Shown one piece after another: positions 1 through 64,000 of a stretch of 64,000 nucleotides of DNA. The stretch comes from Pontixanthobacter rizhaonensis. GTDB taxonomy: Bacteria; Pseudomonadota; Alphaproteobacteria; Sphingomonadales; Sphingomonadaceae. The notes below the pieces were generated by a model. The model saw nothing but the letters and a program-made list of their open reading frames with translations. It ran no database searches and was not told the origin of the DNA. Position 1 is the stretch's first letter. Every line of letters begins with the position of its first letter. The position numbers and the translations under genes were made by a program. The stretch is from positions 547,001 through 611,000 of the forward strand of contig NZ_JABCRE010000002.1 in the NCBI RefSeq assembly GCF_012972675.1. The letters are read 5' to 3'.

Positions 1-2691
1 GATGGCTTCCAGCAGTGGCTGCCGCGCGCGTTGCATCAAATCTTCGTCGGGCGCTTCACTTCGCAGCTCGGTGAGCACATCCATTAACGCGGCTTTTGTT
101 GCATCCAGCTGGGTCACATCCACGGCAGCCCCCATTGCGAACGTTCCATAATCCCGGAAAACCCGTGACTGGTTGTCGCTGACGGATGGCGAGTAGGTTT
201 GCCCCAGCTCCTCGCGCAGTTTTTCGGTCAACATCAGGCGGGTTATTCGGGCAAGAACCGTAAATGCGGTGGCCTGTTTAACGTCCTCGGCATCATCGGT
301 CGGCCACACCATCCGCAGCAATGCCTGATCGGCTTCGCCATCATGCGGAATGATTTTTAGACCGCGATTATCTGTGAAGCTACGATCACGGCGCTCATCG
401 TCATAAGGTCTAAACTCAGCTTCGCGCTGCGGAAGCGCACCGATTGTTTCGGCCAGCACCGCAATCACCGCGTCTTCTTCAAAATCGCCAACGATGGAAA
501 CTTCAATCGCGCCGTTCTGCAGCCGGTCGCTGATCGTGGTTCTGAGCCGTTCATAGTTCAGCGCACGGTATTGCTCTATTGCGGGCCGGGTAAAGCGGGG
601 ATCACCGTCGGATAATATCCGGTTGGACGCTTCGCTATATGCCGATCCAGGCGTTTTGCCCAACCGGCCAAAGAAATCATCGAGCCCATTATACCAAGAT
701 CCCAACCCTTCCGGCCGGTATCCCGGATCAGCGAGGAAGGCGGTGAGCAGCTGCATTTGCAGTCTGAAATCTTTAGGGGTTGTGGTTGCTGAACTGAGGA
801 AAGTTTCGGCACTATCGCCAAAATTTCCGCGCACGGACTTACCGGCCAAAATGGACTGTAGTTCATCTGTACTGTGCTTCCCCAAGCCGCCACGCGTCAA
901 CAAGCTGGCGATGGTGACCGCTTGTGGGTCCTCCGCTGTTCTGAGCATTCTGCCGCCGTCAACATGCATCCGGATGGATACCACATTATCTTGCAGATCG
1001 GTGGGCTTCAGGTTGACTCGAACCCCATTGGCGAAGCGCAATGTACGAATGCCGAAGTCTTGAATCTTGCCGTCTTCGACCACGGTGCCTGGTGTCCCGA
1101 AATCAGTATAGGCAAATTCAGCAATGCCGTTGTCTTCCGGCGGCGTAACATCACGGGCAAAGGCGGCCTCTACAGCAGCACGCAGAGCGTCTGATCCGCC
1201 CTCTGGTGCCGACTTTCCGGTAAACCTGATTAATGGTTTTTCCAGATCGACCACGTTTTCACGCAGGGCCGACAGCACTGCTTGGGGTGAAGCTATTTCA
1301 GCGACGGCGTTAAACCGGGCCAGCCCAGCCTCGGGGCTGTCTGGTACCAGATCACCGTTTGCGATGGTGAACGCGCGGGACGTGAAAGTGGCGTTACTGC
1401 GGGTGCCTTTATTGGCAATTGCGTTTTCTAGTGAGGTCCGGCCATTACTGATCTGCTCGGCGATTTCCGCTTCGGTGAAACCGTAAATCAGAGCGCGGCG
1501 ATATTCATCAATCGCTGCATCGAGTCCGCGTTGCCATTGGCCTTCGACCGTGCTCACCGAAACCTGGGTGGATCGGGCTTCCTCGAAGAAGTTTGAAGTC
1601 GATACGTTTACTCCGCGAAACGGAGGGTCTTCGCTGCGCTGCAGCCGTTGCAGGCGGCGATTGATGATGCTTTGCCCGATACGCCGTAATGTACCCTGCC
1701 GGCGCTCGGCAACGGTGTCTGGGCGGTCAATATACGCACCATGCCGGATAAGAGTAATCGATTCAGTCAGGGCAGGGTCCAGATAGATATCAGTCTGGCC
1801 TTTTTGGGTAAGATCAACCGGTCCATGATCTGGTTGATCCACCGATACTTTGCTTCGCCAATCCGCAAAGCGAGCCTGAATTTTCTGTTCTACCAAAGCG
1901 GGCTGAAAGTCACCTACAACGATCAGAACGGTGTCTTGCGGCACATATTCGCGTTCCCAGAAGCCGCGCAGCCCCTCTGCTGTTGCGCCTTCCAGTGTTT
2001 CCAATATTCCGATCGGTAGGCGTTTGGAAATGCGCGCATCCGGATATGCGAATTTCAGGCCATCGATAGTGTTTTTGAATGCGTAGCCGTTGCGGACCCG
2101 CCGTTCCGACAAAATAACACCGCGTTCGCGTGCGACGGCTTCTGGCGTGATCGTCAGCTCGCTCACTGTTTCACGCATCAACATCAACGCAGTGTCCAAC
2201 AAGGCTTCATCATTGCGGGGCAAATCGAGCTTATACTGAGTTTCATCAAACCCGGTTGAAGCGTTGGTGTCAGCGCCAAAGGCAAGGCCTTCGCGTTCCA
2301 ACAACTTGATCATCTCGCCTTCAGGTATGTTGGTGGAACCGTTAAACGCCATGTGTTCAACGTAATGGGCGAAGCCCTGTTCATCATCTTGTTCATCAAT
2401 GGATCCAGCGCCAATCACCATTCTGACCAAGGCGGTGCCTTCTGGACGATTGTTCGGGCGGATGATGTACCGCACACCATTATCAAGCTTGCCGAAATAC
2501 CAGCCCGCTTCCGGAGTGAACTCGCTATCTTCCAAGTCCCAGTCCGCAGGGTTCCAATTAACCGGTCCCGCTACGTCGTCAGCAGAAACCTTGGGGCCCG
2601 GTTCGGGCGTTTCTTGCGCCAGAGCAGGTGGGGTAAAGGCGGTTGTTAAAGCGAGTGATAGCGCAGCATGCGCAGCAGTCCGTAATGTCAT
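1..2691 (-). CDS. M16 family zinc metallopeptidase (insulinase-like), C-terminus cut off by window edge
   Basis: Reading frame open from an ATG at 2691 through the left edge of the window (897 codons seen). Residues 1-25 form a Sec signal peptide ending in ALA, so the enzyme is exported to the periplasm. Residues 109-113 are HYVEH, the inverted HxxEH zinc site of M16 peptidases, followed at the usual distance by the ARERGVILSE segment that carries the third zinc ligand. The length fits the two-repeat, roughly 950-residue M16 proteins, which degrade peptides inside a clamshell made of an active and an inactive half. It lies 53 nt downstream of purC on the same strand and may be co-transcribed. 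An AAGG just upstream of the ATG supports the start. The natural substrate cannot be read from the sequence. Confidence 0.92.
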   Translation of the reverse strand, partial: MTLRTAAHAALSLALTTAFTPPALAQETPEPGPKVSADDVAGPVNWNPADWDLEDSEFTPEAGWYFGKLDNGVRYIIRPNNRPEGTALVRMVIGAGSIDEQDDEQGFAHYVEHMAFNGSTNIPEGEMIKLLEREGLAFGADTNASTGFDETQYKLDLPRNDEALLDTALMLMRETVSELTITPEAVARERGVILSERRVRNGYAFKNTIDGLKFAYPDARISKRLPIGILETLEGATAEGLRGFWEREYVPQDTVLIVVGDFQPALVEQKIQARFADWRSKVSVDQPDHGPVDLTQKGQTDIYLDPALTESITLIRHGAYIDRPDTVAERRQGTLRRIGQSIINRRLQRLQRSEDPPFRGVNVSTSNFFEEARSTQVSVSTVEGQWQRGLDAAIDEYRRALIYGFTEAEIAEQISNGRTSLENAIANKGTRSNATFTSRAFTIANGDLVPDSPEAGLARFNAVAEIASPQAVLSALRENVVDLEKPLIRFTGKSAPEGGSDALRAAVEAAFARDVTPPEDNGIAEFAYTDFGTPGTVVEDGKIQDFGIRTLRFANGVRVNLKPTDLQDNVVSIRMHVDGGRMLRTAEDPQAVTIASLLTRGGLGKHSTDELQSILAGKSVRGNFGDSAETFLSSATTTPKDFRLQMQLLTAFLADPGYRPEGLGSWYNGLDDFFGRLGKTPGSAYSEASNRILSDGDPRFTRPAIEQYRALNYERLRTTISDRLQNGAIEVSIVGDFEEDAVIAVLAETIGALPQREAEFRPYDDERRDRSFTDNRGLKIIPHDGEADQALLRMVWPTDDAEDVKQATAFTVLARITRLMLTEKLREELGQTYSPSVSDNQSRVFRDYGTFAMGAAVDVTQLDATKAALMDVLTELRSEAPDEDLMQRARQPLLEAI

Positions 2692-2744
2692 CCAACCTTC
2701 ATGCAGAAGGCAAGATGAACCCGCAACAACTCTATGGAACCATT

Positions 2745-3545
2745 CTATTTTTTAGGTGGTGCGCCGCGCAGTTTGCCGCGATGGGCATTGAGGTCGAATA
2801 CTTCACCCGGGCTGTTATCCTCATTACCAAGGATACCCAGCCTGCGTGCGACTTCTTGATAGGCTTCCTCTTCGCCGCCCAAATCACGGCGGAAACGGTC
2901 CTTATCAAGCTTCTCGTTGGTTTCCATATCCCACAACCGGCAGCCGTCAGGGCTGATTTCATCCGCCAGAATAACCCGGCTGAAATCGCCCTCATACATC
3001 CGGCCGAATTCCAATTTGAAATCCACCAAACGGATATTGATTGCGGCAAACATCCCGCACAGAAAGTCGTTAACGCGGATCGCCATAGAGGAAATGTCCT
3101 GCATTTCGTCTTGGCTGGCCCAGTTGAAACAGGCGATATGTTCTTCAGCGACGAGCGGGTCGCCCAGGGCATCATCCTTGTAACAATACTCGATCAAAGT
3201 GTGTGGCAGCGGCTCACCTTCTTCAAGGCCGAGGCGTTTGCAGATTGATCCGGCAGCGACATTGCGCACAATCACTTCGATCGGCACAATCTCTACCTGC
3301 CGAACAAGTTGTTCGCGCATATTCAAGCGGCGGATAAAGTGAGTCGGGATTCCGATATGGCTGAGCCGGGTAAAGACATATTCGCTAATGCGATTATTGA
3401 TCACGCCTTTACCGTTGATCGTGCCCTTTTTTTCCGCGTTGAACGCGGTCGCATCGTCTTTAAAATACTGAATGATCGTACCCGGCTCTGGACCTTCATA
3501 GAGGATCTTGGCCTTGCCTTCGTAAATTTGGCGACGACGGGTCAT
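2745..3545 (-). CDS. purC: Phosphoribosylaminoimidazole-succinocarboxamide synthase
   Basis: SAICAR synthetase of de novo purine synthesis: ATP-dependent joining of aspartate to CAIR in the cytoplasm. The 266-residue protein begins [13 protein letters not shown] and contains the family segments DFKLEFG and [15 protein letters not shown] chose the ATG at 3545 over an in-frame codon 42 nt further upstream because AAGGAA lies about 7 nt before it and the family N-terminus starts exactly there. The M16 peptidase gene follows 53 nt downstream. No other pur genes are in the window. Confidence 0.96.
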
Positions 3546-3717
3546 GCACGGTTCCTTGAAATAACAGCGCCCCGGCTGGCGAGACAACAGCGTCTGCGCG
3601 TCCGGGGCGTGGGGCCTATTTACCGTGCTGGGCAGAAAAGTGCAATCGGCGGATGTGCAAGGCTGTGGTCATCCGTAGATCGTGCATCGCGATTGCCAAT
3701 CCTAGGCATTGGTCAAC

Positions 3718-3756
3718 GTATGGGCCCAAGGCGGTGGCCCTAGGTATGGGCCCAAG
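3718..3756. repeat. Pair of 13-bp direct repeats in the purC-maoC intergenic region
   Basis: GTATGGGCCCAAG occurs at 3718-3730 and again at 3744-3756, exactly 26 bp apart, and each copy carries the palindrome GGGCCC. CCTAGG also occurs twice nearby (3701-3706 and 3739-3744). The repeats lie in the 296-bp gap between the divergent purC and maoC-like genes, about 90 bp before the maoC start. They could be protein-binding sites or a local duplication. No function is known to me. Confidence 0.45.
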
Positions 3757-3841
3757 CTGTTGATGGGGAACTGCCTTGCCTTTGGGGGATTGGTCCAGCA
3801 GGGATAGCCGACAATAGATCGGTAAAGGGAGAAATCTGGCA

Positions 3842-4351
3842 ATGCGTGACGGTGTAATCGAAGTGGCTCCGGGCCGGTACCGTGAAACTTTTGGCCGCTA
3901 TTACGAGGATTTTTCGGTTGGTGATGTCTATGAACATCGCCCCGGCAGAACCATTTCCGAGCAAGATAATACGTGGTTCACTCTGCTGACCATGAACACT
4001 CATCCACTGCATTTTGACCATGAATTCGCGGCCAAAACGGAATTTGGCAAGCCGCTTATCTGCTCGCCGCTAACCGTTGCCATTATGACCGGCCAAAGCG
4101 TGTCTGATGTTAGCCAGAAGGCTGTCGCCAATTTGGGTTGGGACAATATCAAATTGCCCAAGCCGCTATTTGCTGGTGACACCCTATATTCTGAAAGCGA
4201 AGTTCTGGAGAAGCGGGAATCGGAAAAACGCCCCACACAGGGAATCGTGAAAATTCACACGCTTGGCCGTAACCAGCACGGCGATGTGGTCTGTAGTTTT
4301 GACCGTAAGATGTTGGTGTGGAAACGGGGCCACGGTCCGGCGGATGGCTGA
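3842..4351 (+). CDS. MaoC family dehydratase
   Basis: A 169-residue single hotdog-fold protein of the MaoC type, which hydrates enoyl-CoA substrates. The hydratase-2-like signature is spread over NTWFTLLTMNTHPLHFDHEF, with the Asp/His pair typical of these active sites, followed by FGKPLICSPL. An AGGGAG about 10 nt upstream supports the ATG. It opens a plus-strand run with a crotonase (6 nt gap) and an SDR, converging on an acyl-CoA synthetase. That suggests a small beta-oxidation or unsaturated/branched acyl-CoA pathway. The substrate is unknown; a mesaconyl-CoA hydratase-like role is possible but unsupported. Confidence 0.88.
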   Translation: MRDGVIEVAPGRYRETFGRYYEDFSVGDVYEHRPGRTISEQDNTWFTLLTMNTHPLHFDHEFAAKTEFGKPLICSPLTVAIMTGQSVSDVSQKAVANLGWDNIKLPKPLFAGDTLYSESEVLEKRESEKRPTQGIVKIHTLGRNQHGDVVCSFDRKMLVWKRGHGPADG

Positions 4352-4357
4352 CCGCAA

Positions 4358-5113
4358 TTGAGTATTCGATATAAGAGGGATGGGCAGACCGGCTATTTGC
4401 TGATTGATCGGCCAGATCGGCGCAATGCCCTGTCGCTTGAGATGTGGCAGGCAATCCCCGATCTGCTTGATCAGGCGATGCAAGAGAATGGGCTGCGGGT
4501 GCTGGTGGTTAAGGCTGCCGCAGGGGGAAGCTTTTGCGCTGGCGCTGATATCCGCGAGATGGTGGACCATAAAGATGATCCGGAATGGCTGAAGGCCAAT
4601 CAAGACGCCATCTTTGCGGCGCAACACAGGCTGACACGATTTCCCGTGCCAACACTCGCGTTTGTTGAAGGCGATTGTATTGGCGGCGGGTGCGGATTGG
4701 CTCTCGCCTGCGATATCCGTGTCGCCGCACCAACGGCCCGTTTCGGAATAACGCCTGCAAAGCTGGGGTTAGTCTACCCGTTTCATGACATAAAACTGTT
4801 GGTCGATTTGGTTGGCCCCGGACAGGCTAAGCGCTTGCTATATACCGGCGATCTCATTGATGCTGCAGAAGCTCACCGGATCGGTTTGACGGAATTGCTG
4901 GCTGACGATGTCGAGAGTTTACGCTCCGCCATTGCAGCAGCGTCGGCCTCTTCCAACAAGGAAATGAAGCAGTTTGTGCGGCAGGTTCTGGATGGCCAGA
5001 CCGATGATGACGCTGCCACCAAGACGGTTTTCGCCGCCGCATTTGCAGGCGCTGATTTTGCGGAAGGCACATCGGCCTTTGTCGAAAAGCGCAGGCCTGA
5101 ATTCAAAGACTAA
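4358..5113 (+). CDS. Enoyl-CoA hydratase/isomerase (crotonase) family protein
   Basis: A 251-residue crotonase-fold protein. It starts with TTG six nt after the maoC-like stop, a tight spacing that suggests translational coupling. The oxyanion-hole motifs are present: FCAGADI and GDCIGGGCGLALACD. The two acidic residues that activate water in classical enoyl-CoA hydratases appear replaced: Gly in GGGCGLA where hydratases have Glu, and Pro in FGITPAKLGL where they have Glu. The protein may therefore be an isomerase, a hydrolase/decarboxylase-type crotonase, or use another base. The residue alignment was done by eye. Confidence 0.88.
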   Translation: MSIRYKRDGQTGYLLIDRPDRRNALSLEMWQAIPDLLDQAMQENGLRVLVVKAAAGGSFCAGADIREMVDHKDDPEWLKANQDAIFAAQHRLTRFPVPTLAFVEGDCIGGGCGLALACDIRVAAPTARFGITPAKLGLVYPFHDIKLLVDLVGPGQAKRLLYTGDLIDAAEAHRIGLTELLADDVESLRSAIAAASASSNKEMKQFVRQVLDGQTDDDAATKTVFAAAFAGADFAEGTSAFVEKRRPEFKD

Positions 5114-5140
5114 CGCGCGCAACGCGCAGAGAGGCTCCCT

Positions 5141-6040
5141 ATGGATATTGCAAAACTGATGTACCGCGACGGATTAATGGACGGAGCTCGGATTCTGGTA
5201 ACAGGTGGGGGCACCGGCCTTGGCCGTGAAATGTCAGAGGCATTTTTGAAACTTGGCGCGACGGTGCATATTTGTGGTCGCCGGCAGAATAGACTGGATG
5301 AAACAGCGGGGGAATTGATGGCTGCGCATGGCGGCACAGTGGTTGGCCATGCCTGTGATATCCGCGATGCTGATGCGATCAAAGCTATGGTCGACGCCAT
5401 TTGGGAAGAAGGCGGTGCGCTGACCGGCGTGGTGAATAACGCAGCGGGCAATTTCATCAGCCGGACAGAGGACCTGTCGACCAACGGTTTCAATGCTATC
5501 TCTGACATCGTCTTTCGCGGGACGTTCTATGTCACGCATGAAATCGGCAAACGGCTGATTGATGAAGGCAAATCCGCCAGCTTCCTGTCGATCCTTACAA
5601 CATGGGTTTGGAATGGCGGGCCGTTTGTGGTGCCGTCTGCGATGTCGAAATCGGCAATCAACACGATGACTCAAAGTCTGGCGGTGGAATGGGGCCGATA
5701 TGGGTTGCGCTTCAATGCGATTGCGCCGGGGCTTTTCCCGACCGACGGGATGAGCGCGCGCCTGTCGCCCGGTGGACGGGGCGATAATTCCAATGACCGG
5801 ATGAACCCGATGGGCCGCCACGGGGAAATGCATGAGCTCGCCAATCTGGCGGTGTTCCTGATGGGGCCGGGCGCGGAATGGGTGAACGGCCAGACTATCG
5901 CCATTGACGGTGCAGGATATCAGGCAACCGGCGGCAATTTCTACCAAATGCTCAGCCCGCTAGGGGATGAGGAATGGGATCAAATGCGCGCTATGATCAA
6001 AGGCACGAATGCCAAGGATAAGGAGGACCGTGCAAGCTAG
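5141..6040 (+). CDS. SDR family oxidoreductase resembling 2,4-dienoyl-CoA reductase
   Basis: A 299-residue short-chain dehydrogenase. The Rossmann motif TGGGTGLG lies near residues 22-29 and NNAAGNF near residues 103-109. In the catalytic region the usual YxxxK is replaced by SAMSK within FVVPSAMSK, as in animal 2,4-dienoyl-CoA reductases (FVVPSASAK). The downstream AVEWGRYGLRFNAIAPG segment also matches that group. The likely reaction is NADPH-dependent reduction of 2,4-dienoyl-CoA to 3-enoyl-CoA, which fits its place after a MaoC hydratase and a crotonase. Its TAG stop overlaps the stop of the convergent acyl-CoA synthetase within one CTAG. Confidence 0.9.
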   Translation: MDIAKLMYRDGLMDGARILVTGGGTGLGREMSEAFLKLGATVHICGRRQNRLDETAGELMAAHGGTVVGHACDIRDADAIKAMVDAIWEEGGALTGVVNNAAGNFISRTEDLSTNGFNAISDIVFRGTFYVTHEIGKRLIDEGKSASFLSILTTWVWNGGPFVVPSAMSKSAINTMTQSLAVEWGRYGLRFNAIAPGLFPTDGMSARLSPGGRGDNSNDRMNPMGRHGEMHELANLAVFLMGPGAEWVNGQTIAIDGAGYQATGGNFYQMLSPLGDEEWDQMRAMIKGTNAKDKEDRAS

Positions 6041-7668
6041 CCAATCGCAGCATCAGCCAAGGCTTGTGCTGCTTTATAATCAGGCTTGCCATTGTTGAGG
6101 CGGAGCGATTGCTCGGTAAACACGTATAGGCGGGGTATTTTATATCCCGCCAATGCAGCGCGAACGGTTGCATCCAGCTCAGCTTCAACCGCGTCTGCGC
6201 CCTGTATGACAGCTGTGATTTTGCGGCCAAAGCGCGGGTCGGGAATACCGACAACACGGACATCTTGAACGCCCTCGCATCCCTGCAGCACGGCTTCGAC
6301 TTCTTCGGGGAAGACTTTTTCACCGCCCGTATTGATGCACATATTGTCCCGGCCTTGAAACTCGATGCTGCCATCTGCGCGGTATCGGGCTGTGTCGCCT
6401 GTCATCAGCCAGCGTCTTCCGCCAATTTCAGGGAAGGTTTGCGCGTTCTTTTCGTCTTCACCCAGATAGCCAAGGGGCAGGGGGCCTGATCTTGCCAATA
6501 TGCCAAAATCGTCTGATCCGGGTTGTACTTCTTGATGATTGCCCGATACATCTACAGCGAAGATTTTCGTATCCCGCCCGGGCATCGGGGCAAAGTTGCC
6601 GCCGCCGCTGGTGCCCGCCGCGCTGGTAATTGTGACAGCCGTTCCCGCACTTTCGCTCGACCCCAAAGCGTCGATGATGACCATTTCTGGGTTGGCCGCG
6701 ATAAGCCGGTCTTTGACGGATTGGCTGAAGACAGCGCCCGATGATGTCACCAGACGCAGGCTTTTTATTGCATCCTTTCCATCGGTGCGATTTTCCAGGG
6801 CGTCCGCCAAAGGCATTGCGAAAGCATCACCCACAAAGGCCAGTGAACGTGCCTTACGCTGCTTCACGGCATCGATAGCTTGATTTGCATCTAAGCGTGA
6901 TGCCGGCACAGTAGCCAATGTGCCGCCGCGCATCAGATGGATCATCGCAGCAAATTGCCCGGCGCCATGCATTAGCGGGCTAAGCAGCAGCAGCGGGGCA
7001 GGGCTATCAGGCCCATCAGGGGCGATTTTGGCGGCAATTGCGCAGTGCTCGGCCAATGATGCTGCAATATGAGGCGGCTGGCCAAGGCCCGTCGGCCATT
7101 GCGAAATCTGAAATGCGTCCCATGCTTCCTCAAATGGCCACATGACCGCTTTCGGCATACCCGTCGTCCCGCCAGTGGCAGTAAAGAACAGTGCCTGCGC
7201 GTCTTGGTGCGGTACAAAGTCTTCCGAACCATCGGCTTGAAGCATATCTCGCCAATTGGCATTAGCGGGATCGGCAATGATGATGTGATCTAAGCCCGGA
7301 GTATCTGTTGCCTCGGCCGCGGCGGCGAATTCCTGCTCCACAAACAGAGCCTTCAAACCAAAGCGCGTAAAGATATCGCGCAGCTCACCCTGTTTATAGT
7401 GATAGTTCACATTGACCGGCGTGATACCGGCTTTGACGCATCCGAAATAGGCCAGGATGTAGTCCGGTGAATTGCGCAGCATTTGTCCGGCGACATCACC
7501 CGGTTTCAAGCCCTGTCTGATAAGTGATGCCGCGATCGCATCAGTTTGGCGGTCCAGCTCCTGCCACGTGACCATCCTATCGCCATGCAGCAAAGCGGGC
7601 CGGCCGTGTTCAACAGTGTTCGCAATGGCTTTAACAGCCACACCAAAATTCTCGCCTCTCCAAATCAT
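6037..7668 (-). CDS. Acyl-CoA synthetase (AMP-dependent, FadD-like)
   Basis: A 543-residue ANL-superfamily ligase that activates a carboxylic acid through an acyl-adenylate and transfers it to CoA. The phosphate-binding loop TATGGTTGMPK is near residues 167-177. The hinge region and C-terminal domain follow, with the RDNMCINTGGEKVFPEEVE segment holding the A8 core motif. The C-terminal catalytic Lys is in RLNNGKPDYK. It faces the hydratase/crotonase/SDR genes and would supply their acyl-CoA substrate. The chain length of the substrate cannot be told. The stop codon is shared within CTAG at 6037-6040. Confidence 0.93.
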   Translation of the reverse strand: MIWRGENFGVAVKAIANTVEHGRPALLHGDRMVTWQELDRQTDAIAASLIRQGLKPGDVAGQMLRNSPDYILAYFGCVKAGITPVNVNYHYKQGELRDIFTRFGLKALFVEQEFAAAAEATDTPGLDHIIIADPANANWRDMLQADGSEDFVPHQDAQALFFTATGGTTGMPKAVMWPFEEAWDAFQISQWPTGLGQPPHIAASLAEHCAIAAKIAPDGPDSPAPLLLLSPLMHGAGQFAAMIHLMRGGTLATVPASRLDANQAIDAVKQRKARSLAFVGDAFAMPLADALENRTDGKDAIKSLRLVTSSGAVFSQSVKDRLIAANPEMVIIDALGSSESAGTAVTITSAAGTSGGGNFAPMPGRDTKIFAVDVSGNHQEVQPGSDDFGILARSGPLPLGYLGEDEKNAQTFPEIGGRRWLMTGDTARYRADGSIEFQGRDNMCINTGGEKVFPEEVEAVLQGCEGVQDVRVVGIPDPRFGRKITAVIQGADAVEAELDATVRAALAGYKIPRLYVFTEQSLRLNNGKPDYKAAQALADAAIG

Positions 7669-7740
7669 ATCAGAAGGCTAGCAGTCAAATGACGCGCTGA
7701 CGAGGACAGGTTTTGTTGGGGGGCTCCCCAATTCGGGAAA

Positions 7741-7816
7741 TGGTGCCCAGAGGCAGATTCGAACTGCCGACACCACGATTTTCAATCGTGTGCTCTACCA
7801 ACTGAGCTATCCGGGC
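7741..7816 (-). tRNA. tRNA-Phe (anticodon GAA)
   Basis: A 76-nt cloverleaf including an encoded CCA. Acceptor arms GCCCGGA and TCTGGGC pair with one G-U. The D loop contains AGCTCAGTTGGTAGAGC. The anticodon stem CACGA/TCGTG encloses TTGAAAA, giving anticodon GAA. The T arm contains GTTCGAATC. A short hairpin (TTGGGG/CCCCAA, 7716-7731) lies just downstream of the 3' end; it has no T-tract, so I do not call it a terminator. Confidence 0.98.
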
Positions 7817-7930
7817 ACTCGGCGCTGAATCAAACGTGTTCAACGCGGGTTGGAAGCGGCGCTATGGCGAAGCTACGCGCGCTTGGCAAGCGCTAATCAG
7901 TGTTGCCAGAGCGCTTTCTTGCATGCGCGA

Positions 7931-8116
7931 TCAATCTTGTTTGTCCCATTCTTGTGTTGCCAGTTCTTCTGGAGCTGCTGGACGACCGGGAACGGCATAT
8001 CCATCAGTGAACCATTGGTTCAAATCACGGTCACGGCAACCTCTGGAACAGAATGGATGAAATTCCTGATTGCGGGGCTTTTTGCAGATTGGGCAGGGCT
8101 TCGATGCGGTAGTCAT
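7931..8116 (-). CDS. yacG: DNA gyrase inhibitor YacG-like zinc protein
   Basis: A 61-residue protein with four Cys zinc ligands arranged CPIC (residues 8-11) and CSRGC (residues 23-27), then DRDLNQWFTDGYAVPG, the conserved YacG core. In E. coli YacG binds GyrB and inhibits gyrase. Its ATG overlaps the TGA of the upstream RNase gene (ATGA), so it is the last gene of the infA-maf-RNase operon. A longer frame extends upstream of this ATG, but the family N-terminus begins here. Confidence 0.92.
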   Translation of the reverse strand: MTTASKPCPICKKPRNQEFHPFCSRGCRDRDLNQWFTDGYAVPGRPAAPEELATQEWDKQD

Positions 8117-9090
8117 AATGGCACCGATTGGGCGAAACTGCCTTCTGGCGCAAGGGATGGGCGAGTCTCTATCCTCACCTGACGCCCGCTCCGGCGAGCC
8201 AGTTCTTCCACCCATGTGGTTTTCAATTGCGCGGAAATTGCAGGGTGAGCGGTCAACATAATCGCGCCGGGCTGTGTGATGTGTTCTGCCTGTCTCAGCA
8301 AATTCCGAACCACCACCCCGCTGCGTGATATTGCTGCCCGGTGAAACAAAGACGGGCGTTCCAATCGGGAAACCAACTGCACAAAGCCAAAACCGTTCAT
8401 AGCCGTCCGTTCGTGCGGCCAATCATCCAGCGCCCGTTCCAGCGCCATGTCGACCAGGCGCCGGTCCGCTTTGGAAGGCAGGGTCGGGAAATCAATCCCG
8501 ACCATCCCCCCAATATCCATTTGCCGTAGCGTGGCTGCAATCGCAGGAACCGCAGCAAGCGCTAGCTCGCGGGGCGGCAGCGTTCCATCAATATCGACCA
8601 CCAGCATTGCAGCTGTCGGGGCGATCAATAATGATCCGCCATTGAAGTCGATTGATTGCGACAAGCTATCACTCACCAGATCGGACCAACCCGGAACGGA
8701 GAAGCGCCGAACTTCGCGAATGGGGCAGGGTGTTTGCGCCAAACTATCCGTCAGGGATAAAGTCCTGACTGCATCGGTGCTGGGCCGTGCATGGGCTAAT
8801 TTCATGCGACCTTTCTCACTAATCGCTGAACGCATGATCGTAAGGTTCAGCATGGCGCCTTCTCGCGCATCTTTATCTAGCCGATCAACGAGAAGGTCTG
8901 TCCCATCGTCAAGCCGGGCTGTACCGCGCGCGGCCCCGCTGGGCTTTGAAATCAGCTTTGCCTCAACCACCGAACCTGCAATCAGTTCACCATCCCAGTG
9001 ATGTCGAGTGCGCATTATCTGGTCGTTATTGACCAGAATGGCGCGAGTTTCCCCGATGCCGCGTTCGACCTGCCACTCAGCCAATGGCAA
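8113..9090 (-). CDS. Ribonuclease E/G family protein
   Basis: A 325-residue protein similar to the catalytic part of RNase G/E, endonucleases that cut single-stranded AU-rich RNA. The core is GGSLLIAPTAAMLVVDIDG followed by GGMVGIDFPTL and the TAMNGFGFVQLVSRLERP segment. These correspond to the DNase I-like subdomain with its two metal-binding Asp residues. It is much shorter than E. coli RNase E and has no scaffold domain, so it is closer to RNase G in size. The start overlaps the maf 3' end by 14 nt and the stop overlaps the yacG start by 4 nt. The gene symbol rng would be a guess. Confidence 0.85.
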   Translation of the reverse strand: MPLAEWQVERGIGETRAILVNNDQIMRTRHHWDGELIAGSVVEAKLISKPSGAARGTARLDDGTDLLVDRLDKDAREGAMLNLTIMRSAISEKGRMKLAHARPSTDAVRTLSLTDSLAQTPCPIREVRRFSVPGWSDLVSDSLSQSIDFNGGSLLIAPTAAMLVVDIDGTLPPRELALAAVPAIAATLRQMDIGGMVGIDFPTLPSKADRRLVDMALERALDDWPHERTAMNGFGFVQLVSRLERPSLFHRAAISRSGVVVRNLLRQAEHITQPGAIMLTAHPAISAQLKTTWVEELARRSGRQVRIETRPSLAPEGSFAQSVPL

Positions 9091-9664
9091 ACCCCGCCGA
9101 TTTCAGTAGGGCGCGTGTTTCAAACAGGGGTAAGCCGACAACACCTGAATGGCTCCCCTGTATCCATGCGATCAGCCCTTCGGCGCTGCCTTGGATGGCG
9201 TAGCCACCGGCTTTGCCGTCCCATTCACCACCAGCGATGTAGGCATCAATTTCGGCTTGGCTCAGCCGTTTGAAGCGAACGATGGTTTCGCTCAGCTTTT
9301 CGCGCAGGGTACCGTCAGGATATTTTAGAGCGATTGCCGATAATACACGGTGCCGCCGCCCGGACAGAAGCTGTAAACATTGGCGCGCGGATTGTTCGTC
9401 CTCAGTCTTAGGCAGAATACGCCGCCCGGCAGCGACAACCGTATCGCCCGATAGAATGAAATAGCCATCGCTGGGTACTGCAAGCGCTTTTTCCCGGGCC
9501 ATGCGCCGGGCATAGTCTCGCGGAATTTCAGCGCTATGCGGTGTTTCGTCAATATCGGCCGGAGATATGCCTACGGGCTCAATACCCAGCCTCGCGATCA
9601 GCTCACGCCGGCGCGGGCTGGCAGAGGCCAGAATCAACGAAGGATGGGAAACGGATGCGGTCAT
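9077..9664 (-). CDS. maf: Maf-like nucleoside triphosphate pyrophosphatase
   Basis: A 195-residue cytoplasmic protein of the Maf/HAM1-like fold, which hydrolyses non-canonical or modified NTPs to NMP and pyrophosphate. The signature ASASPRRRELI is at residues 13-23, followed by DIDETP. The segment LSGDTVVAAGRRILPKTEDE carries the metal-binding and substrate residues. It sits 12 nt after infA and overlaps the RNase gene by 14 nt, a conserved alphaproteobacterial order. Whether it prefers dTTP/UTP or m7GTP is not clear. Confidence 0.94.
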   Translation of the reverse strand: MTASVSHPSLILASASPRRRELIARLGIEPVGISPADIDETPHSAEIPRDYARRMAREKALAVPSDGYFILSGDTVVAAGRRILPKTEDEQSARQCLQLLSGRRHRVLSAIALKYPDGTLREKLSETIVRFKRLSQAEIDAYIAGGEWDGKAGGYAIQGSAEGLIAWIQGSHSGVVGLPLFETRALLKSAGFAIG

Positions 9665-9676
9665 GCCCGCAACATA

Positions 9677-9934
9677 TTATTGAGGGCCAGGGCCTTGTCC
9701 CGGGCCGCCACGGCCGGGCATAAAGCGGTATGTGATACGCGCCTTGGTCAAGTCATAGGGCGTCAGTTCACATAGAACTTCGTCACCCACCAGCACACGA
9801 ATGCGGTTTTTGCGCATCTTGCCAGCAGTGTGGCCCAGTACTTCATGACCATTTTCAAGCTCTACTCGGAACATCGCATTGGGTAGCAATTCTACCACCT
9901 TGCCGCGCATTTCGAGGAGTTCTTCTTTCGCCAT
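9677..9934 (-). CDS. infA: Translation initiation factor IF-1
   Basis: An 85-residue OB-fold protein beginning [20 protein letters not shown]. It contains the [20 protein letters not shown] stretch typical of IF-1, which binds the A site of the 30S subunit during initiation. It carries a short extra Gly/Pro/Gln C-terminus after the usual 72-residue core ([11 protein letters not shown]). It is the first gene of a minus-strand operon with maf, an RNase E/G and yacG. Confidence 0.97.
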
Positions 9935-10114
9935 AAGTTCTGTCTATCCGTGTCGTTTGTCGATTGGTGTGGCGCGCACATAGCGCCGAGCGGGATAAAA
10001 GGGAAGCCTCGCGCGTATGAGTAGGGAATCAGCAGCCATTTCATGGGTCTGCGACAATTCGATACCTTAAAGCGGGTTGCCCCTTTGCCCGCTCATCTCA
10101 ACAAGGCGAAACGT

Positions 10115-12988
10115 ATGATCGCTCGCACACTTCTTGGTTCCTGCGCTGTTTTGGCGCTCACGGTGCCGTTTTCTGTATCTGCGCAGGGTGCAGAAGGGGA
10201 TCCGCCCACAGCAGACACATCGTCCAACGGAGAAATTGTCGTGCGGGCCGATCGTTTGCGCGGACAAGTCAACACGGCGCAAGCTCCAGTTTTGGAATTG
10301 AACGAGGAAGACATTGCAGCCTACGGCGCATCGTCGGTTGCCGATCTTGTGGCAGCTATTGAGCCGCAGACTGGTTCAACCCGGGGAAGGGGCGGCGGCA
10401 GGCCCGTATTTCTGGTCAATGGCATCCGGGTCGCCAGTTTTCGTGAGTTCCGATCCTACCCCTCGGAAGCTATCCGCAAAGTAGAGGTTCTGCCCGAAGA
10501 AACCGCGCAATTGTTCGGCTTCCCACCGGACCGGCGTGTGTTGAACTTCATCCTGAAAGACAATTTTTCCGCAGTCACCGCGGAAGTGGAATATGAGCAA
10601 CCTGATCGCGGTGGCTATTCAGTCAATGAGCAAGAACTGACCCTGCTGCGTATATCCAAGGCGGGGCGGCTCAACCTCAATGCGGAAGTGCGCGATGTCA
10701 CCTTGCTAACAGAAGAAGAGCGCGAGATCATCCAGACGCCTGATAGTCTGCCTGATGTTGCAACCGATCCAAACCCCGCGGCATTTCGCAGTTTGGTATC
10801 CGACAGTGCCCAAAAGGAAGTTACTGCCAACTGGGCCAAGGCATTTCTCGATACCGGTTCGTCCATCAGTCTTAACGCCACCTATGAGCGCAGTGATTCG
10901 CGCAGCCTGTCGGGTCTCGACAGTGTCCTGCTGACTGATGGCGCTGGTAATCAAGCGCTGCGAACTTTCGGGGCTGATAATCCGCTGGAAAGACGAATTG
11001 CGTCAGACACATTCTCTAGCGCTTTTTCCTTCTCAAAACCGCTCGGATCGTTTCAGTTCACCGCCACGGCTGATGCCAATTACTCGGCCAGTCGGACTGA
11101 AATAGACAGACGAGCCGATGTAACCGCTCTGATCGCTGATGCCGCAGCCGGCACTTTGGCGATTGATGGCGCTTTACCCGCTTTAGAGGACGCCGGTTTC
11201 GATGTGGCTGATGTGGGTACTTATTCGGCTGACACCAAACTGACAGTACGGGGCAGCCCGTTTTTCGTACCCGCAGGTGATGTCCAAACGACGGTCGATC
11301 TTGGCTATGGATGGAACCGGATCGATAGCGAGGATTCTCGCGCTGGATCCGATGTACAACTGACGCGGGGTGCTATCTCCGGCGGTTTCAATATTGCGGT
11401 TCCTATAACCAGCACGCGCGATGATTTCCTTGCCGCGATCGGTTCTATTACTTTGAACGGGCAGGTAGGTTTCACCGATCTGTCGGATTTCGGAACCCTG
11501 TATACTTGGAATGCAGGATTGAATTGGGAACCGGTTGACGGGCTTAATTTGCAAGCGACCTATGTGTTTCGGGAAGCCGCGCCGTCTTTGGCCCAATTGG
11601 GTAACCCGCAGATCACGACGCTGAACGTTCCGTTTTTTGATCTGGCGACGGGCGATACTGCGCTGGTTGAATTAACCACGGGCGGCAATCCCAATCTACA
11701 AACAGAGACGCAGTCTGATTGGAATTTTTCTGCCAATTGGGACGTGCCGTTTGTGGATGGTGCGCGGCTGAGGATCGATTACGTCAAAAACCGTTCGGAC
11801 GATGTGTCATCTTCTTTCCCATTCCTGTCACCAGAGCTTGAGGCAGCATTCCCCGCGCGGGTGACCCGCGATGCGGCTGGGTCGTTGCTGGCGGTTGACC
11901 AACGGCCGATAGACTTCTTTGAAAGCCGAACAGAGCGTTTGTCCTTTGGCTTAACGATGCGCGGCCGGATTGGTGGCGGAGATGCACGCGGCGGCGGCCG
12001 AGGAGGGCCGCCTGCTGGTGTTACTGGTGGCCGCCGGCCCAATGCCCGACCCGATACCCCGGCTACCGATCAACGTGCTGGCGGGGGTGCCAGAGAGGGA
12101 GCCAGAGACGGAGGCGAAGAAAGAGGCGGGCCCAACCGGTCCAGACGCGGTCCCCCTCTGGCGAATATGAGCGAGGAACAGCGCGAACAATTTCAGGCGT
12201 TCCGGCAGCGGTTATGTGCGGATGATGGCGAGGCGTTTATAACAGGCTTGGCGCAGACCCTTGCGAGAGGAGAAACACCTGAGGGCATGGAGGGTTTCGA
12301 TAGTGAGCGAACCCAACGTATGCTCGCGCGGTTTTCCAATGAAGACGGCACTCTCAACACAGAGCGCCTAAGCCGCTTCCGCGAACGTATGTGTGCAGGT
12401 AGTGGGCCTGATGGTCCCGCGAGCGCTGGTGCGCAGTCCGGTAGACCCAATGCGGCGACTGGTGGGCAGCCGCGAGGCGCAGGCGGAATCCCTGGTTTTG
12501 GCGGCGAGAATAGCATCCGTTACTTCTTGAATTTGACGCATACTGTGGAGCTGGACCGGCAGATTTTGATCGCTCAAAACGGGCCATTGCTTGACCTGCT
12601 GGACGGTGATGCGCTGACGGCCTTTGGTACACCGACAAACACCTCACGGCTTGAAGCGGGCATATTCGGGCAGGGGCTGGGTATGCGGCTGTCAGGCCGA
12701 TATACTGGCAGCGCACGGGTCAATGGAAGCGGGGCGCCAGGCAGCACGGATCTGTTCGTTGATGACCTGCTGACAATGGATGTGCGCTTATTTGCTGATC
12801 TGGGTCGGTTGCTGAAAAAAGACAGCGGCATACTGAAAGGGATGAGAGCGTCGTTCAGGTTCGACAACGTGTTTGATGGGCGCCGTATTGTGCGGGATAA
12901 CAATGGCGATATCCCGATCGGCTTTCAGCCTCTGTTGGTGGACCCCACAGGCCGGTATTTGGGTATGGAACTCCGCAAGCTATTTTGA
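10115..12988 (+). CDS. TonB-dependent receptor with an Arg/Gly-rich insertion
   Basis: An outer-membrane receptor of 957 residues. The start at 10115 gives signal peptide MIARTLLGSCAVLALTVPFS ending VSAQ and has AAGG upstream; an in-frame ATG at 10043 would add 24 residues. A plug-like domain follows (about 40-160), including VFLVNGIRV and EVLPEETAQLFGFP, then a barrel with many alternating strands ending in Phe (ELRKLF), the outer-membrane insertion signal. Residues about 617-798 are a low-complexity Gly/Arg/Pro-rich insert holding two similar short modules, FRQRLCADDG and FRERMCAGSG. The ligand is unknown and no TonB, transporter or peptidase partner is adjacent. Confidence 0.9.
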   Translation: MIARTLLGSCAVLALTVPFSVSAQGAEGDPPTADTSSNGEIVVRADRLRGQVNTAQAPVLELNEEDIAAYGASSVADLVAAIEPQTGSTRGRGGGRPVFLVNGIRVASFREFRSYPSEAIRKVEVLPEETAQLFGFPPDRRVLNFILKDNFSAVTAEVEYEQPDRGGYSVNEQELTLLRISKAGRLNLNAEVRDVTLLTEEEREIIQTPDSLPDVATDPNPAAFRSLVSDSAQKEVTANWAKAFLDTGSSISLNATYERSDSRSLSGLDSVLLTDGAGNQALRTFGADNPLERRIASDTFSSAFSFSKPLGSFQFTATADANYSASRTEIDRRADVTALIADAAAGTLAIDGALPALEDAGFDVADVGTYSADTKLTVRGSPFFVPAGDVQTTVDLGYGWNRIDSEDSRAGSDVQLTRGAISGGFNIAVPITSTRDDFLAAIGSITLNGQVGFTDLSDFGTLYTWNAGLNWEPVDGLNLQATYVFREAAPSLAQLGNPQITTLNVPFFDLATGDTALVELTTGGNPNLQTETQSDWNFSANWDVPFVDGARLRIDYVKNRSDDVSSSFPFLSPELEAAFPARVTRDAAGSLLAVDQRPIDFFESRTERLSFGLTMRGRIGGGDARGGGRGGPPAGVTGGRRPNARPDTPATDQRAGGGAREGARDGGEERGGPNRSRRGPPLANMSEEQREQFQAFRQRLCADDGEAFITGLAQTLARGETPEGMEGFDSERTQRMLARFSNEDGTLNTERLSRFRERMCAGSGPDGPASAGAQSGRPNAATGGQPRGAGGIPGFGGENSIRYFLNLTHTVELDRQILIAQNGPLLDLLDGDALTAFGTPTNTSRLEAGIFGQGLGMRLSGRYTGSARVNGSGAPGSTDLFVDDLLTMDVRLFADLGRLLKKDSGILKGMRASFRFDNVFDGRRIVRDNNGDIPIGFQPLLVDPTGRYLGMELRKLF

Positions 12989-13014
12989 TGCCTGCGGAGT
13001 TTTCCGACATCCTA

Positions 13015-13815
13015 TCAATGCAGGCTGGATTGCGGGAATAGCAGCCCGGTTAATCCGCGCGGTTCGAATGGTTGCCATTCGCCTTCATTCTGCGCCAACC
13101 GGTCGGCAATAGCGAACATGACCGTCGGGTTGACACCAAGGCCGATATGGCTGGCCATGACCTCAATATTTTCCGTCTGCCCCTTTGTATCGGGATGCGG
13201 GTGCTGCACTGAGCCGCGCCAATGGACGACACCGTCACCTTTGGTCAGGATAGAGGTCGTCGGTACGGGCGGTGCCTGGTCCAAGCCAGTGAAGTGGCCA
13301 GCCTCCATCGGTTCAGGGTTTTTGCCATTGAGCCATTCAAATAATTTGGCCGCATTGGTGTGATCGCGGTCATCGCTGATCGGGCTGCCAAGTGAAATTA
13401 CCATGCGGACCTTGTCCGGCATCATCTTGGCCAGCTCCCGTGCGAACACACCGCCAAGGCTCCAACCGACAATTGAAATCTTGCCGCCTGTTTCCTTATA
13501 CAGATCGTCAACCCTCTGCTTCATCGCATCTACGCGGGCATTGTCGATCCGGACATTGCGGCCAAGTTCCCACCCTACGGTATGGTAGCCCAAACTATCC
13601 AGCAAGGAGCGCATCGGGCGGGTCGAGCGGTCGCTGGCCATGAAGCCGGGTAATACGAGCACACCGTGGCCATCACCCTTGGGCAGGTGCCGCATCGCAG
13701 GGCGTAGAGCAACGAAACTGGCAAATTCAGCCATCGCGCGGCCCGGCTCCGTCAATGTGTAAAAACGGCTTGGGGGACGAGCGCTGGTGGCTTCTGCCGA
13801 TTGGGTTGCTGTCAT
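13015..13815 (-). CDS. Alpha/beta hydrolase
   Basis: A 266-residue alpha/beta-hydrolase. The nucleophile elbow is GWSLGG (residues 118-123). The candidate acid is in TKGDGVVHW and the His in ASHIGLGVNP. The N-terminal HGVLVLPGFMASD supplies the oxyanion region. Its ATG overlaps the stop of the wax ester synthase gene (ATGA at 13815-13812), so the two are translationally coupled. A role in hydrolysing or remodelling neutral lipid esters is plausible from that pairing but not shown. Confidence 0.88.
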   Translation of the reverse strand: MTATQSAEATSARPPSRFYTLTEPGRAMAEFASFVALRPAMRHLPKGDGHGVLVLPGFMASDRSTRPMRSLLDSLGYHTVGWELGRNVRIDNARVDAMKQRVDDLYKETGGKISIVGWSLGGVFARELAKMMPDKVRMVISLGSPISDDRDHTNAAKLFEWLNGKNPEPMEAGHFTGLDQAPPVPTTSILTKGDGVVHWRGSVQHPHPDTKGQTENIEVMASHIGLGVNPTVMFAIADRLAQNEGEWQPFEPRGLTGLLFPQSSLH

Positions 13816-15434
13816 GTTTTTGGCTTCCTCTTGCTTGCACCTTTTGCCGGAATCTTACGCCCCGTTTTTGCTGGTGCTTTTTTCGTACTGCTTGTCCGGC
13901 TTTTCGCCGCCGCAGTGGGTTTGGTTGCAGCCCGCTTTTTGGTGGGCGCTTTTTTTGCTGGTGTTTTTTGAGCGGCGGCCTTTTTTGCAGAAGCATTCTT
14001 GGTGGGTGCTGCATTTAGTTTGGCAGCTAAATCACGATATTCTTCAAAACTGTCTTGTATGCACTGTGCGTAGAAGTCCGGATCGGGCATCAATTTGCGG
14101 CAGGCGGTGAAGGAAATTGTTGCTTCGCTACAGTACGATTGCACGACATGACCAAGGCCGAGGCCATCGGTCAGGCAAAGCAGCCCCATCATACTTTCAA
14201 GCTGCGCGCCCGATGAGTAAATCGGCACCGGCGGACCCGGCACATTGGTGACCACCGTTGAGAATGGAGGGCCCATACGATTGGCCAGGCCAAGGCGTGT
14301 GTAGAGCTGCGCGCCCAATGCCATGAACAGGGCCGGGCTGACTTTGCTCATTTCGGTCATATTGCGCGCACCAACCGCGTCGCTCATGGCCTTGGAATTG
14401 GTGGTGCGGGAATATACGAAATCCAACCGCTCTGTCAGATCTTCCAAATGTGTGCCCAAAGGCGCGATCATCGCAGCCACTTGGTTGCCCATATCGCCCT
14501 TCTCCTCGCCGGAGCGGACGGAAATAGGCGCCATCGCCGTGAGTGTTTTTGCGGGCAGGTCGCTCTTGTCCAGCAAATAACGCCGCATGGCGCCGCCGAT
14601 AATGGCGAGGAACACATCGTTGACTTTGCAACCGGGTGACAGCGCCCGAATGGATTTGATATCGGCCAAAGGCACGCTGCGCCCTTCGACAACGCGCGCG
14701 GTCGAAATCACCTTGTTAAAGCGGCAGCGCGGTGCGACCATTTCGGTGCTGACTTTGAAGTCTTTCACCGCCAAGCCTTTGATGGCGTTGGCAAGACCGG
14801 GCGCTGCCTTTGCGGCAACTTCCAACTGCTTCAACGGGTTGGTGAGCGCGCTGATATAGGATTTGCCGAGTAGCTCTATTGGATTGGGAACTTTCTCCGG
14901 CTTCCAATTATCGGGTTTGTCTGGCGCTGGCGCATCCGGAACCAGCGTATGCAGCGCTTCCATCAAATCCACGCCGCTCATACCATCGATGGCTGCATGA
15001 TGGACCTTTGTGATCATTGCATAGCCGCCGGGCGCGACCCCGGGAATGTTATCCAGCCCCTCTACAACTGTGAATTCCCAAGGGGGGCGGCTCAAATCCA
15101 GCGGACGGGCGAAAATCCGCGCTGCCTGAATGCACAGCTGACGCCAATCACCCGGTTTGGGCAATGCAACATGGCGCACATGATATTCCAGATCGAAATC
15201 CGGGTCTTCAATCCAATAGGGATAATCGAGATCAAAAGGGACTTTGACCAAGCGCTGTCGCATCGTTTTCGACAGTTGCATCCTGCTTTCAAAAAAAGAC
15301 AGGATGTCTTTGAAGCGGACAAAACCGCCGGGCGCAGTCGCAGGATTGTAGATCAACAAAGACCCGATATGCATCGGTGAGTTGCGCGTTTCCAGCGCGA
15401 CGAATGACGCATCCATGCCTTGTAACTGTCGCAA
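13812..15434 (-). CDS. Wax ester synthase/diacylglycerol O-acyltransferase with Lys/Ala-rich tail
   Basis: A 540-residue WS/DGAT-family acyltransferase that esterifies acyl-CoA to a long-chain alcohol or diacylglycerol to make storage lipid. The catalytic HHAAIDG is at residues 145-151. The C-terminal DGAT half contains NDVFLAIIGGAMRRYL and the PFSTVVTNVPGP motif. The last 70 or so residues (from about 471) are unlike the family core: a tail rich in Lys, Ala, Pro and Thr with repeated AKK units, similar to histone H1. Such a tail could bind nucleic acid, membranes or the lipid-granule surface. It is coupled to a downstream alpha/beta hydrolase. Confidence 0.94.
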   Translation of the reverse strand: MRQLQGMDASFVALETRNSPMHIGSLLIYNPATAPGGFVRFKDILSFFESRMQLSKTMRQRLVKVPFDLDYPYWIEDPDFDLEYHVRHVALPKPGDWRQLCIQAARIFARPLDLSRPPWEFTVVEGLDNIPGVAPGGYAMITKVHHAAIDGMSGVDLMEALHTLVPDAPAPDKPDNWKPEKVPNPIELLGKSYISALTNPLKQLEVAAKAAPGLANAIKGLAVKDFKVSTEMVAPRCRFNKVISTARVVEGRSVPLADIKSIRALSPGCKVNDVFLAIIGGAMRRYLLDKSDLPAKTLTAMAPISVRSGEEKGDMGNQVAAMIAPLGTHLEDLTERLDFVYSRTTNSKAMSDAVGARNMTEMSKVSPALFMALGAQLYTRLGLANRMGPPFSTVVTNVPGPPVPIYSSGAQLESMMGLLCLTDGLGLGHVVQSYCSEATISFTACRKLMPDPDFYAQCIQDSFEEYRDLAAKLNAAPTKNASAKKAAAQKTPAKKAPTKKRAATKPTAAAKSRTSSTKKAPAKTGRKIPAKGASKRKPKT

Positions 15435-15567
15435 ATCCGCTCCTGCTCAATCGCCGGCCTGCGCCGGATAGATGCCAGAGGGGTAACACAGCAGGAGGCG
15501 GCGTCAACGTCCTTGCGCAATATGACAACTATCGATGCAGATTATGCAATAAAGCTGTCGCGGTCGG

Positions 15568-16518
15568 TTAGACTGTTTCGCGGGATTTGATTGCCGAACC
15601 GACATGACGTTGTAGCGTCTGACGGTACCGCTTCATCGAAGGTGCGGGCATCCGCTGTTTGCGGGGGACTGCATTGGCGGTTGGCGATGCTGGTGTTTTT
15701 AGGTCCAATTCGCCAACAAACTTGATGATCTCATCCGAATTGCGGACGGTCATATTCGTCATTCCCGGTAGATCGCCACAATCTGCGTGGGTCAGCCCGA
15801 ACATGAACAATTCGCGATAGGCAACCCGTTCCGTCAAGCCGGATAGAAGCCTTACCCCAAGGTGGGCTGGCAATTGGTCCAATGCACTGTCAAAACGTTT
15901 TAGTTGCAGCTTCTCAGCCCATCTGACGCGGTTCTTCACCAGCATCCAATCAGTGCCCGGCAGCCCGCGCTCACAGCGTTCAGCCCGCAGCTCCGCCACA
16001 GTTTCTGCGAACCGGCCCAGACGTGCAAAGCGCATGGTGGCAGCGTTGAAATGGGCAACCGAGTCCAAATCAATAAAGGTCGGGTTGACTGGTGTAATCA
16101 GCTTATCTGCCATCGCGATCGCGCGGCGCGCAATCGGCGAATCGTGTCCCGCCACATCAATAACGATATGCGTAGCACCAGCACCGACACGGGCGATTTC
16201 TTGCGCCAGCATCGCGCCAGTTTGATGTTCCAGCACAATCGGCTGCGGGCTGGGTAGGTCGATCCCCAAGCTACGAGAGGTCGCTTCGCGGTTCTCTAAC
16301 GCACGGGAAAACGATTGCTGTCTGCGATCGAGGTCAATAGCGAGTACTTTGCTACCTGAACGCGCCAAAGCGATGCTGGTGTGGAATGCCAGCGTTGATT
16401 TGCCGACGCCGCCTTTTTCATTGGCGAAAACGATGATCTGGGCTTTGATCTCGGGGCGACGACAAATATCGGCCAAAACGACCGAAGGATGCTCTCCGTT
16501 AGAGTGCTCAAAATCCAT
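15568..16518 (-). CDS. mipZ: Division-plane positioning ATPase MipZ
   Basis: A 316-residue ParA/MinD-superfamily ATPase with the deviant Walker A KGGVGKST at residues 35-42, then VLAIDLDRRQQSFSRALENR and HIVIDVAGHDSP. In Caulobacter, MipZ forms a bipolar gradient through ParB and inhibits FtsZ, so division occurs at mid-cell. The MipZ-type DLDRRQ segment separates it from ParA. A TTG 12 nt further upstream is a possible alternative start; I prefer the ATG. It has a basic C-terminal tail. The upstream control region holds a GANTC palindrome and a DnaA box. It is not next to parAB here. Confidence 0.88.
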   Translation of the reverse strand: MDFEHSNGEHPSVVLADICRRPEIKAQIIVFANEKGGVGKSTLAFHTSIALARSGSKVLAIDLDRRQQSFSRALENREATSRSLGIDLPSPQPIVLEHQTGAMLAQEIARVGAGATHIVIDVAGHDSPIARRAIAMADKLITPVNPTFIDLDSVAHFNAATMRFARLGRFAETVAELRAERCERGLPGTDWMLVKNRVRWAEKLQLKRFDSALDQLPAHLGVRLLSGLTERVAYRELFMFGLTHADCGDLPGMTNMTVRNSDEIIKFVGELDLKTPASPTANAVPRKQRMPAPSMKRYRQTLQRHVGSAIKSRETV

Positions 16519-16544
16519 CAAAACCCCCAAAGTTTAGATCCAGT

Positions 16545-16558
16545 CGATTCGCGAATCG
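16545..16558. promoter_or_regulatory. Palindromic double GANTC (CcrM) site upstream of mipZ
   Basis: The 14-bp sequence CGATTCGCGAATCG is a perfect palindrome carrying two GANTC sites (GATTC 16546-16550, GAATC 16553-16557), 28-40 bp before the mipZ start. GANTC is the target of the alphaproteobacterial cell-cycle methyltransferase CcrM and is read by GcrA. In Caulobacter mipZ transcription depends on GANTC methylation. That the site works this way here is inference. Confidence 0.55.
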
Positions 16559-16589
16559 GCCAGCTGCGAGAGTGTCTAGGTTTTAGGAG

Positions 16590-16598
16590 TTATCCACA
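16590..16598 (+). promoter_or_regulatory. DnaA box in the mipZ-uvrC intergenic region
   Basis: TTATCCACA matches the strong DnaA-box consensus perfectly. It lies 72 bp upstream of the mipZ start and 110 bp upstream of the uvrC start, 32 bp from the GANTC palindrome. A single box is not an origin, so transcriptional control by DnaA is the simpler reading. Confidence 0.6.
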
Positions 16599-16707
16599 AG
16601 TAAAAAGTCGAATAATGTCGTGCTATCGGCCGATTGAAGTTCGGTTCGTACTCGCCTGAAGCCAAACGAAAACTTCCAATCTGGGCGGGCGAGTCTATTG
16701 GTGGGGG

Positions 16708-18672
16708 ATGTCTCGAACAGGTTCGCCCACCTCGGCCGGAGCGCCGCATGATCCGCGCGGTGCGGAACGCTTCAACGAGGAGAAGGCGACCTATACTGTC
16801 GCGTCCGCGCAACCCAACCTTCAGGCCGGGTTGGAAGCGATCAAAGAAACCGTCAAAACGCTGAAACCTATTCCCGGGGTTTACCGAATGCTCGATACGC
16901 GCGGAGACGTTTTGTATGTTGGCAAGGCGAGAGCGCTCAAAAACCGGGTTGCCAATTATACGCAGCAAAACAACCTGACCCAGCGCTTGCTCAGAATGGT
17001 GAGCCAAACCCGCCGGATGGAGATTGTCACTACCAATAGTGAAGCGGAAGCGCTGCTGTTGGAAGCGCAGTTCATCAAGCGTTTCAGGCCGCCATTTAAC
17101 GTGTTGCTGCGCGACGACAAAAGCTTCCCTTTTATCTTGCTTCGGTCCGATCACGGTTATCCGCGGATCATGAAGCATCGCGGCGCGCGCCGGGCGAAGG
17201 GCAATTATTACGGGCCTTTTGCCAGCGCGGGAAGTGTCAACACGACCATCAATGCCTTGCAAAAGCTGTTTCTTTTGCGGTCCTGTACGGACAGTTTCTT
17301 TAGCCGCCGTGACCGGCCGTGTTTGTTGTATCAGATCAAACGATGCAGCGCCCCTTGCGTTGGCCGGATTGACGAGGCCGGTTATGCCGAACTGGTCAAG
17401 CAGGCGCAGGATTTTTTGGGCGGCAAAAGTTCCGCTGTGCAGTCGGGCCTTGAAAAACAAATGGCCAAAGCGGCTCAGGATTTGGATTTTGAGACCGCAG
17501 CGATTTTGCGGGACCGGCTGCGTGCGGCGACTTTTATTCAAGGCAGTCAGGCGATCAATGCCAGCGGTGTAGGCGATGCAGACGTGTTCGCTTTATCCAG
17601 CAAAGGCGGGCAAATTGCTGTGCAGGCCTTTTTCATTCGCGGCGGTCAAAATTGGGGGCACCGCGCCTTTTTCCCGCGCCACACGAAGGATGTGGAGGAA
17701 GGCCAAGTGCTAGCCAATGTGCTGGCGCAGTTTTATGAGGAAGTGCCCCCGCCAAAAACTATTTTGGTGGACCGTGAATTGCCCGAACAAAAGCTGATTG
17801 AAGAAGCGTTTGGCGCAAGTGCGGGAAGTAAGGTTGATATCTCTGTTCCGCAGCGCGGTGACCGGCGCAAACTGATGCAACAGGCGCAGCGTAACGCTGT
17901 TGAGGCTCTCGAACGGCGTCTTGCGGAAAGCGGCACCAAAGCCAAAACCTTGCGCGAGATGACGGAGTTTCTTGAACTGGCGGACATTCCCCAGCGGATC
18001 GAAGTGTATGACAACAGTCATATTCAAGGCGCGAAAGCCGTTGGCGGTATGATCGTTGCGGGGCCTGAGGGCTTTCTGAAGAACCAGTACCGTAAATTTA
18101 ATATCAAGACTGCGCAGACCAACGATGACTTCGGCATGATGCGTGAAGTGATGCATCGCCGTTTCAGCCGTGCGATGAAAGATGATCCCGACCGTGAAAC
18201 CAGCGGTGAGAAGGCAGTGTGGCCCGATCTGGTCCTGATCGATGGCGGTAAAGGCCAGATGAGCGCTGTAAGGGATACGTTGGAAGAGCTAGGGATCGAA
18301 GATGTCCCGCTTATCGCGATCGCCAAGGGCCCGGATCATGGCAGGGAAGGGCGCGAAGTGTTCCACTTCCCAGACGGGCGCGAGAAGACCCTGCCAACCA
18401 ATTCCCCCGTGCTGTTCTATTTGCAGACCCTGCGCGATGAAGTGCACCGCTATGCCATCGGCGCGCACCGGGCCAAGCGCAGCCGTGCGATCACTGCATC
18501 ACCGCTGGACGAAATACCGGGCATTGGTCCGGCGAGAAAGCGGGCGCTGCTGCTGCATTTCGGCACCGCCGGCAAAGTGCGTGCAGCATCGTTGGAGGAT
18601 CTGCAGCGGGCACCAGGCGTCAGTGAAACGGTGGCTCAGACGATTTATGATTTTTATCATGCAGGTGGTTAG
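16708..18672 (+). CDS. uvrC: UvrABC system protein C (excinuclease subunit C)
   Basis: The 654-residue UvrC makes the 3' and 5' incisions in nucleotide excision repair. The N-terminal GIY-YIG nuclease is seen as GVYRMLDTRGDVLYVGKA (about residues 57-74). A UVR motif near 255-275 (AAQDLDFETAAILRDRL) binds UvrB. The RNase H-like nuclease carries DNSHIQGAKAVGGM and LVLIDGGKGQM. The C-terminal helix-hairpin-helix pair DEIPGIGPARKRALL binds DNA. The first 45 or so residues precede the family core, so an internal start is possible. It is divergent from mipZ. Confidence 0.96.
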   Translation: MSRTGSPTSAGAPHDPRGAERFNEEKATYTVASAQPNLQAGLEAIKETVKTLKPIPGVYRMLDTRGDVLYVGKARALKNRVANYTQQNNLTQRLLRMVSQTRRMEIVTTNSEAEALLLEAQFIKRFRPPFNVLLRDDKSFPFILLRSDHGYPRIMKHRGARRAKGNYYGPFASAGSVNTTINALQKLFLLRSCTDSFFSRRDRPCLLYQIKRCSAPCVGRIDEAGYAELVKQAQDFLGGKSSAVQSGLEKQMAKAAQDLDFETAAILRDRLRAATFIQGSQAINASGVGDADVFALSSKGGQIAVQAFFIRGGQNWGHRAFFPRHTKDVEEGQVLANVLAQFYEEVPPPKTILVDRELPEQKLIEEAFGASAGSKVDISVPQRGDRRKLMQQAQRNAVEALERRLAESGTKAKTLREMTEFLELADIPQRIEVYDNSHIQGAKAVGGMIVAGPEGFLKNQYRKFNIKTAQTNDDFGMMREVMHRRFSRAMKDDPDRETSGEKAVWPDLVLIDGGKGQMSAVRDTLEELGIEDVPLIAIAKGPDHGREGREVFHFPDGREKTLPTNSPVLFYLQTLRDEVHRYAIGAHRAKRSRAITASPLDEIPGIGPARKRALLLHFGTAGKVRAASLEDLQRAPGVSETVAQTIYDFYHAGG

Positions 18673-18683
18673 AAGTTAGCACT

Positions 18684-18725
18684 TTATCCCGCCGCACCTT
18701 ATCCCGCCGCACCTTATCCCGCCCC
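18684..18725. repeat. 15-bp tandem repeat between uvrC and tesB
   Basis: TTATCCCGCCGCACC is repeated at 18684-18698 and 18699-18713, followed by a partial third copy, TTATCCCGCCCC. It fills most of the short gap between the convergent uvrC and tesB genes and is GC-rich without an obvious hairpin or T-tract. It is probably a small slippage-type repeat. Confidence 0.75.
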
Positions 18726-18749
18726 AAGGCGCAGCCGTCGGGCCCGTTT

Positions 18750-19664
18750 TTACTCAGCTTTTGCACGGCGCTTGCGGATCATGCCCTCTTGCGCCACGCT
18801 GGCTACCAATGTCCCGTCCCGGCTAAAAATACGGCCCCGGTTAAACCCCCGTCCGCTACCGCTCCACGGGCTGTCAGTGACATATAGCAGCCACTCATCC
18901 GCGCGAGCAGGGCGATGAAACCAGATCGCGTGATCAAGACTGGCCCCGGTTAGCTCATTGCGCATCCAGCTGAGCCCGTGCGGCAAAACGCTGGTCCCGA
19001 GCAAGGTGAAATCGCTGGCATAGGCGATGACTGCCCGGTGGATCTCTGGATCATCAGGCAAAGTCGCAGCCGCGCGAAACCAAGTGTGAGCGAGGGGGGC
19101 TTTCGGCTCGCTATTCATCCAATGCAGCCTGTCAATCGTGCGCATCTCGATCGGGCGCGGACGCAGCATAAGGCGGCGCTGTGTGTCACTTATTTCCGGT
19201 AAGGCATCAATGAAGTGCTTACGCTGCTCCATGTCTGATTTGAGGTCTTCTGGCGGGGCGACATCAGGCATCACGCAATCCTGATGTTCCAACCCGTCTT
19301 CCGATATCTGGAAGGATGCAGTCAGGTTGAGGATCGGTTTTTCTGTGCCATCATCATTTTGACTGGCCACGACCCGGCGGTTGGCGAAACTGCGCCCGTC
19401 GAAATCACGGGCAATCGTGTAGTTAATCGGTGGGCCTTCTTTCCCGCCGCGCAGGAAATACGCATGGATTGAATGCGCCACTTTCTCGTCTGGCACGGAG
19501 CGCTGTGCTGCCATCAATGCCTGGGCGATAACTTGGCCGCCGAAAACTCTGCCAACGCCCCCTTTTTGCGGATTGCCGGTGAAGTGATCTTCTGAGTTCT
19601 TAGTGACAGACAAAAGGCTGACAAGGTCATTGACGAGATCTTGGGGTGTTTTGGAAGTGCTCAT
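18750..19664 (-). CDS. tesB: Acyl-CoA thioesterase II
   Basis: A 304-residue double-hotdog thioesterase that hydrolyses medium and long acyl-CoA to free acid and CoA. It contains GRVFGGQVIAQAL near residues 38-50. The three catalytic regions match E. coli TesB: the Asp in YASDFTLLG, the Thr/Ser region at ASLDHAIWFHRP and the Gln in VASVAQEGMIR. The Lys/Arg-rich C-terminus ends RKRRAKAE. It is a single gene, convergent with uvrC. Confidence 0.95.
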   Translation of the reverse strand: MSTSKTPQDLVNDLVSLLSVTKNSEDHFTGNPQKGGVGRVFGGQVIAQALMAAQRSVPDEKVAHSIHAYFLRGGKEGPPINYTIARDFDGRSFANRRVVASQNDDGTEKPILNLTASFQISEDGLEHQDCVMPDVAPPEDLKSDMEQRKHFIDALPEISDTQRRLMLRPRPIEMRTIDRLHWMNSEPKAPLAHTWFRAAATLPDDPEIHRAVIAYASDFTLLGTSVLPHGLSWMRNELTGASLDHAIWFHRPARADEWLLYVTDSPWSGSGRGFNRGRIFSRDGTLVASVAQEGMIRKRRAKAE

Positions 19665-19709
19665 AATGCGGCTTTGCGAAGCCTGCTTCCGTTCGTCAAT
19701 GAAGTTATC

Positions 19710-20615
19710 TCAAACTCCTGTCAGACGCAGCTTTCGCAGCACCCGGTAGGCATAGGCTTTGGAGGCATTGGAACCGGGCCAGCGTGCGGGCGCGGCCGGT
19801 GTGATCCCTGCCTTCCGGATGATCCTGTTAAATCCGCGCGCATCTGCTTCTTCAAAGCTCCAATCGCTCCGCCAAGTAATCGACAGGGAAATCGAGCTTT
19901 CGGGGCCATTGCGGACAAAATGGGGCGCCATCACCGGGACGAATAAGGCTTCACCGGCGGCAATGGCAATTGCGGTTCCTTGGTCTGCGAATTTCTCTTG
20001 CCATGTCAGCTCGCGCGCGCCGCCAGAGTGGTAGCTTTCATGCACGGTGTCCGCAGCGAAAACAGGATCGCCAGCGGGGAATTGCGTCATCACTTTTGAC
20101 CCCTTCAATTGCAGCAGGATATTGTGCTCAGGGTCAAAGTGATACGGCGTAACCGCGTGAGGAGAAGAGATAAAAATGAAACCTTGCGGCCGCAACATAG
20201 CGCCCGTCTTGGCTTCGATCTCAGGCTGAATCTCGGACAGCAGAGATGCCAACAACGCTTGGTAGGCTGGAACTTGCTCGATATTTTTGAGAACCGCCCA
20301 GCTATTGCTGGTGGCGATGTGGCGAATAGTATCCTGGATAGACATACCCGTCGCACCCGGCTTCCCGTCGACGCCGATTGGCAGATCGCCGCGGTTATAT
20401 TCGATGGAGCTTTCCTGCATGATCCCGGCGAGATCTGCCAAAGCATCCAGTGTCAGCAAATGGTGCGTGTGGAGCTGGTGCGGCAGGCTATGCGGTGTTT
20501 CTGGGTAATTCGCAGCGAATGCGGCGCGCGCAGCGTCATTGAAGACTGTGCCGTCTTCCTCCAACACACTGTCTGCAGTGTCCGTTCCGCGAAAATCTTG
20601 GATGTTATCCATCAT
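19710..20615 (-). CDS. JmjC/cupin_8-like protein
   Basis: A 301-residue protein with a C-terminal double-stranded beta-helix. The Fe(II)-binding HxD is in VTPYHFDPEHNILLQ and the distal His in VMAPHFVRNG, with FPAGDP and LFVPVMAPHF as typical cupin_8/JmjC strands. Family members are 2-oxoglutarate-dependent hydroxylases, or regulators that kept the fold. Its start overlaps the 3' end of the upstream GNAT gene by 11 nt. The substrate is unknown; a protein modification pair with the acetyltransferase is a guess. Confidence 0.75.
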   Translation of the reverse strand: MMDNIQDFRGTDTADSVLEEDGTVFNDAARAAFAANYPETPHSLPHQLHTHHLLTLDALADLAGIMQESSIEYNRGDLPIGVDGKPGATGMSIQDTIRHIATSNSWAVLKNIEQVPAYQALLASLLSEIQPEIEAKTGAMLRPQGFIFISSPHAVTPYHFDPEHNILLQLKGSKVMTQFPAGDPVFAADTVHESYHSGGARELTWQEKFADQGTAIAIAAGEALFVPVMAPHFVRNGPESSISLSITWRSDWSFEEADARGFNRIIRKAGITPAAPARWPGSNASKAYAYRVLRKLRLTGV

Positions 20616-21780
20616 GCTGCTCCGATTGCTCCGGCACTATTTCCTTGCGCAGTATTTGACGAAACAGTGCTTTTCTAAATGCGCCGCCAAGGCCGATATT
20701 CACGCCCACCATGCTGCGTTTTTGCCGCCAGATTCGTTCGATCATCGGGTGGTCAGCTGCGGCACAGCTATCAGCCCATTCAATGTGGGGATTGGCGAGC
20801 AGATCGAGGTTTTCTTTTTGCAACAAGACACCCGGAGAAAATCGCGCATAGTTCTCATCGAAGGTGGTCTTGAAGGAAAAAGCCCCGGGCGGGGTAAGGA
20901 AATTGGCCAGCATCGCAATAGGGCGGCTGTCTAATGACAGTGACAAGCGCTCCAGCTTTCCGGCGTTGCCGGCTCCGGTCAATGTGGCGCGAAAGAACCG
21001 CTCATTGGGCACATTGTCAGAAAGGGCGGTTTTCTCCCGGCCCTTCCAACCAGCGGCTTCGAGTGTAAGAAAATCGTCGATCCATGTGGCCAGTCCGGCA
21101 TCTGATGTGGTTCGATCAAACCGGATGTCACCATGTTCACTCAGGCGGTTAAGCTGCCTGCGTAATTCTTTGCGTTTCTTGCCAGACATGGCGGCGGCGA
21201 AGTATTCTTCGGGCGATTGATCGGATTGCAGCATCGCCCGCGCTTCCCGGTGGACAATGCCCGCCTCAATATGGTTGTTGGATGCGAAATGCCTGAGCGC
21301 CGCGTGAAATGGTCCATGCTCCGGCAGGTGGTTAAAGTGGAGAAATAACCCGGTGTTTGTACGCGCATCCGCCCAGTGATGGACAGCCTCCGCAAAGCCA
21401 TACTCGCTGCCAGCGAGAGTAAGCGGAGCACCGCAAAAGGCATTGTCATGCGACCATGCCGATAGATGGGGTATGGGATATCCATAATAGGATATTGCAC
21501 GCTTGACCGGCATGACACCGGTCAGTTGCTTCGCCTCGTAATAGGCGAGCAGGGTTACTGTTTCGGGTTCAGCAAACTCGTTTAGTGCCGGAAGCAGTGC
21601 CCACGGTTCAAAAAACGGGTTTGGATCAGAAGAGCTGTCGGCCAGTGCTTGCCAGTCTTTCAAAAACTGATTGTCTGGGTCGGTCCAGTTTTGAACGATG
21701 ATCTGCGAGGCGCGCGCGGGTTCGACTGCGGAATTATCACGCAGGTCACCGGCTCGTTTTTCTACTGGCACACTCGCCAC
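20605..21780 (-). CDS. GNAT acetyltransferase of the BioF2/CelD type
   Basis: A 391-residue protein with the two-lobed acetyltransferase_6 (CelD/BcsL, BioF2-like) fold. The N-terminal lobe shows NPFFEPWALLPAL. The central basic stretch GKKRKELRRQLNRL and FLTLEAAGWKGREKTAL are hallmarks of this group. The GNAT core ends FKTTFDENYARFSPGVLLQKE. Relatives act in polysaccharide or peptide modification, but none has a clear substrate assignment. It overlaps the JmjC-like gene by 11 nt. Confidence 0.85.
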   Translation of the reverse strand: MASVPVEKRAGDLRDNSAVEPARASQIIVQNWTDPDNQFLKDWQALADSSSDPNPFFEPWALLPALNEFAEPETVTLLAYYEAKQLTGVMPVKRAISYYGYPIPHLSAWSHDNAFCGAPLTLAGSEYGFAEAVHHWADARTNTGLFLHFNHLPEHGPFHAALRHFASNNHIEAGIVHREARAMLQSDQSPEEYFAAAMSGKKRKELRRQLNRLSEHGDIRFDRTTSDAGLATWIDDFLTLEAAGWKGREKTALSDNVPNERFFRATLTGAGNAGKLERLSLSLDSRPIAMLANFLTPPGAFSFKTTFDENYARFSPGVLLQKENLDLLANPHIEWADSCAAADHPMIERIWRQKRSMVGVNIGLGGAFRKALFRQILRKEIVPEQSEQHDG

Positions 21781-21932
21781 GTATTAACCTTTGCATCACG
21801 CGGCTTTGGCAGCCGTGACGGGGCCGTAACAGGCGAAGACTGACAAGGTTTTAACGACGATCAGATTTTACAGTGTGGCAGGGGCGCAGGGCAGGGGCCA
21901 AGCCGCAAATGTGCGGTGAACAGGCCCAAATG

Positions 21933-21962
21933 AAAACCCCGCCGGAATTGCTTCCGGCGGGG
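21933..21962 (-). terminator. Rho-independent terminator of hppA
   Basis: A perfect 11-bp GC-rich stem (CCCCGCCGGAA/TTCCGGCGGGG) with loop TTGC lies 29 bp beyond the hppA stop. Read on the minus strand, TTTT follows the stem directly. Confidence 0.9.
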
Positions 21963-21990
21963 CTCATATAGCCAACGCTATTGGATCAGA

Positions 21991-24096
21991 TCAGTGTGCC
22001 AGTGCTGCAAGCAGCAAAAGCGCAACGATATTAGTGATCTTGATCATCGGGTTCACAGCAGGGCCAGCGGTATCTTTGTACGGGTCACCCACAGTATCGC
22101 CAGTTACAGCAGCTTTGTGAGCTTCTGAACCTTTGCCGCCGTGGTTACCGTCTTCGATATATTTCTTGGCGTTATCCCACGCACCGCCGCCAGCGGTCAT
22201 GGAAAGCGCCACGAAGACACCCGAAACGATCACACCCAGCAACAGAGCACCAAGAGCAGCAAAGCCGTTTGCCTGGCCAGCCACCATAGTGATCGCGAAG
22301 TAGACGGCGATCGGTGCGAGCAACGGCAGCAGCGAAGGAACAATCATTTCCTTAATCGCAGCTTTCGTCACCAGATCGACGGTACGAGCATAGTTTGGAC
22401 GGCTGGTGCCATCCATAATGCCCGGGTCCGCAGCGAACTGCGCACGGACATCCACCACAACGTCACCAGCAGCACGGCCAACAGCGGTCATGCCCATCGC
22501 ACCAAACAGGTACGGGAGCAGCGCGCCAAGCAGCAGACCGACGATGACATACGGGTTTTCAAGGCTGAAGCTGACTTCGAGATCTGGGAAGAACTCTTTG
22601 AGGTCAGCGGTGTAGGCCGAAAACAGCACCAGAGCGGCAAGACCGGCAGAGCCGATTGCGTACCCCTTAGTGACAGCTTTCGTAGTGTTGCCAACGGCGT
22701 CCAGCGCATCGGTTTTTTCCCGGACGCTTTCTTCCATTTCAGCCATTTCAGCGATGCCGCCAGCGTTATCAGTCACAGGACCATACGCATCCAGCGCCAC
22801 AACCATACCAGCCAGCGCCAGCATAGATGTCGCAGCGAAGGCAATGCCCATCAAACCAGCAAGCTGATAGGTGACGATAATACCAACCACGATGACCAGC
22901 GTTGGCAATGCAGTCGATTCAAGGCTGATAGCCAGACCTTGAATAACGTTGGTGCCGTGACCGGTTTCAGATGATTTCGCGATAGAGCGGACCGGACGAT
23001 ATTCGGTGCCAGTGTAATATTCGGTGATCCAGATGATCAGGCCAGTAACCGCCAGACCAACCATCATCGACCAGAACAGTGACATACCGGTGAAGGTTTG
23101 ATCACCTAGCGTGAACGATGTGTCCATGCCTACCGCATAGTCAGTCGCCCACCAGATCGCTGGGATCGACAGAACAGTGGTTGTGATGAAGCCTTTATAC
23201 AAAGCGCCCATAATGTTATTCGAGCTGCCGAGACGAACCATGTATGTCCCGATGATCGAAGTCACGATGCACACACCGCCAATAAGAAGCGGCAGGCTCA
23301 TCAAGGCGAACAGGTCAGCAGCTGCGAGACCGGCGAACAACAAAGCCGTCAGAACCATCGTCGCACCAACGGTAACGACATATGTCTCGAACAGATCGGC
23401 AGCCATACCAGCGCAGTCACCTACGTTGTCACCAACGTTATCAGCGATGGTGGCAGGGTTGCGTGGATCGTCTTCCGGGATACCCGCTTCCACTTTACCG
23501 ACGAGATCAGCACCGACGTCAGCAGCTTTGGTAAAGATACCGCCGCCCAGACGGGCGAAGATGGAAATGAGCGATGCACCGAACGCAAGGCCAACGAGAG
23601 CGTCGATAATCTCACGCTTATCGGCCAGAACCGTCAGGTCTTTGCCCAACGGGCCGACCAGCACGTAGAAGAAGCCTGCAATCGCCAGAAGCGCAAGGCC
23701 AGCAACCAGCATACCGGTTACCGCGCCTGCGCGGAATGCAACGGTGAGGCCTTCTTGAAGACCTGTTTCAGCAGCAGCAGCCGTTCGCACGTTGGCACGG
23801 ACGGATATGTTCATGCCGATAAAGCCGGCCACACCCGATAGCACAGCGCCGATAACGAACCCGATGGCAGAAATCCCGCCAAGGAATACGAAGACCAAAA
23901 TGGCCACGATCACACCGACGATACTGATCGCGGTATATTGACGTTTCAGATAGGCTTGAGCGCCTTCCTGAACTGCGCCAGCGATTTCTTGCATTCTTTC
24001 ATTGCCGGCGGCAGCGCCGAGCACTTGGCGGCTGGTAATCAGGCCGTATAGAACGGCCAGCAATCCCAGTCCGATTGCTATATAAACTAGTTGCAC
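21991..24096 (-). CDS. hppA: Membrane-bound proton-translocating pyrophosphatase
   Basis: A 701-residue V-type H+-PPase with about 16 membrane segments that hydrolyses pyrophosphate and pumps protons. The catalytic loop [20 protein letters not shown] and the acidic [19 protein letters not shown] segment are intact. [18 protein letters not shown] carries Lys where K+-dependent enzymes have Ala, which predicts a K+-independent proton pump. A second acidic region ([27 protein letters not shown]) is near the C-terminus. A terminator follows the stop. Confidence 0.97.
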
Positions 24097-24233
24097 GTTT
24101 ATCCCCTCATGCGAATTGCATTGAATTTGGCCCGCTTATACGGGTCCAAAAGATCATTAAGGTATAAGGGGGCGGGAATGGCGCGCAAGCCCAAACCGTT
24201 AGAAATGCACGGTTCACCGCATTCTTCGCGGCG

Positions 24234-25064
24234 TTAGTGCTGGTACCCGAGGCCGATCGAGCTATCCAAAACTGCGTCATCAAGCTGCAACAGCCCGTGC
24301 TGAGCCTCGATCACTGTACCGATCCTGGTCGCGGGAACTGGCAAACTGGCAGTCGGCGCGCAGGTGAACAGCAGCTCGTAATCCTCTCCCCATCTGATGC
24401 ATTCGTCCAAGCGGTTCGGGTCTGCCACGGGAATGGTTGCGCGGTCGAGTTGGAAGGTCAGGTCATTATGTGCTTGTGCCATGCGCCAACAATCGAGCAA
24501 CAACCCATCAGATATATCCATCATAGTGTGGGTAAAGGGGGCCAATGCGCGCCCTTCGGCAAGGCGAGGGTGAGGGCGATTGAACGCGGCCAGATAATCC
24601 GGCTGCCCTTCAAATCCGAGCATCGCCCGACCAAGCGGACCTGTGACGTAAATGGCATCGCCGACCACGGCACCTGCCCGGTGCGGAACGGGGGTATATG
24701 TCGCCCGGCCAATGGCGGTCATTCCAAATGTGGGCGGGCCATCAGCGGCGATTGTATCGCCCCCCAATATCGGCACGGCAAATTTGGTGAGAGCTTCGTC
24801 TAATCCCTTAAGAAAACGCGCATCATCCGTGCCCAGTGTGTAGCTGAGCAAAACGCCCACCGGTTCGGCGCCCTTGGCGGCCAAGTCAGACAGGTTACTG
24901 GCGACCAATTTCCAAGCCACGTCTGCCATATCGGCATTGGCGCGAAAATGTGTTCCTGCGGCCATGCTATCATGGGTCAGGATCAGCGTTTCGCCGCCAA
25001 CTTCCAATTGCGCTACATCGTCATGCAGTCCGCGCGCCCCTGCGTGCAGAGGCAATGTGCGCAA
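24234..25064 (-). CDS. thiL: Thiamine-monophosphate kinase (start uncertain)
   Basis: Phosphorylates thiamine monophosphate to the active diphosphate coenzyme, using ATP. It has the AIR-synthetase-like fold: ARGLHDDVAQL, the Mg-binding HDSMAAGTHF, VASNLSDLAAKGA, GGDTIAADG and MDISDGLLLD. The first standard start codon in frame is TTG at 25064. The reading frame upstream encodes DEAAFIAAL, which looks like the conserved N-terminus, back to an ATA at 25089-25091 that overlaps the nusB stop (ATAG). The true start may therefore be non-canonical. It lies directly downstream of nusB. Confidence 0.9.
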   Translation of the reverse strand: MRTLPLHAGARGLHDDVAQLEVGGETLILTHDSMAAGTHFRANADMADVAWKLVASNLSDLAAKGAEPVGVLLSYTLGTDDARFLKGLDEALTKFAVPILGGDTIAADGPPTFGMTAIGRATYTPVPHRAGAVVGDAIYVTGPLGRAMLGFEGQPDYLAAFNRPHPRLAEGRALAPFTHTMMDISDGLLLDCWRMAQAHNDLTFQLDRATIPVADPNRLDECIRWGEDYELLFTCAPTASLPVPATRIGTVIEAQHGLLQLDDAVLDSSIGLGYQH

Positions 25065-25087
25065 GGCTGCGATGAATGCGGCTTCGT

Positions 25088-25549
25088 CTATGGTCTGAAA
25101 TCTTTTGCTGCGGCGTCCAAAACACCGTTCACGAATTTTGCTTCGCGATCATCGAAAAACGCTTTTGCCACATCGACATATTCGTTGATGATAACAGCCT
25201 TGGTGATATCGGCCCGCGCCATCAGTTCGTACGATCCAGCGCGCAAGATTTGCAGCATGGTCTTGTCCAGACGGGCAACAGTCCAGCCATCTGCCAGTTT
25301 TTCGGTCAGTTTTTCATCAATTTCATCACGGCGGGCATCAACGCCGCTGACGATATCATCAAAGAAATCTACATCGGCATCCGCATATTGATCATCTTCG
25401 ATCTCGCGGCCCAGACGGTGCTGGTGGAATTCATCAAGCAGCTTGGCGAGCTTTGTTTGCTCCATCTGTTTTTGATAGAGAGCTTGCACAGCGGCAAGGC
25501 GGGCCGCTGATCTGGCAAGGCCGCGAGAGGATGATTTGGAACTGCTCAT
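25088..25549 (-). CDS. nusB: Transcription antitermination protein NusB
   Basis: A 153-residue all-helical protein that, with NusE (S10), binds boxA RNA and supports rRNA antitermination. ARSAARLAAVQALYQKQME at the N-terminus and VIINEYVDVAKAFFDDREAKFVNGVLD at the C-terminus (quoted in part from a longer conserved stretch) are diagnostic. A short Ser-rich N-terminal extension is present. Its ATG overlaps the hisD stop (ATGA) and its stop meets the thiL frame. Confidence 0.96.
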   Translation of the reverse strand: MSSSKSSSRGLARSAARLAAVQALYQKQMEQTKLAKLLDEFHQHRLGREIEDDQYADADVDFFDDIVSGVDARRDEIDEKLTEKLADGWTVARLDKTMLQILRAGSYELMARADITKAVIINEYVDVAKAFFDDREAKFVNGVLDAAAKDFRP

Positions 25550-26835
25550 TTCAGGCGGCTTTCGATGGATATGGCGTGGGCCGGTAGGCCTTCTGCATGG
25601 GCGAGCGTGGCTGCGGCGGGGCCAATAGCCTTCAGCGCGGCTTCGTCTAATTCGATGAAGCTGGAACGCTTCATAAAGTCCAGCACGGATAAACCGCTGG
25701 CAAAACGGGCGCGGCGGCCAGTAGGCAATACGTGGTTCGGCCCGGCAACATAATCGCCAACCGCTTCGGGTGCATAACGGCCAATGAAAATGCTGCCAGC
25801 ATGACGGATACCGTCAAACAAGGGCTGCGGATTATCGACTGCCAGTTCCACATGCTCTGCCGCCAGATCATTGGCCAGATCGATCGATTGGGCGATGTCA
25901 TCTACTTGAATGATGACGCCGTGATCCTGCCAGCTTTTCTGCGCGACATTCTTGGTTGCGAGCATGGCAGACTGCACATCAACCTGATCTTCAACCTGCC
26001 GGGCAAAGCCCGCATCGTCAGTGATTAAAATCGATTGGGCATTGGGGTCATGTTCCGCCTGACTCAACAGATCAGCAGCGATCCATTCCGGATTATTCTG
26101 CCCATCGGCGATCACCAGAATTTCGCTCGGTCCCGCCACCATATCAATGCCGACAACCCCGTATAATTGGCGTTTTGCCTCTGCCACCCAAGCATTGCCG
26201 GGGCCTGTAATCACGTCGACGCGCTTGATACGCTCCGTCCCATAGGCCAGCGCGCCCACAGCTTGCGCGCCGCCAACCCGCCATATTTCAGATATGCCGG
26301 CCAAATGTGCAGCAGCCAAGACCAGGGGGTTGACCACGCCTTTGGGTGTCGGTGTCACAACGGCTAAGCGTTTAACACCGGCAACTTTCGCCGGGATGGC
26401 ATTCATCAGCAGTGATGAGGGATAGGCTGCGCGTCCACCGGGAACGTACAGACCTGCTGCATCCACCGGATGCCACCGAGCGCCCAAGCGCACACCGTCT
26501 GCATCGGTGTAATCACGATCTTCCGGCAATTGCGCTTCGTGATATGTGCGAATGCGTGTGGCGGCGAGGGTGAGCGCATCGCGCAAATCCGCATCCAGCC
26601 CGTCAAACGCTGCTTTGCATTCCTCGGCCGAAATCGCCCAATCCGTGTCGGATGACAGGGTGTGATTGTCAAACCGGGCGGTCAGTTCAGACAATGCCGC
26701 ATCACCGCGAGCGCGTACATCGCTGAGTATCGTGTCGACTTGGCGAGTGACGTTGGCATCACCATCGCGGCGATCATTCACGATTTTCCGGAAAGCGCCT
26801 TCAAAGCCCGCATCATTGATATTGAGCCACTGCAT
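25546..26835 (-). CDS. hisD: Histidinol dehydrogenase
   Basis: The 429-residue zinc enzyme oxidises L-histidinol to histidine in two NAD-dependent steps, the last steps of histidine synthesis. GLYVPGGRAAYPSSLLMNA and VITGPGNAWVAEAKRQLYG are the family signatures, with IDMVAGPSE. The catalytic Glu/His pair falls within AAEHVELAV and the zinc ligands in the central domain. The start overlaps the hisG stop by one base (TGATG) and the stop overlaps the nusB start, so hisG-hisD-nusB form one coupled unit. Confidence 0.97.
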   Translation of the reverse strand: MQWLNINDAGFEGAFRKIVNDRRDGDANVTRQVDTILSDVRARGDAALSELTARFDNHTLSSDTDWAISAEECKAAFDGLDADLRDALTLAATRIRTYHEAQLPEDRDYTDADGVRLGARWHPVDAAGLYVPGGRAAYPSSLLMNAIPAKVAGVKRLAVVTPTPKGVVNPLVLAAAHLAGISEIWRVGGAQAVGALAYGTERIKRVDVITGPGNAWVAEAKRQLYGVVGIDMVAGPSEILVIADGQNNPEWIAADLLSQAEHDPNAQSILITDDAGFARQVEDQVDVQSAMLATKNVAQKSWQDHGVIIQVDDIAQSIDLANDLAAEHVELAVDNPQPLFDGIRHAGSIFIGRYAPEAVGDYVAGPNHVLPTGRRARFASGLSVLDFMKRSSFIELDEAALKAIGPAAATLAHAEGLPAHAISIESRLK

Positions 26836-27500
26836 CAGGCTGCAACCCGTTCGGCATTGGCGCGGAATGTTTCAACCAATTGCGCCACGCGCGGATCGGT
26901 TTTCAGCGCAGCGCGATTAACAATCAACCGGGCAGAGATGTCGATGATCTTGTCGGTTTCCACCAGACCGTTCTGTTTCAACGTCGCACCGGTGGAGACC
27001 AGATCGACAATCCGCCCAGCAAGGCCAAGGGTCGGCGCGAGTTCCATCGCGCCGTTGAGCTTGACGCATTCGGCCTGAATGCCGTGCGCTTCAAAGTGGC
27101 GTCGGGTGATATTGGGGTATTTTGTCGCAACCCGCAGGTGGCTTGCACCGTCAGTCTCGCCCGCCCCATCTTTGGGCTCTGCGACCGAAAGGTGGCAGCG
27201 CCCGATTTCCAGATCTACCGGGGCATAAAGGTCTGAATAATCAAACTCTTCAATCACGTCTGAACCAACGATTCCCATTTGTGCCGCACCATGTGCTACA
27301 AAGGTAGCGACATCGAATGCGCGGACGCGGATAAGCCGCATATCTTCGCGGGTTGTGGCAAAGCTAAGTGACCGGTCTTTCTTGTCGTGAAAGGCATCGG
27401 CTGGAACAATTCCGGCGCGCTCCATCACGGGCAAAGCCTCGTCAAGGATGCGGCCTTTGGGAATGGCAAAGGTTAGCGGAGCAGAGTTCACAGCAGTCAT
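26835..27500 (-). CDS. hisG: ATP phosphoribosyltransferase catalytic subunit (short form)
   Basis: The first step of histidine synthesis, joining ATP and PRPP. The 221-residue protein starts [18 protein letters not shown]; an upstream in-frame start at 27539 would add 13 unconserved residues. [10 protein letters not shown] and the PRPP loop [14 protein letters not shown] are present. There is no C-terminal ACT-like regulatory domain, so this is the short form, which in known bacteria needs the HisZ regulatory subunit. No hisZ is in the window. Confidence 0.96.
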
Positions 27501-27565
27501 AGCGTGGCGGCAAATAGAGATCCCGCACGCAAAGGGCAATGAATAGGACAGGAAAAGGCGAATTT

Positions 27566-28633
27566 ATGGCTGCAAATGGGATTATGAACATTGTCGACGT
27601 TCCGGAAGCCATCGCTTGGCAAGCGACTCATTGTGATGAAGCGGGGGCAACCAACACAGCCCGGGTTGTTCGCGCATTGCTGGCTGTTCTTGGAACAGAT
27701 ACGGCGGTTGGGCGGCGTATGGCCAATTGGCAGGGGCTCAGTTTGCAGGATGCGATGCCGCTACGGATCAATGGCGGATTGCACAATTTGCTGCTGACCG
27801 GAGCTGATCCGCGGCTGGGACCGGTCTATGCTGGCCTGACAACCGACCAATCCACGATTGACGCGATTGTGGCCGATTTGGTCCAAACTTTCGATGCGCA
27901 ATTGCTACCATGGCTTGATGGGCCGCCGCAAACCAATGAAGCCGGGCGGTCATGGGGATTTATGAGCGCGCTTATGTGGCTGTCCAAGCGGGTCGGCCCC
28001 AAGTTTGAAATTAACGAGCTGGGCGCAAGCGCCGGGGTCAACACAATGATGGACCGGTATCATTTTGATCTGGGCGGGGTGACAGTTGGGCCGCCGAAAT
28101 CTCCTATGCAGATCAAACCCGAATGGCGGGGGCCACCGCCGCCTGATGCACCGGTAGAGATCGCGGAAATTCGCGGGTGCGATCAAGCCCCGGTTGATCT
28201 ATCCGATCCAGCGGCTGCGCTGCGGCTGAAAAGCTATGTCTGGCCAGAAGCGACAGCACGTATGGGCCGGATCGAAGCCGCCATCGCGCTTGCGAGTGAG
28301 CAAACCCCGGATTTGATCAAGCAAGATGCGGGTGATTTTGTCGCGGCTATGATGGATCGGCCCCAAGAATCCGGCGTTACGCGGGTGCTTAGTCATTCAA
28401 TCGTCTGGCAGTACATTCCCGAAGCAACCCGTGCATCTATCGAGGCGGCGATGGCAGCAGCAGCGGAGCGGGCGAGCGCTGAAAAGCCGCTCGCGTGGGT
28501 GGCGCTGGAAACCAATCGCGAAACCTTCCGGCACGAACTCCATGTCCGATATTGGCCGGCCGGAGGTGAAGAAACTCTGCTGGGATGCGGCCATCCGCAT
28601 GGGGCGTGGGCAGAATGGTTTGATACGCCATAA
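27566..28633 (+). CDS. DUF2332 family protein
   Basis: A 355-residue protein of the DUF2332 family, found in actinobacteria and sphingomonads, with no experimentally assigned role that I know of. The segment FEINELGASAGVN resembles a nucleotide or SAM-binding loop, and HSIVWQYIP plus GCGHPHGAWAEWF near the C-terminus are family features. I chose ATG 27566, which has AAGG about 10 nt upstream; in-frame ATGs at 27539 and 27584 are alternatives. It diverges from hisG across 65 bp. Confidence 0.75.
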   Translation: MAANGIMNIVDVPEAIAWQATHCDEAGATNTARVVRALLAVLGTDTAVGRRMANWQGLSLQDAMPLRINGGLHNLLLTGADPRLGPVYAGLTTDQSTIDAIVADLVQTFDAQLLPWLDGPPQTNEAGRSWGFMSALMWLSKRVGPKFEINELGASAGVNTMMDRYHFDLGGVTVGPPKSPMQIKPEWRGPPPPDAPVEIAEIRGCDQAPVDLSDPAAALRLKSYVWPEATARMGRIEAAIALASEQTPDLIKQDAGDFVAAMMDRPQESGVTRVLSHSIVWQYIPEATRASIEAAMAAAAERASAEKPLAWVALETNRETFRHELHVRYWPAGGEETLLGCGHPHGAWAEWFDTP

Positions 28634-28639
28634 GGTGAC

Positions 28640-29548
28640 CTAGGCGAGAAAACTTTCCAGCGCGGCATTGAACGCGGCGGGCGCTTCCCATGTCACAAAG
28701 TGCCCGCAATCAGGGACTTGGACCAGTGTGAGATCATCAACCAGATCGTCCAAGCCTTCCAGATTGGCATCGGGCAGGGCGAGATCATTCATCCCCCACA
28801 CGATCAATGTCGGCACCGCGACATTGGGCAAAGGCGGCGTCGCATAATCGGCAGGTAGCTCAAACGGGGCGTCCATTGGCGGTACATCTGACAGGCCTGC
28901 ACGATACCAATTGATCATCGCGACCGCTGTATCGGGGTTAGACCACTCTTTCAGCAAGCGATCCCTCTCCGCAGGCTCCATATTGGCGGATCCTTGAAAA
29001 TCGAGAGCTTTGACAAGTAGGGGCAACAGCCCTTTTTGACGGAGCAGAGCGTCATTTTCCCGATCCCGAAACATACGCACATATTGGCTCGCCGCCCGCT
29101 GATCTGGATTGATGTGTAACAGCTTGGAGAAGACGAAGGGGTGGGGCGCGTTGGCAATCACCAGCCGCTCAATCCGGTCTTTCATTACACCGGTAAGGGC
29201 AATGGCCCATGCAACCACGCCGCCCAGATCATGGCCCACCAGCGTGAATTTACCGACATCCAAAGCATCCGCCAGCTGAGCAATATCGCCCATCAGTTTC
29301 TCGATAGTGTATTCACTGGCATCTTGCGGGTTGGATGATCCCGCATAGCCGCGCTGATCGGGCGCAATGCAGCGATAGCGGTCAGAGAACGCCGCGATCT
29401 GATGCCGCCATGTACGGTGCGATTCGGGAAAGCCGTGTAAAAAGATCAGCGTTTCCCCATCTCTGGGGCCCATTTTTGGGGGTCCGGTATCAAGCACATC
29501 CAGCTCAATCCCGCTTGGCAGTTTTACGCGGATCATATCGTCATTCAT
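28640..29548 (-). CDS. Alpha/beta hydrolase, epoxide hydrolase/dehalogenase type
   Basis: A 302-residue alpha/beta-hydrolase with an Asp nucleophile: VGHDLGGVVAW, where the Asp sits at the nucleophile elbow. HGFPESHRTWRHQ carries the oxyanion motif. The third acid is likely in IVWGMNDLALP and the His in PDCGHFVTWE. This arrangement is that of epoxide hydrolases and fluoroacetate-type dehalogenases. Which of the two cannot be decided by eye. It is 2 nt after the SDR gene on the same strand, so the two probably form an operon with bolA. Confidence 0.85.
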   Translation of the reverse strand: MNDDMIRVKLPSGIELDVLDTGPPKMGPRDGETLIFLHGFPESHRTWRHQIAAFSDRYRCIAPDQRGYAGSSNPQDASEYTIEKLMGDIAQLADALDVGKFTLVGHDLGGVVAWAIALTGVMKDRIERLVIANAPHPFVFSKLLHINPDQRAASQYVRMFRDRENDALLRQKGLLPLLVKALDFQGSANMEPAERDRLLKEWSNPDTAVAMINWYRAGLSDVPPMDAPFELPADYATPPLPNVAVPTLIVWGMNDLALPDANLEGLDDLVDDLTLVQVPDCGHFVTWEAPAAFNAALESFLA

Positions 29549-29550
29549 GA

Positions 29551-30357
29551 TCAGCCTTCAGCTTCCATTTTTTCAATATAACCCGCCGCAACCATCGCTG
29601 CCACTTGATCAAATAGCTGATCGGGTGTGCGCCGCATTTCGCCCATCGCTTCTTCCATACCTTGGGCAACGATGATCTCTCGCTGACCCTCTCCAATGGC
29701 ATCAACGATGGTTTTCGCAGCATCTGCGGCTGGGATACCATTGTCGATCACCCCATCGCTCTTGCCCCGCTTGGTGCCGTCAGATGTCAATGCGTTCCGC
29801 GAAACATTCGTTGCGACTGATCCGGGCGCAATTACGTGCACATCAACCCCGCGATTGGACATTTCAGCACGCAGCGCGTCAGCATAGCCGATCAGGCCAA
29901 ACTTCGCCGCGCAATAGGCGGTACGCATCGGCACACCGACCTTTCCGGCGATGGAGGATATAAATACCAGCTTGCCTGACCCGCGCTCTGCCATGTGCGG
30001 GAGCAGGGCTTGTGAGGCAGCAATCTGCGCGGTCAGGTCGATATCGATAATGTCACGGTAGACCTGCATCTGAGTTTTGAGCGCCTGACTACGCTGTGAA
30101 ACACCGGCATTGGCCACGAACACATCGACATTACCCGTCCACGCGATGGCTTTCTCAGTCGCGGCCAGCATCGCTGCCTCATCGCGCACGTCGAAAGGCA
30201 GCGTTAGCGTCTGCGTGTCCAGCGCTTCTGCCACTGCGCTCAATCGCGCCTCGTCACGCCCGGACAGAATGAGATTTGCGCCCTGTTTGGCCCATTCGGC
30301 CGCAAGCGCTGCACCGATGCCCGATGATCCACCGGTGATCCAAACGGTCTGGGTCAT
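29551..30357 (-). CDS. SDR family NAD(P)-dependent oxidoreductase
   Basis: A 268-residue classical short-chain dehydrogenase. The cofactor loop TGGSSGIG is at residues 8-15, NAG follows in FVANAGVSQ, the catalytic Ser is in VFISSIAG and the Tyr/Lys pair in YCAAK. Arg in LILSGRDEARL suggests NADP preference. The C-terminal portion is DltE/YbbO-like. The start overlaps the bolA stop by 4 nt (ATGA). The substrate is unknown. Confidence 0.88.
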   Translation of the reverse strand: MTQTVWITGGSSGIGAALAAEWAKQGANLILSGRDEARLSAVAEALDTQTLTLPFDVRDEAAMLAATEKAIAWTGNVDVFVANAGVSQRSQALKTQMQVYRDIIDIDLTAQIAASQALLPHMAERGSGKLVFISSIAGKVGVPMRTAYCAAKFGLIGYADALRAEMSNRGVDVHVIAPGSVATNVSRNALTSDGTKRGKSDGVIDNGIPAADAAKTIVDAIGEGQREIIVAQGMEEAMGEMRRTPDQLFDQVAAMVAAGYIEKMEAEG

Positions 30358-30626
30358 GCATTGTCTCCTGCTGCGGTCGCTTTAATAGCCAATGCATGGA
30401 CCCGGTCGCCGGGAATATTGCCCAGAGCTTTATTGACCATCCGCTGGCGCTGAAGCCTTGAGACACCATCAAAGGCGGCACTTTCTATCACAATGGTGAA
30501 ATGCGACTCGCCGCTGCCATCATCACCGGAATGTCCGGAATGGCTTGCGCTATCGTTGATGATATCGAGAACCGTCGGGGCCAGAGCCTCCGTCAAAAGC
30601 GCTCTCATTTCGTCAGCGACACCCAT
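30354..30626 (-). CDS. BolA family protein
   Basis: A 90-residue BolA-like protein; these bind monothiol glutaredoxins and take part in Fe-S cluster trafficking. The class II KH-like fold is seen as GESHFTIVIESAAFDGVSRL followed by RQRMVNKAL and VHALAIKA. ATG 30626 has AGGAG nine nt upstream; the alternative ATG at 30632 is only 3 nt from that site. A His/Ser/Gly-rich loop (SASHSGHSGDDGSG) precedes the core. It is divergent from the J-domain gene, a pairing common in alphaproteobacteria. Confidence 0.9.
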   Translation of the reverse strand: MGVADEMRALLTEALAPTVLDIINDSASHSGHSGDDGSGESHFTIVIESAAFDGVSRLQRQRMVNKALGNIPGDRVHALAIKATAAGDNA

Positions 30627-30675
30627 CAGCATATTCTCCTATTTGCAATTCGCTCATCACACCCCATCCTTAGAG

Positions 30676-31266
30676 ATGATGCGTAAAGACAAGTTCCATG
30701 GGCGGTTTGAGGATGTAGGGCAAGAATGCCAAGCGCCGGATTGCCAACAGCCGGGCGAATTTCGCGCACCGGGCATTCGCGGCAACAGCTTTGACGGGCC
30801 AGGGATGTGGCGCTGGTTCTGCCTTGAACACATACGGGAATTCAATGCCGGTTATGATTGGTTTGAAGGCATGAATGCGGATGAAATTCTCGCGGCCCAA
30901 TCTCCGGCGGCGGGGTGGGCGAGTGAAACGCGCGCCTTCAAGCCTGATGCCGGTGTTGATGGTACCCCGCGCTGGGCAGATTTTGCCGACCCACTTGATG
31001 CGATTGGCGGGCGCGCGGCGGACATCAAAGCGCGGGCTTCAGGCAACGCAGCCGTCTATTCCAAGTTCACTCCGCGCGAGCAGCAGGCGCTTACCGAGAT
31101 GGGTCTTGATGTCGATACAGACCGGCCCGCATTGCGGCGGCGCTATTCTGATTTGGTCCGGCGGTATCACCCTGATCGCAATGGTGGTGATCGCAGTCAT
31201 GAGGCGCGCCTCGGCCGAGTGGTGGAAGCCTATCAGCTGCTCAAACAGAGTGCCGCGTTTAGTTAA
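30676..31266 (+). CDS. J-domain (DnaJ-like) protein with N-terminal Cys/His site
   Basis: A 196-residue protein with a C-terminal J domain of about 60 residues: ALRRRYSDLVRRYHPDRNGG contains the HPD that stimulates Hsp70 ATPase. J domains are usually N-terminal; here the domain is at the end. The N-terminal part has CQAPDCQQPGEF and WFCLEHIREFN, a likely four-ligand C-x4-C/C-x2-H metal site. This architecture is known in alphaproteobacteria beside bolA and cobS. In-frame codons further upstream lie opposite bolA and are not needed. Confidence 0.88.
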   Translation: MMRKDKFHGRFEDVGQECQAPDCQQPGEFRAPGIRGNSFDGPGMWRWFCLEHIREFNAGYDWFEGMNADEILAAQSPAAGWASETRAFKPDAGVDGTPRWADFADPLDAIGGRAADIKARASGNAAVYSKFTPREQQALTEMGLDVDTDRPALRRRYSDLVRRYHPDRNGGDRSHEARLGRVVEAYQLLKQSAAFS

Positions 31267-31309
31267 TCGCGATGCAACGCGCGGTTCGCCAATTCAGGCT
31301 CTGCGACAC

Positions 31310-32152
31310 CTATTGTTTGAACGCCCAGCGCAGGGTTTTTCCAACCACTCCGGCGGCAGCCTTGGCGGGGATGATGGCCAATCCCGGATCTTCCAGTTCA
31401 AGCATTGTCCGCGCATATCGGGGCAGCAGGTCGACCGCCGCAGTGCCCAGCATTTTCTGTACCGCAATCGGCGCGCCCTTGGGCCGCTGGGTAAGCACCA
31501 GCCGGGCAATTTCTTTGGCTTCTTTAGTAGCTCTTAACTCAGGCTGGAATTCCCGCATCAATGCGTCTGCTTCGCGTTTGGTTTTTGGAATCGGGTCTGC
31601 GCCCAGCATCTGCGCAACCTGCGCGAACTGTCGGAAATATTCATCTTGATCTGCCAGCGGCATGGCTGGCTTCACATAGTGAATATACGCTTCCAGAAAA
31701 CTGACAGCCTCTGCCACGTGCACCCATGCCAAGGTACGGGGGTCTGTGGCTGAATAAGGCGTGCCATCGGGCAAAGTACCGTTCACTTGGGTATGAATAT
31801 GATTGACGCGGTCACAGATTTTAGCGGCCTCGTCACGGTGGCCGAAAGTCGTGATGGCAATGAAACGAGCGGTTCGGCGCAGCCGCCCATGCATATCTTC
31901 GCGGAAGTTGGAATGGTCCAGCACCCCTTGCAAAGGGTGCGGATGCAGCATTTGCAGCAAAAGGCTGCGAATTCCGCCGATCATCATCGACACAGCATCG
32001 GCATGAACCATCCGTATAGGGGTGTCTTTGGCGAATAAGGCATCATCTGATGGCGGGACCGGCTGTTGGCCGTTTTCCACGTCATTAAACACCGCGCGAA
32101 CGCGACCGATGACTTGCTGGCGAACAAACTCTGATGGGCGGCTGGGGGTCAT
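31310..32152 (-). CDS. Oxygenase MpaB/DUF2236 family protein
   Basis: A 280-residue helical protein of the MpaB/DUF2236 (latex-clearing-protein-like) superfamily, some of whose members bind heme b. The segments [28 protein letters not shown] and [14 protein letters not shown] carry the conserved His and Arg residues. It is divergent from the cupin gene (77 bp) and convergent with the J-domain gene. Its substrate and whether it binds heme are unknown. Confidence 0.8.
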
Positions 32153-32229
32153 TTAGTGAACATGGCGGTTTATTCTCGCAGGACCAAGCCCATATATCGG
32201 GCAGACAGAAAAACTGGCCAGGAAGCATC

Positions 32230-32907
32230 ATGGAAATTCATGCCGATTTCGAACAAAGGGTCGTCGTACATAGCGAGCAAGTCGATTGGGTTCCGTCGCC
32301 GATGAAAGGCGTCGACCGAAGGATGCTTGACCGGATCGGTGCGGAAGTCGCGCGGGCAACTTCGATTGTCCGCTATGCCGAAGGCAGCAGTTTTCCTGAG
32401 CACACCCACGGCGGCGGTGAAGAATTTATCGTATTGGAAGGTGTGTTTCAGGATGAACATGGGGATTATCCTGCCGGTACGTATGTTCGCAATCCGCCCA
32501 CCACACATCATGTTCCGCGATCCGATGATGGATGCACCATCTTTGTAAAGCTGTGGCAATTTGATGCCGAGGATCGCAACCAGTTCTCGCTCGACATCAA
32601 TGCCGCCCAGTATTGCGCAGGGGATGTCGACGCCATCTCCGCCGCAATTCTGCACGAAGATCAGTACGAAACGGTGACCGTAGAGCGATGGAATGCGGGT
32701 GCTGGCCGCGAATTGGTGGTGAGTGGCGGATTGGAGCTGTTGGTGCTTGAGGGGGCGCTGACGGCTGGTTCCGAACAGCTAACGCGTCATAATTGGCTAC
32801 GTATGCCAGATGGCGACAGGTTGCGTGCCGAGGCCGGTGCAGATGGCGCGCAAATCTGGATTAAGACAGGACATCTCAGCCACATCTCGGCACCCCGCGA
32901 AGGGTAA
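32230..32907 (+). CDS. ChrR-like duplicated cupin protein
   Basis: A 225-residue protein with two cupin halves. The first (about residues 30-115) has the metal motif [17 protein letters not shown] and a second His in TTHHVPRS. The second half (about 140-215) lacks the His residues. ChrR-type cupins include the anti-sigma partner domain of Rhodobacter ChrR and acetylacetone-cleaving-like enzymes. There is no N-terminal zinc anti-sigma domain and no sigma factor nearby. ATG 32230 is chosen because an upstream in-frame start at 32134 runs against the divergent gene. Confidence 0.8.
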
Positions 32908-32973
32908 AACGGCAATTCTACTTCGCTGATGGTATTGCAGGGACCCAATCGCGCCGCTAGGCGTTGCGCCCAT

Positions 32974-33954
32974 ATGACAGACAAGACTTTTGACCCGACA
33001 TCCAAAACATCGCTAGCCGCGCCTGACACAACTGTCAGCGTGCGTGACACTTTCGGCATTGATATGGACTGGCAAGTGCCCGCTTTCAGTGAAGCGGATG
33101 AGCGCGTGCCGGACCTCGATCCGACCTATGTGTTCGATGCGGATACAACCTTGGCGATTTTGGCCGGTTTCGCGCATAACCGCCGGGTCATGGTGCAGGG
33201 GTATCACGGCACTGGTAAGTCAACTCATATTGAGCAAGTCGCCGCGCGTCTCAACTGGCCGTGTATCCGGATCAATCTGGATGCGCATATCAGCCGGATC
33301 GATCTTGTTGGCCGTGATGCCATTGTGCTGCGTGACGGGCTGCAAGTGACGGAATTCCGCGAAGGTCTGCTGCCATGGGCGTTGCAGCATCCGGTGGCTT
33401 TGGTCTTTGATGAATATGATGCGGGCCGTCCGGACGTGATGTTCGTTATCCAGCGCGTGTTGGAAGCAGAAGGTAAACTGACGCTGCTGGACCAAAACCG
33501 CGTGATCCGGCCCGATGCGGGCTTCCGCTTGTTTGCCACGGCCAACACAGTTGGTTTGGGCGACACCAGCGGCCTGTATCACGGAACACAAGCGATCAAC
33601 CAAGGTCAAATGGACCGCTGGAACATCGTAACCGCGCTCAATTATCTGCCCGCTGATGTCGAACAAACCATCGTGACGGCGAAAAACCCTGAATCCGATC
33701 CCAAACAAATCGCGGATATGATCAAGGTTGCTGATCTCACTCGTCAAGGGTTCATGAATGGCGATATTTCGACTGTGATGAGTCCGCGCACGGTCATCAC
33801 TTGGGCGCAAAACGCCGCAATTTTCAAAGATGTCGGCTTTGCTTTCCGTCTGAGCTTCCTCAACAAATGTGACGAGGCAGAACGGATGATGGTGGCTGAA
33901 TATTACCAGCGTGTGTTTGGTGTCGAGCTTCCTGAAAGTGTTGTGAAGGCATAA
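32974..33954 (+). CDS. cobS: Cobaltochelatase CobS-like AAA ATPase
   Basis: A 326-residue AAA+ ATPase. Walker A is GYHGTGKST, Walker [11 protein letters not shown], and the segment [18 protein letters not shown] is typical of CobS, which with CobT drives cobalt insertion into hydrogenobyrinate diamide by CobN. The start at 32974 matches the family; a frame beginning at 32929 adds 15 residues. In most alphaproteobacteria cobT follows directly, but here PBP1A does (42 nt). The gene may serve another MoxR-like chaperone task. Confidence 0.9.
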
Positions 33955-33996
33955 TTCACTCTCGCCAAGGCTGTGTTGTTAATGTAATACAGCCCT

Positions 33997-36204
33997 ATGT
34001 TTCGCCGGTTGTTTCAAAAATTGCGTGCCAATCGGCCGCCTGATGAATCCTCGGCCGGCGGCAATTATTACGCGTTGCAAGAGCCATATGGGCAGAGCTG
34101 GGACGATGATGATGATGACGATGTCGTCTATCAATCCGGTACCCGGGCCCCGGATTTTGACCGGTGGGATTCGCAGCTTGGATCGATCGATCAAGGCGTT
34201 GATAAAACCCTTGAGGCGGAAAAGCGCCGCCGACAGCGTTGGTGGCAGCCGACTTTCTGGCGGGGGCGCCGCAAATTATGGTGGGCCGCCCGCATAACGT
34301 CCTTCGGGCTTGCGCTGTTCATTCTGATCATTGCGTGGCTCGCGATTACGACCCCGCTTTCCAAATCCTTAGAACCTATTGCCGATCCACAGATTACGCT
34401 GCTGGCGGCAGATGGCACCCCGATTGCGCGGAACGGGGCAATAACGGACGAGCCGGTCGACGTATCGGCCTTGCCAGATCACGTGGTGGAGGCTTTCCTC
34501 GCGATTGAGGACCGGCGGTTTTATTCGCATTGGGGCGTTGATCCGCGCGGGTTGGCGCGGGCTGCGTGGTCCAATGTCACCACAGGCCGGACCCAAGGTG
34601 GCAGCACGATCACGCAACAGCTGGCCAAGTTCACATTCCTTACGCCAGAGCAAACCTATACCCGCAAGGCGCGCGAAATGCTGATCGCATTTTGGCTCGA
34701 ATCCTGGCTGACGAAGGAAGAAATCCTCGAACGGTACCTGTCCAACGCGTATTTCGGTGACAATGTGTATGGGCTGCGCGCCGCATCGCTGCACTTCTTT
34801 TTCCGTAAGCCGGAAAATTTGAAGCCGGAACAAGCTGCGATGCTGGCGGGCTTGGTGCAAGCGCCATCACGTTTCAATCCAGCCAGGCATTTCGACCGGG
34901 CTGAGAAGCGCCGCCTGATGGTGGTCGATGCCATGGTGGCCGCAGAATTTCTGACGCAAGCAGAGGCTGACGCGATGCCGGTTCCCCAGATCGACATGCG
35001 TGCGAAAAACGATCTGCCGACCGGAACATATTTTGCCGACTGGGCTTTGCCTGCCGCGCGGGAATTGACCGAAACAGGATATGCCCAGCAAACTCTCACG
35101 ACGACACTTGATTCGCGCTTGCAAGGTATCGCCCGCCGCGTGATCGGCCGTGCGCCCTTGGGTGATGCACAAGTCGCGCTGGTGGCAATGCGCCCTGACG
35201 GGGAAGTTGTCGCGATGATCGGGGGAAAGGACTACCGCGAATCCCCCTTTAACCGTGCGACTCAGGCAAAACGGCAACCGGGTTCCACGTTTAAATTGTT
35301 CGTATGGTTGGCTGCTTTGGACGCGGGGATGGCCCCCGATGATCTGATCGATAACAGCGCCATCGAAGCGGGCAGCTACCGCCCGAAGAATGCAGGTGAG
35401 CGCTATTCCGAAACGATTACATTGGGCGATGCGTTTGCCCAATCCAGCAATGTTGCGGCTGTGCGCCTGTTCAATCAGTTGGGGGATGAGGCGATTGTTA
35501 AGAAGGCACTGGATTACGGGATCACATCGCCGCTGCCCTATGGCGATCCCAGCCTTGCGCTTGGCACATCATCCGTCACCCTGCTGGAACTGACCGCTGC
35601 CTATGCCGGTGTCGCCGCCAATGAGCATCCGATTGTCCCCCATGCTTTCCCCCAAGAGGAGGAGGGGTGGTTTGATTGGTTGTGGAACGGTGAAGACAGC
35701 ATGTCCGGCGCTGACCACGAAGATATGGAACAAATGCTGCGCGATACGGTGAATAAAGGAACCGGACGGGCAGCGATGCTCTCCATCCCGAATTTCGGTA
35801 AAACCGGCACCAGTCAGGGCAACAGAGATGCTCTGTTCATTGGCTATGCCGGGGATGGAGAGAGCGATCTGGTTGTGGGTGTATGGGTTGGCAATGACGA
35901 TAACACCCCGCTCGACGGCGTATCGGGCGGCGGATTGCCCGCCCGGATCTGGCGTGATTTTATGCGTCAGGCGAGCGGCAAAACGGCGGCAAAACCAGCG
36001 CCGAAGGCAGATCCAGAAGGTCCCGTTCAACCGCTTGATGTGCCGGAACCGGAAGATATTCCGATTGGCGACAGCGGTTCTGTCCTGCGCGTGCGGGAGG
36101 GGGAGGGGCTAACCCTCTCAACCGAAATAGAAGGGTTTCCGGTAGACGTGACGCTGGATGAAAACGGCATCAATGTTGAGCCGGGTGCGCCGGAAGAAAA
36201 CTAG
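33997..36204 (+). CDS. Penicillin-binding protein 1A
   Basis: A 735-residue bifunctional peptidoglycan synthase. An acidic cytoplasmic N-terminus includes seven Asp residues at 36-42. One membrane anchor spans about 98-117. A glycosyltransferase domain follows, with catalytic Glu171 in EDRRFYSHWG and TQGGSTITQQLAK. The transpeptidase has S430-x-x-K433 (PGSTFK), S483-S-N485 and K602-T-G (GKTGTSQ). A Pro-rich linker and small C-terminal domain end the protein. Its stop overlaps the convergent thioesterase stop in CTAG. Confidence 0.96.
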   Translation: MFRRLFQKLRANRPPDESSAGGNYYALQEPYGQSWDDDDDDDVVYQSGTRAPDFDRWDSQLGSIDQGVDKTLEAEKRRRQRWWQPTFWRGRRKLWWAARITSFGLALFILIIAWLAITTPLSKSLEPIADPQITLLAADGTPIARNGAITDEPVDVSALPDHVVEAFLAIEDRRFYSHWGVDPRGLARAAWSNVTTGRTQGGSTITQQLAKFTFLTPEQTYTRKAREMLIAFWLESWLTKEEILERYLSNAYFGDNVYGLRAASLHFFFRKPENLKPEQAAMLAGLVQAPSRFNPARHFDRAEKRRLMVVDAMVAAEFLTQAEADAMPVPQIDMRAKNDLPTGTYFADWALPAARELTETGYAQQTLTTTLDSRLQGIARRVIGRAPLGDAQVALVAMRPDGEVVAMIGGKDYRESPFNRATQAKRQPGSTFKLFVWLAALDAGMAPDDLIDNSAIEAGSYRPKNAGERYSETITLGDAFAQSSNVAAVRLFNQLGDEAIVKKALDYGITSPLPYGDPSLALGTSSVTLLELTAAYAGVAANEHPIVPHAFPQEEEGWFDWLWNGEDSMSGADHEDMEQMLRDTVNKGTGRAAMLSIPNFGKTGTSQGNRDALFIGYAGDGESDLVVGVWVGNDDNTPLDGVSGGGLPARIWRDFMRQASGKTAAKPAPKADPEGPVQPLDVPEPEDIPIGDSGSVLRVREGEGLTLSTEIEGFPVDVTLDENGINVEPGAPEEN

Positions 36205-36605
36205 TCTTCTGGCTCGGCCATCATGATATTCATGATCGCTGTGGCAATTGGCCGGTCGCGGTCATCCTGCCACGCTTCGACCGAGATATTGGCATTGCGC
36301 CGGCCCAGCTTGGTAATCCTGCCTTTGGCGTATGTTGTCCGCTGCTTTCCTGCGGACAAGAACTGCACCGTTATGTTGATCGGTTTTAGCCGGTGGGTGC
36401 GGTCCAATCTGCTGAGTTCGCGGCGTAGCAATGCATAGCCCGCTGTTTCGAGCAGGCCGCTTGTCGCGCCGCCATGCAAATGCTGCGGGCGGCCCTCAAC
36501 ATCGCCGGTAAATTCAAACGCCAGAACGGGGGCGCCGTCCTCGTCCCCTTCATGGCGAATGCCAATCGTCCGCGCATAGGGTGTCAGCGTGTCACTGTCC
36601 GACAT
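36201..36605 (-). CDS. PaaI/hotdog thioesterase (second of pair)
   Basis: A 134-residue hotdog-fold thioesterase-like protein. PQHLHGGATSGLLETAGYAL carries the HGG motif typical of PaaI-type acyl-CoA thioesterases, followed by INITVQFLSAG and RRNANISVEAW strands. I took ATG 36605, which overlaps the preceding hotdog gene by 14 nt. A longer frame up to 36695 would lie inside that gene. The two are probably co-translated and may form a heteromer. The substrate is unknown. Confidence 0.87.
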   Translation of the reverse strand: MSDSDTLTPYARTIGIRHEGDEDGAPVLAFEFTGDVEGRPQHLHGGATSGLLETAGYALLRRELSRLDRTHRLKPINITVQFLSAGKQRTTYAKGRITKLGRRNANISVEAWQDDRDRPIATAIMNIMMAEPED

Positions 36606-37047
36606 TGCGATTGGCCCCCTCGATTGACATGAACACGCCGGACATGGTGGCGACTGTATCGCTGGGATCACCATCATGGGCAATGCCGCGGACAAAGGCA
36701 GCGGATTTTGTCAGCTTGTAGCACTCCACATGGGCGATAACGGCGCTGCGCGGCCGGGCGGGGCGTTGATAATCGACCCGCAGATCCAATGTCGCGATGG
36801 CCACGAAGGAGCCGTGGCTGGTCCAGATAGAAAGGCCAGAGGCCATATCGAGCAAGCTTATGATGGGTCCAGACGCCAGTATTTCACGGTCGATCTCGCC
36901 GACCAAATCCTCCCGCCAGGGAAGCTCCAGATCCACCCAGTTTTTGCCGTGATCGCGGTAAGTGAGACCCAATTTGGCAGTATGCCCATGCCTGAGTAAG
37001 AACTTGGCGGCCTTACTGGGGTCAAATGGATCTTGTTGCGTCGACAT
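36592..37047 (-). CDS. PaaI/hotdog thioesterase (first of pair)
   Basis: A 151-residue hotdog-fold protein. GPIISLLDMASGLSIW holds the catalytic Asp region (in place of the HGG loop), and LDLRVDYQRPARPRSAV and YKLTKSAAFVRGIAHDG are core strands. It follows ruvX by 53 nt and overlaps the next hotdog gene by 14 nt. The pair sits at the end of the long pyrE-to-ruvX run. Confidence 0.85.
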   Translation of the reverse strand: MSTQQDPFDPSKAAKFLLRHGHTAKLGLTYRDHGKNWVDLELPWREDLVGEIDREILASGPIISLLDMASGLSIWTSHGSFVAIATLDLRVDYQRPARPRSAVIAHVECYKLTKSAAFVRGIAHDGDPSDTVATMSGVFMSIEGANRNVGQ

Positions 37048-37100
37048 ACTGATGCTGTGGAAGCCTCACCGCGTCATTTCAACGTCTAAATCCAGACTAT

Positions 37101-37571
37101 TTACAGAATACCGCCAGCAAGCCGGTCAATCGCGCCTTGCAAAATCACCGCTGCTGCATGGCTGTCGATCTTCTCTGCGCGCTTTTTACGGCTCATATCC
37201 TGCCCGATCATCGCGCGTTCTGCGCTGGTGGTGGACCAACGCTCGTCCCACAGCAAAATTGGCAATGCAAAAGCAGCAGCTAAATTTCTGGCATAGGCCC
37301 GGCTGGCCTGCGCGCGCGGCCCTTCGCTGCCATCCATATTGCGGGGCAGCCCGATAACGATGGCTTTGATGCTGCGTTGGCGGATAATTTCGGAGAGCCG
37401 GTCACGGTCACGGCCAAACTTGCCGCGTTCCAGCGTCGATCCCGCTGTGGCAAATTGCCACCCGGCATCGCAAGTCGCGATACCTATTGTCTTGGTCCCC
37501 AGATCAAGCGCCATCAGCGCGCCGCCATCAGGCAGTACATCGCCAAGCTCGTTCGCGCTATCGGTGATCAA
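37101..37571 (-). CDS. ruvX: Putative pre-16S rRNA nuclease / Holliday junction resolvase (YqgF)
   Basis: A 156-residue RNase H-fold nuclease. ALMALDLGTKTIGIATCD gives the first catalytic Asp, AIVIGLPRNMDGSEG the central loop, LLWDERWSTTSAE the Glu, and KIDSHAAAVILQG the final Asp. E. coli YqgF matures the 5' end of 16S rRNA. The gene is 14 nt after the DUF3089 gene on the minus strand. Confidence 0.95.
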   Translation of the reverse strand: MITDSANELGDVLPDGGALMALDLGTKTIGIATCDAGWQFATAGSTLERGKFGRDRDRLSEIIRQRSIKAIVIGLPRNMDGSEGPRAQASRAYARNLAAAFALPILLWDERWSTTSAERAMIGQDMSRKKRAEKIDSHAAAVILQGAIDRLAGGIL

Positions 37572-37585
37572 GGCTGTGTCCTTGC

Positions 37586-38731
37586 TCAGGGCCGGGCACT
37601 CAAGCTATTCACACGCGTCACGACATCGTTTTGCAAATTCTTCCAGAACAGCGGGATATCATAGACGTGATAATTGTTGCCGGGCAGAACATAGCTGCCC
37701 ATTTCGGGCGGATCACCGATCAGCAGCAAACCGCGTTCATCGCAGCGCGCTGGCACTTCATTTGGCACCAATTCGCCGCTGGTAAAGCCTTCTTCTGGCA
37801 CGAGTGTACCCCGGTTCAGCGCCTTTTCCGCAGCGCCGCCAATGCCGCCTGTCAGCGGGTTGGTGCATAATATCCGGCTGTTGCCGCGGGGCTTGCCATC
37901 AAACGCGATGGACGTTTGGTACGCTTCCAACACTTGGGAGGGATCGGCGGGTTCTGCAAAGCTGGACCAACTGATCAAACAGCCCGATTGCTTCGCTGTG
38001 GCGCAGGCCGGAATACCCAAAGCGGGCAAATCCTGCGCGACAGAGATAGGCCACCCAATCGCATAGACCGCCACCAGCCGGTCGGTGACGGGTGATCCAT
38101 TCACATGGTCTTTCAGCAGCCTGAGCAAGTGTACGCTGCCTTGGCTATGGCCGGCCAAAACCACAGGTGTATTGTCATCAATCGATGAGAGGAAAAAGTC
38201 GTAAGCCTGCTTCACATCATGATAGGCGGCATTGAGGGCGTTTTGTGAATCCTCGCTATCGGTGAGGAAAGCGCCGAATGTCGCCTGCCGGTAACGGGGT
38301 GCCCAAATTTCACTTGATTGGTTGAACGGGCTCGCCATGCCGCGGACATAAATCCGGGCGATCCGTTGCGATTCCGCATCATCCAGCGGCGCATTCCAAT
38401 TGCTGCGATCAAGATAGCTGGTCGGGTGGACAAAGAAGACTGCGAAATCCTGCGCAGCTTGGCTGGGGTCGGCAGGGGCCGGGAGCAGGCTGCGTTCTTC
38501 GCGCATGGCGGGCTGCCACCGTGCCGGATCGCTTGTGCCGATACCAGGGCGGGAGAACCACATCGCCGGGTCTTGATAGGCATTCTCTTCGAGCGGTTGT
38601 TGCTCAACAAATTCCCCGCCGGGGACCATTGCCAGCTCGGTCAGTTCCTTGGACCATATGGCCAGCACCAACGCGCCGACAAAGACCAGCACGATGATGG
38701 CAGCGATGAAATATAGAAATTTACGAGCCAC
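37586..38731 (-). CDS. DUF3089 lipase-like membrane-anchored protein
   Basis: A 381-residue DUF3089 protein with an N-terminal membrane anchor (about residues 4-26, KFLYFIAAIIVLVFVGALVL) and an alpha/beta-hydrolase-like exported domain. FFVHPTSYLDRSNWNAP is the family signature and VVLAGHSQGSVHLL the GxSxG elbow. The GTG start at 38731 has GGAGG 6 nt upstream; an in-frame start at 38794 would give 21 extra residues inside the permease gene. The overlap with the upstream permease gene is 11 nt. The substrate is unknown. Confidence 0.85.
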   Translation of the reverse strand: MARKFLYFIAAIIVLVFVGALVLAIWSKELTELAMVPGGEFVEQQPLEENAYQDPAMWFSRPGIGTSDPARWQPAMREERSLLPAPADPSQAAQDFAVFFVHPTSYLDRSNWNAPLDDAESQRIARIYVRGMASPFNQSSEIWAPRYRQATFGAFLTDSEDSQNALNAAYHDVKQAYDFFLSSIDDNTPVVLAGHSQGSVHLLRLLKDHVNGSPVTDRLVAVYAIGWPISVAQDLPALGIPACATAKQSGCLISWSSFAEPADPSQVLEAYQTSIAFDGKPRGNSRILCTNPLTGGIGGAAEKALNRGTLVPEEGFTSGELVPNEVPARCDERGLLLIGDPPEMGSYVLPGNNYHVYDIPLFWKNLQNDVVTRVNSLSARP

Positions 38732-39833
38732 TTTCGGCCTCCAACAATTTGTCATCTGCTGCCTGATGGCGCGCTGCACGGCGTTCCAAAGCAACCTTCA
38801 GCATTGCAAGCATAGGATCGGCCAGGAACAGCCCGATCACGCCAAATAGAATGCCCATGATCAATTGCCCCGTCAGCACTACTGCCGGGGCCAGATCCAC
38901 GGTTTTCTTGGCAATAAGCGGGATGAGCACATAGCCGTCAAATGTTTGCACCAGGAAGTATACGAAGATTGTATAGAGTCCCATCTCCGTGCCGCCTGAA
39001 AAGCCGACCAAAACCATCAGTGATCCAGCGATCAACGCGCCAAGGTTGGGCACGAAAGCCAGCAAGCCTGTTAATATCCCCAACAGTGCAGCCATCGGCA
39101 CACCGTACCAAGCGAGGAGCACCCAGGTGAACAGCCCTTCAAACACCATGCCGATCAACCGGCCCGCCATAAGGCGCCGCATCGTGTAAGCCATCTGGGA
39201 TGCTGTCGAGTAGAACTCCGCCCGCCGATGGCGAGGGAACAGCCAAGCGACGCCGCGCTCATACAATTGCGGTTCCATAGCCAGATATATGCCGATGATG
39301 GTGATCAATAGCAGCGTTGTCAGCCCGCCAAAAATCCCGCCCAATGCCCGGGTAAGAGTACCAACGCCGCTGAGTAAATTGCCGGCAATGTTCTGGATAT
39401 CATTGATATCAACCGCAAAGCCTTGCGCTTGCAGCCATGCAAATGTGATTCCAATCTGGCGTTCTACGATACTGGGGAGCTGGGCGGCTTCGCGCGATAT
39501 TTGCGACCCGGCGAACAGCACCAGCCAATAGAAAAATGCACCTGCAAGTGCGAGCACCGCGACGACCCGCCAGGTGCGTCCGATAGGCAGAACACGGCCC
39601 AAAAGCCGCGCACCACCATCTATCATTGCAGCAAATACCATCGCGCCAAAAATGACGAGCAGCGATTGGGATATATAAATGGCCAGTCCGATGGCACCGA
39701 TAACGAAAGCCCAAACAAACGCGCGTTGTGCTTCAAATCTGAGTTCCGGGCTGGAGATCCGCGAAGGGCTGCTGCCGAGCGCACTGCCGCCAGATTTGTC
39801 GCTGCTGCTGTTTTTGCGTTTCGCCTTGCTCAT
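38721..39833 (-). CDS. AI-2E family transporter (YdiK/PerM-like permease)
   Basis: A 370-residue inner-membrane protein with about 8 membrane segments, including paired helices near residues 38-80, a long soluble loop, and FVPNLGALIAGSLMVLVGF, the conserved family region. C-terminal PAVVLTGQLIMGILFGVIGLF follows. Members export autoinducer-like molecules or act as Na+/H+ antiporters; the function here is unknown. A Lys/Ser-rich cytoplasmic N-terminus precedes the first helix. It overlaps lepB by 4 nt (ATGA). Confidence 0.88.
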   Translation of the reverse strand: MSKAKRKNSSSDKSGGSALGSSPSRISSPELRFEAQRAFVWAFVIGAIGLAIYISQSLLVIFGAMVFAAMIDGGARLLGRVLPIGRTWRVVAVLALAGAFFYWLVLFAGSQISREAAQLPSIVERQIGITFAWLQAQGFAVDINDIQNIAGNLLSGVGTLTRALGGIFGGLTTLLLITIIGIYLAMEPQLYERGVAWLFPRHRRAEFYSTASQMAYTMRRLMAGRLIGMVFEGLFTWVLLAWYGVPMAALLGILTGLLAFVPNLGALIAGSLMVLVGFSGGTEMGLYTIFVYFLVQTFDGYVLIPLIAKKTVDLAPAVVLTGQLIMGILFGVIGLFLADPMLAMLKVALERRAARHQAADDKLLEAESGS

Positions 39834-40693
39834 TCAGCCGGTGCTTCTTCGGCTAGAGGAGGGCGGAGCGTCGACCATGCACGCTCGCCCCGCAGGGAAG
39901 AAAGCCACGTTGCCGGGTTCCAGCCAGTGGTCCCATCAAGCGAGAAGGTGATAAATTCTGCGCGGCCGCCAACATTGGCGATCGGCACTGGGCCGCCAAG
40001 CCCTTGGGCTGCTGCGGGCGCCCGGCTGTCTGCCGAATGGTCGCGATTGTCGCCCATCATGAAAATATGGCCAGCCGGAATGGTAATTTCAGCAAAATTA
40101 TCGAGCGGATCATCATCTTCGTGATCAATCACCAAATAGCTCGCGCCATTGGGTAGAGTTTCCCGATAGGCGGGGACTTCATACACTTGCTGACCGTTCT
40201 CGAGCGTAATGAGATACGGGCTGAAATCACGCAAACAGGTCAGCCCGCCGCACAATTGGTCCGGGTCATAGGGAAGCCTGATCGGTGGTTCGATGGTGCG
40301 GGGAACTTGCTGTCCGTTCAGAATGATCCTGCCATTCTTCACTTCCAGCGTATCACCGGGCAAGCCAACGACGCGTTTGATATAATCCTCGTCGCGCACG
40401 GGCGGCACTGCGATAACAATGTCGCCATATTCCGGGTCAGAGCCCCATATGCGGGTCTCGCTCCGCGGTAACACGTGAAAGGACGCCGATACCCACGACC
40501 AGCCATACGGGTATTTGGTCACGACCAACCGGTCACCCACCATCAGATTGGGCAGCATTGACGTGCTGGGGATATAGAATGGTTTGGCCACGATGCTGTG
40601 GAACGCCAGCACGGCCAACAGCATCAGGAACAGCCCGCGAAATTCCGCGAACCAGTTTATGGTATCCGAAGTCGGGCCAGTGGGAGTGGTCAC
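39830..40693 (-). CDS. lepB: Signal peptidase I
   Basis: A 287-residue inner-membrane serine/lysine protease that removes Sec and Tat signal peptides. One N-terminal anchor (about residues 18-36) is followed by IPSTSMLPNLMVGDRL with the catalytic Ser, DEDYIKRVVGLPGDTLEV with the catalytic Lys, and GHIFMMGDNRDHSADSR near the C-terminus. It is 27 nt after acpS and coupled to the AI-2E permease gene. The frequent rnc-era neighbours are absent. Confidence 0.96.
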   Translation of the reverse strand: MTTPTGPTSDTINWFAEFRGLFLMLLAVLAFHSIVAKPFYIPSTSMLPNLMVGDRLVVTKYPYGWSWVSASFHVLPRSETRIWGSDPEYGDIVIAVPPVRDEDYIKRVVGLPGDTLEVKNGRIILNGQQVPRTIEPPIRLPYDPDQLCGGLTCLRDFSPYLITLENGQQVYEVPAYRETLPNGASYLVIDHEDDDPLDNFAEITIPAGHIFMMGDNRDHSADSRAPAAAQGLGGPVPIANVGGRAEFITFSLDGTTGWNPATWLSSLRGERAWSTLRPPLAEEAPAE

Positions 40694-40720
40694 AGTGTCG
40701 ATGTCAAAACTCTTTGCGTA

Positions 40721-41128
40721 TTAGTTGCGAAGGGGAATCGCCTCGATAATCACGAAGGCTTGCGCCCATGGATGATCATCGGTGAGGGTAAGATGAATGA
40801 CGGCCTCATGGCCCGCCGGGGTCAATTCGGCAAGCCGCGCGGCCGCGCCATTGGTCAGCGCCAGCGTGGGCGCGCCGGACTTCGCGTTCACAACGCCAAT
40901 GTCTTTCATATAGACGCCGCGATAAAACCCTGTGCCCACCGCTTTGGAAAACGCTTCCTTTGCGGCAAACCGCTTCGCGTAGGTTCCGGCGCGGGTGTAT
41001 GGCCGTTTCGCTGCTTTGGCGCGCTCAATTTCGGTGAAGCTGCGTTGTTCAAACCGCTCCCCGTGGCGGTCGAGCACACCTTGGATCCGTTCGATATTGC
41101 ACAAATCTGATCCGAGGCCGATGATCAT
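40721..41128 (-). CDS. acpS: Holo-[acyl-carrier-protein] synthase
   Basis: A 135-residue enzyme that transfers 4'-phosphopantetheine from CoA to [18 protein letters not shown] holds the Mg-binding Asp and [16 protein letters not shown] the conserved Glu/Lys motif. I chose ATG 41128, which overlaps the stop of the small membrane-protein gene (ATGA); the upstream frame to 41362 has no conserved sequence. It ends IIEAIPLRN. Confidence 0.95.
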
Positions 41129-41412
41129 AACGCTTTCACCAAGATCGAACCGAGCAGCGCCAATACCAGATAGTTGAGCATAATTTGCGATATAACGAGA
41201 GGGTGCGTGATTGCCCCCTTCGCCATTTTCAAAGTCATCGTATACCCAAACAGCTGAAGCACCGGCCAACCAATTGCAAATGGCAGGAAGCTTTGCTGTT
41301 TGACGGCGAGACCAAGCAATAAAATGCTGAGCAGAAATGGAATGGTGCCCGCCAAAAGACACAGCTTTTCACGGCCGGTGAAATCATGTTTTTGGGCGGG
41401 ATCGTTACTCAC
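41125..41412 (-). CDS. Small membrane protein of unknown function
   Basis: A 95-residue protein with about three hydrophobic helices (near residues 17-37, 40-58 and 72-92), a polar N-terminus, and a positively charged loop [11 protein letters not shown] do not recognise the family. It is fused by 4-nt ATGA overlaps to both pdxJ upstream and acpS downstream, so its translation is tied to vitamin B6 and ACP activation genes. Similar small membrane proteins occur at this place in some sphingomonads, as far as I recall. Confidence 0.8.
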
Positions 41413-42152
41413 CGTGCTTGATCCATCAGTTCGCGCATTTTGCGGACAGCATTTTCCAACCCGCCAAAGACGGCTTCACCGATCAGATAGTGGCCAATAT
41501 TGAGTTCCGCCAATTGCGGGATCGCGGCGATTGGCTGCACATTCTCATAAGTAAGGCCATGGCCAGCGTGAGGCTCAATCCCGTTTTTGACTGCCAGAGC
41601 GGACATATCAGCGATGCGTTTGAGTTCCGTTGCCCGCGCTTCTCCCGTCGCGTGAGCGTATTCGCCAGTGTGAAATTCGACGATATCTGCGCCGAGCCGC
41701 ATTGCTGCTTCCAATTGGCGTGCATCTGCTTCGATAAACAGGCTCACCTTTATATCGGCGTCTTTCAGACGGGACACGATCGGGGCGAGCCGGTTGTGCT
41801 GCCCGGCAGCGTCAAGGCCGCCTTCCGTGGTACGTTCTTCGCGGTTTTCTGGAACGATACACGCAGCATTTGGCAAATGCCGTAATGCGATGGCCAGCAT
41901 TTCATCGGTCGCCGCCATCTCCAGATTGAGCGGCAAGTCAGTCGCATCCTGAATACGTTTCAGATCATCATCGCGAATATGGCGGCGGTCTTCCCGCAGA
42001 TGGGCAGTAATGCCGTCGCCGCCAACTGCGGCAACGATCTGCGCGGCGCGCACCGGATCAGGATGCTCACCACCGCGCGCATTGCGGATGGTGGCCACAT
42101 GATCAATATTCACCCCAAGACGGAGGGCGTGAGGGGTATGGGCGTTCGTCAA
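41409..42152 (-). CDS. pdxJ: Pyridoxine 5'-phosphate synthase
   Basis: A 247-residue TIM-barrel enzyme condensing 1-deoxyxylulose-5-phosphate with 3-amino-2-oxopropyl phosphate to make pyridoxine phosphate. LGVNIDHVATIRNARGG, GGDGITAHLREDRRHI and LPLNLEMAAT are the core motifs, and IEPHAGHGLTYENV and ELNIGHYLIGEAVF hold the late phosphate-binding residues. It lies one nt after pyrE and overlaps the small membrane-protein gene by 4 nt. Confidence 0.97.
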   Translation of the reverse strand: MTNAHTPHALRLGVNIDHVATIRNARGGEHPDPVRAAQIVAAVGGDGITAHLREDRRHIRDDDLKRIQDATDLPLNLEMAATDEMLAIALRHLPNAACIVPENREERTTEGGLDAAGQHNRLAPIVSRLKDADIKVSLFIEADARQLEAAMRLGADIVEFHTGEYAHATGEARATELKRIADMSALAVKNGIEPHAGHGLTYENVQPIAAIPQLAELNIGHYLIGEAVFGGLENAVRKMRELMDQAR

Positions 42153-42153
42153 T

Positions 42154-42732
42154 TTACTTCCGGCTCCCCGGTTTTGTTACTGGCACCGCTGCGAGCTCAG
42201 CGGGTATCGCGTCTTCTGCATAGGTCGGGAAGTTGATTTCCACCAAAGCGAAATACGGCACGTCAAACGTTACGTCTCCGCCTGTTCTGTTCACAACAGA
42301 AACCAGGGCAAGCACCTCGCCGCCGGCTGCCTCAACCGCTTTCATCGCCTCGCGAGAGGAAAGGCCGGTTGTGACCACATCTTCCACCAAAATTACTTTG
42401 GCGCCTTGCGTAATCCCAAACCCGCGGCGGAACTCAAAGGTTCCCTCCGGTCGTTCAAGGAACATCGCTTCTTTGCCAATCGCGCGGCCCATTTCGTGAC
42501 CGATAATGATGCCGCCCATCGCGGGCGATACGACTGTGTCGATTTGGCTACGCAGCTCGCGCGGCATTTTGGCTGCCAGCCCGGCGGCAAGGCGGCTGGC
42601 GCGCATCGGATCCATCAGCACACGGGCGCATTGTAGATAGTGCCCGCTATGGCGGCCGGAAGACAACTTAAAGTGCCCTTCAAGCAGTGCCTCACTTGCG
42701 CGAAATTCGGTCAGTACGTCTTCTTCTGTCAT
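42154..42732 (-). CDS. pyrE: Orotate phosphoribosyltransferase
   Basis: A 192-residue enzyme converting orotate and PRPP to OMP. HFKLSSGRHSGHYLQCARVL precedes the PRPP loop VILVEDVVTTGLSS. The start at 42732 gives the family-standard N-terminus MTEEDVLTEF; an in-frame ATG 36 nt upstream (MDKFQRIYQQ) is possible. It is the first gene of the long minus-strand run down to 36.2 kb and diverges from the cytochrome oxidase cluster. Confidence 0.95.
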   Translation of the reverse strand: MTEEDVLTEFRASEALLEGHFKLSSGRHSGHYLQCARVLMDPMRASRLAAGLAAKMPRELRSQIDTVVSPAMGGIIIGHEMGRAIGKEAMFLERPEGTFEFRRGFGITQGAKVILVEDVVTTGLSSREAMKAVEAAGGEVLALVSVVNRTGGDVTFDVPYFALVEINFPTYAEDAIPAELAAVPVTKPGSRK

Positions 42733-42915
42733 AGTGATCTGCTGATAAATCCGTTGAAACTTGTCCATAAGACAACATGCGTTGCGGATTTTTCTCCTAG
42801 AACTGCTTGAGGGAGCGGGCAAGCGTGCGTATAGGCCGACCCAGAAGAATCCCGGCAACGGGGCAATAGGGGTGCGCTACAGGTTGCACCGCAATGAATG
42901 GAAAGTGTCTTAATA

Positions 42916-43956
42916 ATGGCTCTTGGTAACTGGTCCAAAGCGACTGTACGATTTGCAACACTGCTGTGGGCTGCTGCCCTTATGACACTGGCTCCTGCCG
43001 CTGCGCAGGCTCAGGATGCTGTGCCGGTTGCTGGTTTGGAAACGGTGGAAGCGGAAGCTCCGGAGTCCGACTCGACGTATGAGCCGCTGGGTCCGGAATG
43101 GATCAAGGGTCAGCCGACTTCTTTTGAAGATGATGCGGTCGCATCCATGACGTTCCAAGAACAGTTTTCTTCCAATGGTGATTACGCGCTGTGGATGCAC
43201 GATGCGATCCTGCTGCCTGTGATTACAATCATCAGCCTGTTTGTGTTGGGATTATTGCTGTGGGTTGTTGCCCGCTATCGCAAGGCAGCCAATCCAAACC
43301 CTTCCAAGACAACGCACAACACTTTCATCGAAGTCGTGTGGACGTTGGTACCCGTATTGGTACTGGTCGGTATTGCTATCCCATCCATCACTCTTCTCGC
43401 GCGCCAGTATGAAACACCGCCAGCGGACGCGGTCACGATTAAGGCGACCGGTTATCAGTGGTATTGGGGTTACAACTACCCGGACAATGGCGATTTCGAA
43501 GTTATTTCCAACATGCTGTCGAATGATGATGCGATTGCAAACGGGGAACCGGCATTGCTGGCGGTGGATAACCGGATGGTTGTTCCAGCGAATACGCCGC
43601 TGCGTATCCAGACAACCGCTGCGGATGTCATTCACGCTTTCTCTATTCCATCACTCTGGTTCAAGATTGACGCAGTACCTGGCCGCTTGAACGAGCGGAT
43701 GCTGACAATTGACGAGCCTGGCATTTATTACGGTCAGTGCTCGGAGCTGTGCGGTGTGAAGCATGGCTTCATGCCAATCGCGGTTGAGGCCTTGCCACGC
43801 GATAAGTGGGAAGCATGGGTCCGGTCGCAAGGCGGCACGGTCGCTGGTGATGAACCAGAAACTGAAGAAGCACCAGCTGAAGAGGCTGCTACTGAAGAAG
43901 CTCCGGCAGAAGAAGCGGAAGTCGCTGCTGCTGCTGGCGCTGCTCCGGCAGCTTGA
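42916..43956 (+). CDS. ctaC: Cytochrome c oxidase subunit II
   Basis: A 346-residue subunit II. A signal peptide (to about residue 33, ending AQAQ) precedes two membrane helices (about 94-118 and 134-156). The periplasmic cupredoxin domain carries the CuA ligands: His in DVIHAFSIPSLWFK and CSELCGVKHGFM with two Cys, His and Met. VIKATGYQWYWGYNYP-like aromatic residues form the electron entry. After the cupredoxin comes a 45-residue Glu/Ala/Pro-rich tail with EEAPAEEA repeats. ATG 42898 is an alternative start. Confidence 0.95.
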   Translation: MALGNWSKATVRFATLLWAAALMTLAPAAAQAQDAVPVAGLETVEAEAPESDSTYEPLGPEWIKGQPTSFEDDAVASMTFQEQFSSNGDYALWMHDAILLPVITIISLFVLGLLLWVVARYRKAANPNPSKTTHNTFIEVVWTLVPVLVLVGIAIPSITLLARQYETPPADAVTIKATGYQWYWGYNYPDNGDFEVISNMLSNDDAIANGEPALLAVDNRMVVPANTPLRIQTTAADVIHAFSIPSLWFKIDAVPGRLNERMLTIDEPGIYYGQCSELCGVKHGFMPIAVEALPRDKWEAWVRSQGGTVAGDEPETEEAPAEEAATEEAPAEEAEVAAAAGAAPAA

Positions 43957-44003
43957 TAGAAATTACGAAACTACGCTCGAACGCAAGTAAGGTTTGAAAG
44001 ATC

Positions 44004-45707
44004 ATGGCAACAACAGCCGAAACATTCCCAGCTCATAGCGACGATCACGCGCATGATGCTGATCATAAGCCGGGCTTCTTCGCCCGCTGGTTTATGTCCA
44101 CGAACCACAAAGATATCGGTACGCTGTACCTGATCTTTGCGATTCTCGCGGGTATCATTGGCGGCGCGATTTCTGGCGTTATGCGGATGGAGCTTGCTGA
44201 ACCTGGTATCCAGCATTTGGGCGCTGTTGTTTCGATGATGGGCGGCGAAGCCTCGATCGATCAAAACTACCATATGTGGAATGTTCTGATCACAGCACAC
44301 GGCCTGATCATGGTGTTCTTCATGGTTATGCCAGCCATGATTGGCGGCTTTGGTAACTGGTTCGTTCCGCTGATGATCGGTGCGCCTGATATGGCATTCC
44401 CACGGATGAACAATGTGTCGTTCTGGCTAACCGTTGCCGGTTTTGCCAGCTTGATGTTCTCTATGTTCGTGCCGGGCGGTGTTGGTAACGGTGCCGGTGT
44501 TGGGTGGACGGTATATGCGCCGCTCTCAACCTCTGGATCCACTGGACCGGCGGTTGATTTCGCGATCTTCTCGCTTCACTTGGCGGGTGCCGGTTCGATC
44601 TTGGGTGCGACTAACTTTATTACCACCATCTTCAATATGCGTGCGCCGGGCATGACCCTGCACAAAATGCCGCTGTTCGTATGGTCGGTTTTGGTCACAG
44701 CATTCCTGCTGCTTCTGGCTCTGCCGGTTCTCGCAGCGGCTATTACCATGCTGCTGACAGACCGTAACTTCGGTACAACTTTCTTTGATCCTGCTGGCGG
44801 CGGTGATCCGGTACTGTACCAGCACTTGTTCTGGTTCTTCGGTCACCCTGAAGTGTACATCATGATCCTGCCGGGCTTTGGTATGGTCAGCCAGATCATC
44901 GCAACCTTTAGCCGTAAGCCGATCTTCGGTTACCTCGGCATGGCCTATGCGATGGTGGCGATTGGCGTGGTCGGCTTCATCGTTTGGGCGCACCACATGT
45001 ACACCGTGGGTCTCGACGTGAATACGAAGATGTACTTCACTGCGGCGACAATGGTCATCGCGGTGCCGACCGGTGTGAAAATCTTCAGCTGGATCGCCAC
45101 AATGTGGGGCGGCTCGCTTGAATTCAAATCACCTATGGTTTGGTCGCTCGGCTTCATCTTCCTGTTCACCGTTGGCGGTGTGACGGGTGTGGTGCTGGCC
45201 AATGGCGGCATCGATGATAACCTTCACGACACATATTACGTTGTGGCACACTTCCACTACGTTCTGTCGATGGGTGCGGTGTTCTCTCTCTTCGCGGGCT
45301 TCTATTACTGGTTCCCGAAAATGAGCGGGCGGATGCACAGCGAATTCCTCGCGCATCTGCACTTCTGGGTGTTCTTCATCGGCGTGAACATCATCTTCTT
45401 CCCGCAGCACTTCCTGGGCATGAACGGAATGCCGCGCCGTATTCCGGACTACAACGAAGCGTTCGCTTATTGGAATGAGATCTCATCTTACGGCTATGTC
45501 GTAATGGCTGCGTCGGTTGTGATCTTCTTCGCGAACCTTGTGTACGCCTTCACTGCCGGCAAGAAAGCTGCCGACAACCCATGGGGCGAAGGTGCAACCA
45601 CGCTGGAGTGGACATTGTCTTCACCTCCGCCGTTCCACCAGTTTGAAACTCTTCCGGTGATCACCGATAAGAACGATTATCACGATCACCGTCCGGCAAC
45701 CGCGTAA
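44004..45707 (+). CDS. ctaD: Cytochrome c oxidase subunit I (aa3 type)
   Basis: A 567-residue, 12-helix heme-copper oxidase subunit I. Heme a ligand His is in [16 protein letters not shown]. CuB ligands are in [15 protein letters not shown], with the cross-linked His-Tyr pair, and in [10 protein letters not shown]. Heme a3 and a ligands are in [16 protein letters not shown]. The Glu in the HPEVY stretch region and the polar residues near NNV point to D-channel, A-type chemistry. It reduces O2 with electrons from cytochrome c. Confidence 0.97.
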
Positions 45708-45757
45708 GCAACTGCCGGAGCTTCCCGAAACGGAAGCACAGAACATGGACTAGGGGA

Positions 45758-45790
45758 GGGGCGCATCGGAAACGGTGCGCCCCCCTTTTT
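45758..45790 (+). terminator. Rho-independent terminator after ctaD
   Basis: An 11-bp stem GGGGCGCATCG/CGGTGCGCCCC (one G-U) with a GAAA tetraloop is followed by CCTTTTT. It lies 51 nt after the ctaD stop and 36 nt before ctaB. It would end or attenuate transcripts coming from ctaC-ctaD, so the assembly genes downstream may be expressed at a lower level or from their own promoter. Confidence 0.85.
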
Positions 45791-45825
45791 AAAGATCTTA
45801 GGCTGAAAGGGCGCGACCGCCTCAA

Positions 45826-46767
45826 ATGACTGTTACAACCACCTCCTCCGGGCATACATTGCCGGCTGATTGGCGCGACTATTACGCGCTGACCAAGCCG
45901 CGCGTGATGAGCCTCGTGATCTTCACCGGCATTTGCGGGTTGCTGGCTGCACCGGGGTCGATCAACCCAGTGCTCGGGTTCACGGCCATATTATGCATTG
46001 CGCTGGGTGCAGGGGGCGCTGCGGCGCTCAACCAATGGTGGGAAGCGGATATAGATGCGGGGATGAAGCGGACATCGCAGCGCCCGCTTCCGGCAGGCCG
46101 GATGGACCCTGTAAATGCGCGGGATTTCGGGATCGGTATTTCTGCCGGTTCGGTCGGGCTGATGGGGCTGGCGATTGGTTGGTTGGCCGCTGGTATTTTG
46201 GCTTTTTCGATTTTCTATTACGCGGTGATTTATACGATTTGGCTCAAGCCGCGTACCCCGCAGAACATTGTGATCGGCGGCGGTGCTGGCGCATTTCCGC
46301 CAATGATTGGCTGGGTCGCTGTGACCGGTGACATCACGCTGATGCCGGTATTGCTATTCGCCATCATCTTTATGTGGACGCCGCCACATTTTTGGGCGCT
46401 GGCTCTGTTTGTGCAGAGTGACTACGCAAAAGTGGGCATTCCCATGATGCCGGTTGTGAAGGGCGAGGCTTCCACCCGTAAGCAAATTTTCGCCTACAGC
46501 ATTTTGCTTGTTCCGCTCGCTGCCACCCCGTGGTTCATCGGCGGGACCGGGGCACTCTACGGAATAACGGCTCTGGTATTGTCGCTGGCATTTCTGGCGT
46601 TGTCCGTGCCTGTGTCGTTTCGCCGGTCGGTACCGGACGACACCATGAAGCCGGAAAAGCGCCTGTTTGCATTCAGTATAATCTACCTGTTCGCCCTGTT
46701 CGGGGCGATCGTTTTGGACCGCGTGGCTGACTATCAAAATTGGCCCATTCCAGGAGTAACCGCATGA
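45826..46767 (+). CDS. ctaB: Protoheme IX farnesyltransferase (heme O synthase)
   Basis: A 313-residue UbiA-superfamily prenyltransferase with about 9 membrane helices; it converts heme b to heme o, the precursor of heme a. The first Asp-rich motif is in [20 protein letters not shown] with RPLPAG following, and the family KPR is in [27 protein letters not shown] is also diagnostic. The stop overlaps the following 41-codon gene (ATGA). Confidence 0.97.
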
Positions 46768-46889
46768 CCCCCGAAGAAGATGCCGAATATCGTCGCCGTC
46801 AGAAAAGCCGCAACGTCGTGGTTGGCGGCGTGTTGTTGTTCTTCGTTGTTTTGTTTTATTTCATTACCATTGCGCGGATCGGAGATTGA
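46764..46889 (+). CDS. Small CoxF-like membrane protein
   Basis: A 41-residue product: a charged N-terminus ([17 protein letters not shown]) and a single membrane helix rich in Val, Leu and Phe (about residues 18-37), ending ARIGD. Its ATG overlaps the ctaB stop and its stop is 3 nt before ctaG. Small proteins of this shape between ctaB and ctaG are annotated as CoxF or as oxidase assembly/subunit-IV-like in other alphaproteobacteria. The exact role is not established. Confidence 0.8.
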
Positions 46890-46892
46890 GCT

Positions 46893-47477
46893 GTGACGAC
46901 AGCAACGCTTGAAGAGAAGAATACCAGAACCGGCGCTTTTGCTTTTATTGGTGCGTTGGCCATGTTGGGCATGGGTTACGCCGCTGTGCCGCTCTATGAC
47001 CTGTTTTGCCGTGTTACAGGATTTGGCGGAACAACTCAGAAGGCGACCGAATCTGACGCTGACATCGCAGCGCGTTTGGCGCAGAGCGGCGCTACACGGA
47101 CCATGTCGATCCGGTTTGACGCATCGACCGCGCGTGATGTGCCGTGGTCGTTTAGTCCGGAACAAGTAACCGACACGGTCCAGATCGGACAACGCGATCT
47201 GGCGTTCTACACAGCCCGTAATGATAGCGGGGTGCCGATCACCGGTACTGCAACATTCAATGTAGAGCCCGAACAGACCGGTAAGTATTTCAACAAGATC
47301 CAGTGCTTCTGCTTCACCGAACAGACGCTGCAACCGGGCGAATCCATTCGGATGCCAGTACTGTATTATGTAGACCCGGCCATCTTGGATGACGAGAATG
47401 CCAAGGATGTTGAGCAAATTACGCTCAGTTACACCTTCCATAAAGCAACAAATGTTGCGGAAAATCCTACGCCGTAA
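46893..47477 (+). CDS. ctaG: Cytochrome c oxidase assembly protein CtaG/Cox11
   Basis: A 194-residue Cox11-type copper chaperone that delivers copper to the CuB site of subunit I. It has one N-terminal membrane helix (about 15-35), the membrane-proximal VPLYDLFCRVTGFGGTTQ with a conserved Cys, then a periplasmic immunoglobulin-like domain with the copper-binding pair in KIQCFCFTEQTLQPGE. GTG start 3 nt after the coxF-like stop. Confidence 0.96.
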   Translation: MTTATLEEKNTRTGAFAFIGALAMLGMGYAAVPLYDLFCRVTGFGGTTQKATESDADIAARLAQSGATRTMSIRFDASTARDVPWSFSPEQVTDTVQIGQRDLAFYTARNDSGVPITGTATFNVEPEQTGKYFNKIQCFCFTEQTLQPGESIRMPVLYYVDPAILDDENAKDVEQITLSYTFHKATNVAENPTP

Positions 47478-47558
47478 GGCTAGACCAATCGCGCTTGGCC
47501 CAGTATGGAGCCGGGCAGGGCGAACATTTGATAATGTTCTGACAGGACGAGAGAATTC

Positions 47559-48425
47559 ATGGCTGGTACGAAAAACCACGATTATCACATTCTAGCACCG
47601 GATATTTGGCCATTTATCGGCTCTGTATCGGCGCTGACTTTCACCACTGGAATGGTGCTGTTCATGCACGAAATGGCCAGTGCTAACCTGGTGCTCGGTC
47701 TGGGTATTGCCGGTCTGATCGCAACCTTCTTTAGCTGGTTTGCGAACATTGTACGCGAAGCGGAAGGCGGCGATCATACGCCGGTTGTCCAGCTTCACAT
47801 GCGCTACGGCATGATCCTGTTTATCGCATCAGAAGTGATGTTCTTTGTGGGTTGGTTCTGGGCTTGGTTCGACTTTGCTCTGTTCCCTGCGCCACTGGAA
47901 TTTGTCGACGGCGTGACCAACAGCTTGTTCCAGCAAGAAGGTGAAGCCGCTGCACGGACATTCCCGCCTGCGGGCTTGGAAGTTCTCGATCCGTTTGAGC
48001 TTCCACTGCTTAACACGCTGATTTTGCTGTGTTCTGGTACAACTGTAACCTGGGCACACCACTCGCTGATCCACGGTGACCGTGAAGGCCTTAAGCAAGG
48101 TCTCTGGGCAACGATTGCACTTGGCGTATTGTTCAGCGGCATCCAAGCCTACGAATATGGTCATGCGCTGAATGCTTATGGCTTTGGTGGAAACACCTAC
48201 AGCTCCGGTTTCTACATGGCGACCGGCTTCCACGGCTTCCACGTTTTGATCGGCACGATCTTCCTCGCTGTATGTCTGTTCCGGACATATAAGGGCCACT
48301 TCACACCGCGTCAGCATTTCGGTTTTGAAGCTGCTGCGTGGTACTGGCACTTTGTCGACGTGGTATGGTTGTTCCTGTTCATTGCTGTCTATGTTTGGGG
48401 CGGTTGGGGTGCGACCATCCATTAA
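47559..48425 (+). CDS. ctaE: Cytochrome c oxidase subunit III
   Basis: A 288-residue seven-helix subunit III. NHDYHILAPDIWPF at the N-terminus, ASEVMFFVGWFWAWFDFALFP with the conserved Glu, and FHGFHVLIGTIFLAVCLFR plus WYWHFVDVVWLFLFI at the C-terminus are typical. It stabilises turnover and proton uptake by subunit I. ACAGGACGAGAG precedes the ATG. Confidence 0.97.
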   Translation: MAGTKNHDYHILAPDIWPFIGSVSALTFTTGMVLFMHEMASANLVLGLGIAGLIATFFSWFANIVREAEGGDHTPVVQLHMRYGMILFIASEVMFFVGWFWAWFDFALFPAPLEFVDGVTNSLFQQEGEAAARTFPPAGLEVLDPFELPLLNTLILLCSGTTVTWAHHSLIHGDREGLKQGLWATIALGVLFSGIQAYEYGHALNAYGFGGNTYSSGFYMATGFHGFHVLIGTIFLAVCLFRTYKGHFTPRQHFGFEAAAWYWHFVDVVWLFLFIAVYVWGGWGATIH

Positions 48426-48439
48426 GGACGCACTGACTA

Positions 48440-48826
48440 ATGTCGTCAGACACACCTGAAACGAAAGGGCAGCCCGGTTTCGCCGAGGCTGCCCTTTTCG
48501 GTCTGTGCCCGGAATGCGGTGCCAGAACGCTGTTTGACGGGGTCGCGCAATTCGCCCCAAAATGCAGTTCCTGCGGATTGGATTATTCCAAGTTCAATGT
48601 TGGTGATGGACCGGCAGGGTTCCTCACACTGATCATTGGCGGATTGATCGTGGGTTTGGCCCTGTGGTTGGAAGTAAGCCTGGCTCCGCCATTTTGGGTC
48701 CATGCGATGTTATGGATACCGCTGACGGCGGCGGCTGTATTGATCGGCTTGCGCGCCGCGAAAGCTGCATTGCTGTTCGCGGAATATAGCCGCAACGCCC
48801 GCGAAACCGGCAGTCAGGATCTATAA
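48440..48826 (+). CDS. DUF983 family membrane protein
   Basis: A 128-residue protein with a Cys4 zinc-ribbon-like start (LCPECGARTLF and KCSSCGLDYS, two CxxC pairs) followed by two membrane helices (about 57-77 and 83-105). DUF983 proteins regularly lie between subunit III and SURF1 in alphaproteobacterial oxidase clusters and are presumed assembly factors. The last base of its stop is the first of the SURF1 ATG (TAATG). Confidence 0.88.
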   Translation: MSSDTPETKGQPGFAEAALFGLCPECGARTLFDGVAQFAPKCSSCGLDYSKFNVGDGPAGFLTLIIGGLIVGLALWLEVSLAPPFWVHAMLWIPLTAAAVLIGLRAAKAALLFAEYSRNARETGSQDL

Positions 48827-49392
48827 TGCGCAATATACCGATTATCCCGACTGCCTTTGTATTGTTGTGCATGGCGATCATGATCGCGCTGGGTTTTTGG
48901 CAACTGGGCCGCGCAGATGAAAAAGATGCAATGTTGGCGTTGTACCAATCAATTGATGGGGACGCAGCGACCGTAGCCTATCCCGTGGACGAAACCGATT
49001 TGGAGCAAAAACTCTATCGGCAAACTGCGATTGAATGCCTCTCCGTCTCGGATATGCGCAGCACGGCGGGAACAAACGCTGTTGGCGTGAAGGGCTGGGC
49101 CCATGTCGCGCAGTGCGCCATTGAGAATGATCTCACGGCGGAAGTCGCGCTGGGCTGGTCGCGGGATCCAACTGCGCCAGCATGGTCCGGCGGTGTTGTG
49201 ACAGGCGTGCTTGCCCCCGGGGGTAAGATCATTGCTGACCCCGCTTTGGCTGATCTTGGCCCGCTGGCGAAACCTGATCCGGCTGATTTACCGAACAACC
49301 ATTTGGCCTATGCCGGTCAGTGGTTCCTGTTCGCGCTGACGGCGTTCATCATTTATATTATTGCGCTGCGTCGCCGCTCCAAATCGGGGTAG
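48826..49392 (+). CDS. SURF1 family cytochrome oxidase assembly protein
   Basis: A 188-residue protein with one membrane helix at each end (about 6-24 and 163-182) and a periplasmic domain between. LGFWQLGRADEKDAML carries the GxWQxxR family signature, and LAYAGQWFLFALTAFIIY the conserved C-terminal helix. SURF1 (Shy1/SenC-independent) helps insert heme a into subunit I. It is rather short compared with the 230-250 residues usual for bacterial members; the middle domain seems trimmed. Confidence 0.9.
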   Translation: MRNIPIIPTAFVLLCMAIMIALGFWQLGRADEKDAMLALYQSIDGDAATVAYPVDETDLEQKLYRQTAIECLSVSDMRSTAGTNAVGVKGWAHVAQCAIENDLTAEVALGWSRDPTAPAWSGGVVTGVLAPGGKIIADPALADLGPLAKPDPADLPNNHLAYAGQWFLFALTAFIIYIIALRRRSKSG

Positions 49393-49479
49393 ATATCCGG
49401 TCACTGTCAGCGGAACTTTGTGGCTGTAAAGCGCGGGTGGCTTGCCCCGCATCGCGCGCGGCGCTAACCGCGATGCATC

Positions 49480-50880
49480 ATGCAATATATCTCTACGCGC
49501 GGCAAAGCGCCTATTCTGAATTTTGAAGGTGCCACATTGGCCGGGCTCGCCAGTGATGGCGGGCTGTATCTGCCGCAAGAATGGCCACGTTTTAGTGAGG
49601 CAGAAATCGCCGATATGGCGGGCCTTAGCTACGCCAAACTGGCGGCGCGGATCATGGCACCCTTCGTCGGTGACAGCCTGAGCCAAGACGAGCTGCAGTC
49701 GCTTTGTGATCGGGCATATGGCCGCTTTTCGCATGCTGCCGTGACGCCTCTCAAACAGTTTGACGAGCAGCAATGGTTGCTGGAACTGTTCCATGGCCCA
49801 ACGCTGGCTTTCAAAGACGTCGCGCTGCAAATGCTGGGGCTTCTGTTTGAAACGTTTCTGGCGCGCAGCGGCGGTCATTTGACGATTGTTGGCGCCACGA
49901 GCGGCGACACAGGCTCTGCCGCGATCGATGCCGTGGCCGGCCGGGACGGTATCGACATCTTTATGCTGCATCCAAAGGGGCGGGTCAGCGACGTCCAACG
50001 CCGCCAAATGACCACTGTGCTGGCCCCCAATGTCTATAATCTGGCCATCGAAGGCAGCTTTGATGATGCGCAGGCAGCGGTCAAACGGATGTTTACCGAT
50101 GACGCGATGAATGGCCGGTTCCGGATAAGCGCGGTCAATTCTATCAATTGGGCCCGGTTGATGGCGCAAGTCGTCTATTATTTTACCGCTGCTCTGCAAT
50201 TGGGTGCGCCCAAGCGGAAGGCTGCATTCTCTGTCCCGACAGGCAATTTCGGTGATGTGTTTGCCGGCTATGTTGCGGCGCAGATGGGCTTGCCGATTGA
50301 ACGGTTGATTGTGGCAACCAATGTGAACGACATCCTCCACCGGGCTTTGGCTGACGGTGATTATTCTGCCGGAACAGTTACCCCGACTGCTTCACCATCG
50401 ATGGACATTCAGATCAGTTCCAACTTTGAACGCCTGCTGTTCGATGCAGGCGGGCGTGACGGGGCCGCAATGGCTGCTCAGATGCATGCATTCGAACAAA
50501 GCAAGGCAATGCAGCTGACCAATATGCAGCGCGAAGGCGCAGCGCAGCTATTTACTAGCGCGCGGGCGGATGCAGACGATATGGCCGACGCGATGCGCTG
50601 GGCCAATGATGCGTGCGGCGAAGTGATCGATCCGCACACTGCCATCGGATTGCACGCGGCACGGGCTGCTGGTCTGCCTGCCGATGTTCCAGTGGTGACG
50701 TTGGCAACTGCACATCCGGCTAAGTTCCCCGATGCGGTGGAGCGGGTAACCGGTATGCGGCCATCCTTGCCAGCGCGAGTGGGGGATTTGTTCAGCCGGG
50801 AAGAACGTTTTGACGAGGTCGAGGGCGATTACGCTGCATTAACCGACTACGTCTCCCAGCGTGCGACCGAGTCCCGCTGA
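49480..50880 (+). CDS. thrC: Threonine synthase
   Basis: A 466-residue PLP enzyme converting O-phosphohomoserine to threonine. MQYISTRGKAPILNFEGATL begins the family N-terminus, FHGPTLAFKDVALQMLG carries the PLP-binding Lys, IVGATSGDTGSAAIDA the phosphate loop, and SVPTGNFGDVFAGYVA the PLP phosphate site. It lies 87 bp after the oxidase cluster and is coupled to the methyltransferase downstream (TGATG). Confidence 0.97.
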   Translation: MQYISTRGKAPILNFEGATLAGLASDGGLYLPQEWPRFSEAEIADMAGLSYAKLAARIMAPFVGDSLSQDELQSLCDRAYGRFSHAAVTPLKQFDEQQWLLELFHGPTLAFKDVALQMLGLLFETFLARSGGHLTIVGATSGDTGSAAIDAVAGRDGIDIFMLHPKGRVSDVQRRQMTTVLAPNVYNLAIEGSFDDAQAAVKRMFTDDAMNGRFRISAVNSINWARLMAQVVYYFTAALQLGAPKRKAAFSVPTGNFGDVFAGYVAAQMGLPIERLIVATNVNDILHRALADGDYSAGTVTPTASPSMDIQISSNFERLLFDAGGRDGAAMAAQMHAFEQSKAMQLTNMQREGAAQLFTSARADADDMADAMRWANDACGEVIDPHTAIGLHAARAAGLPADVPVVTLATAHPAKFPDAVERVTGMRPSLPARVGDLFSREERFDEVEGDYAALTDYVSQRATESR

Positions 50881-51779
50881 TGGCGCAGCTGCGCGAAGAA
50901 CAGCAATTGCTCACCGGCACAGCATGGGACGATTACGGTCTTGTCGATAGCGGGGATGGGCGCAAGCTGGAACGTTATGGCAATTACCGGTTTATCCGGC
51001 CGGAACCGCAAGCGATGTGGCAACCGCGGCTTGGCAATTGGGACGCGCATGGCGAATTTGTGCCGGGATCTGACGATGATGGTGGCGGGCGCTGGCAGTA
51101 TAACAAGCCTGTCCCGCAAGAGGGCTGGCCGCTGACATGGCGTGAAGTGGATTTTACCGCACAATGTACGCCCTTCCGTCACCTCGGCTTCTTCCCGGAT
51201 ATGGCACCTGTGTGGGATTGGATGCGTGGGCAGCTGGATGGCAAGACCGATGCCGAAACGCTTAATCTGTTTGGCTATACCGGCGTCGGCAGCTTGGCTC
51301 TGTCTGGCTGCGGCCGGGTGACCCATGTTGATGCCTCCAAAAAATCGGTCGCCCAAGCGCGCGAGAATGCTGAACTGGCGGGGATGGGAAATCGTCCGAT
51401 CCGCTGGCTGGTCGATGATGCGGCGAAGTTCACGGCGCGCGAAGTCCGGCGGGGTCGCCGCTATGACGGGATTATCCTTGATCCGCCAAAATTTGGCCGG
51501 GGGCCGAAGGCAGAGACTTGGCGCTTGGAGCAAGGGTTGCCGGATCTGGTTTCCGATTGCCGCCAATTGCTTGATGCGGACAGCAAGTTTCTGTTTCTGA
51601 CTGTGTACGCGGTGCGCATGTCCAGCTTGGCATTGGCCGGTTTGCTGGACGAGATGTTTGCCGATCTGCCAGGGGTGATTGAGCATGGCGATCTGTCCGT
51701 CCGCGAAGAAGCCGTGACCGATGGCGGCACGGGCCGTCTGCTTCCCACTGCAATTTTCGCGCGGTGGAGCAATCCATGA
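50880..51779 (+). CDS. Class I SAM-dependent methyltransferase (RlmI/RlmK-like)
   Basis: A 299-residue Rossmann methyltransferase. NLFGYTGVGSLALSGCGRVTH is the SAM-binding motif I (shown in part), VDASKKSVAQARENAEL motif II and IILDPPKFGRGPKAETWRL motif IV with DPPKFG. This resembles the C-terminal catalytic domain of the 23S rRNA cytosine/guanine methyltransferases RlmI and RlmK, but without a PUA domain. The substrate is probably RNA. Sharing one base with the thrC stop, it is translationally coupled. Confidence 0.85.
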   Translation: MAQLREEQQLLTGTAWDDYGLVDSGDGRKLERYGNYRFIRPEPQAMWQPRLGNWDAHGEFVPGSDDDGGGRWQYNKPVPQEGWPLTWREVDFTAQCTPFRHLGFFPDMAPVWDWMRGQLDGKTDAETLNLFGYTGVGSLALSGCGRVTHVDASKKSVAQARENAELAGMGNRPIRWLVDDAAKFTAREVRRGRRYDGIILDPPKFGRGPKAETWRLEQGLPDLVSDCRQLLDADSKFLFLTVYAVRMSSLALAGLLDEMFADLPGVIEHGDLSVREEAVTDGGTGRLLPTAIFARWSNP

Positions 51780-52195
51780 ATAGGGCAGTGCGGGCCATGA
51801 TCGCGCTGGTCGCTGCGGCATTTTCGCCGGTTGCCGGAAATGCCCAACAAGCAGACCAAGCACCTCAAGCCAATGGGGCGGCTGAATCCGCCAAGAAAGG
51901 CGTCTTCGTCGGTTCTTTGCAGCTCTGTGCGGATACGGTTGAGACAGCATCGGCGCGGCCTGAAGAATATACAGGGCAGATGGTTGTGTCGATCATCTTG
52001 CGGCCCGCTAGTACTCAGACATTTAGCGAAATGACCAATGAGTTTGTCGGCAAGCCACTGCCGATAACACTGGATGGGGAAGTCGTTATTTCTCCTACGG
52101 TGTACGAACCGATATTTGGCGGTGCCATCGCTATCAGCGGAGTGACTGTGGCGCAGCAAAGCAGGTTGGTTGCCGCTTTCACACAGCCCTGCTGA
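51776..52195 (+). CDS. Small exported SecD P1-head-like protein
   Basis: A 139-residue protein with a signal peptide (MNRAVRAMIALVAAAFSP, cleavage after GNA) and a soluble domain. The C-terminal half, FVGKPLPITLDGEVVISPTV followed by YEPIFGGAIAISG, closely resembles the P1 head subdomain of SecD/SecDF (usually IVLDGKVISAPxINEPIxGG). It has no membrane helices other than the signal. It overlaps the methyltransferase stop (ATGA). The role is unknown; stand-alone periplasmic P1-like proteins are not well described. Confidence 0.75.
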   Translation: MNRAVRAMIALVAAAFSPVAGNAQQADQAPQANGAAESAKKGVFVGSLQLCADTVETASARPEEYTGQMVVSIILRPASTQTFSEMTNEFVGKPLPITLDGEVVISPTVYEPIFGGAIAISGVTVAQQSRLVAAFTQPC

Positions 52196-52255
52196 TTGTC
52201 ATGCAGCTCGCTTCACGGCATGAGTCGCATTCAAGATAGAACATTGATTGGAACT

Positions 52256-52627
52256 ATGGCCGATTCGCTCATCCTAGAAGTTGCTGACCTTGAGCATGAT
52301 GTCCTGACCGGCATCTATTCTGAGGAGACAGGCAAACCGCAGCCGCTGCGTATCACCATTCAAGCGAAAATCGCGATTGCTGACCGCTACGAGCCCGATA
52401 CGCCGTTAGAGGCGAGCAAGAATTATATGGATCTGAAGGCTGCGGCGACAGACGCCTTGCCGCAGGGTGTGCATTTCAAGCTGATTGAAGCGCTGGCCGA
52501 TCACATTTGCACCACCGTTATGGCTGATGATGACCGGATCGAAGCCGTCACAGTGAAGATTGTTAAGCTGGCAATTGCTGAAGCAAACGAGCAAATCGGC
52601 ATCACGATGGTGCGGGAACGCCGCTGA
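52256..52627 (+). CDS. folB: Dihydroneopterin aldolase
   Basis: A 123-residue T-fold enzyme of folate synthesis, cleaving dihydroneopterin to 6-hydroxymethyl-dihydropterin and glycolaldehyde. LEVADLEHDVLTGIYSEETG holds the substrate-site Glu region, LEASKNYMDLKAA the conserved Tyr, and FKLIEALADHIC the second Glu. ATG 52256 gives the family start; in-frame ATGs at 52196 and 52220 add 12-20 unconserved residues. No other fol gene is adjacent, but moa genes of the related pterin cofactor follow. Confidence 0.9.
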   Translation: MADSLILEVADLEHDVLTGIYSEETGKPQPLRITIQAKIAIADRYEPDTPLEASKNYMDLKAAATDALPQGVHFKLIEALADHICTTVMADDDRIEAVTVKIVKLAIAEANEQIGITMVRERR

Positions 52628-52632
52628 TCCTG

Positions 52633-52956
52633 ATGCAGCATATTGTCTATATCGATGCTCTGCCAAAAAACGCGCTTGATGCTGCCAGCAAATTTTCTGC
52701 GAACTGGCTTCCTTCCATTCGCGAACAGATAAATGCAGGTGATAGCTATGTGTTGGTGCTGCCCGATGCAGCTTACGACCATGCGGATTGGCGGCGGGCT
52801 GCCATTCGTGACTTGGCCAGAACCTATGCACCCACGCGGCTGAACATGATCAGCGGCGGAGATGACGCTGCGATCACATCGACGCAGAACTATCTGAGCG
52901 ATGCAGGCGGTGTCACTGGCCAATATTTGCCGCTTTCGCGGCGAGGTGACTCGTGA
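52633..52956 (+). CDS. Hypothetical protein in the folB-moaA interval
   Basis: A 107-residue soluble protein, acidic to neutral, without a signal peptide. The pattern YIDALPKNALDAASKF and SYVLVLPDAAYDH suggests a small alpha/beta (Rossmann-like) fold. I do not recognise the family. It starts 5 nt after folB and its last codons overlap the GTG of moaA (GTGA). The context between folB and moaA suggests a pterin- or cofactor-related role, which is inference only. Confidence 0.75.
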   Translation: MQHIVYIDALPKNALDAASKFSANWLPSIREQINAGDSYVLVLPDAAYDHADWRRAAIRDLARTYAPTRLNMISGGDDAAITSTQNYLSDAGGVTGQYLPLSRRGDS

Positions 52957-53966
52957 ACGAGGTGGCAGCTCCCGCGCCGTTGGTGGATCAGTTTAACCGC
53001 CGGATCAGCTATCTGCGGCTTTCGGTTACGGATCGGTGCGATTTGCGCTGCACCTATTGTATGCCCGAGAAAATGCAGTTTTTGCCGCGCGCAGAAGTGC
53101 TGACTTTGGAAGAGCTCTACGATTTGTCCCGGGGTTTTATGGAGCGGGGGATTACCAAAATCCGTCTCACAGGCGGGGAACCTTTGGTCCGGCGCGACAT
53201 GATGCAACTTGTCCGGGCAATTGGCCGGCATATTGGCGGTGAGCTGGAAGAGCTGACGTTGACGACCAACGGCACGCAGCTTGGCAAATATGCAGGCGAA
53301 TTGGCGCAGGCCGGTGTTCGCCGCGTCAACATATCGCTTGATACTCTCGACCCGGCGGTGTTTGCCCGGCTCACCCGGCGGGACAGTTTGGCAGATGTTC
53401 TGGACGGGATCGAAGCGGCCCAGGCTGCCGGTCTTCACGTCAAAATCAACACAGTGGCGCTGCGAAACACGAACCAGGCAGATTTGCCGGCGGTCATAGA
53501 GTGGGCGCATGGGAAGGGCTGTGATGTCACGTTGATAGAGGCTATGCCGCTGGGCACCGTGGATGAGGATCGGATCGATCATTATTTGCCGCTGACCGAG
53601 GTGCAGGATGATCTTGAACAGCAATGGACCCTCCGCCCATCCAGCCACACAACTGGCGGGCCAGCGCGCTATTTCGACGTTGCCGAGACAGGCGGGCGGC
53701 TAGGGCTCATCACGCCGCTCACCAACAATTTCTGTGCCGGATGCAACCGCATCAGAGTAACAGCAACGGGGCAGCTATATCCGTGCCTCGGCGGCGGCGA
53801 ACGGGTGGATTTGCGCGCAGCCTTGAGGTCGGATGATCCGGCAGGCAATCTCTCAATCGGGCTAGATCAAGCGATGCGGATTAAACCCGAAAAACATGAC
53901 TTCCATATTGATCATGCAGGCCAAGAACCGGCTTTGCCGCGCCATATGTCGATGACCGGGGGATGA
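52953..53966 (+). CDS. moaA: GTP 3',8-cyclase MoaA
   Basis: A 337-residue radical-SAM enzyme that with MoaC makes cyclic pyranopterin monophosphate, the first intermediate of molybdenum cofactor. The SAM cluster motif is CDLRCTYC (C-x3-C-x2-C), the GTP-site cluster is NNFCAGCNR plus the Cys in YPCLGGG, and the essential C-terminal GG is present (MTGG). GTG start overlapping the previous stop. moaC is not in the window. Confidence 0.97.
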   Translation: MNEVAAPAPLVDQFNRRISYLRLSVTDRCDLRCTYCMPEKMQFLPRAEVLTLEELYDLSRGFMERGITKIRLTGGEPLVRRDMMQLVRAIGRHIGGELEELTLTTNGTQLGKYAGELAQAGVRRVNISLDTLDPAVFARLTRRDSLADVLDGIEAAQAAGLHVKINTVALRNTNQADLPAVIEWAHGKGCDVTLIEAMPLGTVDEDRIDHYLPLTEVQDDLEQQWTLRPSSHTTGGPARYFDVAETGGRLGLITPLTNNFCAGCNRIRVTATGQLYPCLGGGERVDLRAALRSDDPAGNLSIGLDQAMRIKPEKHDFHIDHAGQEPALPRHMSMTGG

Positions 53967-53967
53967 T

Positions 53968-54210
53968 GTGACTGTCCGTGTTCTATTCCTTGGGCCGCTG
54001 TCTGATATCGCACCTGCTGCGGAAATGAATGTGGACGGGCCATTGGATTGGGCAGGGCTGTTAGACCTTGTCAGTCCAGAATGTGCCGACCAGATCAGAA
54101 GTGAGCGGGTGAAAATTGCCTGTGCGGGTAAGGTACTGCTCGACAAGGCAGACCTCCACGCGAAGGGCGGTGATGAAGTGGCAGTGCTGCCACCGGTAAG
54201 CGGCGGATAG
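53968..54210 (+). CDS. moaD: Molybdopterin synthase sulfur carrier subunit
   Basis: An 80-residue ubiquitin-fold protein ending VLPPVSGG, the GG tail that is adenylated and thiocarboxylated to donate sulfur to the pterin. It begins with GTG one nt after the moaA stop. VRVLFLGPLSDIA is the first beta strand and KVLLDKADLHAKGGDEVAV the last conserved region. Confidence 0.95.
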   Translation: MTVRVLFLGPLSDIAPAAEMNVDGPLDWAGLLDLVSPECADQIRSERVKIACAGKVLLDKADLHAKGGDEVAVLPPVSGG

Positions 54211-54217
54211 ACTGCCC

Positions 54218-54664
54218 ATGATGCGCGATGTCCGATTGCTGACAGAACCGTTTGTTGCGGATCAATTGGTTGGTCCGTTCTCCGCTGCAAATCCGGGGCT
54301 GGGCGGTATCTGTACATTTATCGGTGAAGTGCGCGGCGGTGGCGGGGTGAAAGCGCTGGAACTGACGCATTACGAACCACTTACGCTTACCGGTATGCAC
54401 GAAATTGCAGACGGTGCTCAATCGCGCTTTGATTTACTGGGATTGCTGATCGCGCACCGTGTGGGGAAATTTCGACCCGGCGAACCGATCGTATGTGTGT
54501 CCGCCGCCGCACATCACCGCCGCGCCGCAATCGACGCAGTTGATTACTGCATGGACCATTTGAAAAGCGCTGCATGGTTCTGGAAACGTGAACTGCGCAG
54601 CGATGGCTGGCACTGGATTGAACCGCGCTCAGACGATTACGCCAATCTTGAGCGTTGGCGCTAG
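54218..54664 (+). CDS. moaE: Molybdopterin synthase catalytic subunit
   Basis: The 148-residue partner of MoaD, which inserts the dithiolene sulfurs into cyclic pyranopterin. GGICTFIGEVRGGGGVKALEL (in part), LIAHRVGKFRPGEPIVCVSA and CMDHLKSAAWFWKREL with the conserved Lys pair and WHWIEPRSDD are diagnostic. It lies 7 nt after moaD. It is convergent with the lipoprotein gene, whose stop is 2 nt away. Confidence 0.97.
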   Translation: MMRDVRLLTEPFVADQLVGPFSAANPGLGGICTFIGEVRGGGGVKALELTHYEPLTLTGMHEIADGAQSRFDLLGLLIAHRVGKFRPGEPIVCVSAAAHHRRAAIDAVDYCMDHLKSAAWFWKRELRSDGWHWIEPRSDDYANLERWR

Positions 54665-54665
54665 A

Positions 54666-55187
54666 TCAGCGCCGCTGACCGCCGCGAAGCTCCGCCAGAA
54701 TAGCATCCTCGGCGCGCAGCATGGCTGTCACTTCGGCACGTACAGCATCGACATTCTCGGCTGAATTGAGCGCAATCGCTTGCTCGGCATAAAGCAGGTC
54801 CAAATCGCCCAGGGTAATGGCCGTTATGCTGCGTTTGGCGTCCAAATCTGACAGCGCGATCTGCGCGTCCCCCCAAGCATTGCTGGTGACGGCGGCTCTG
54901 GCACCGTTGGCAACTTTCCGCCGGGCGGCCGGTACGGCAGCCATAAAGGCTGCGTGTGCTGCTTTTGCCTGCGTTTCCAGCGCCGCCAAATCGCTTAAAG
55001 GGACCGCCGGAATAACTTGTGTCTCTGGGGTGCCGGAATCTGGTGTGCCAAGCGTGCCGGATTCCCGTTCAAAATCGCGGATTTCCAAGCTAGGGTAGGT
55101 TTGCGAGGAGCCGGCACAGGCCGCGGTCCCAATAATGAATGGCAACGCCAAGAATAGACGAATGGTGGAATGCATGGGCGGTGCCAT
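54666..55187 (-). CDS. Putative lipoprotein of unknown function
   Basis: A 173-residue protein with a lipoprotein signal: hydrophobic stretch IRLFLALPFIIGTAAC with the lipidated Cys after TAA, then GSSQTYPS. The mature part is helical and Ala-rich, with ALETQAKAAHAAFMAAVP and TAMLRAEDAILAELRGG, suggesting coiled coil. I do not recognise a family. ATG 55187 (MAPPM) or 55175 (MHSTIRL) is the likely start; the longer frame to 55277 has no signal before it. Confidence 0.72.
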   Translation of the reverse strand: MAPPMHSTIRLFLALPFIIGTAACAGSSQTYPSLEIRDFERESGTLGTPDSGTPETQVIPAVPLSDLAALETQAKAAHAAFMAAVPAARRKVANGARAAVTSNAWGDAQIALSDLDAKRSITAITLGDLDLLYAEQAIALNSAENVDAVRAEVTAMLRAEDAILAELRGGQRR

Positions 55188-55262
55188 ACCATAATCATCC
55201 GCTTCTGCCAGCCAGACCGAGAACTTCTGTTGGCAGCCGTCAAAAAACCGGTCTGCAATACG

Positions 55263-55346
55263 TTGACTTGGACACACCTTTCGCTTATCGGCACGTTCTT
55301 TCCGGAAGGCTGCCTCTGAGGCGGCTAATCGGGTACGCCGTTTTTT
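55263..55346 (+). promoter_or_regulatory. Candidate promoter and leader hairpin of rplU
   Basis: TTGACT (55263-55268) and TATCGG (55286-55291) are spaced 17 bp and could be a sigma70 promoter. Downstream, a 6-bp interrupted hairpin (CGGCTA paired to TA..GCCG, 55322-55340) is followed by TTTTTT (55341-55346), 43 nt before the rplU start. This could be an attenuator in the leader. It is a weak prediction made by eye. Confidence 0.35.
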
Positions 55347-55389
55347 GTAATGAAGATGGCACAGCTATTAGATTGAAAGTGATACAACC

Positions 55390-55860
55390 ATGTTCGCAGT
55401 AGTGCGCACTGGCGGCAAACAATACCGCGTTGCAGCCGGAGATAAAATCGCAGTTGAAAAACTGGCTGGTGAAGCCGGTGATACTGTAACGTTGGGCGAT
55501 GTTCTGCTCGCTGGCGAAGGTGATTCGATTGCTGATGCGTCGAAAGTTTCGGTTTCGGCTGAAATCATTGCACAGGCCAAGAGCGAAAAGGTTGTCGTTT
55601 TCAAGAAGCGTCGCCGTCACAACTATCGCCGTAAAGCCGGTCACCGTCAGCAAATGACGCTGCTGCGCATTACAGACGTTGGTGCTGGTGCGAAAAAAGC
55701 TCCTGCGAAGAAGGCTGCTGCTCCTAAAAAAGAAGTGGCACCTGCAACTGAAGAGAAGAAGGCTCCTGCGAAGAAGGCGGCTCCTAAAGCTGCTGCAGAA
55801 AAGAAGCCTGCTGCAAAGAAACCCGCTGCCAAGAAGGCACCCGCTAAAAAAGCGGACTAA
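55390..55860 (+). CDS. rplU: 50S ribosomal protein L21 with Lys/Ala-rich extension
   Basis: A 156-residue L21. Residues 1-100 are the normal protein ([20 protein letters not shown], then [20 protein letters not shown]). The last 55 or so residues are a Lys/Ala/Pro tail with AKKA and KKPA repeats and a Glu patch (TEEKKAP). Such tails occur on L21 in some alphaproteobacteria. It is the first gene of the rplU-rpmA pair, 25 nt before rpmA. Confidence 0.96.
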
Positions 55861-55885
55861 GACAGTTTCGAAAGAGTAAGAGACA

Positions 55886-56155
55886 ATGGCACATAAAAAA
55901 GCAGGTGGTTCATCCAATAACGGTCGCGACTCAGCAGGTCGCCGCCTTGGTGTGAAAAAATTCGGCAGCCAAGAAGTGGTTCCGGGCAACATTATCGTGC
56001 GTCAGCGCGGCACCAAATTCTATCCAGGTACCAATGTCGGTATTGGCAAGGATCACACCCTATTCGCCCTATCCGGCGGCCGAGTGCGATTCCACGGTGG
56101 AAAACAGGGCCGCAAATACGTGTCCGTGGACATGATGGCGGAAGCCGCCGAATAA
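55886..56155 (+). CDS. rpmA: 50S ribosomal protein L27
   Basis: An 89-residue protein starting [20 protein letters not shown], whose N-terminus reaches the peptidyl-transferase centre, followed by [20 protein letters not shown]. The N-terminus begins directly, without the protease-processed extension seen in Firmicutes. It is co-transcribed with rplU; hairpins follow at 56174-56249. Confidence 0.98.
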
Positions 56156-56173
56156 TCGGATGATTCATTGACA

Positions 56174-56249
56174 GGATCATCCCGCAGGATGGTCCAGCCG
56201 GATAAAACCGGCTCTCAAGAGGGAGACAGGGCCAACCTGCCTCCCTCTT
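56174..56249 (+). terminator. Three consecutive hairpins downstream of rpmA, the last terminator-like
   Basis: Hairpin 1: GGATCATCC/GGATGGTCC (56174-56195). Hairpin 2: AGCCGG/CCGGCT (56196-56213). Hairpin 3: AAGAGGGAGACAGG/CCTGCCTCCCTCTT with one mismatch and loop GCCAA (56217-56249), followed by GTCGTTTC. The third is the likely end of the rplU-rpmA transcript although the T-tract is poor. Confidence 0.7.
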
Positions 56250-56373
56250 GTCGTTTCTCCCTCACAGATCACCGGAAAACGGGTTTCTGGTGCAATGGAA
56301 TTGTCACGCGGCACTCCTAAAGGCCCAATCATTGGATTGCCTGAGGGAACAGCGCGACTTGAGGAGAAAGTAC

Positions 56374-56913
56374 ATGTTCCACCGCAGCGAACGGTTGTTT
56401 TTGCGGCCCGCATGGCCCGAAGACTGGGAAGCCATTTATTCTGGAATCGCGGATGAGAGTATTGTGCGTAATTTGGCGCGGGCCCCGTGGCCCTACACGC
56501 CGCAAGATGCGCAACATTTTGCCAATCTGCCGCATGATCCGTCAAACCCGCGCTTTATGATCACCGCATTGCATGGCGGTGTGGTCACATTGATCGGCTG
56601 CATTGGCCTCGATGAGTGCAATGGCCAGTTAGACATGGGCTATTGGATTGGCCGGAAATTTTGGGGACATGGCTATGCAACAGAGGCGGGCAAGGCCGCT
56701 GTAGAGATGGCCCGGATGCTTGGTCACGAACGCCTGTCTGCCAGCCACTTCGTCGATAACCCGGCATCCGGCCGGGTCTTGCGTAAAATCGGGTTCCGGC
56801 CAACGGGTATGACCCGCAAACATGGCTGCCTGGCGCGGGGTGAAGCGGTAGATGCGGTTACCTACGAAATTGACTTGGCAGCGGCGCATTATCCCCCGCA
56901 GCAAGCCGCCTAG
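56374..56913 (+). CDS. GNAT family N-acetyltransferase (RimJ/RimL-like)
   Basis: A 179-residue acetyltransferase. TERLFLRP-like start (SERLFLRPAWPEDW), then MGYWIGRKFWGHGYATEAGK, which holds the acetyl-CoA loop R/Q-x-x-G-x-G/A, and NPASGRVLRKIGFRPTG near the C-terminus. The RimJ group acetylates ribosomal protein N-termini or small amines; the substrate here is unknown. GAGGAG about 8 nt upstream supports ATG 56374 over a longer frame. Its position after rplU-rpmA is conserved in some sphingomonads. Confidence 0.9.
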   Translation: MFHRSERLFLRPAWPEDWEAIYSGIADESIVRNLARAPWPYTPQDAQHFANLPHDPSNPRFMITALHGGVVTLIGCIGLDECNGQLDMGYWIGRKFWGHGYATEAGKAAVEMARMLGHERLSASHFVDNPASGRVLRKIGFRPTGMTRKHGCLARGEAVDAVTYEIDLAAAHYPPQQAA

Positions 56914-56920
56914 AATCAGA

Positions 56921-56951
56921 AAGGCCCCGCACATCTCTGTTGCGGGGCCTT
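56921..56951. terminator. Bidirectional terminator between GNAT and PF10118 genes
   Basis: A perfect 11-bp stem, AAGGCCCCGCA/TGCGGGGCCTT, with a 9-nt loop sits in the 56-bp gap of a convergent pair. Read on the minus strand the stem continues into CCTTTCTGATT; on the plus strand it ends CCTTAAAA. It probably serves both genes. Confidence 0.8.
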
Positions 56952-56969
56952 AAAATTGCCGGAAGCGGG

Positions 56970-57848
56970 TTATTCTGCGGGCAATAATGCGTCGCTGAAT
57001 TCACCTTCATACTTACCGATCAATTCTCGATCATCATGGTCCCACGGGTGGAAGCTAGGCTTGAAGTATGACAGCCAAGCGGGGAATATCCGGCGGACAA
57101 CCCCGGGCGACACGGTTAGATATTTGAACAGTCCCCAACGCGCTTTCCAGCCGGTGATGCCATCTTGCGCGAGGAGGTTCAGTGCGTCCGTCCAGCGGTT
57201 TTTGAAGAAACGGCCGGTCACGATCAGCATCATGATGGAACGCAGTTTCCATTTGCGCCAAGCGGTCCAGTCTTGGGTTGCGTGAAGCCAGGTGTCGAAT
57301 GCGACACCCTTATGTTCGACTTCTTCGACCGCGTGCCAGCGCCACATATCGCGCACTTCCGGATCGGCATTTTCAAAATGTTTCGGATTGGCGAGGAACT
57401 CGTGTGCCATCATCGCCGTGTAGTGCTCCAGCGCCATCGTTACAGCAAGGTTGAGGATCGGCGGGCGGCCTTTGGTCAATGCCAGCATTTCTTCCACACG
57501 CTTGTCGATGGCGGCAATGTCATAGCCGGCATCAGCCGCAAGGCGGTTAAACGCGATATGTTCCCGCGTGTGATTGATTTCCTGCTTTACAAAAGCGCGG
57601 ATTTCTTCGGCCAGTTTCGGATTGGCGCCTTCACGGTGCGCTTTCACAGCTTCGATGAAGAAGGCTTCGCCGCGCGGGAACGTCGCGGACAGCGCATTAT
57701 GCCATGCTGTCCCGAAGGCATCGCCAGCCCACCAACGGCTTGGTGACGTACCGCGATTAAACCGTTCGTCGCGCACAACAATTTCAAGATCGGTAGGCGT
57801 CGGGTCAGCTGAATTCTGGTCGACGGAAATGGTAGTAGGGGCGTTCAC
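56970..57848 (-). CDS. PF10118 family putative metal-dependent hydrolase (copy 1)
   Basis: A 292-residue helical protein of PF10118. Carboxylate/His motifs arranged as in ferritin-like diiron proteins: GEAFFIEAVK, QEINHTREHIAFNR, ALEHYTAMM and WHAVEEVEHKGVAFD. Members are called metal-dependent hydrolases, but no reaction is established that I know of. GTG start; the promoter region just upstream holds a 24-bp palindrome. It is about 50% similar by eye to the neighbouring copy and lies downstream of it. Confidence 0.82.
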   Translation of the reverse strand: MNAPTTISVDQNSADPTPTDLEIVVRDERFNRGTSPSRWWAGDAFGTAWHNALSATFPRGEAFFIEAVKAHREGANPKLAEEIRAFVKQEINHTREHIAFNRLAADAGYDIAAIDKRVEEMLALTKGRPPILNLAVTMALEHYTAMMAHEFLANPKHFENADPEVRDMWRWHAVEEVEHKGVAFDTWLHATQDWTAWRKWKLRSIMMLIVTGRFFKNRWTDALNLLAQDGITGWKARWGLFKYLTVSPGVVRRIFPAWLSYFKPSFHPWDHDDRELIGKYEGEFSDALLPAE

Positions 57849-57862
57849 GAGCAGCTCCGATA

Positions 57863-57911
57863 GCTATTAACATAGATGTCAATAGCATTACTGACACTAA
57901 TGTCAATAGCA
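57863..57911. promoter_or_regulatory. Palindromic operator-like site and candidate promoter of PF10118 copy 1
   Basis: 57863-57886 is a 24-bp near-perfect palindrome with arms GCTATTAACAT and ATGTCAATAGC (10 of 12 positions symmetric). ATGTCAATAGCA is repeated 24 bp on (57876-57887 and 57900-57911), and TGACA-CTAA-TGTCA (57892-57905) forms a second dyad. On the minus strand TTGACA (57906-57901) and TATTGA (57884-57879), 16 bp apart, could be the promoter. Binding by the TetR protein encoded 1 kb away is inference. Confidence 0.6.
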
Positions 57912-57936
57912 GTGCTGGGCAAAGAGCGCGAAGCCC

Positions 57937-58857
57937 TTATTCAGCGGGCAACACTGCATCCGCATAGGGGCTGTCGGGCTTGTTGATCAGTGCCCGATCA
58001 TCCAAATTCCACGGGTGGTACCCCGGCATCAGGATTTTGGACCATTCCCAAAACATCCGGCGCATCATTCCCGGTTTCCACCAGAGGAATGCGTAGAGTT
58101 TCCGCTTAGCTTGGCCGCGCGTAAAGCCGTCTTGTTCAAGCAGCCCGATCGCATCACGAATCCGGTTGCCGAAATATTTCTTGGTAATCAGCATCGCGAT
58201 CAGCGTTTTAACGCGGTAGCGTTTGAACCGGCTCCAATCCTTTGTCGCGTGGAGCCATACATCATATGTGATGCCTTTATGTTCAATCTCTTCCGTCGCG
58301 TGCCAACGCCAGATATCTGCTGCAACCGGATCTGCCCCTTCAAGATAGCGGGGGTCGGCCAACAGGTGATGGCTGATCATCGCGGCGAAATGTTCCAGCG
58401 CGATTGTGATTGCCAAGTTGAATTCTTTCGGGCGACCTTCGGTCAGGGCGAGCATGGATTGGATGCCCTGATCAATGCTCTCCACATTGTAACCATGGTC
58501 GGAAACCAGACGGTTAAACGCCACATGCTCCCGCGTGTGGTTGATTTCTTGCGTGGTGAAAGCCTTCATTTCTGCGGCAATCTTTGGCGGAACCTGGTCC
58601 CGGAACTGGCGCATTGTATCGATGAAGAATGCTTCACCGCGGGGTAAGCTGGCGGAAACAGAGTTGTACCATGCCGTGGCGACCGGGTCGCCTGAATGCC
58701 ACCAGCGGGGGGTCTTGTGGTTCCGGTCAAACCGCTGATCACGAACAATCAATTCATGTTCTGCCGGCGTCGCTGTACTAATGGCGGTGATGGCCTCCGC
58801 ATCCGGGTTGCCCAGAGCTTCTGCCCGTTCTACGTCGATGGAGGTCTGTTTATTCAT
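57937..58857 (-). CDS. PF10118 family putative metal-dependent hydrolase (copy 2)
   Basis: A 306-residue paralogue of the next gene with the same motifs (GEAFFIDTM, QEINHTREHVAFNR, ALEHFAAMI, WHATEEIEHKGITYD) and the same C-terminal plan ending VLPAE. It has an N-terminal extension of about 15 residues relative to copy 1. It diverges from the TetR gene across only 29 bp, a common arrangement for a regulator and its target. Each protein has conserved Trp/His-rich segments (RWWHSGDP) near the N-terminus. Confidence 0.82.
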   Translation of the reverse strand: MNKQTSIDVERAEALGNPDAEAITAISTATPAEHELIVRDQRFDRNHKTPRWWHSGDPVATAWYNSVSASLPRGEAFFIDTMRQFRDQVPPKIAAEMKAFTTQEINHTREHVAFNRLVSDHGYNVESIDQGIQSMLALTEGRPKEFNLAITIALEHFAAMISHHLLADPRYLEGADPVAADIWRWHATEEIEHKGITYDVWLHATKDWSRFKRYRVKTLIAMLITKKYFGNRIRDAIGLLEQDGFTRGQAKRKLYAFLWWKPGMMRRMFWEWSKILMPGYHPWNLDDRALINKPDSPYADAVLPAE

Positions 58858-58886
58858 GGTTCACAACCTATTGAGCGATTTGGTTA

Positions 58887-59495
58887 ATGGCAACACGTAA
58901 AAGATTAACTCCTGAAGAGTCCCGTAGTTCCGCATTAGAAGCCGCGCGGGCGTTACTTATTGAAACCGGCCCACAATCAGTAACACTAAAAGCAGTGTCT
59001 GCGCGAGTAGGCAGAACCCATGCAAATCTACTGCACCATTTTGGGTCAGCTTCTGGATTGCAGAAAGCGCTGGCGCAGCATCTTGCTGAAACCGTGTGTG
59101 AAACCATCAAAGTGGCTATCCGTGCGACCCGCGCTGGTGAAGGTAGCCCGCGCGAAGTCGTCGATCTGGCCTTCGACGCTTTCGATAAAGAAGGGGCTGG
59201 CGGCTTAGCCAGCTGGATGCTGCTGACCGGGAACGAGGATGCTCTCGATCCGATTATCGAAACCATCCACGAACTGGTTGATGAACTGGCACCCGAAGAG
59301 GCTGACGGCCATTCCGGCGTGATGGCAATGCATGAGAATACGCTTACGCTGGTGCTGTTGGCACTGGGTGATGCGCTTATCGGTAAGGCATTGGCCCGGT
59401 CACTGTCTTTGCCGGATAGCGCGGCGCGCGACCGTGCAGAGCGTATCCTGATTGAGGCGCTGGATCTTGAGAACACCCAGGAGTGCTGCGATTAA
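58887..59495 (+). CDS. TetR family transcriptional regulator
   Basis: A 202-residue regulator. The N-terminal helix-turn-helix spans about residues 12-58: ALLIETGPQSVTLKAVSARV followed by GRTHANLLHHFG. The C-terminal ligand domain is divergent. The gene is divergent from the PF10118 pair. It has an unusual Cys-Cys-Asp end (ECCD). Its TAA overlaps the convergent ygfZ stop in TTAA. Confidence 0.92.
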   Translation: MATRKRLTPEESRSSALEAARALLIETGPQSVTLKAVSARVGRTHANLLHHFGSASGLQKALAQHLAETVCETIKVAIRATRAGEGSPREVVDLAFDAFDKEGAGGLASWMLLTGNEDALDPIIETIHELVDELAPEEADGHSGVMAMHENTLTLVLLALGDALIGKALARSLSLPDSAARDRAERILIEALDLENTQECCD

Positions 59496-60232
59496 GCGTC
59501 GTCCGTACCGCTGAGCGACATCCAGCTTGGTGCAAGCTCAGGCGTGATATCGGCAACCCGCAAATGGTCGACCGCAAAGCCGAGATCGGGATAGGCGATT
59601 TTCCGGCGTTTTTCGTCAGAGCCGCTCAGCGGAACAACAACCAGCCGCCGATTGACCTTTTGCCGCCAATTCATGCGGGCGGTGTTTTCTTGTCCGATAT
59701 AGCAGCCTTTTTCGAAACTGACGCCGTTTAGATCGACCGCGTTGGTTTCCAGCCACAATATGTCGTTGAGCTCTGCCGCGCCTTCGGGCACGCCCAAGCC
59801 AAGCCGGTGTGCGTGCCACGCGGTATCGGCCGCTTCATCGGTGTCACAACTTCGCATGATCCAGCGATAGCCTAGCGCGATCAAGCGAGGGTCGGCACTT
59901 GCGCGGGCATCCTCCGCCACCTGCCAGTAGACGCCCAATTCATCGTCCCGCACAATCTCGATTTTCCGACGGAGCCGGTAGAGCGACAATCGTTTGACCA
60001 GTGCATCCGCGGCGCTCGCTTCACAATCGATCAGCAAACTGCCCGCATCACCGGACCAGACCAGAAAATCGAACATCGCCTTACCCTGGGCGCTCAGCAG
60101 CGCGGCCCATACGGGGAGGGCGGCGGTAACATCATTGGTCACCAGACCTTGAAGGAAGTCAGCCACATCTTCGCTGTCATCCAGCGGTGACAGGCGAATG
60201 ATGGCGCGATCGAAAAGACGGGACTGGGACAT
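59492..60232 (-). CDS. ygfZ: YgfZ/GcvT family folate-binding protein
   Basis: A 246-residue protein related to the T-protein of glycine cleavage. It binds tetrahydrofolate and helps maintain some Fe-S enzymes. The diagnostic KGCYIGQE is at about residues 180-187, preceded by DILWLETNAVDLNGVSFE. FLQGLVTNDV and LLSAQGKAMFDFLVW are N-terminal family segments. It diverges from pyrC. Confidence 0.94.
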   Translation of the reverse strand: MSQSRLFDRAIIRLSPLDDSEDVADFLQGLVTNDVTAALPVWAALLSAQGKAMFDFLVWSGDAGSLLIDCEASAADALVKRLSLYRLRRKIEIVRDDELGVYWQVAEDARASADPRLIALGYRWIMRSCDTDEAADTAWHAHRLGLGVPEGAAELNDILWLETNAVDLNGVSFEKGCYIGQENTARMNWRQKVNRRLVVVPLSGSDEKRRKIAYPDLGFAVDHLRVADITPELAPSWMSLSGTDDA

Positions 60233-60411
60233 AACCTTAAAGTGGCGTGTCTGAGGGACAAATCAAGATGCTTCGCTTGGCGCAACTGGTACTGTCCTAA
60301 GGCGCTGAAATATGCCAATGGTGCGCTGCACGCGGGCTAACGGATCGCAGATAGTTTTCTGCCACAACACTGTCCCATGTGTGTCATTGATACAGGAAAG
60401 CATCGCATACT

Positions 60412-61443
60412 ATGAACGAACTCACCATTCGCCGCCCTGATGATTGGCATGTCCATTTGCGCGATGGCGATGTGATGCGCGGTGTCGTGCCGCATACAGC
60501 GCGGCAATTCGCGCGGGCAATTGTGATGCCTAACCTTTCCCCTCCGGTCACTGACGTCGCCTCTGCGGAGGCCTATCGCGAGCGGATAGTTGCGGCGATC
60601 CCTGCGGGGATGAGCTTCACCCCTTTGATGACCTGTTATCTGACGGATCAAACCGATCCTGACGAGATTGAGCGCGGCTTTGCATCGGGCGTGTTTACCG
60701 CAGCCAAATTATATCCAGCGAATGCTACGACCAATTCTGCGCATGGTGTCAGCGATATTGCGGCATTGGATGATGTGCTTGCGCGGATGCAGTCAATCGG
60801 AATGCCGCTGCTGATTCATGGCGAAGTGACCGACCATGACATTGACATTTTCGACCGGGAGAAAGTGTTTATCGAACGCAGTTTGAAGCGGGTGGTGGGC
60901 AAGTTCCCGGATTTGAAAGTTGTGTTTGAACACATCACCACTGAAGATGCCGTGCATTTTGTGGAGCAGGCGGGCCCCAGTGTCGCGGCGACGGTTACTC
61001 CGCAGCATTTGCATATTAACCGCAACGCCATGCTGGTGGGCGGGATGCGTCCGCACGCCTATTGCTTACCCGTTGCCAAGCGGGAAAAACACCGTCTGGC
61101 GCTGCGCAAGGCAGTCACATCGGGATCGGCCAAGTTCTTTTTGGGAACTGACAGCGCCCCCCATGCCAAAGGCGATAAGGAAAGCGCGTGCGGCTGCGCG
61201 GGTATTTACAACGCTCCGTTCGCTCTCGAAAGCTATCTCGCTGTGTTTGAGGAAGAGGGAGCAATCGAGCATTTTGAGGCGTTTGCGTCGCTCAATGGGC
61301 CGCGATTCTATGATCTGCCGGTGAATGAGGACACGGTTACCCTTCGCCGTCGTGGTGCCGACATTCCCGCATCGCTTGATATTAACGGGACGGAGATCGT
61401 ACCGTTTCACGCTGGTGACCGTTTGGAATGGCAATTCGCCTGA
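60412..61443 (+). CDS. pyrC: Dihydroorotase
   Basis: The 343-residue class II (E. coli PyrC-like) zinc amidohydrolase of pyrimidine synthesis. [13 protein letters not shown] carries the first metal His pair, [15 protein letters not shown] the carboxylated Lys, LLIHGEVTD and [11 protein letters not shown] further His ligands, and [15 protein letters not shown] the catalytic Asp. AGGAAAG lies about 12 nt upstream of the ATG. It diverges from ygfZ. Confidence 0.97.
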
Positions 61444-61447
61444 GGGA

Positions 61448-62356
61448 TTAGGCGATGTCGGGTTTCTTCCGGCGAGACCATAAATCCCAGACGAAAATCG
61501 ACAGCGCCGTCCAGATCAGCAGGAAGCAAATGAGCTGGGCTGTCTGTAATTCTTCTTTGAAGACGAACAGTCCGAGCAAGAAGACGATTGTCGGCGCGAG
61601 GAACTGGATAAAGCCCAACGTCGAATAATCCATCCGCCTGGCTGCGACTGCGAATAGAAGCAACGGTACAGCGGTAAATACGCCGCCGAGCATAATATAG
61701 AAGCTGAGCTGGATATCGCCGCCAAACGCGCTGCCTTGCGGCAGCCCCGCATAATACAAGGCAATGAGGCTGGCCGGAATCAGCAATATTGCTGATTCGA
61801 TGGTCAAACCGGGCAGTGAACCCACCGCCACTTGTTTGCGCAGCAGCCCGTATGTGCCGAAACTGAAAGCAAGTGTCAGACTGATCCACAAGGTCGTCAG
61901 TGCGCCCGATGCCAAGATCGCGACACCGGTTGCGGCCAAAGCCACCGCCAACCATTGTTTGCGGTTCAGTCTTTCGCCCAAGACAATCGTGCCTAATACC
62001 ACATTGAGAAGCGGATTTATGTAATAACCCAAACTGGCGGCATAGACATTGCCGTTCTGGATCGCCCAAACATAGACCAGCCAGTTAATCCCGATCAATG
62101 TGGCACTCGCGGTCAGGATCAGCAGGCTGCGCTTGTCTTTCAGCGCGGCGATCAGGTCTTGTCCCTGTTTTCTAAGAAAGACGATCAGCAGGCAAAAGGG
62201 CAGCGTCCAGATGATCCGCCAGCCGACAAATTCAAACGGGGGCACAGATTGCACTAAAATCAGATAAAGCGGCAGAAACCCCCACATCACATAGGCTGCG
62301 AGAGCGGGAGGCAGCCCAGATTTGGGTGTTTCTAAATTGGAATCGGCTTGAGGCAC
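61448..62356 (-). CDS. rarD: EamA/RarD family transporter
   Basis: A 302-residue ten-helix drug/metabolite exporter. GLPPALAAYVMWGFLPLYLI begins the RarD-type first repeat, INWLVYVWAIQNGNVYAASLGYYINPL (partial) is the signature of the RarD/YojE branch, and QFLAPTIVFLLGLFVF belongs to the second repeat. GTG start. The substrate is unknown. It is convergent with pyrC across 4 nt. Confidence 0.92.
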   Translation of the reverse strand: MPQADSNLETPKSGLPPALAAYVMWGFLPLYLILVQSVPPFEFVGWRIIWTLPFCLLIVFLRKQGQDLIAALKDKRSLLILTASATLIGINWLVYVWAIQNGNVYAASLGYYINPLLNVVLGTIVLGERLNRKQWLAVALAATGVAILASGALTTLWISLTLAFSFGTYGLLRKQVAVGSLPGLTIESAILLIPASLIALYYAGLPQGSAFGGDIQLSFYIMLGGVFTAVPLLLFAVAARRMDYSTLGFIQFLAPTIVFLLGLFVFKEELQTAQLICFLLIWTALSIFVWDLWSRRKKPDIA

Positions 62357-62770
62357 CCGCTGCCCTTAGGCCGGGCATTATAGACCGGCAAGCGGCAGCT
62401 AGTTGGCTGGTTGATCAAAAACTTTCCTACCGGATGCGATCCTGACGCTCCTGTTGCAGTCTATTCATAAAAAGCACTCTATATATGAACATCAAATAGC
62501 GCTGGGAATTACAGTGAGGCGCATATCTTCGGCTGTTCCCACCGACAGCCAAGGCGCGGCCCCTATGGGTTGTGGAAGGGGCTTGGTTGTCAATGTTTGG
62601 CAATCAGCCCCTTTAACGCACCCTTACAGCGCGGGGCTTTTCCAAAATTACCAAGTTAAGTTTTGGCTTGTTTCCTTCCCTAATCGGGACATCCAAAATC
62701 TTAACTCTACCGTGCAATATGTCGTTAACTCTGCAGAGTGATGCAGGGATATCAATTACCGGAGTTCCCC
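62357..62770. other. 414-bp intergenic region with two strong hairpins
   Basis: No convincing gene. A 95-codon TTG-start frame (62454-62741) has no conserved features. Two hairpins stand out: GGCTGT/ACAGCC (62531-62550, loop of 8) and AAGGGGCT-T-GGTTG/CAATC-AGCCCCTT (62576-62613, 13 pairs with one bulged T). The rest is AT-richer than the genes around it. TTAACTCT is repeated near 62700 and 62723. It could hold the lipoprotein's long leader or a small RNA. Confidence 0.5.
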
Positions 62771-63487
62771 ATGATCAAGCGTTCATCACTCTTCTTAGCG
62801 ATCAGTCCAATTACCCTTTTGGCAGCGTGCAGCAGCGGCGCTGAGGAAGAGGTTGTGGGCGAAATGGATCCGGCGGCGGAGCAGGCGCTGAATGACCAGA
62901 TTATGGTTGATCCAGATCTGGCCAACCAGAACGAGGCCAACGCGGTTCTCACCGGCGGGACGGATCAATCTATCCCGGCGGAGAATATGACGCCGGAGGC
63001 GATCAATGCTGCACGCGAAGCTGCCTTTGCGTTGGTTGGCGGAAGCGACGGGTTCAAGGAACTGCCTGCGGCCAAGGAGCTAGGTCAGACAATTCCTGAA
63101 GAATCAACATTGACTGCAGCAGCGCGGGCGGCAGCCACACCGGGCGGTGCAAACTGCGCCGAGCAGGCAGAGTATTCCGCAGCGTGGGCCGCGAAGTTAC
63201 CAGCCGATTTTCCTGTGTATCCGCGCGGAACCACCAAAGAAGCTGCAGGAACCGATGCGGGTGACTGTTCGCTCCGCGTGGTCAATTACTTGACGCCGGT
63301 ACCGCTTGATGATGTGCTGACTTTCTATCACAGCCGGGCGCTGTCTGCGGGCTATTCTTCCGAACATGTCTCATATGATGGTGACCGCATTGTCAGCGGC
63401 ACCAAAGGGCGCGGTAGCTATGTTGTATATGGCCGCCAGTTGCCTTCTGGTGTGACCGAGATCGATCTGATCACCAGCGGCAATTAA
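62771..63487 (+). CDS. Putative lipoprotein of unknown function
   Basis: A 238-residue protein with lipoprotein signal MIKRSSLFLAISPITLLAAC; the lipobox is LAAC and the mature part begins with the Cys followed by SSGAEEE. The middle is acidic and Ala-rich. The C-terminal 80 residues, FPVYPRGTTKEAAGTDAGDC and PLDDVLTFYHSRALSAGYSS, resemble a small alpha/beta domain. GGAG about 9 nt upstream supports ATG 62771. I do not recognise the family. Confidence 0.8.
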   Translation: MIKRSSLFLAISPITLLAACSSGAEEEVVGEMDPAAEQALNDQIMVDPDLANQNEANAVLTGGTDQSIPAENMTPEAINAAREAAFALVGGSDGFKELPAAKELGQTIPEESTLTAAARAAATPGGANCAEQAEYSAAWAAKLPADFPVYPRGTTKEAAGTDAGDCSLRVVNYLTPVPLDDVLTFYHSRALSAGYSSEHVSYDGDRIVSGTKGRGSYVVYGRQLPSGVTEIDLITSGN

Positions 63488-63496
63488 GCGCAGGAA

Positions 63497-64000
63497 TTAA
63501 GACTGTTTCATGCCAACGCCGATAGTGGCACGTGGCTGGTCCATTTCCGTGCTTGCCACCGGATAAGCGCAATAATCCGCTGCATAAAACGCGGCCGGAC
63601 GGTGATTGCCTGATAATCCAATTCCGCCAAATGGTGCGTTGGAGGACGCGCCGTTGGTGGGCCGGTTCCAATTGATGATACCGGCACGAATATTAGCCCA
63701 GAACCGGTTATAATCTTGCGGACTGCCGCCAATCAGCGATGCTGACAAACCAAACCGTGTGCGATTGGCTTCGATGATGGCTTGATCAAAATCGTCTACT
63801 TTGATGACCTGCAACAGCGGCCCGAACAATTCCACATCCGGACGGTCTGGCATTGCTGTGGTGTCGATAATGCCCGGTGATATGAAGGGTAAATTATCGT
63901 TGGGGCGCTGCATATGACGGATGGCTTTGCCGCCATTTGACAACAGATACAGGAAGCTTTCGACCAGTTGGTCTGCAGAGGCGTTGTCAATCACCGGCCC
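63497..64000 (-). CDS. astD: Succinylglutamate-semialdehyde dehydrogenase, N-terminus cut off by window edge
   Basis: C-terminal 167 residues of an aldehyde dehydrogenase. The end pattern NRPTNGASSNAPFGGIGLSG followed by NHRPAAFYAADYCAYP is specific to AstD, which oxidises N-succinylglutamate semialdehyde to N-succinylglutamate in arginine catabolism. ELFGPLLQVIKVDDFDQAI is the family segment after the catalytic Cys, which lies outside the window. The reading frame is open to the right edge. Confidence 0.9.
   Translation of the reverse strand, partial: GPVIDNASADQLVESFLYLLSNGGKAIRHMQRPNDNLPFISPGIIDTTAMPDRPDVELFGPLLQVIKVDDFDQAIIEANRTRFGLSASLIGGSPQDYNRFWANIRAGIINWNRPTNGASSNAPFGGIGLSGNHRPAAFYAADYCAYPVASTEMDQPRATIGVGMKQS

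Follow-up and report, generated by a model that had tools for sequence, protein, structure and literature searches.

The region between a MipZ-family gene and uvrC in the window (the whole stretch of DNA analyzed, 64 kb in length) carries putative sites for both CcrM and DnaA, and this raises the question of which gene the sites serve and what they do there. The MipZ-family gene (15568..16518, minus strand) encodes a P-loop ATPase of 316 aa, identified by Pfam, phmmer, a phylogenetic tree, and a structure model, and is hereafter referred to as the mipZ paralogue, an assignment that is justified below. Its ATG at 16518 is preceded by a G-rich stretch, which may be the ribosome site. The divergent neighbor is uvrC (16708..18672, plus strand; NCBIfam uvrC, 548 bits). 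As the preliminary description reported, a palindrome with two GANTC sites and a perfect DnaA box are present between the two genes. The self-complementary palindrome CGATTCGCGAATCG (16545-16558, no strand), read directly from the DNA, contains GATTC (16546-16550) and GAATC (16553-16557), two putative CcrM sites that lie 28-39 bp upstream of the paralogue ATG, which is on the minus strand. The DnaA box TTATCCACA (16590-16598, plus strand; TGTGGATAA on the paralogue's strand) stands 31 bp beyond the palindrome. A third GANTC, GAGTC (16691-16695, no strand), is located immediately upstream of uvrC.

The genome encodes two MipZ-family proteins, that of the window and a second one, L002. Relatives of the window gene were sought with a profile built from 20 paralogues, which found the paralogue in 43 of 397 genomes of the family, representing 17 of 96 genera. 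The set was defined by a gap in the scores, with matches at 389.7 bits or more and the next score at 313.8 bits. Within the window's genus, one genome (G179) had no match. In a sample of 385 genomes of the class, only the window's own genome reached E 1e-95 with this profile, and none of the 380 that fall outside the family matched at this threshold. A scan of named contigs found relatives in Pontixanthobacter (best, 67%), Parerythrobacter, Pelagerythrobacter, Tsuneonella, Novosphingobium, and other genera; 53 named loci were scored, 24 were examined for boxes, and four of these had a perfect box.

The distribution of the DnaA box was analyzed in the 260 bp preceding the Walker motif, which was used as the reference point because start codons had been assigned by hand for the first 20 paralogues. 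A perfect box was present upstream of 23 of the 43 paralogues (10 of 17 genera), reading TGTGGATAA on the strand of the gene in 22 cases, and 31 paralogues (14 of 17 genera) had a box with at most one mismatch. No perfect box was found upstream of 29 true mipZ genes, which belong to the L002 lineage. In the 19 genomes for which both genes were read, a perfect box accompanied 14 paralogues and none of the true mipZ genes. L002 itself has a one-mismatch box, the one such case among the true mipZ genes. Boxes on the opposite strand were perfect in one genome (G350) and near-perfect in four others (three g79 genomes and G255). The box is dispensable in some lineages, since genera g7 (eight genomes), g20 (one genome), and g69 (three genomes) retain the paralogue with no box, even at one mismatch. 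The relatives are not independent, and P values are therefore indicative only. Taken across these genomes, the DnaA box is conserved at the paralogue promoter, the position of which is predicted.

GANTC sites were analyzed for 26 coding-strand boxes, comprising the 22 perfect ones and four that read TTTTCCACA. A GANTC was found within 65 bp downstream of 24 of these boxes, compared with 9% of equal windows in the same loci; the two boxes that had no nearby GANTC were those of G002 and G062. Two layouts were apparent: box and GANTC are 41-46 bp apart in the genus of the window as well as in several others, and 11-14 bp apart in G096, g5, g65, and G015. The sites at the paralogues were mostly GATTC, GAATC, or GAGTC. 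When every GANTC within 200 bp was counted, 33 of 43 paralogues had at least one, versus eight of 29 true mipZ genes, and the nearest upstream GANTC of L002 is 194 bp before the start.

The preliminary description had suggested the symmetric double GANTC as a possible different layout of conserved wiring, and had named absence of the palindrome and the box from close relatives as an observation that would count against its interpretation. Relatives retain the box and one GANTC, at either of the two distances given above; the palindrome is absent from most of them. The doublet with a spacing of 7 occurred upstream of only three of 43 paralogues, all in the window's genus, and GANTC-NN-GANTC was found at eight places in the genome, compared with ~4 expected when the GANTC density of the window is extrapolated to the whole genome. 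The doublet as such does not clearly exceed chance, and it was rejected as a conserved feature on these two counts. Judging from the relatives, a single conserved GANTC has been elaborated locally into the symmetric double site. The window contains threefold fewer GANTC sites than expected (74 observed, 243 expected), which agrees with reports of GANTC depletion in alphaproteobacteria (PMC3973325). A second GANTC-NN-GANTC doublet is located at positions 3341-3352 of the window, inside the minus-strand frame 2745-3587 (purC by eye).

The perfect DnaA box is the sole one in the window and one of six in the 2.79-Mb genome, in which a reversed control pattern occurred 14 times. The chance of finding a perfect box, computed from the genome count, is ~5e-4 per 250 bp, and the box near the paralogue is beyond chance. 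Five of the six boxes are upstream of ftsZ, ccrM, the paralogue, rpsB, and trxB, and one is within serA; ftsZ and ccrM were confirmed by profile search, and rpsB, trxB, and serA were named by eye. All six fall within 313 kb of one contig (G000:C2 429219-741878). The ccrM gene scored 607 bits, the best match but under the NCBI cut-off of 830, and gcrA scored 83 bits. In the window's genome, GANTC sites are located 32 and 49 bp past the start of the ftsZ box, and two GANTC sites lie just upstream of the ccrM box. The boxes upstream of the rpsB-like and trxB-like genes (L186 and L187) are perfect and have no GANTC nearby.

Control regions of ftsZ and ccrM were read at 30 loci each, with four further ftsZ places and three further ccrM places left out of the counts. 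A perfect box was found upstream of ftsZ at 22 of 30 loci; a GANTC followed within 61 bp of 16 of these boxes, and none was found there for the other six. Upstream of ccrM, the perfect box was present at 28 of 30 loci. At 22 of the 30, GGACTCACCC was kept directly upstream of the box, and likewise at 22 of the 30, two GANTC sites occurred in the 30 bp preceding it. At least four GANTC sites were found in 200 bp at 27 of 30 ccrM loci, many at near-fixed positions. The sites of ccrM precede the box, unlike those of the paralogue, where GANTC follows it. The ccrM control region (L184, L226-L255) appears more conserved than the region in the window.

Ten further genomes contained four to eight perfect boxes each. 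In 11 genomes, including that of the window, 27 of 61 perfect boxes were upstream of ftsZ, ccrM, or the paralogue, a proportion that is no unbiased rate because the genomes were not chosen blind (the ten added ones were drawn from 34 after ftsZ and ccrM loci had been read, six of them for their perfect paralogue box). All three genes had a perfect box in seven of the 11 genomes. The ten added genomes contained 31 boxes elsewhere, of which 17 loci were examined: rpsB recurred once (G064, L259; by eye), G062 had two boxes near each other upstream of an mraZ-like frame (by eye), and these 17 loci revealed no further gene common between genomes (by eye).

A class-wide scan of 385 genomes for a ccrM-like element gave matches in 27, in most cases with one mismatch. 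Of the five genomes sampled from the family, four had the exact element, always upstream of ccrM. The one other genome with an exact match is from a different family, and there the element precedes a gidA/mnmG-like gene (by eye) and not ccrM. The element may not be confined to the family, since a one-mismatch match was located upstream of ccrM in a genome outside it (L302).

On the paralogue's strand, a predicted −35 element, TTGTGG (16594..16599, minus strand), overlaps the DnaA box, and a predicted −10 element, GACACT (16571..16576, minus strand), is 17 bp from it. A consensus scan of this region of the window found no sigma-70 promoter. TTGTGG-17-GACACT is found, unchanged in sequence and spacing, in G054 and in the seven genomes of the window's genus that carry the paralogue, and is a plausible promoter. 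It would set the transcription start near 16564, with the first GANTC at about +8 and the palindrome just downstream of the predicted start. In front of ccrM in the window's genome, TTGACG and CACCCT are spaced by 17 bp, and the box extends over the end of this −10 and the start. Paralogues of g3, g65, and G015 have TGTTA just upstream of the box, an arrangement similar to that of ccrM. The box would thus overlap the −35 element, or the −10 element and start site in ccrM and in some other genera.

We consider it fairly likely that ftsZ, ccrM, and the MipZ paralogue belong to a small set of DnaA/CcrM-coupled promoters and that the region in the window acts as the promoter for a second MipZ-type ATPase. 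Since the predicted −35 or start site is overlapped by the box, DnaA bound there would occupy promoter DNA, and it probably competes with RNA polymerase. GANTC sites ~8-15 bp past the start would allow promoter strength to be set by GcrA and the fork-dependent methylation state. Replication would impose a common timing on the three genes, which would be held back while active DnaA is high, and their expression would change after passage of the fork and remethylation by CcrM. The paralogue itself is probably an ATP-dependent dimer that acts on the nucleoid or division site, alongside true MipZ. We infer DnaA binding, methylation, and the sign of control at these promoters from sequence. Points against the proposal are the boxless lineages, the boxes on the opposite strand, the negative consensus promoter scan, the paralogue and ftsZ boxes that lack GANTC, the placement of the ccrM GANTC sites ahead of the box, and the loss of some DNA-contact residues in the window protein.

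The main rival to occlusion is that DnaA at the box activates transcription and leaves the polymerase unobstructed. DnaA activates some promoters in Caulobacter, and an activator can work from a box at −35. DnaA has, moreover, been named as a probable regulator of the timing of ftsZ and mipZ in Caulobacter (PMC3708114). The boxes of ccrM and of the class 2 paralogues, however, are on the predicted −10 or start, where activators would seldom bind. We regard activation as somewhat unlikely and prefer competition with the polymerase.

A more distant alternative is that the 9-mer is not read by DnaA and is instead a promoter element, or a site for another protein, that coincides with the DnaA consensus. 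The class 1 9-mer does overlap a likely −35 element. The position of the 9-mer relative to the predicted promoter nevertheless varies among ccrM, ftsZ, and the two classes of paralogues, and yet the nine bases are usually kept. They also equal the DnaA consensus of many bacteria. This explanation is unlikely.

Less probable still is that the gene is mipZ itself and that sphingomonads inherited the DnaA/CcrM control known from Caulobacter with an altered site layout, as the preliminary description suggested. The gene does belong to Pfam MipZ (PF09140, 209 bits, cut-off 20.7), both signals are involved, and Caulobacter mipZ has a conserved CGACTC near its transcription start as well as DnaA motifs (PMC3708114, PMC4287350). 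The label mipZ thus holds at the level of the Pfam family, but L002 is the better mipZ, scoring 380 bits with the same profile and 225.9 bits with phmmer against Caulobacter MipZ (2xj4), compared with 135.9 bits for the window gene. L002 adjoins frames that resemble panC and a DnaJ-type protein (by eye). In a maximum-likelihood tree of 53 proteins, the true copies and Caulobacter MipZ fell on one side of a branch with support of 100/98, and a constraint placing Caulobacter MipZ with the paralogues was rejected (p-AU 0.0045). The Caulobacter row in this tree is a 235-residue fragment on a long branch, and support for grouping the paralogues together is weak (74/76). The tree was rebuilt after removal of ParA-type outgroup rows, whose long branches had disturbed the first tree. 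We rejected the window gene as true mipZ on the higher Pfam and phmmer scores of L002 and on the disagreement with the tree. By these comparisons, the window gene is a mipZ paralogue, and the orthologue of Caulobacter mipZ is the L002 lineage, elsewhere in the genome. Conserved cell-cycle wiring, the broader claim of that description, stands in that the box and a GANTC are found in many relatives and are common to ftsZ and ccrM; it is not supported as the mipZ wiring of Caulobacter, given the counts of perfect boxes and GANTC sites at true mipZ genes, and L002 lacks both signals near its start. A Pfam MipZ match in these genomes may be the paralogue, which calls for caution in annotation.

Residues of the paralogues were compared using the roles assigned to MipZ residues in PMC7229837. 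Equivalents of K13, K18, D40, and D42, which include the deviant Walker A signature lysine and the catalytic aspartate, are kept in all 43 paralogues. Among the DNA-contact residues, R198 is kept in 38 of 43 and R221 in 42 of 43. The window gene has R198 and R221, with leucine in place of R194 and threonine in place of R219; R219 is also absent from the 29 true MipZ copies. An AlphaFold model of the window protein had a pTM of 0.85, and its five best PDB matches were MipZ chains (best E 7e-20). The paralogue is likely an active ATPase, because the ATPase residues are kept in all paralogues and two key DNA-contact residues in most, and the predicted structure is MipZ-like. The stretch at its N terminus exceeds that of true MipZ in length, frequently has a GEHPSVV-like motif that is missing, with the stretch itself, from 11 true MipZ proteins aligned, and is possibly a partner-binding peptide. 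A helix is predicted at residues 11-19 in this part of the protein. Sphingorhabdus and other sphingomonad records (L162-L170, L172, L173, and L176) contain a third group of MipZ-like proteins, whose N-terminal stretch is rich in proline. Five proteins of this group formed a separate branch (100/100), and the DnaA box was absent from the 300 bp upstream examined for the group.

The sites lie within a region shared by two divergent genes and might instead serve uvrC and the timing of DNA repair. In genomes in which no paralogue was found, a perfect box was present upstream of one of 23 uvrC genes (L100), and the paralogue keeps its box where uvrC is not adjacent (g3, g5, and g65). At L100 (around 3585), uvrC and an acyltransferase-like gene (names by eye) have no paralogue between them, and the DnaA box remains; in the window, this acyltransferase-like gene comes next after the paralogue (by eye). 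The L100 box is likely a remnant or a reused promoter, since it persists where the paralogue is missing. Ownership by uvrC was rejected on the control count and the L100 case: uvrC probably does not own the box, and a role in repair timing seems very improbable. Chance is hardly credible as the source of the whole arrangement: the 9-mer and the 5-mer are short and the doublet itself may well be fortuitous, but the sites are conserved, relatives keep the box with one GANTC, and the box is common to one set of genes.

CtrA is the usual master of the alphaproteobacterial cell cycle. It has been reported to be dispensable in Sphingomonas melonis (PMC8116508, PMC7200025), which bears on how sphingomonads time their division. 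As a tentative extension, which we regard as possible and short of probable, DnaA in this sphingomonad lineage may report directly to the FtsZ/CcrM/MipZ-paralogue set, in which the MipZ paralogue would be specific to the lineage. The methylase gene and its target promoters would then answer to the initiator rather than, or besides, CtrA; one initiation event would time ring assembly, remethylation, and the second ATPase; and true MipZ would have been released from the circuit. Perfect boxes are few per genome and recur at ftsZ, ccrM, and the MipZ paralogue, which provides a short, testable list of candidate direct links from the start of replication to division and methylation.

A literature search, whose coverage mostly left out subscription papers, found nothing on this set of promoters, and nothing on MipZ in the genera concerned. 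What is new here is the variant of the promoter set and the correction of gene identity; duplicate MipZ in Magnetospirillum and predicted DnaA sites at ccrM are precedents. Among the closest known systems is that of the Caulobacter mipZ and ftsZ promoters (Gonzalez and Collier 2013, PMC3708114), in which CcrM methylation activates both genes via a conserved CGACTC, located between −35 and −10 in ftsZ and near the start in mipZ. The two systems share a GANTC near the start of a MipZ-family gene and at ftsZ, with DnaA as a probable regulator. In Caulobacter, it is the true mipZ that carries CGACTC, whereas here the gene is a paralogue, a perfect DnaA box overlies its predicted promoter, and ccrM shares the box. 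Magnetospirillum gryphiswaldense likewise has two MipZ-like proteins in one alphaproteobacterium, MipZ1 and MipZ2, of which MipZ2 has a minor role and is found at the division site (PMC7022226); the pairs are likened by their description. Brilli et al. (2010, PMC2877005) predicted control of ccrM by DnaA, mainly where CtrA sites are lacking, and the DnaA motif upstream of ccrM is common to their analysis and ours. They used one weight matrix, which they noted to be low in specificity, and mipZ is unnamed in their main text, whereas the box described here is exact and was found at nearly all ccrM loci read. GcrA-dependent methylated promoters (Fioravanti et al. 2013, PMC3667746) also have GANTC at a cell-cycle promoter; the window's genome has genes for both GcrA and CcrM, and the corresponding control of the paralogue promoter is predicted.
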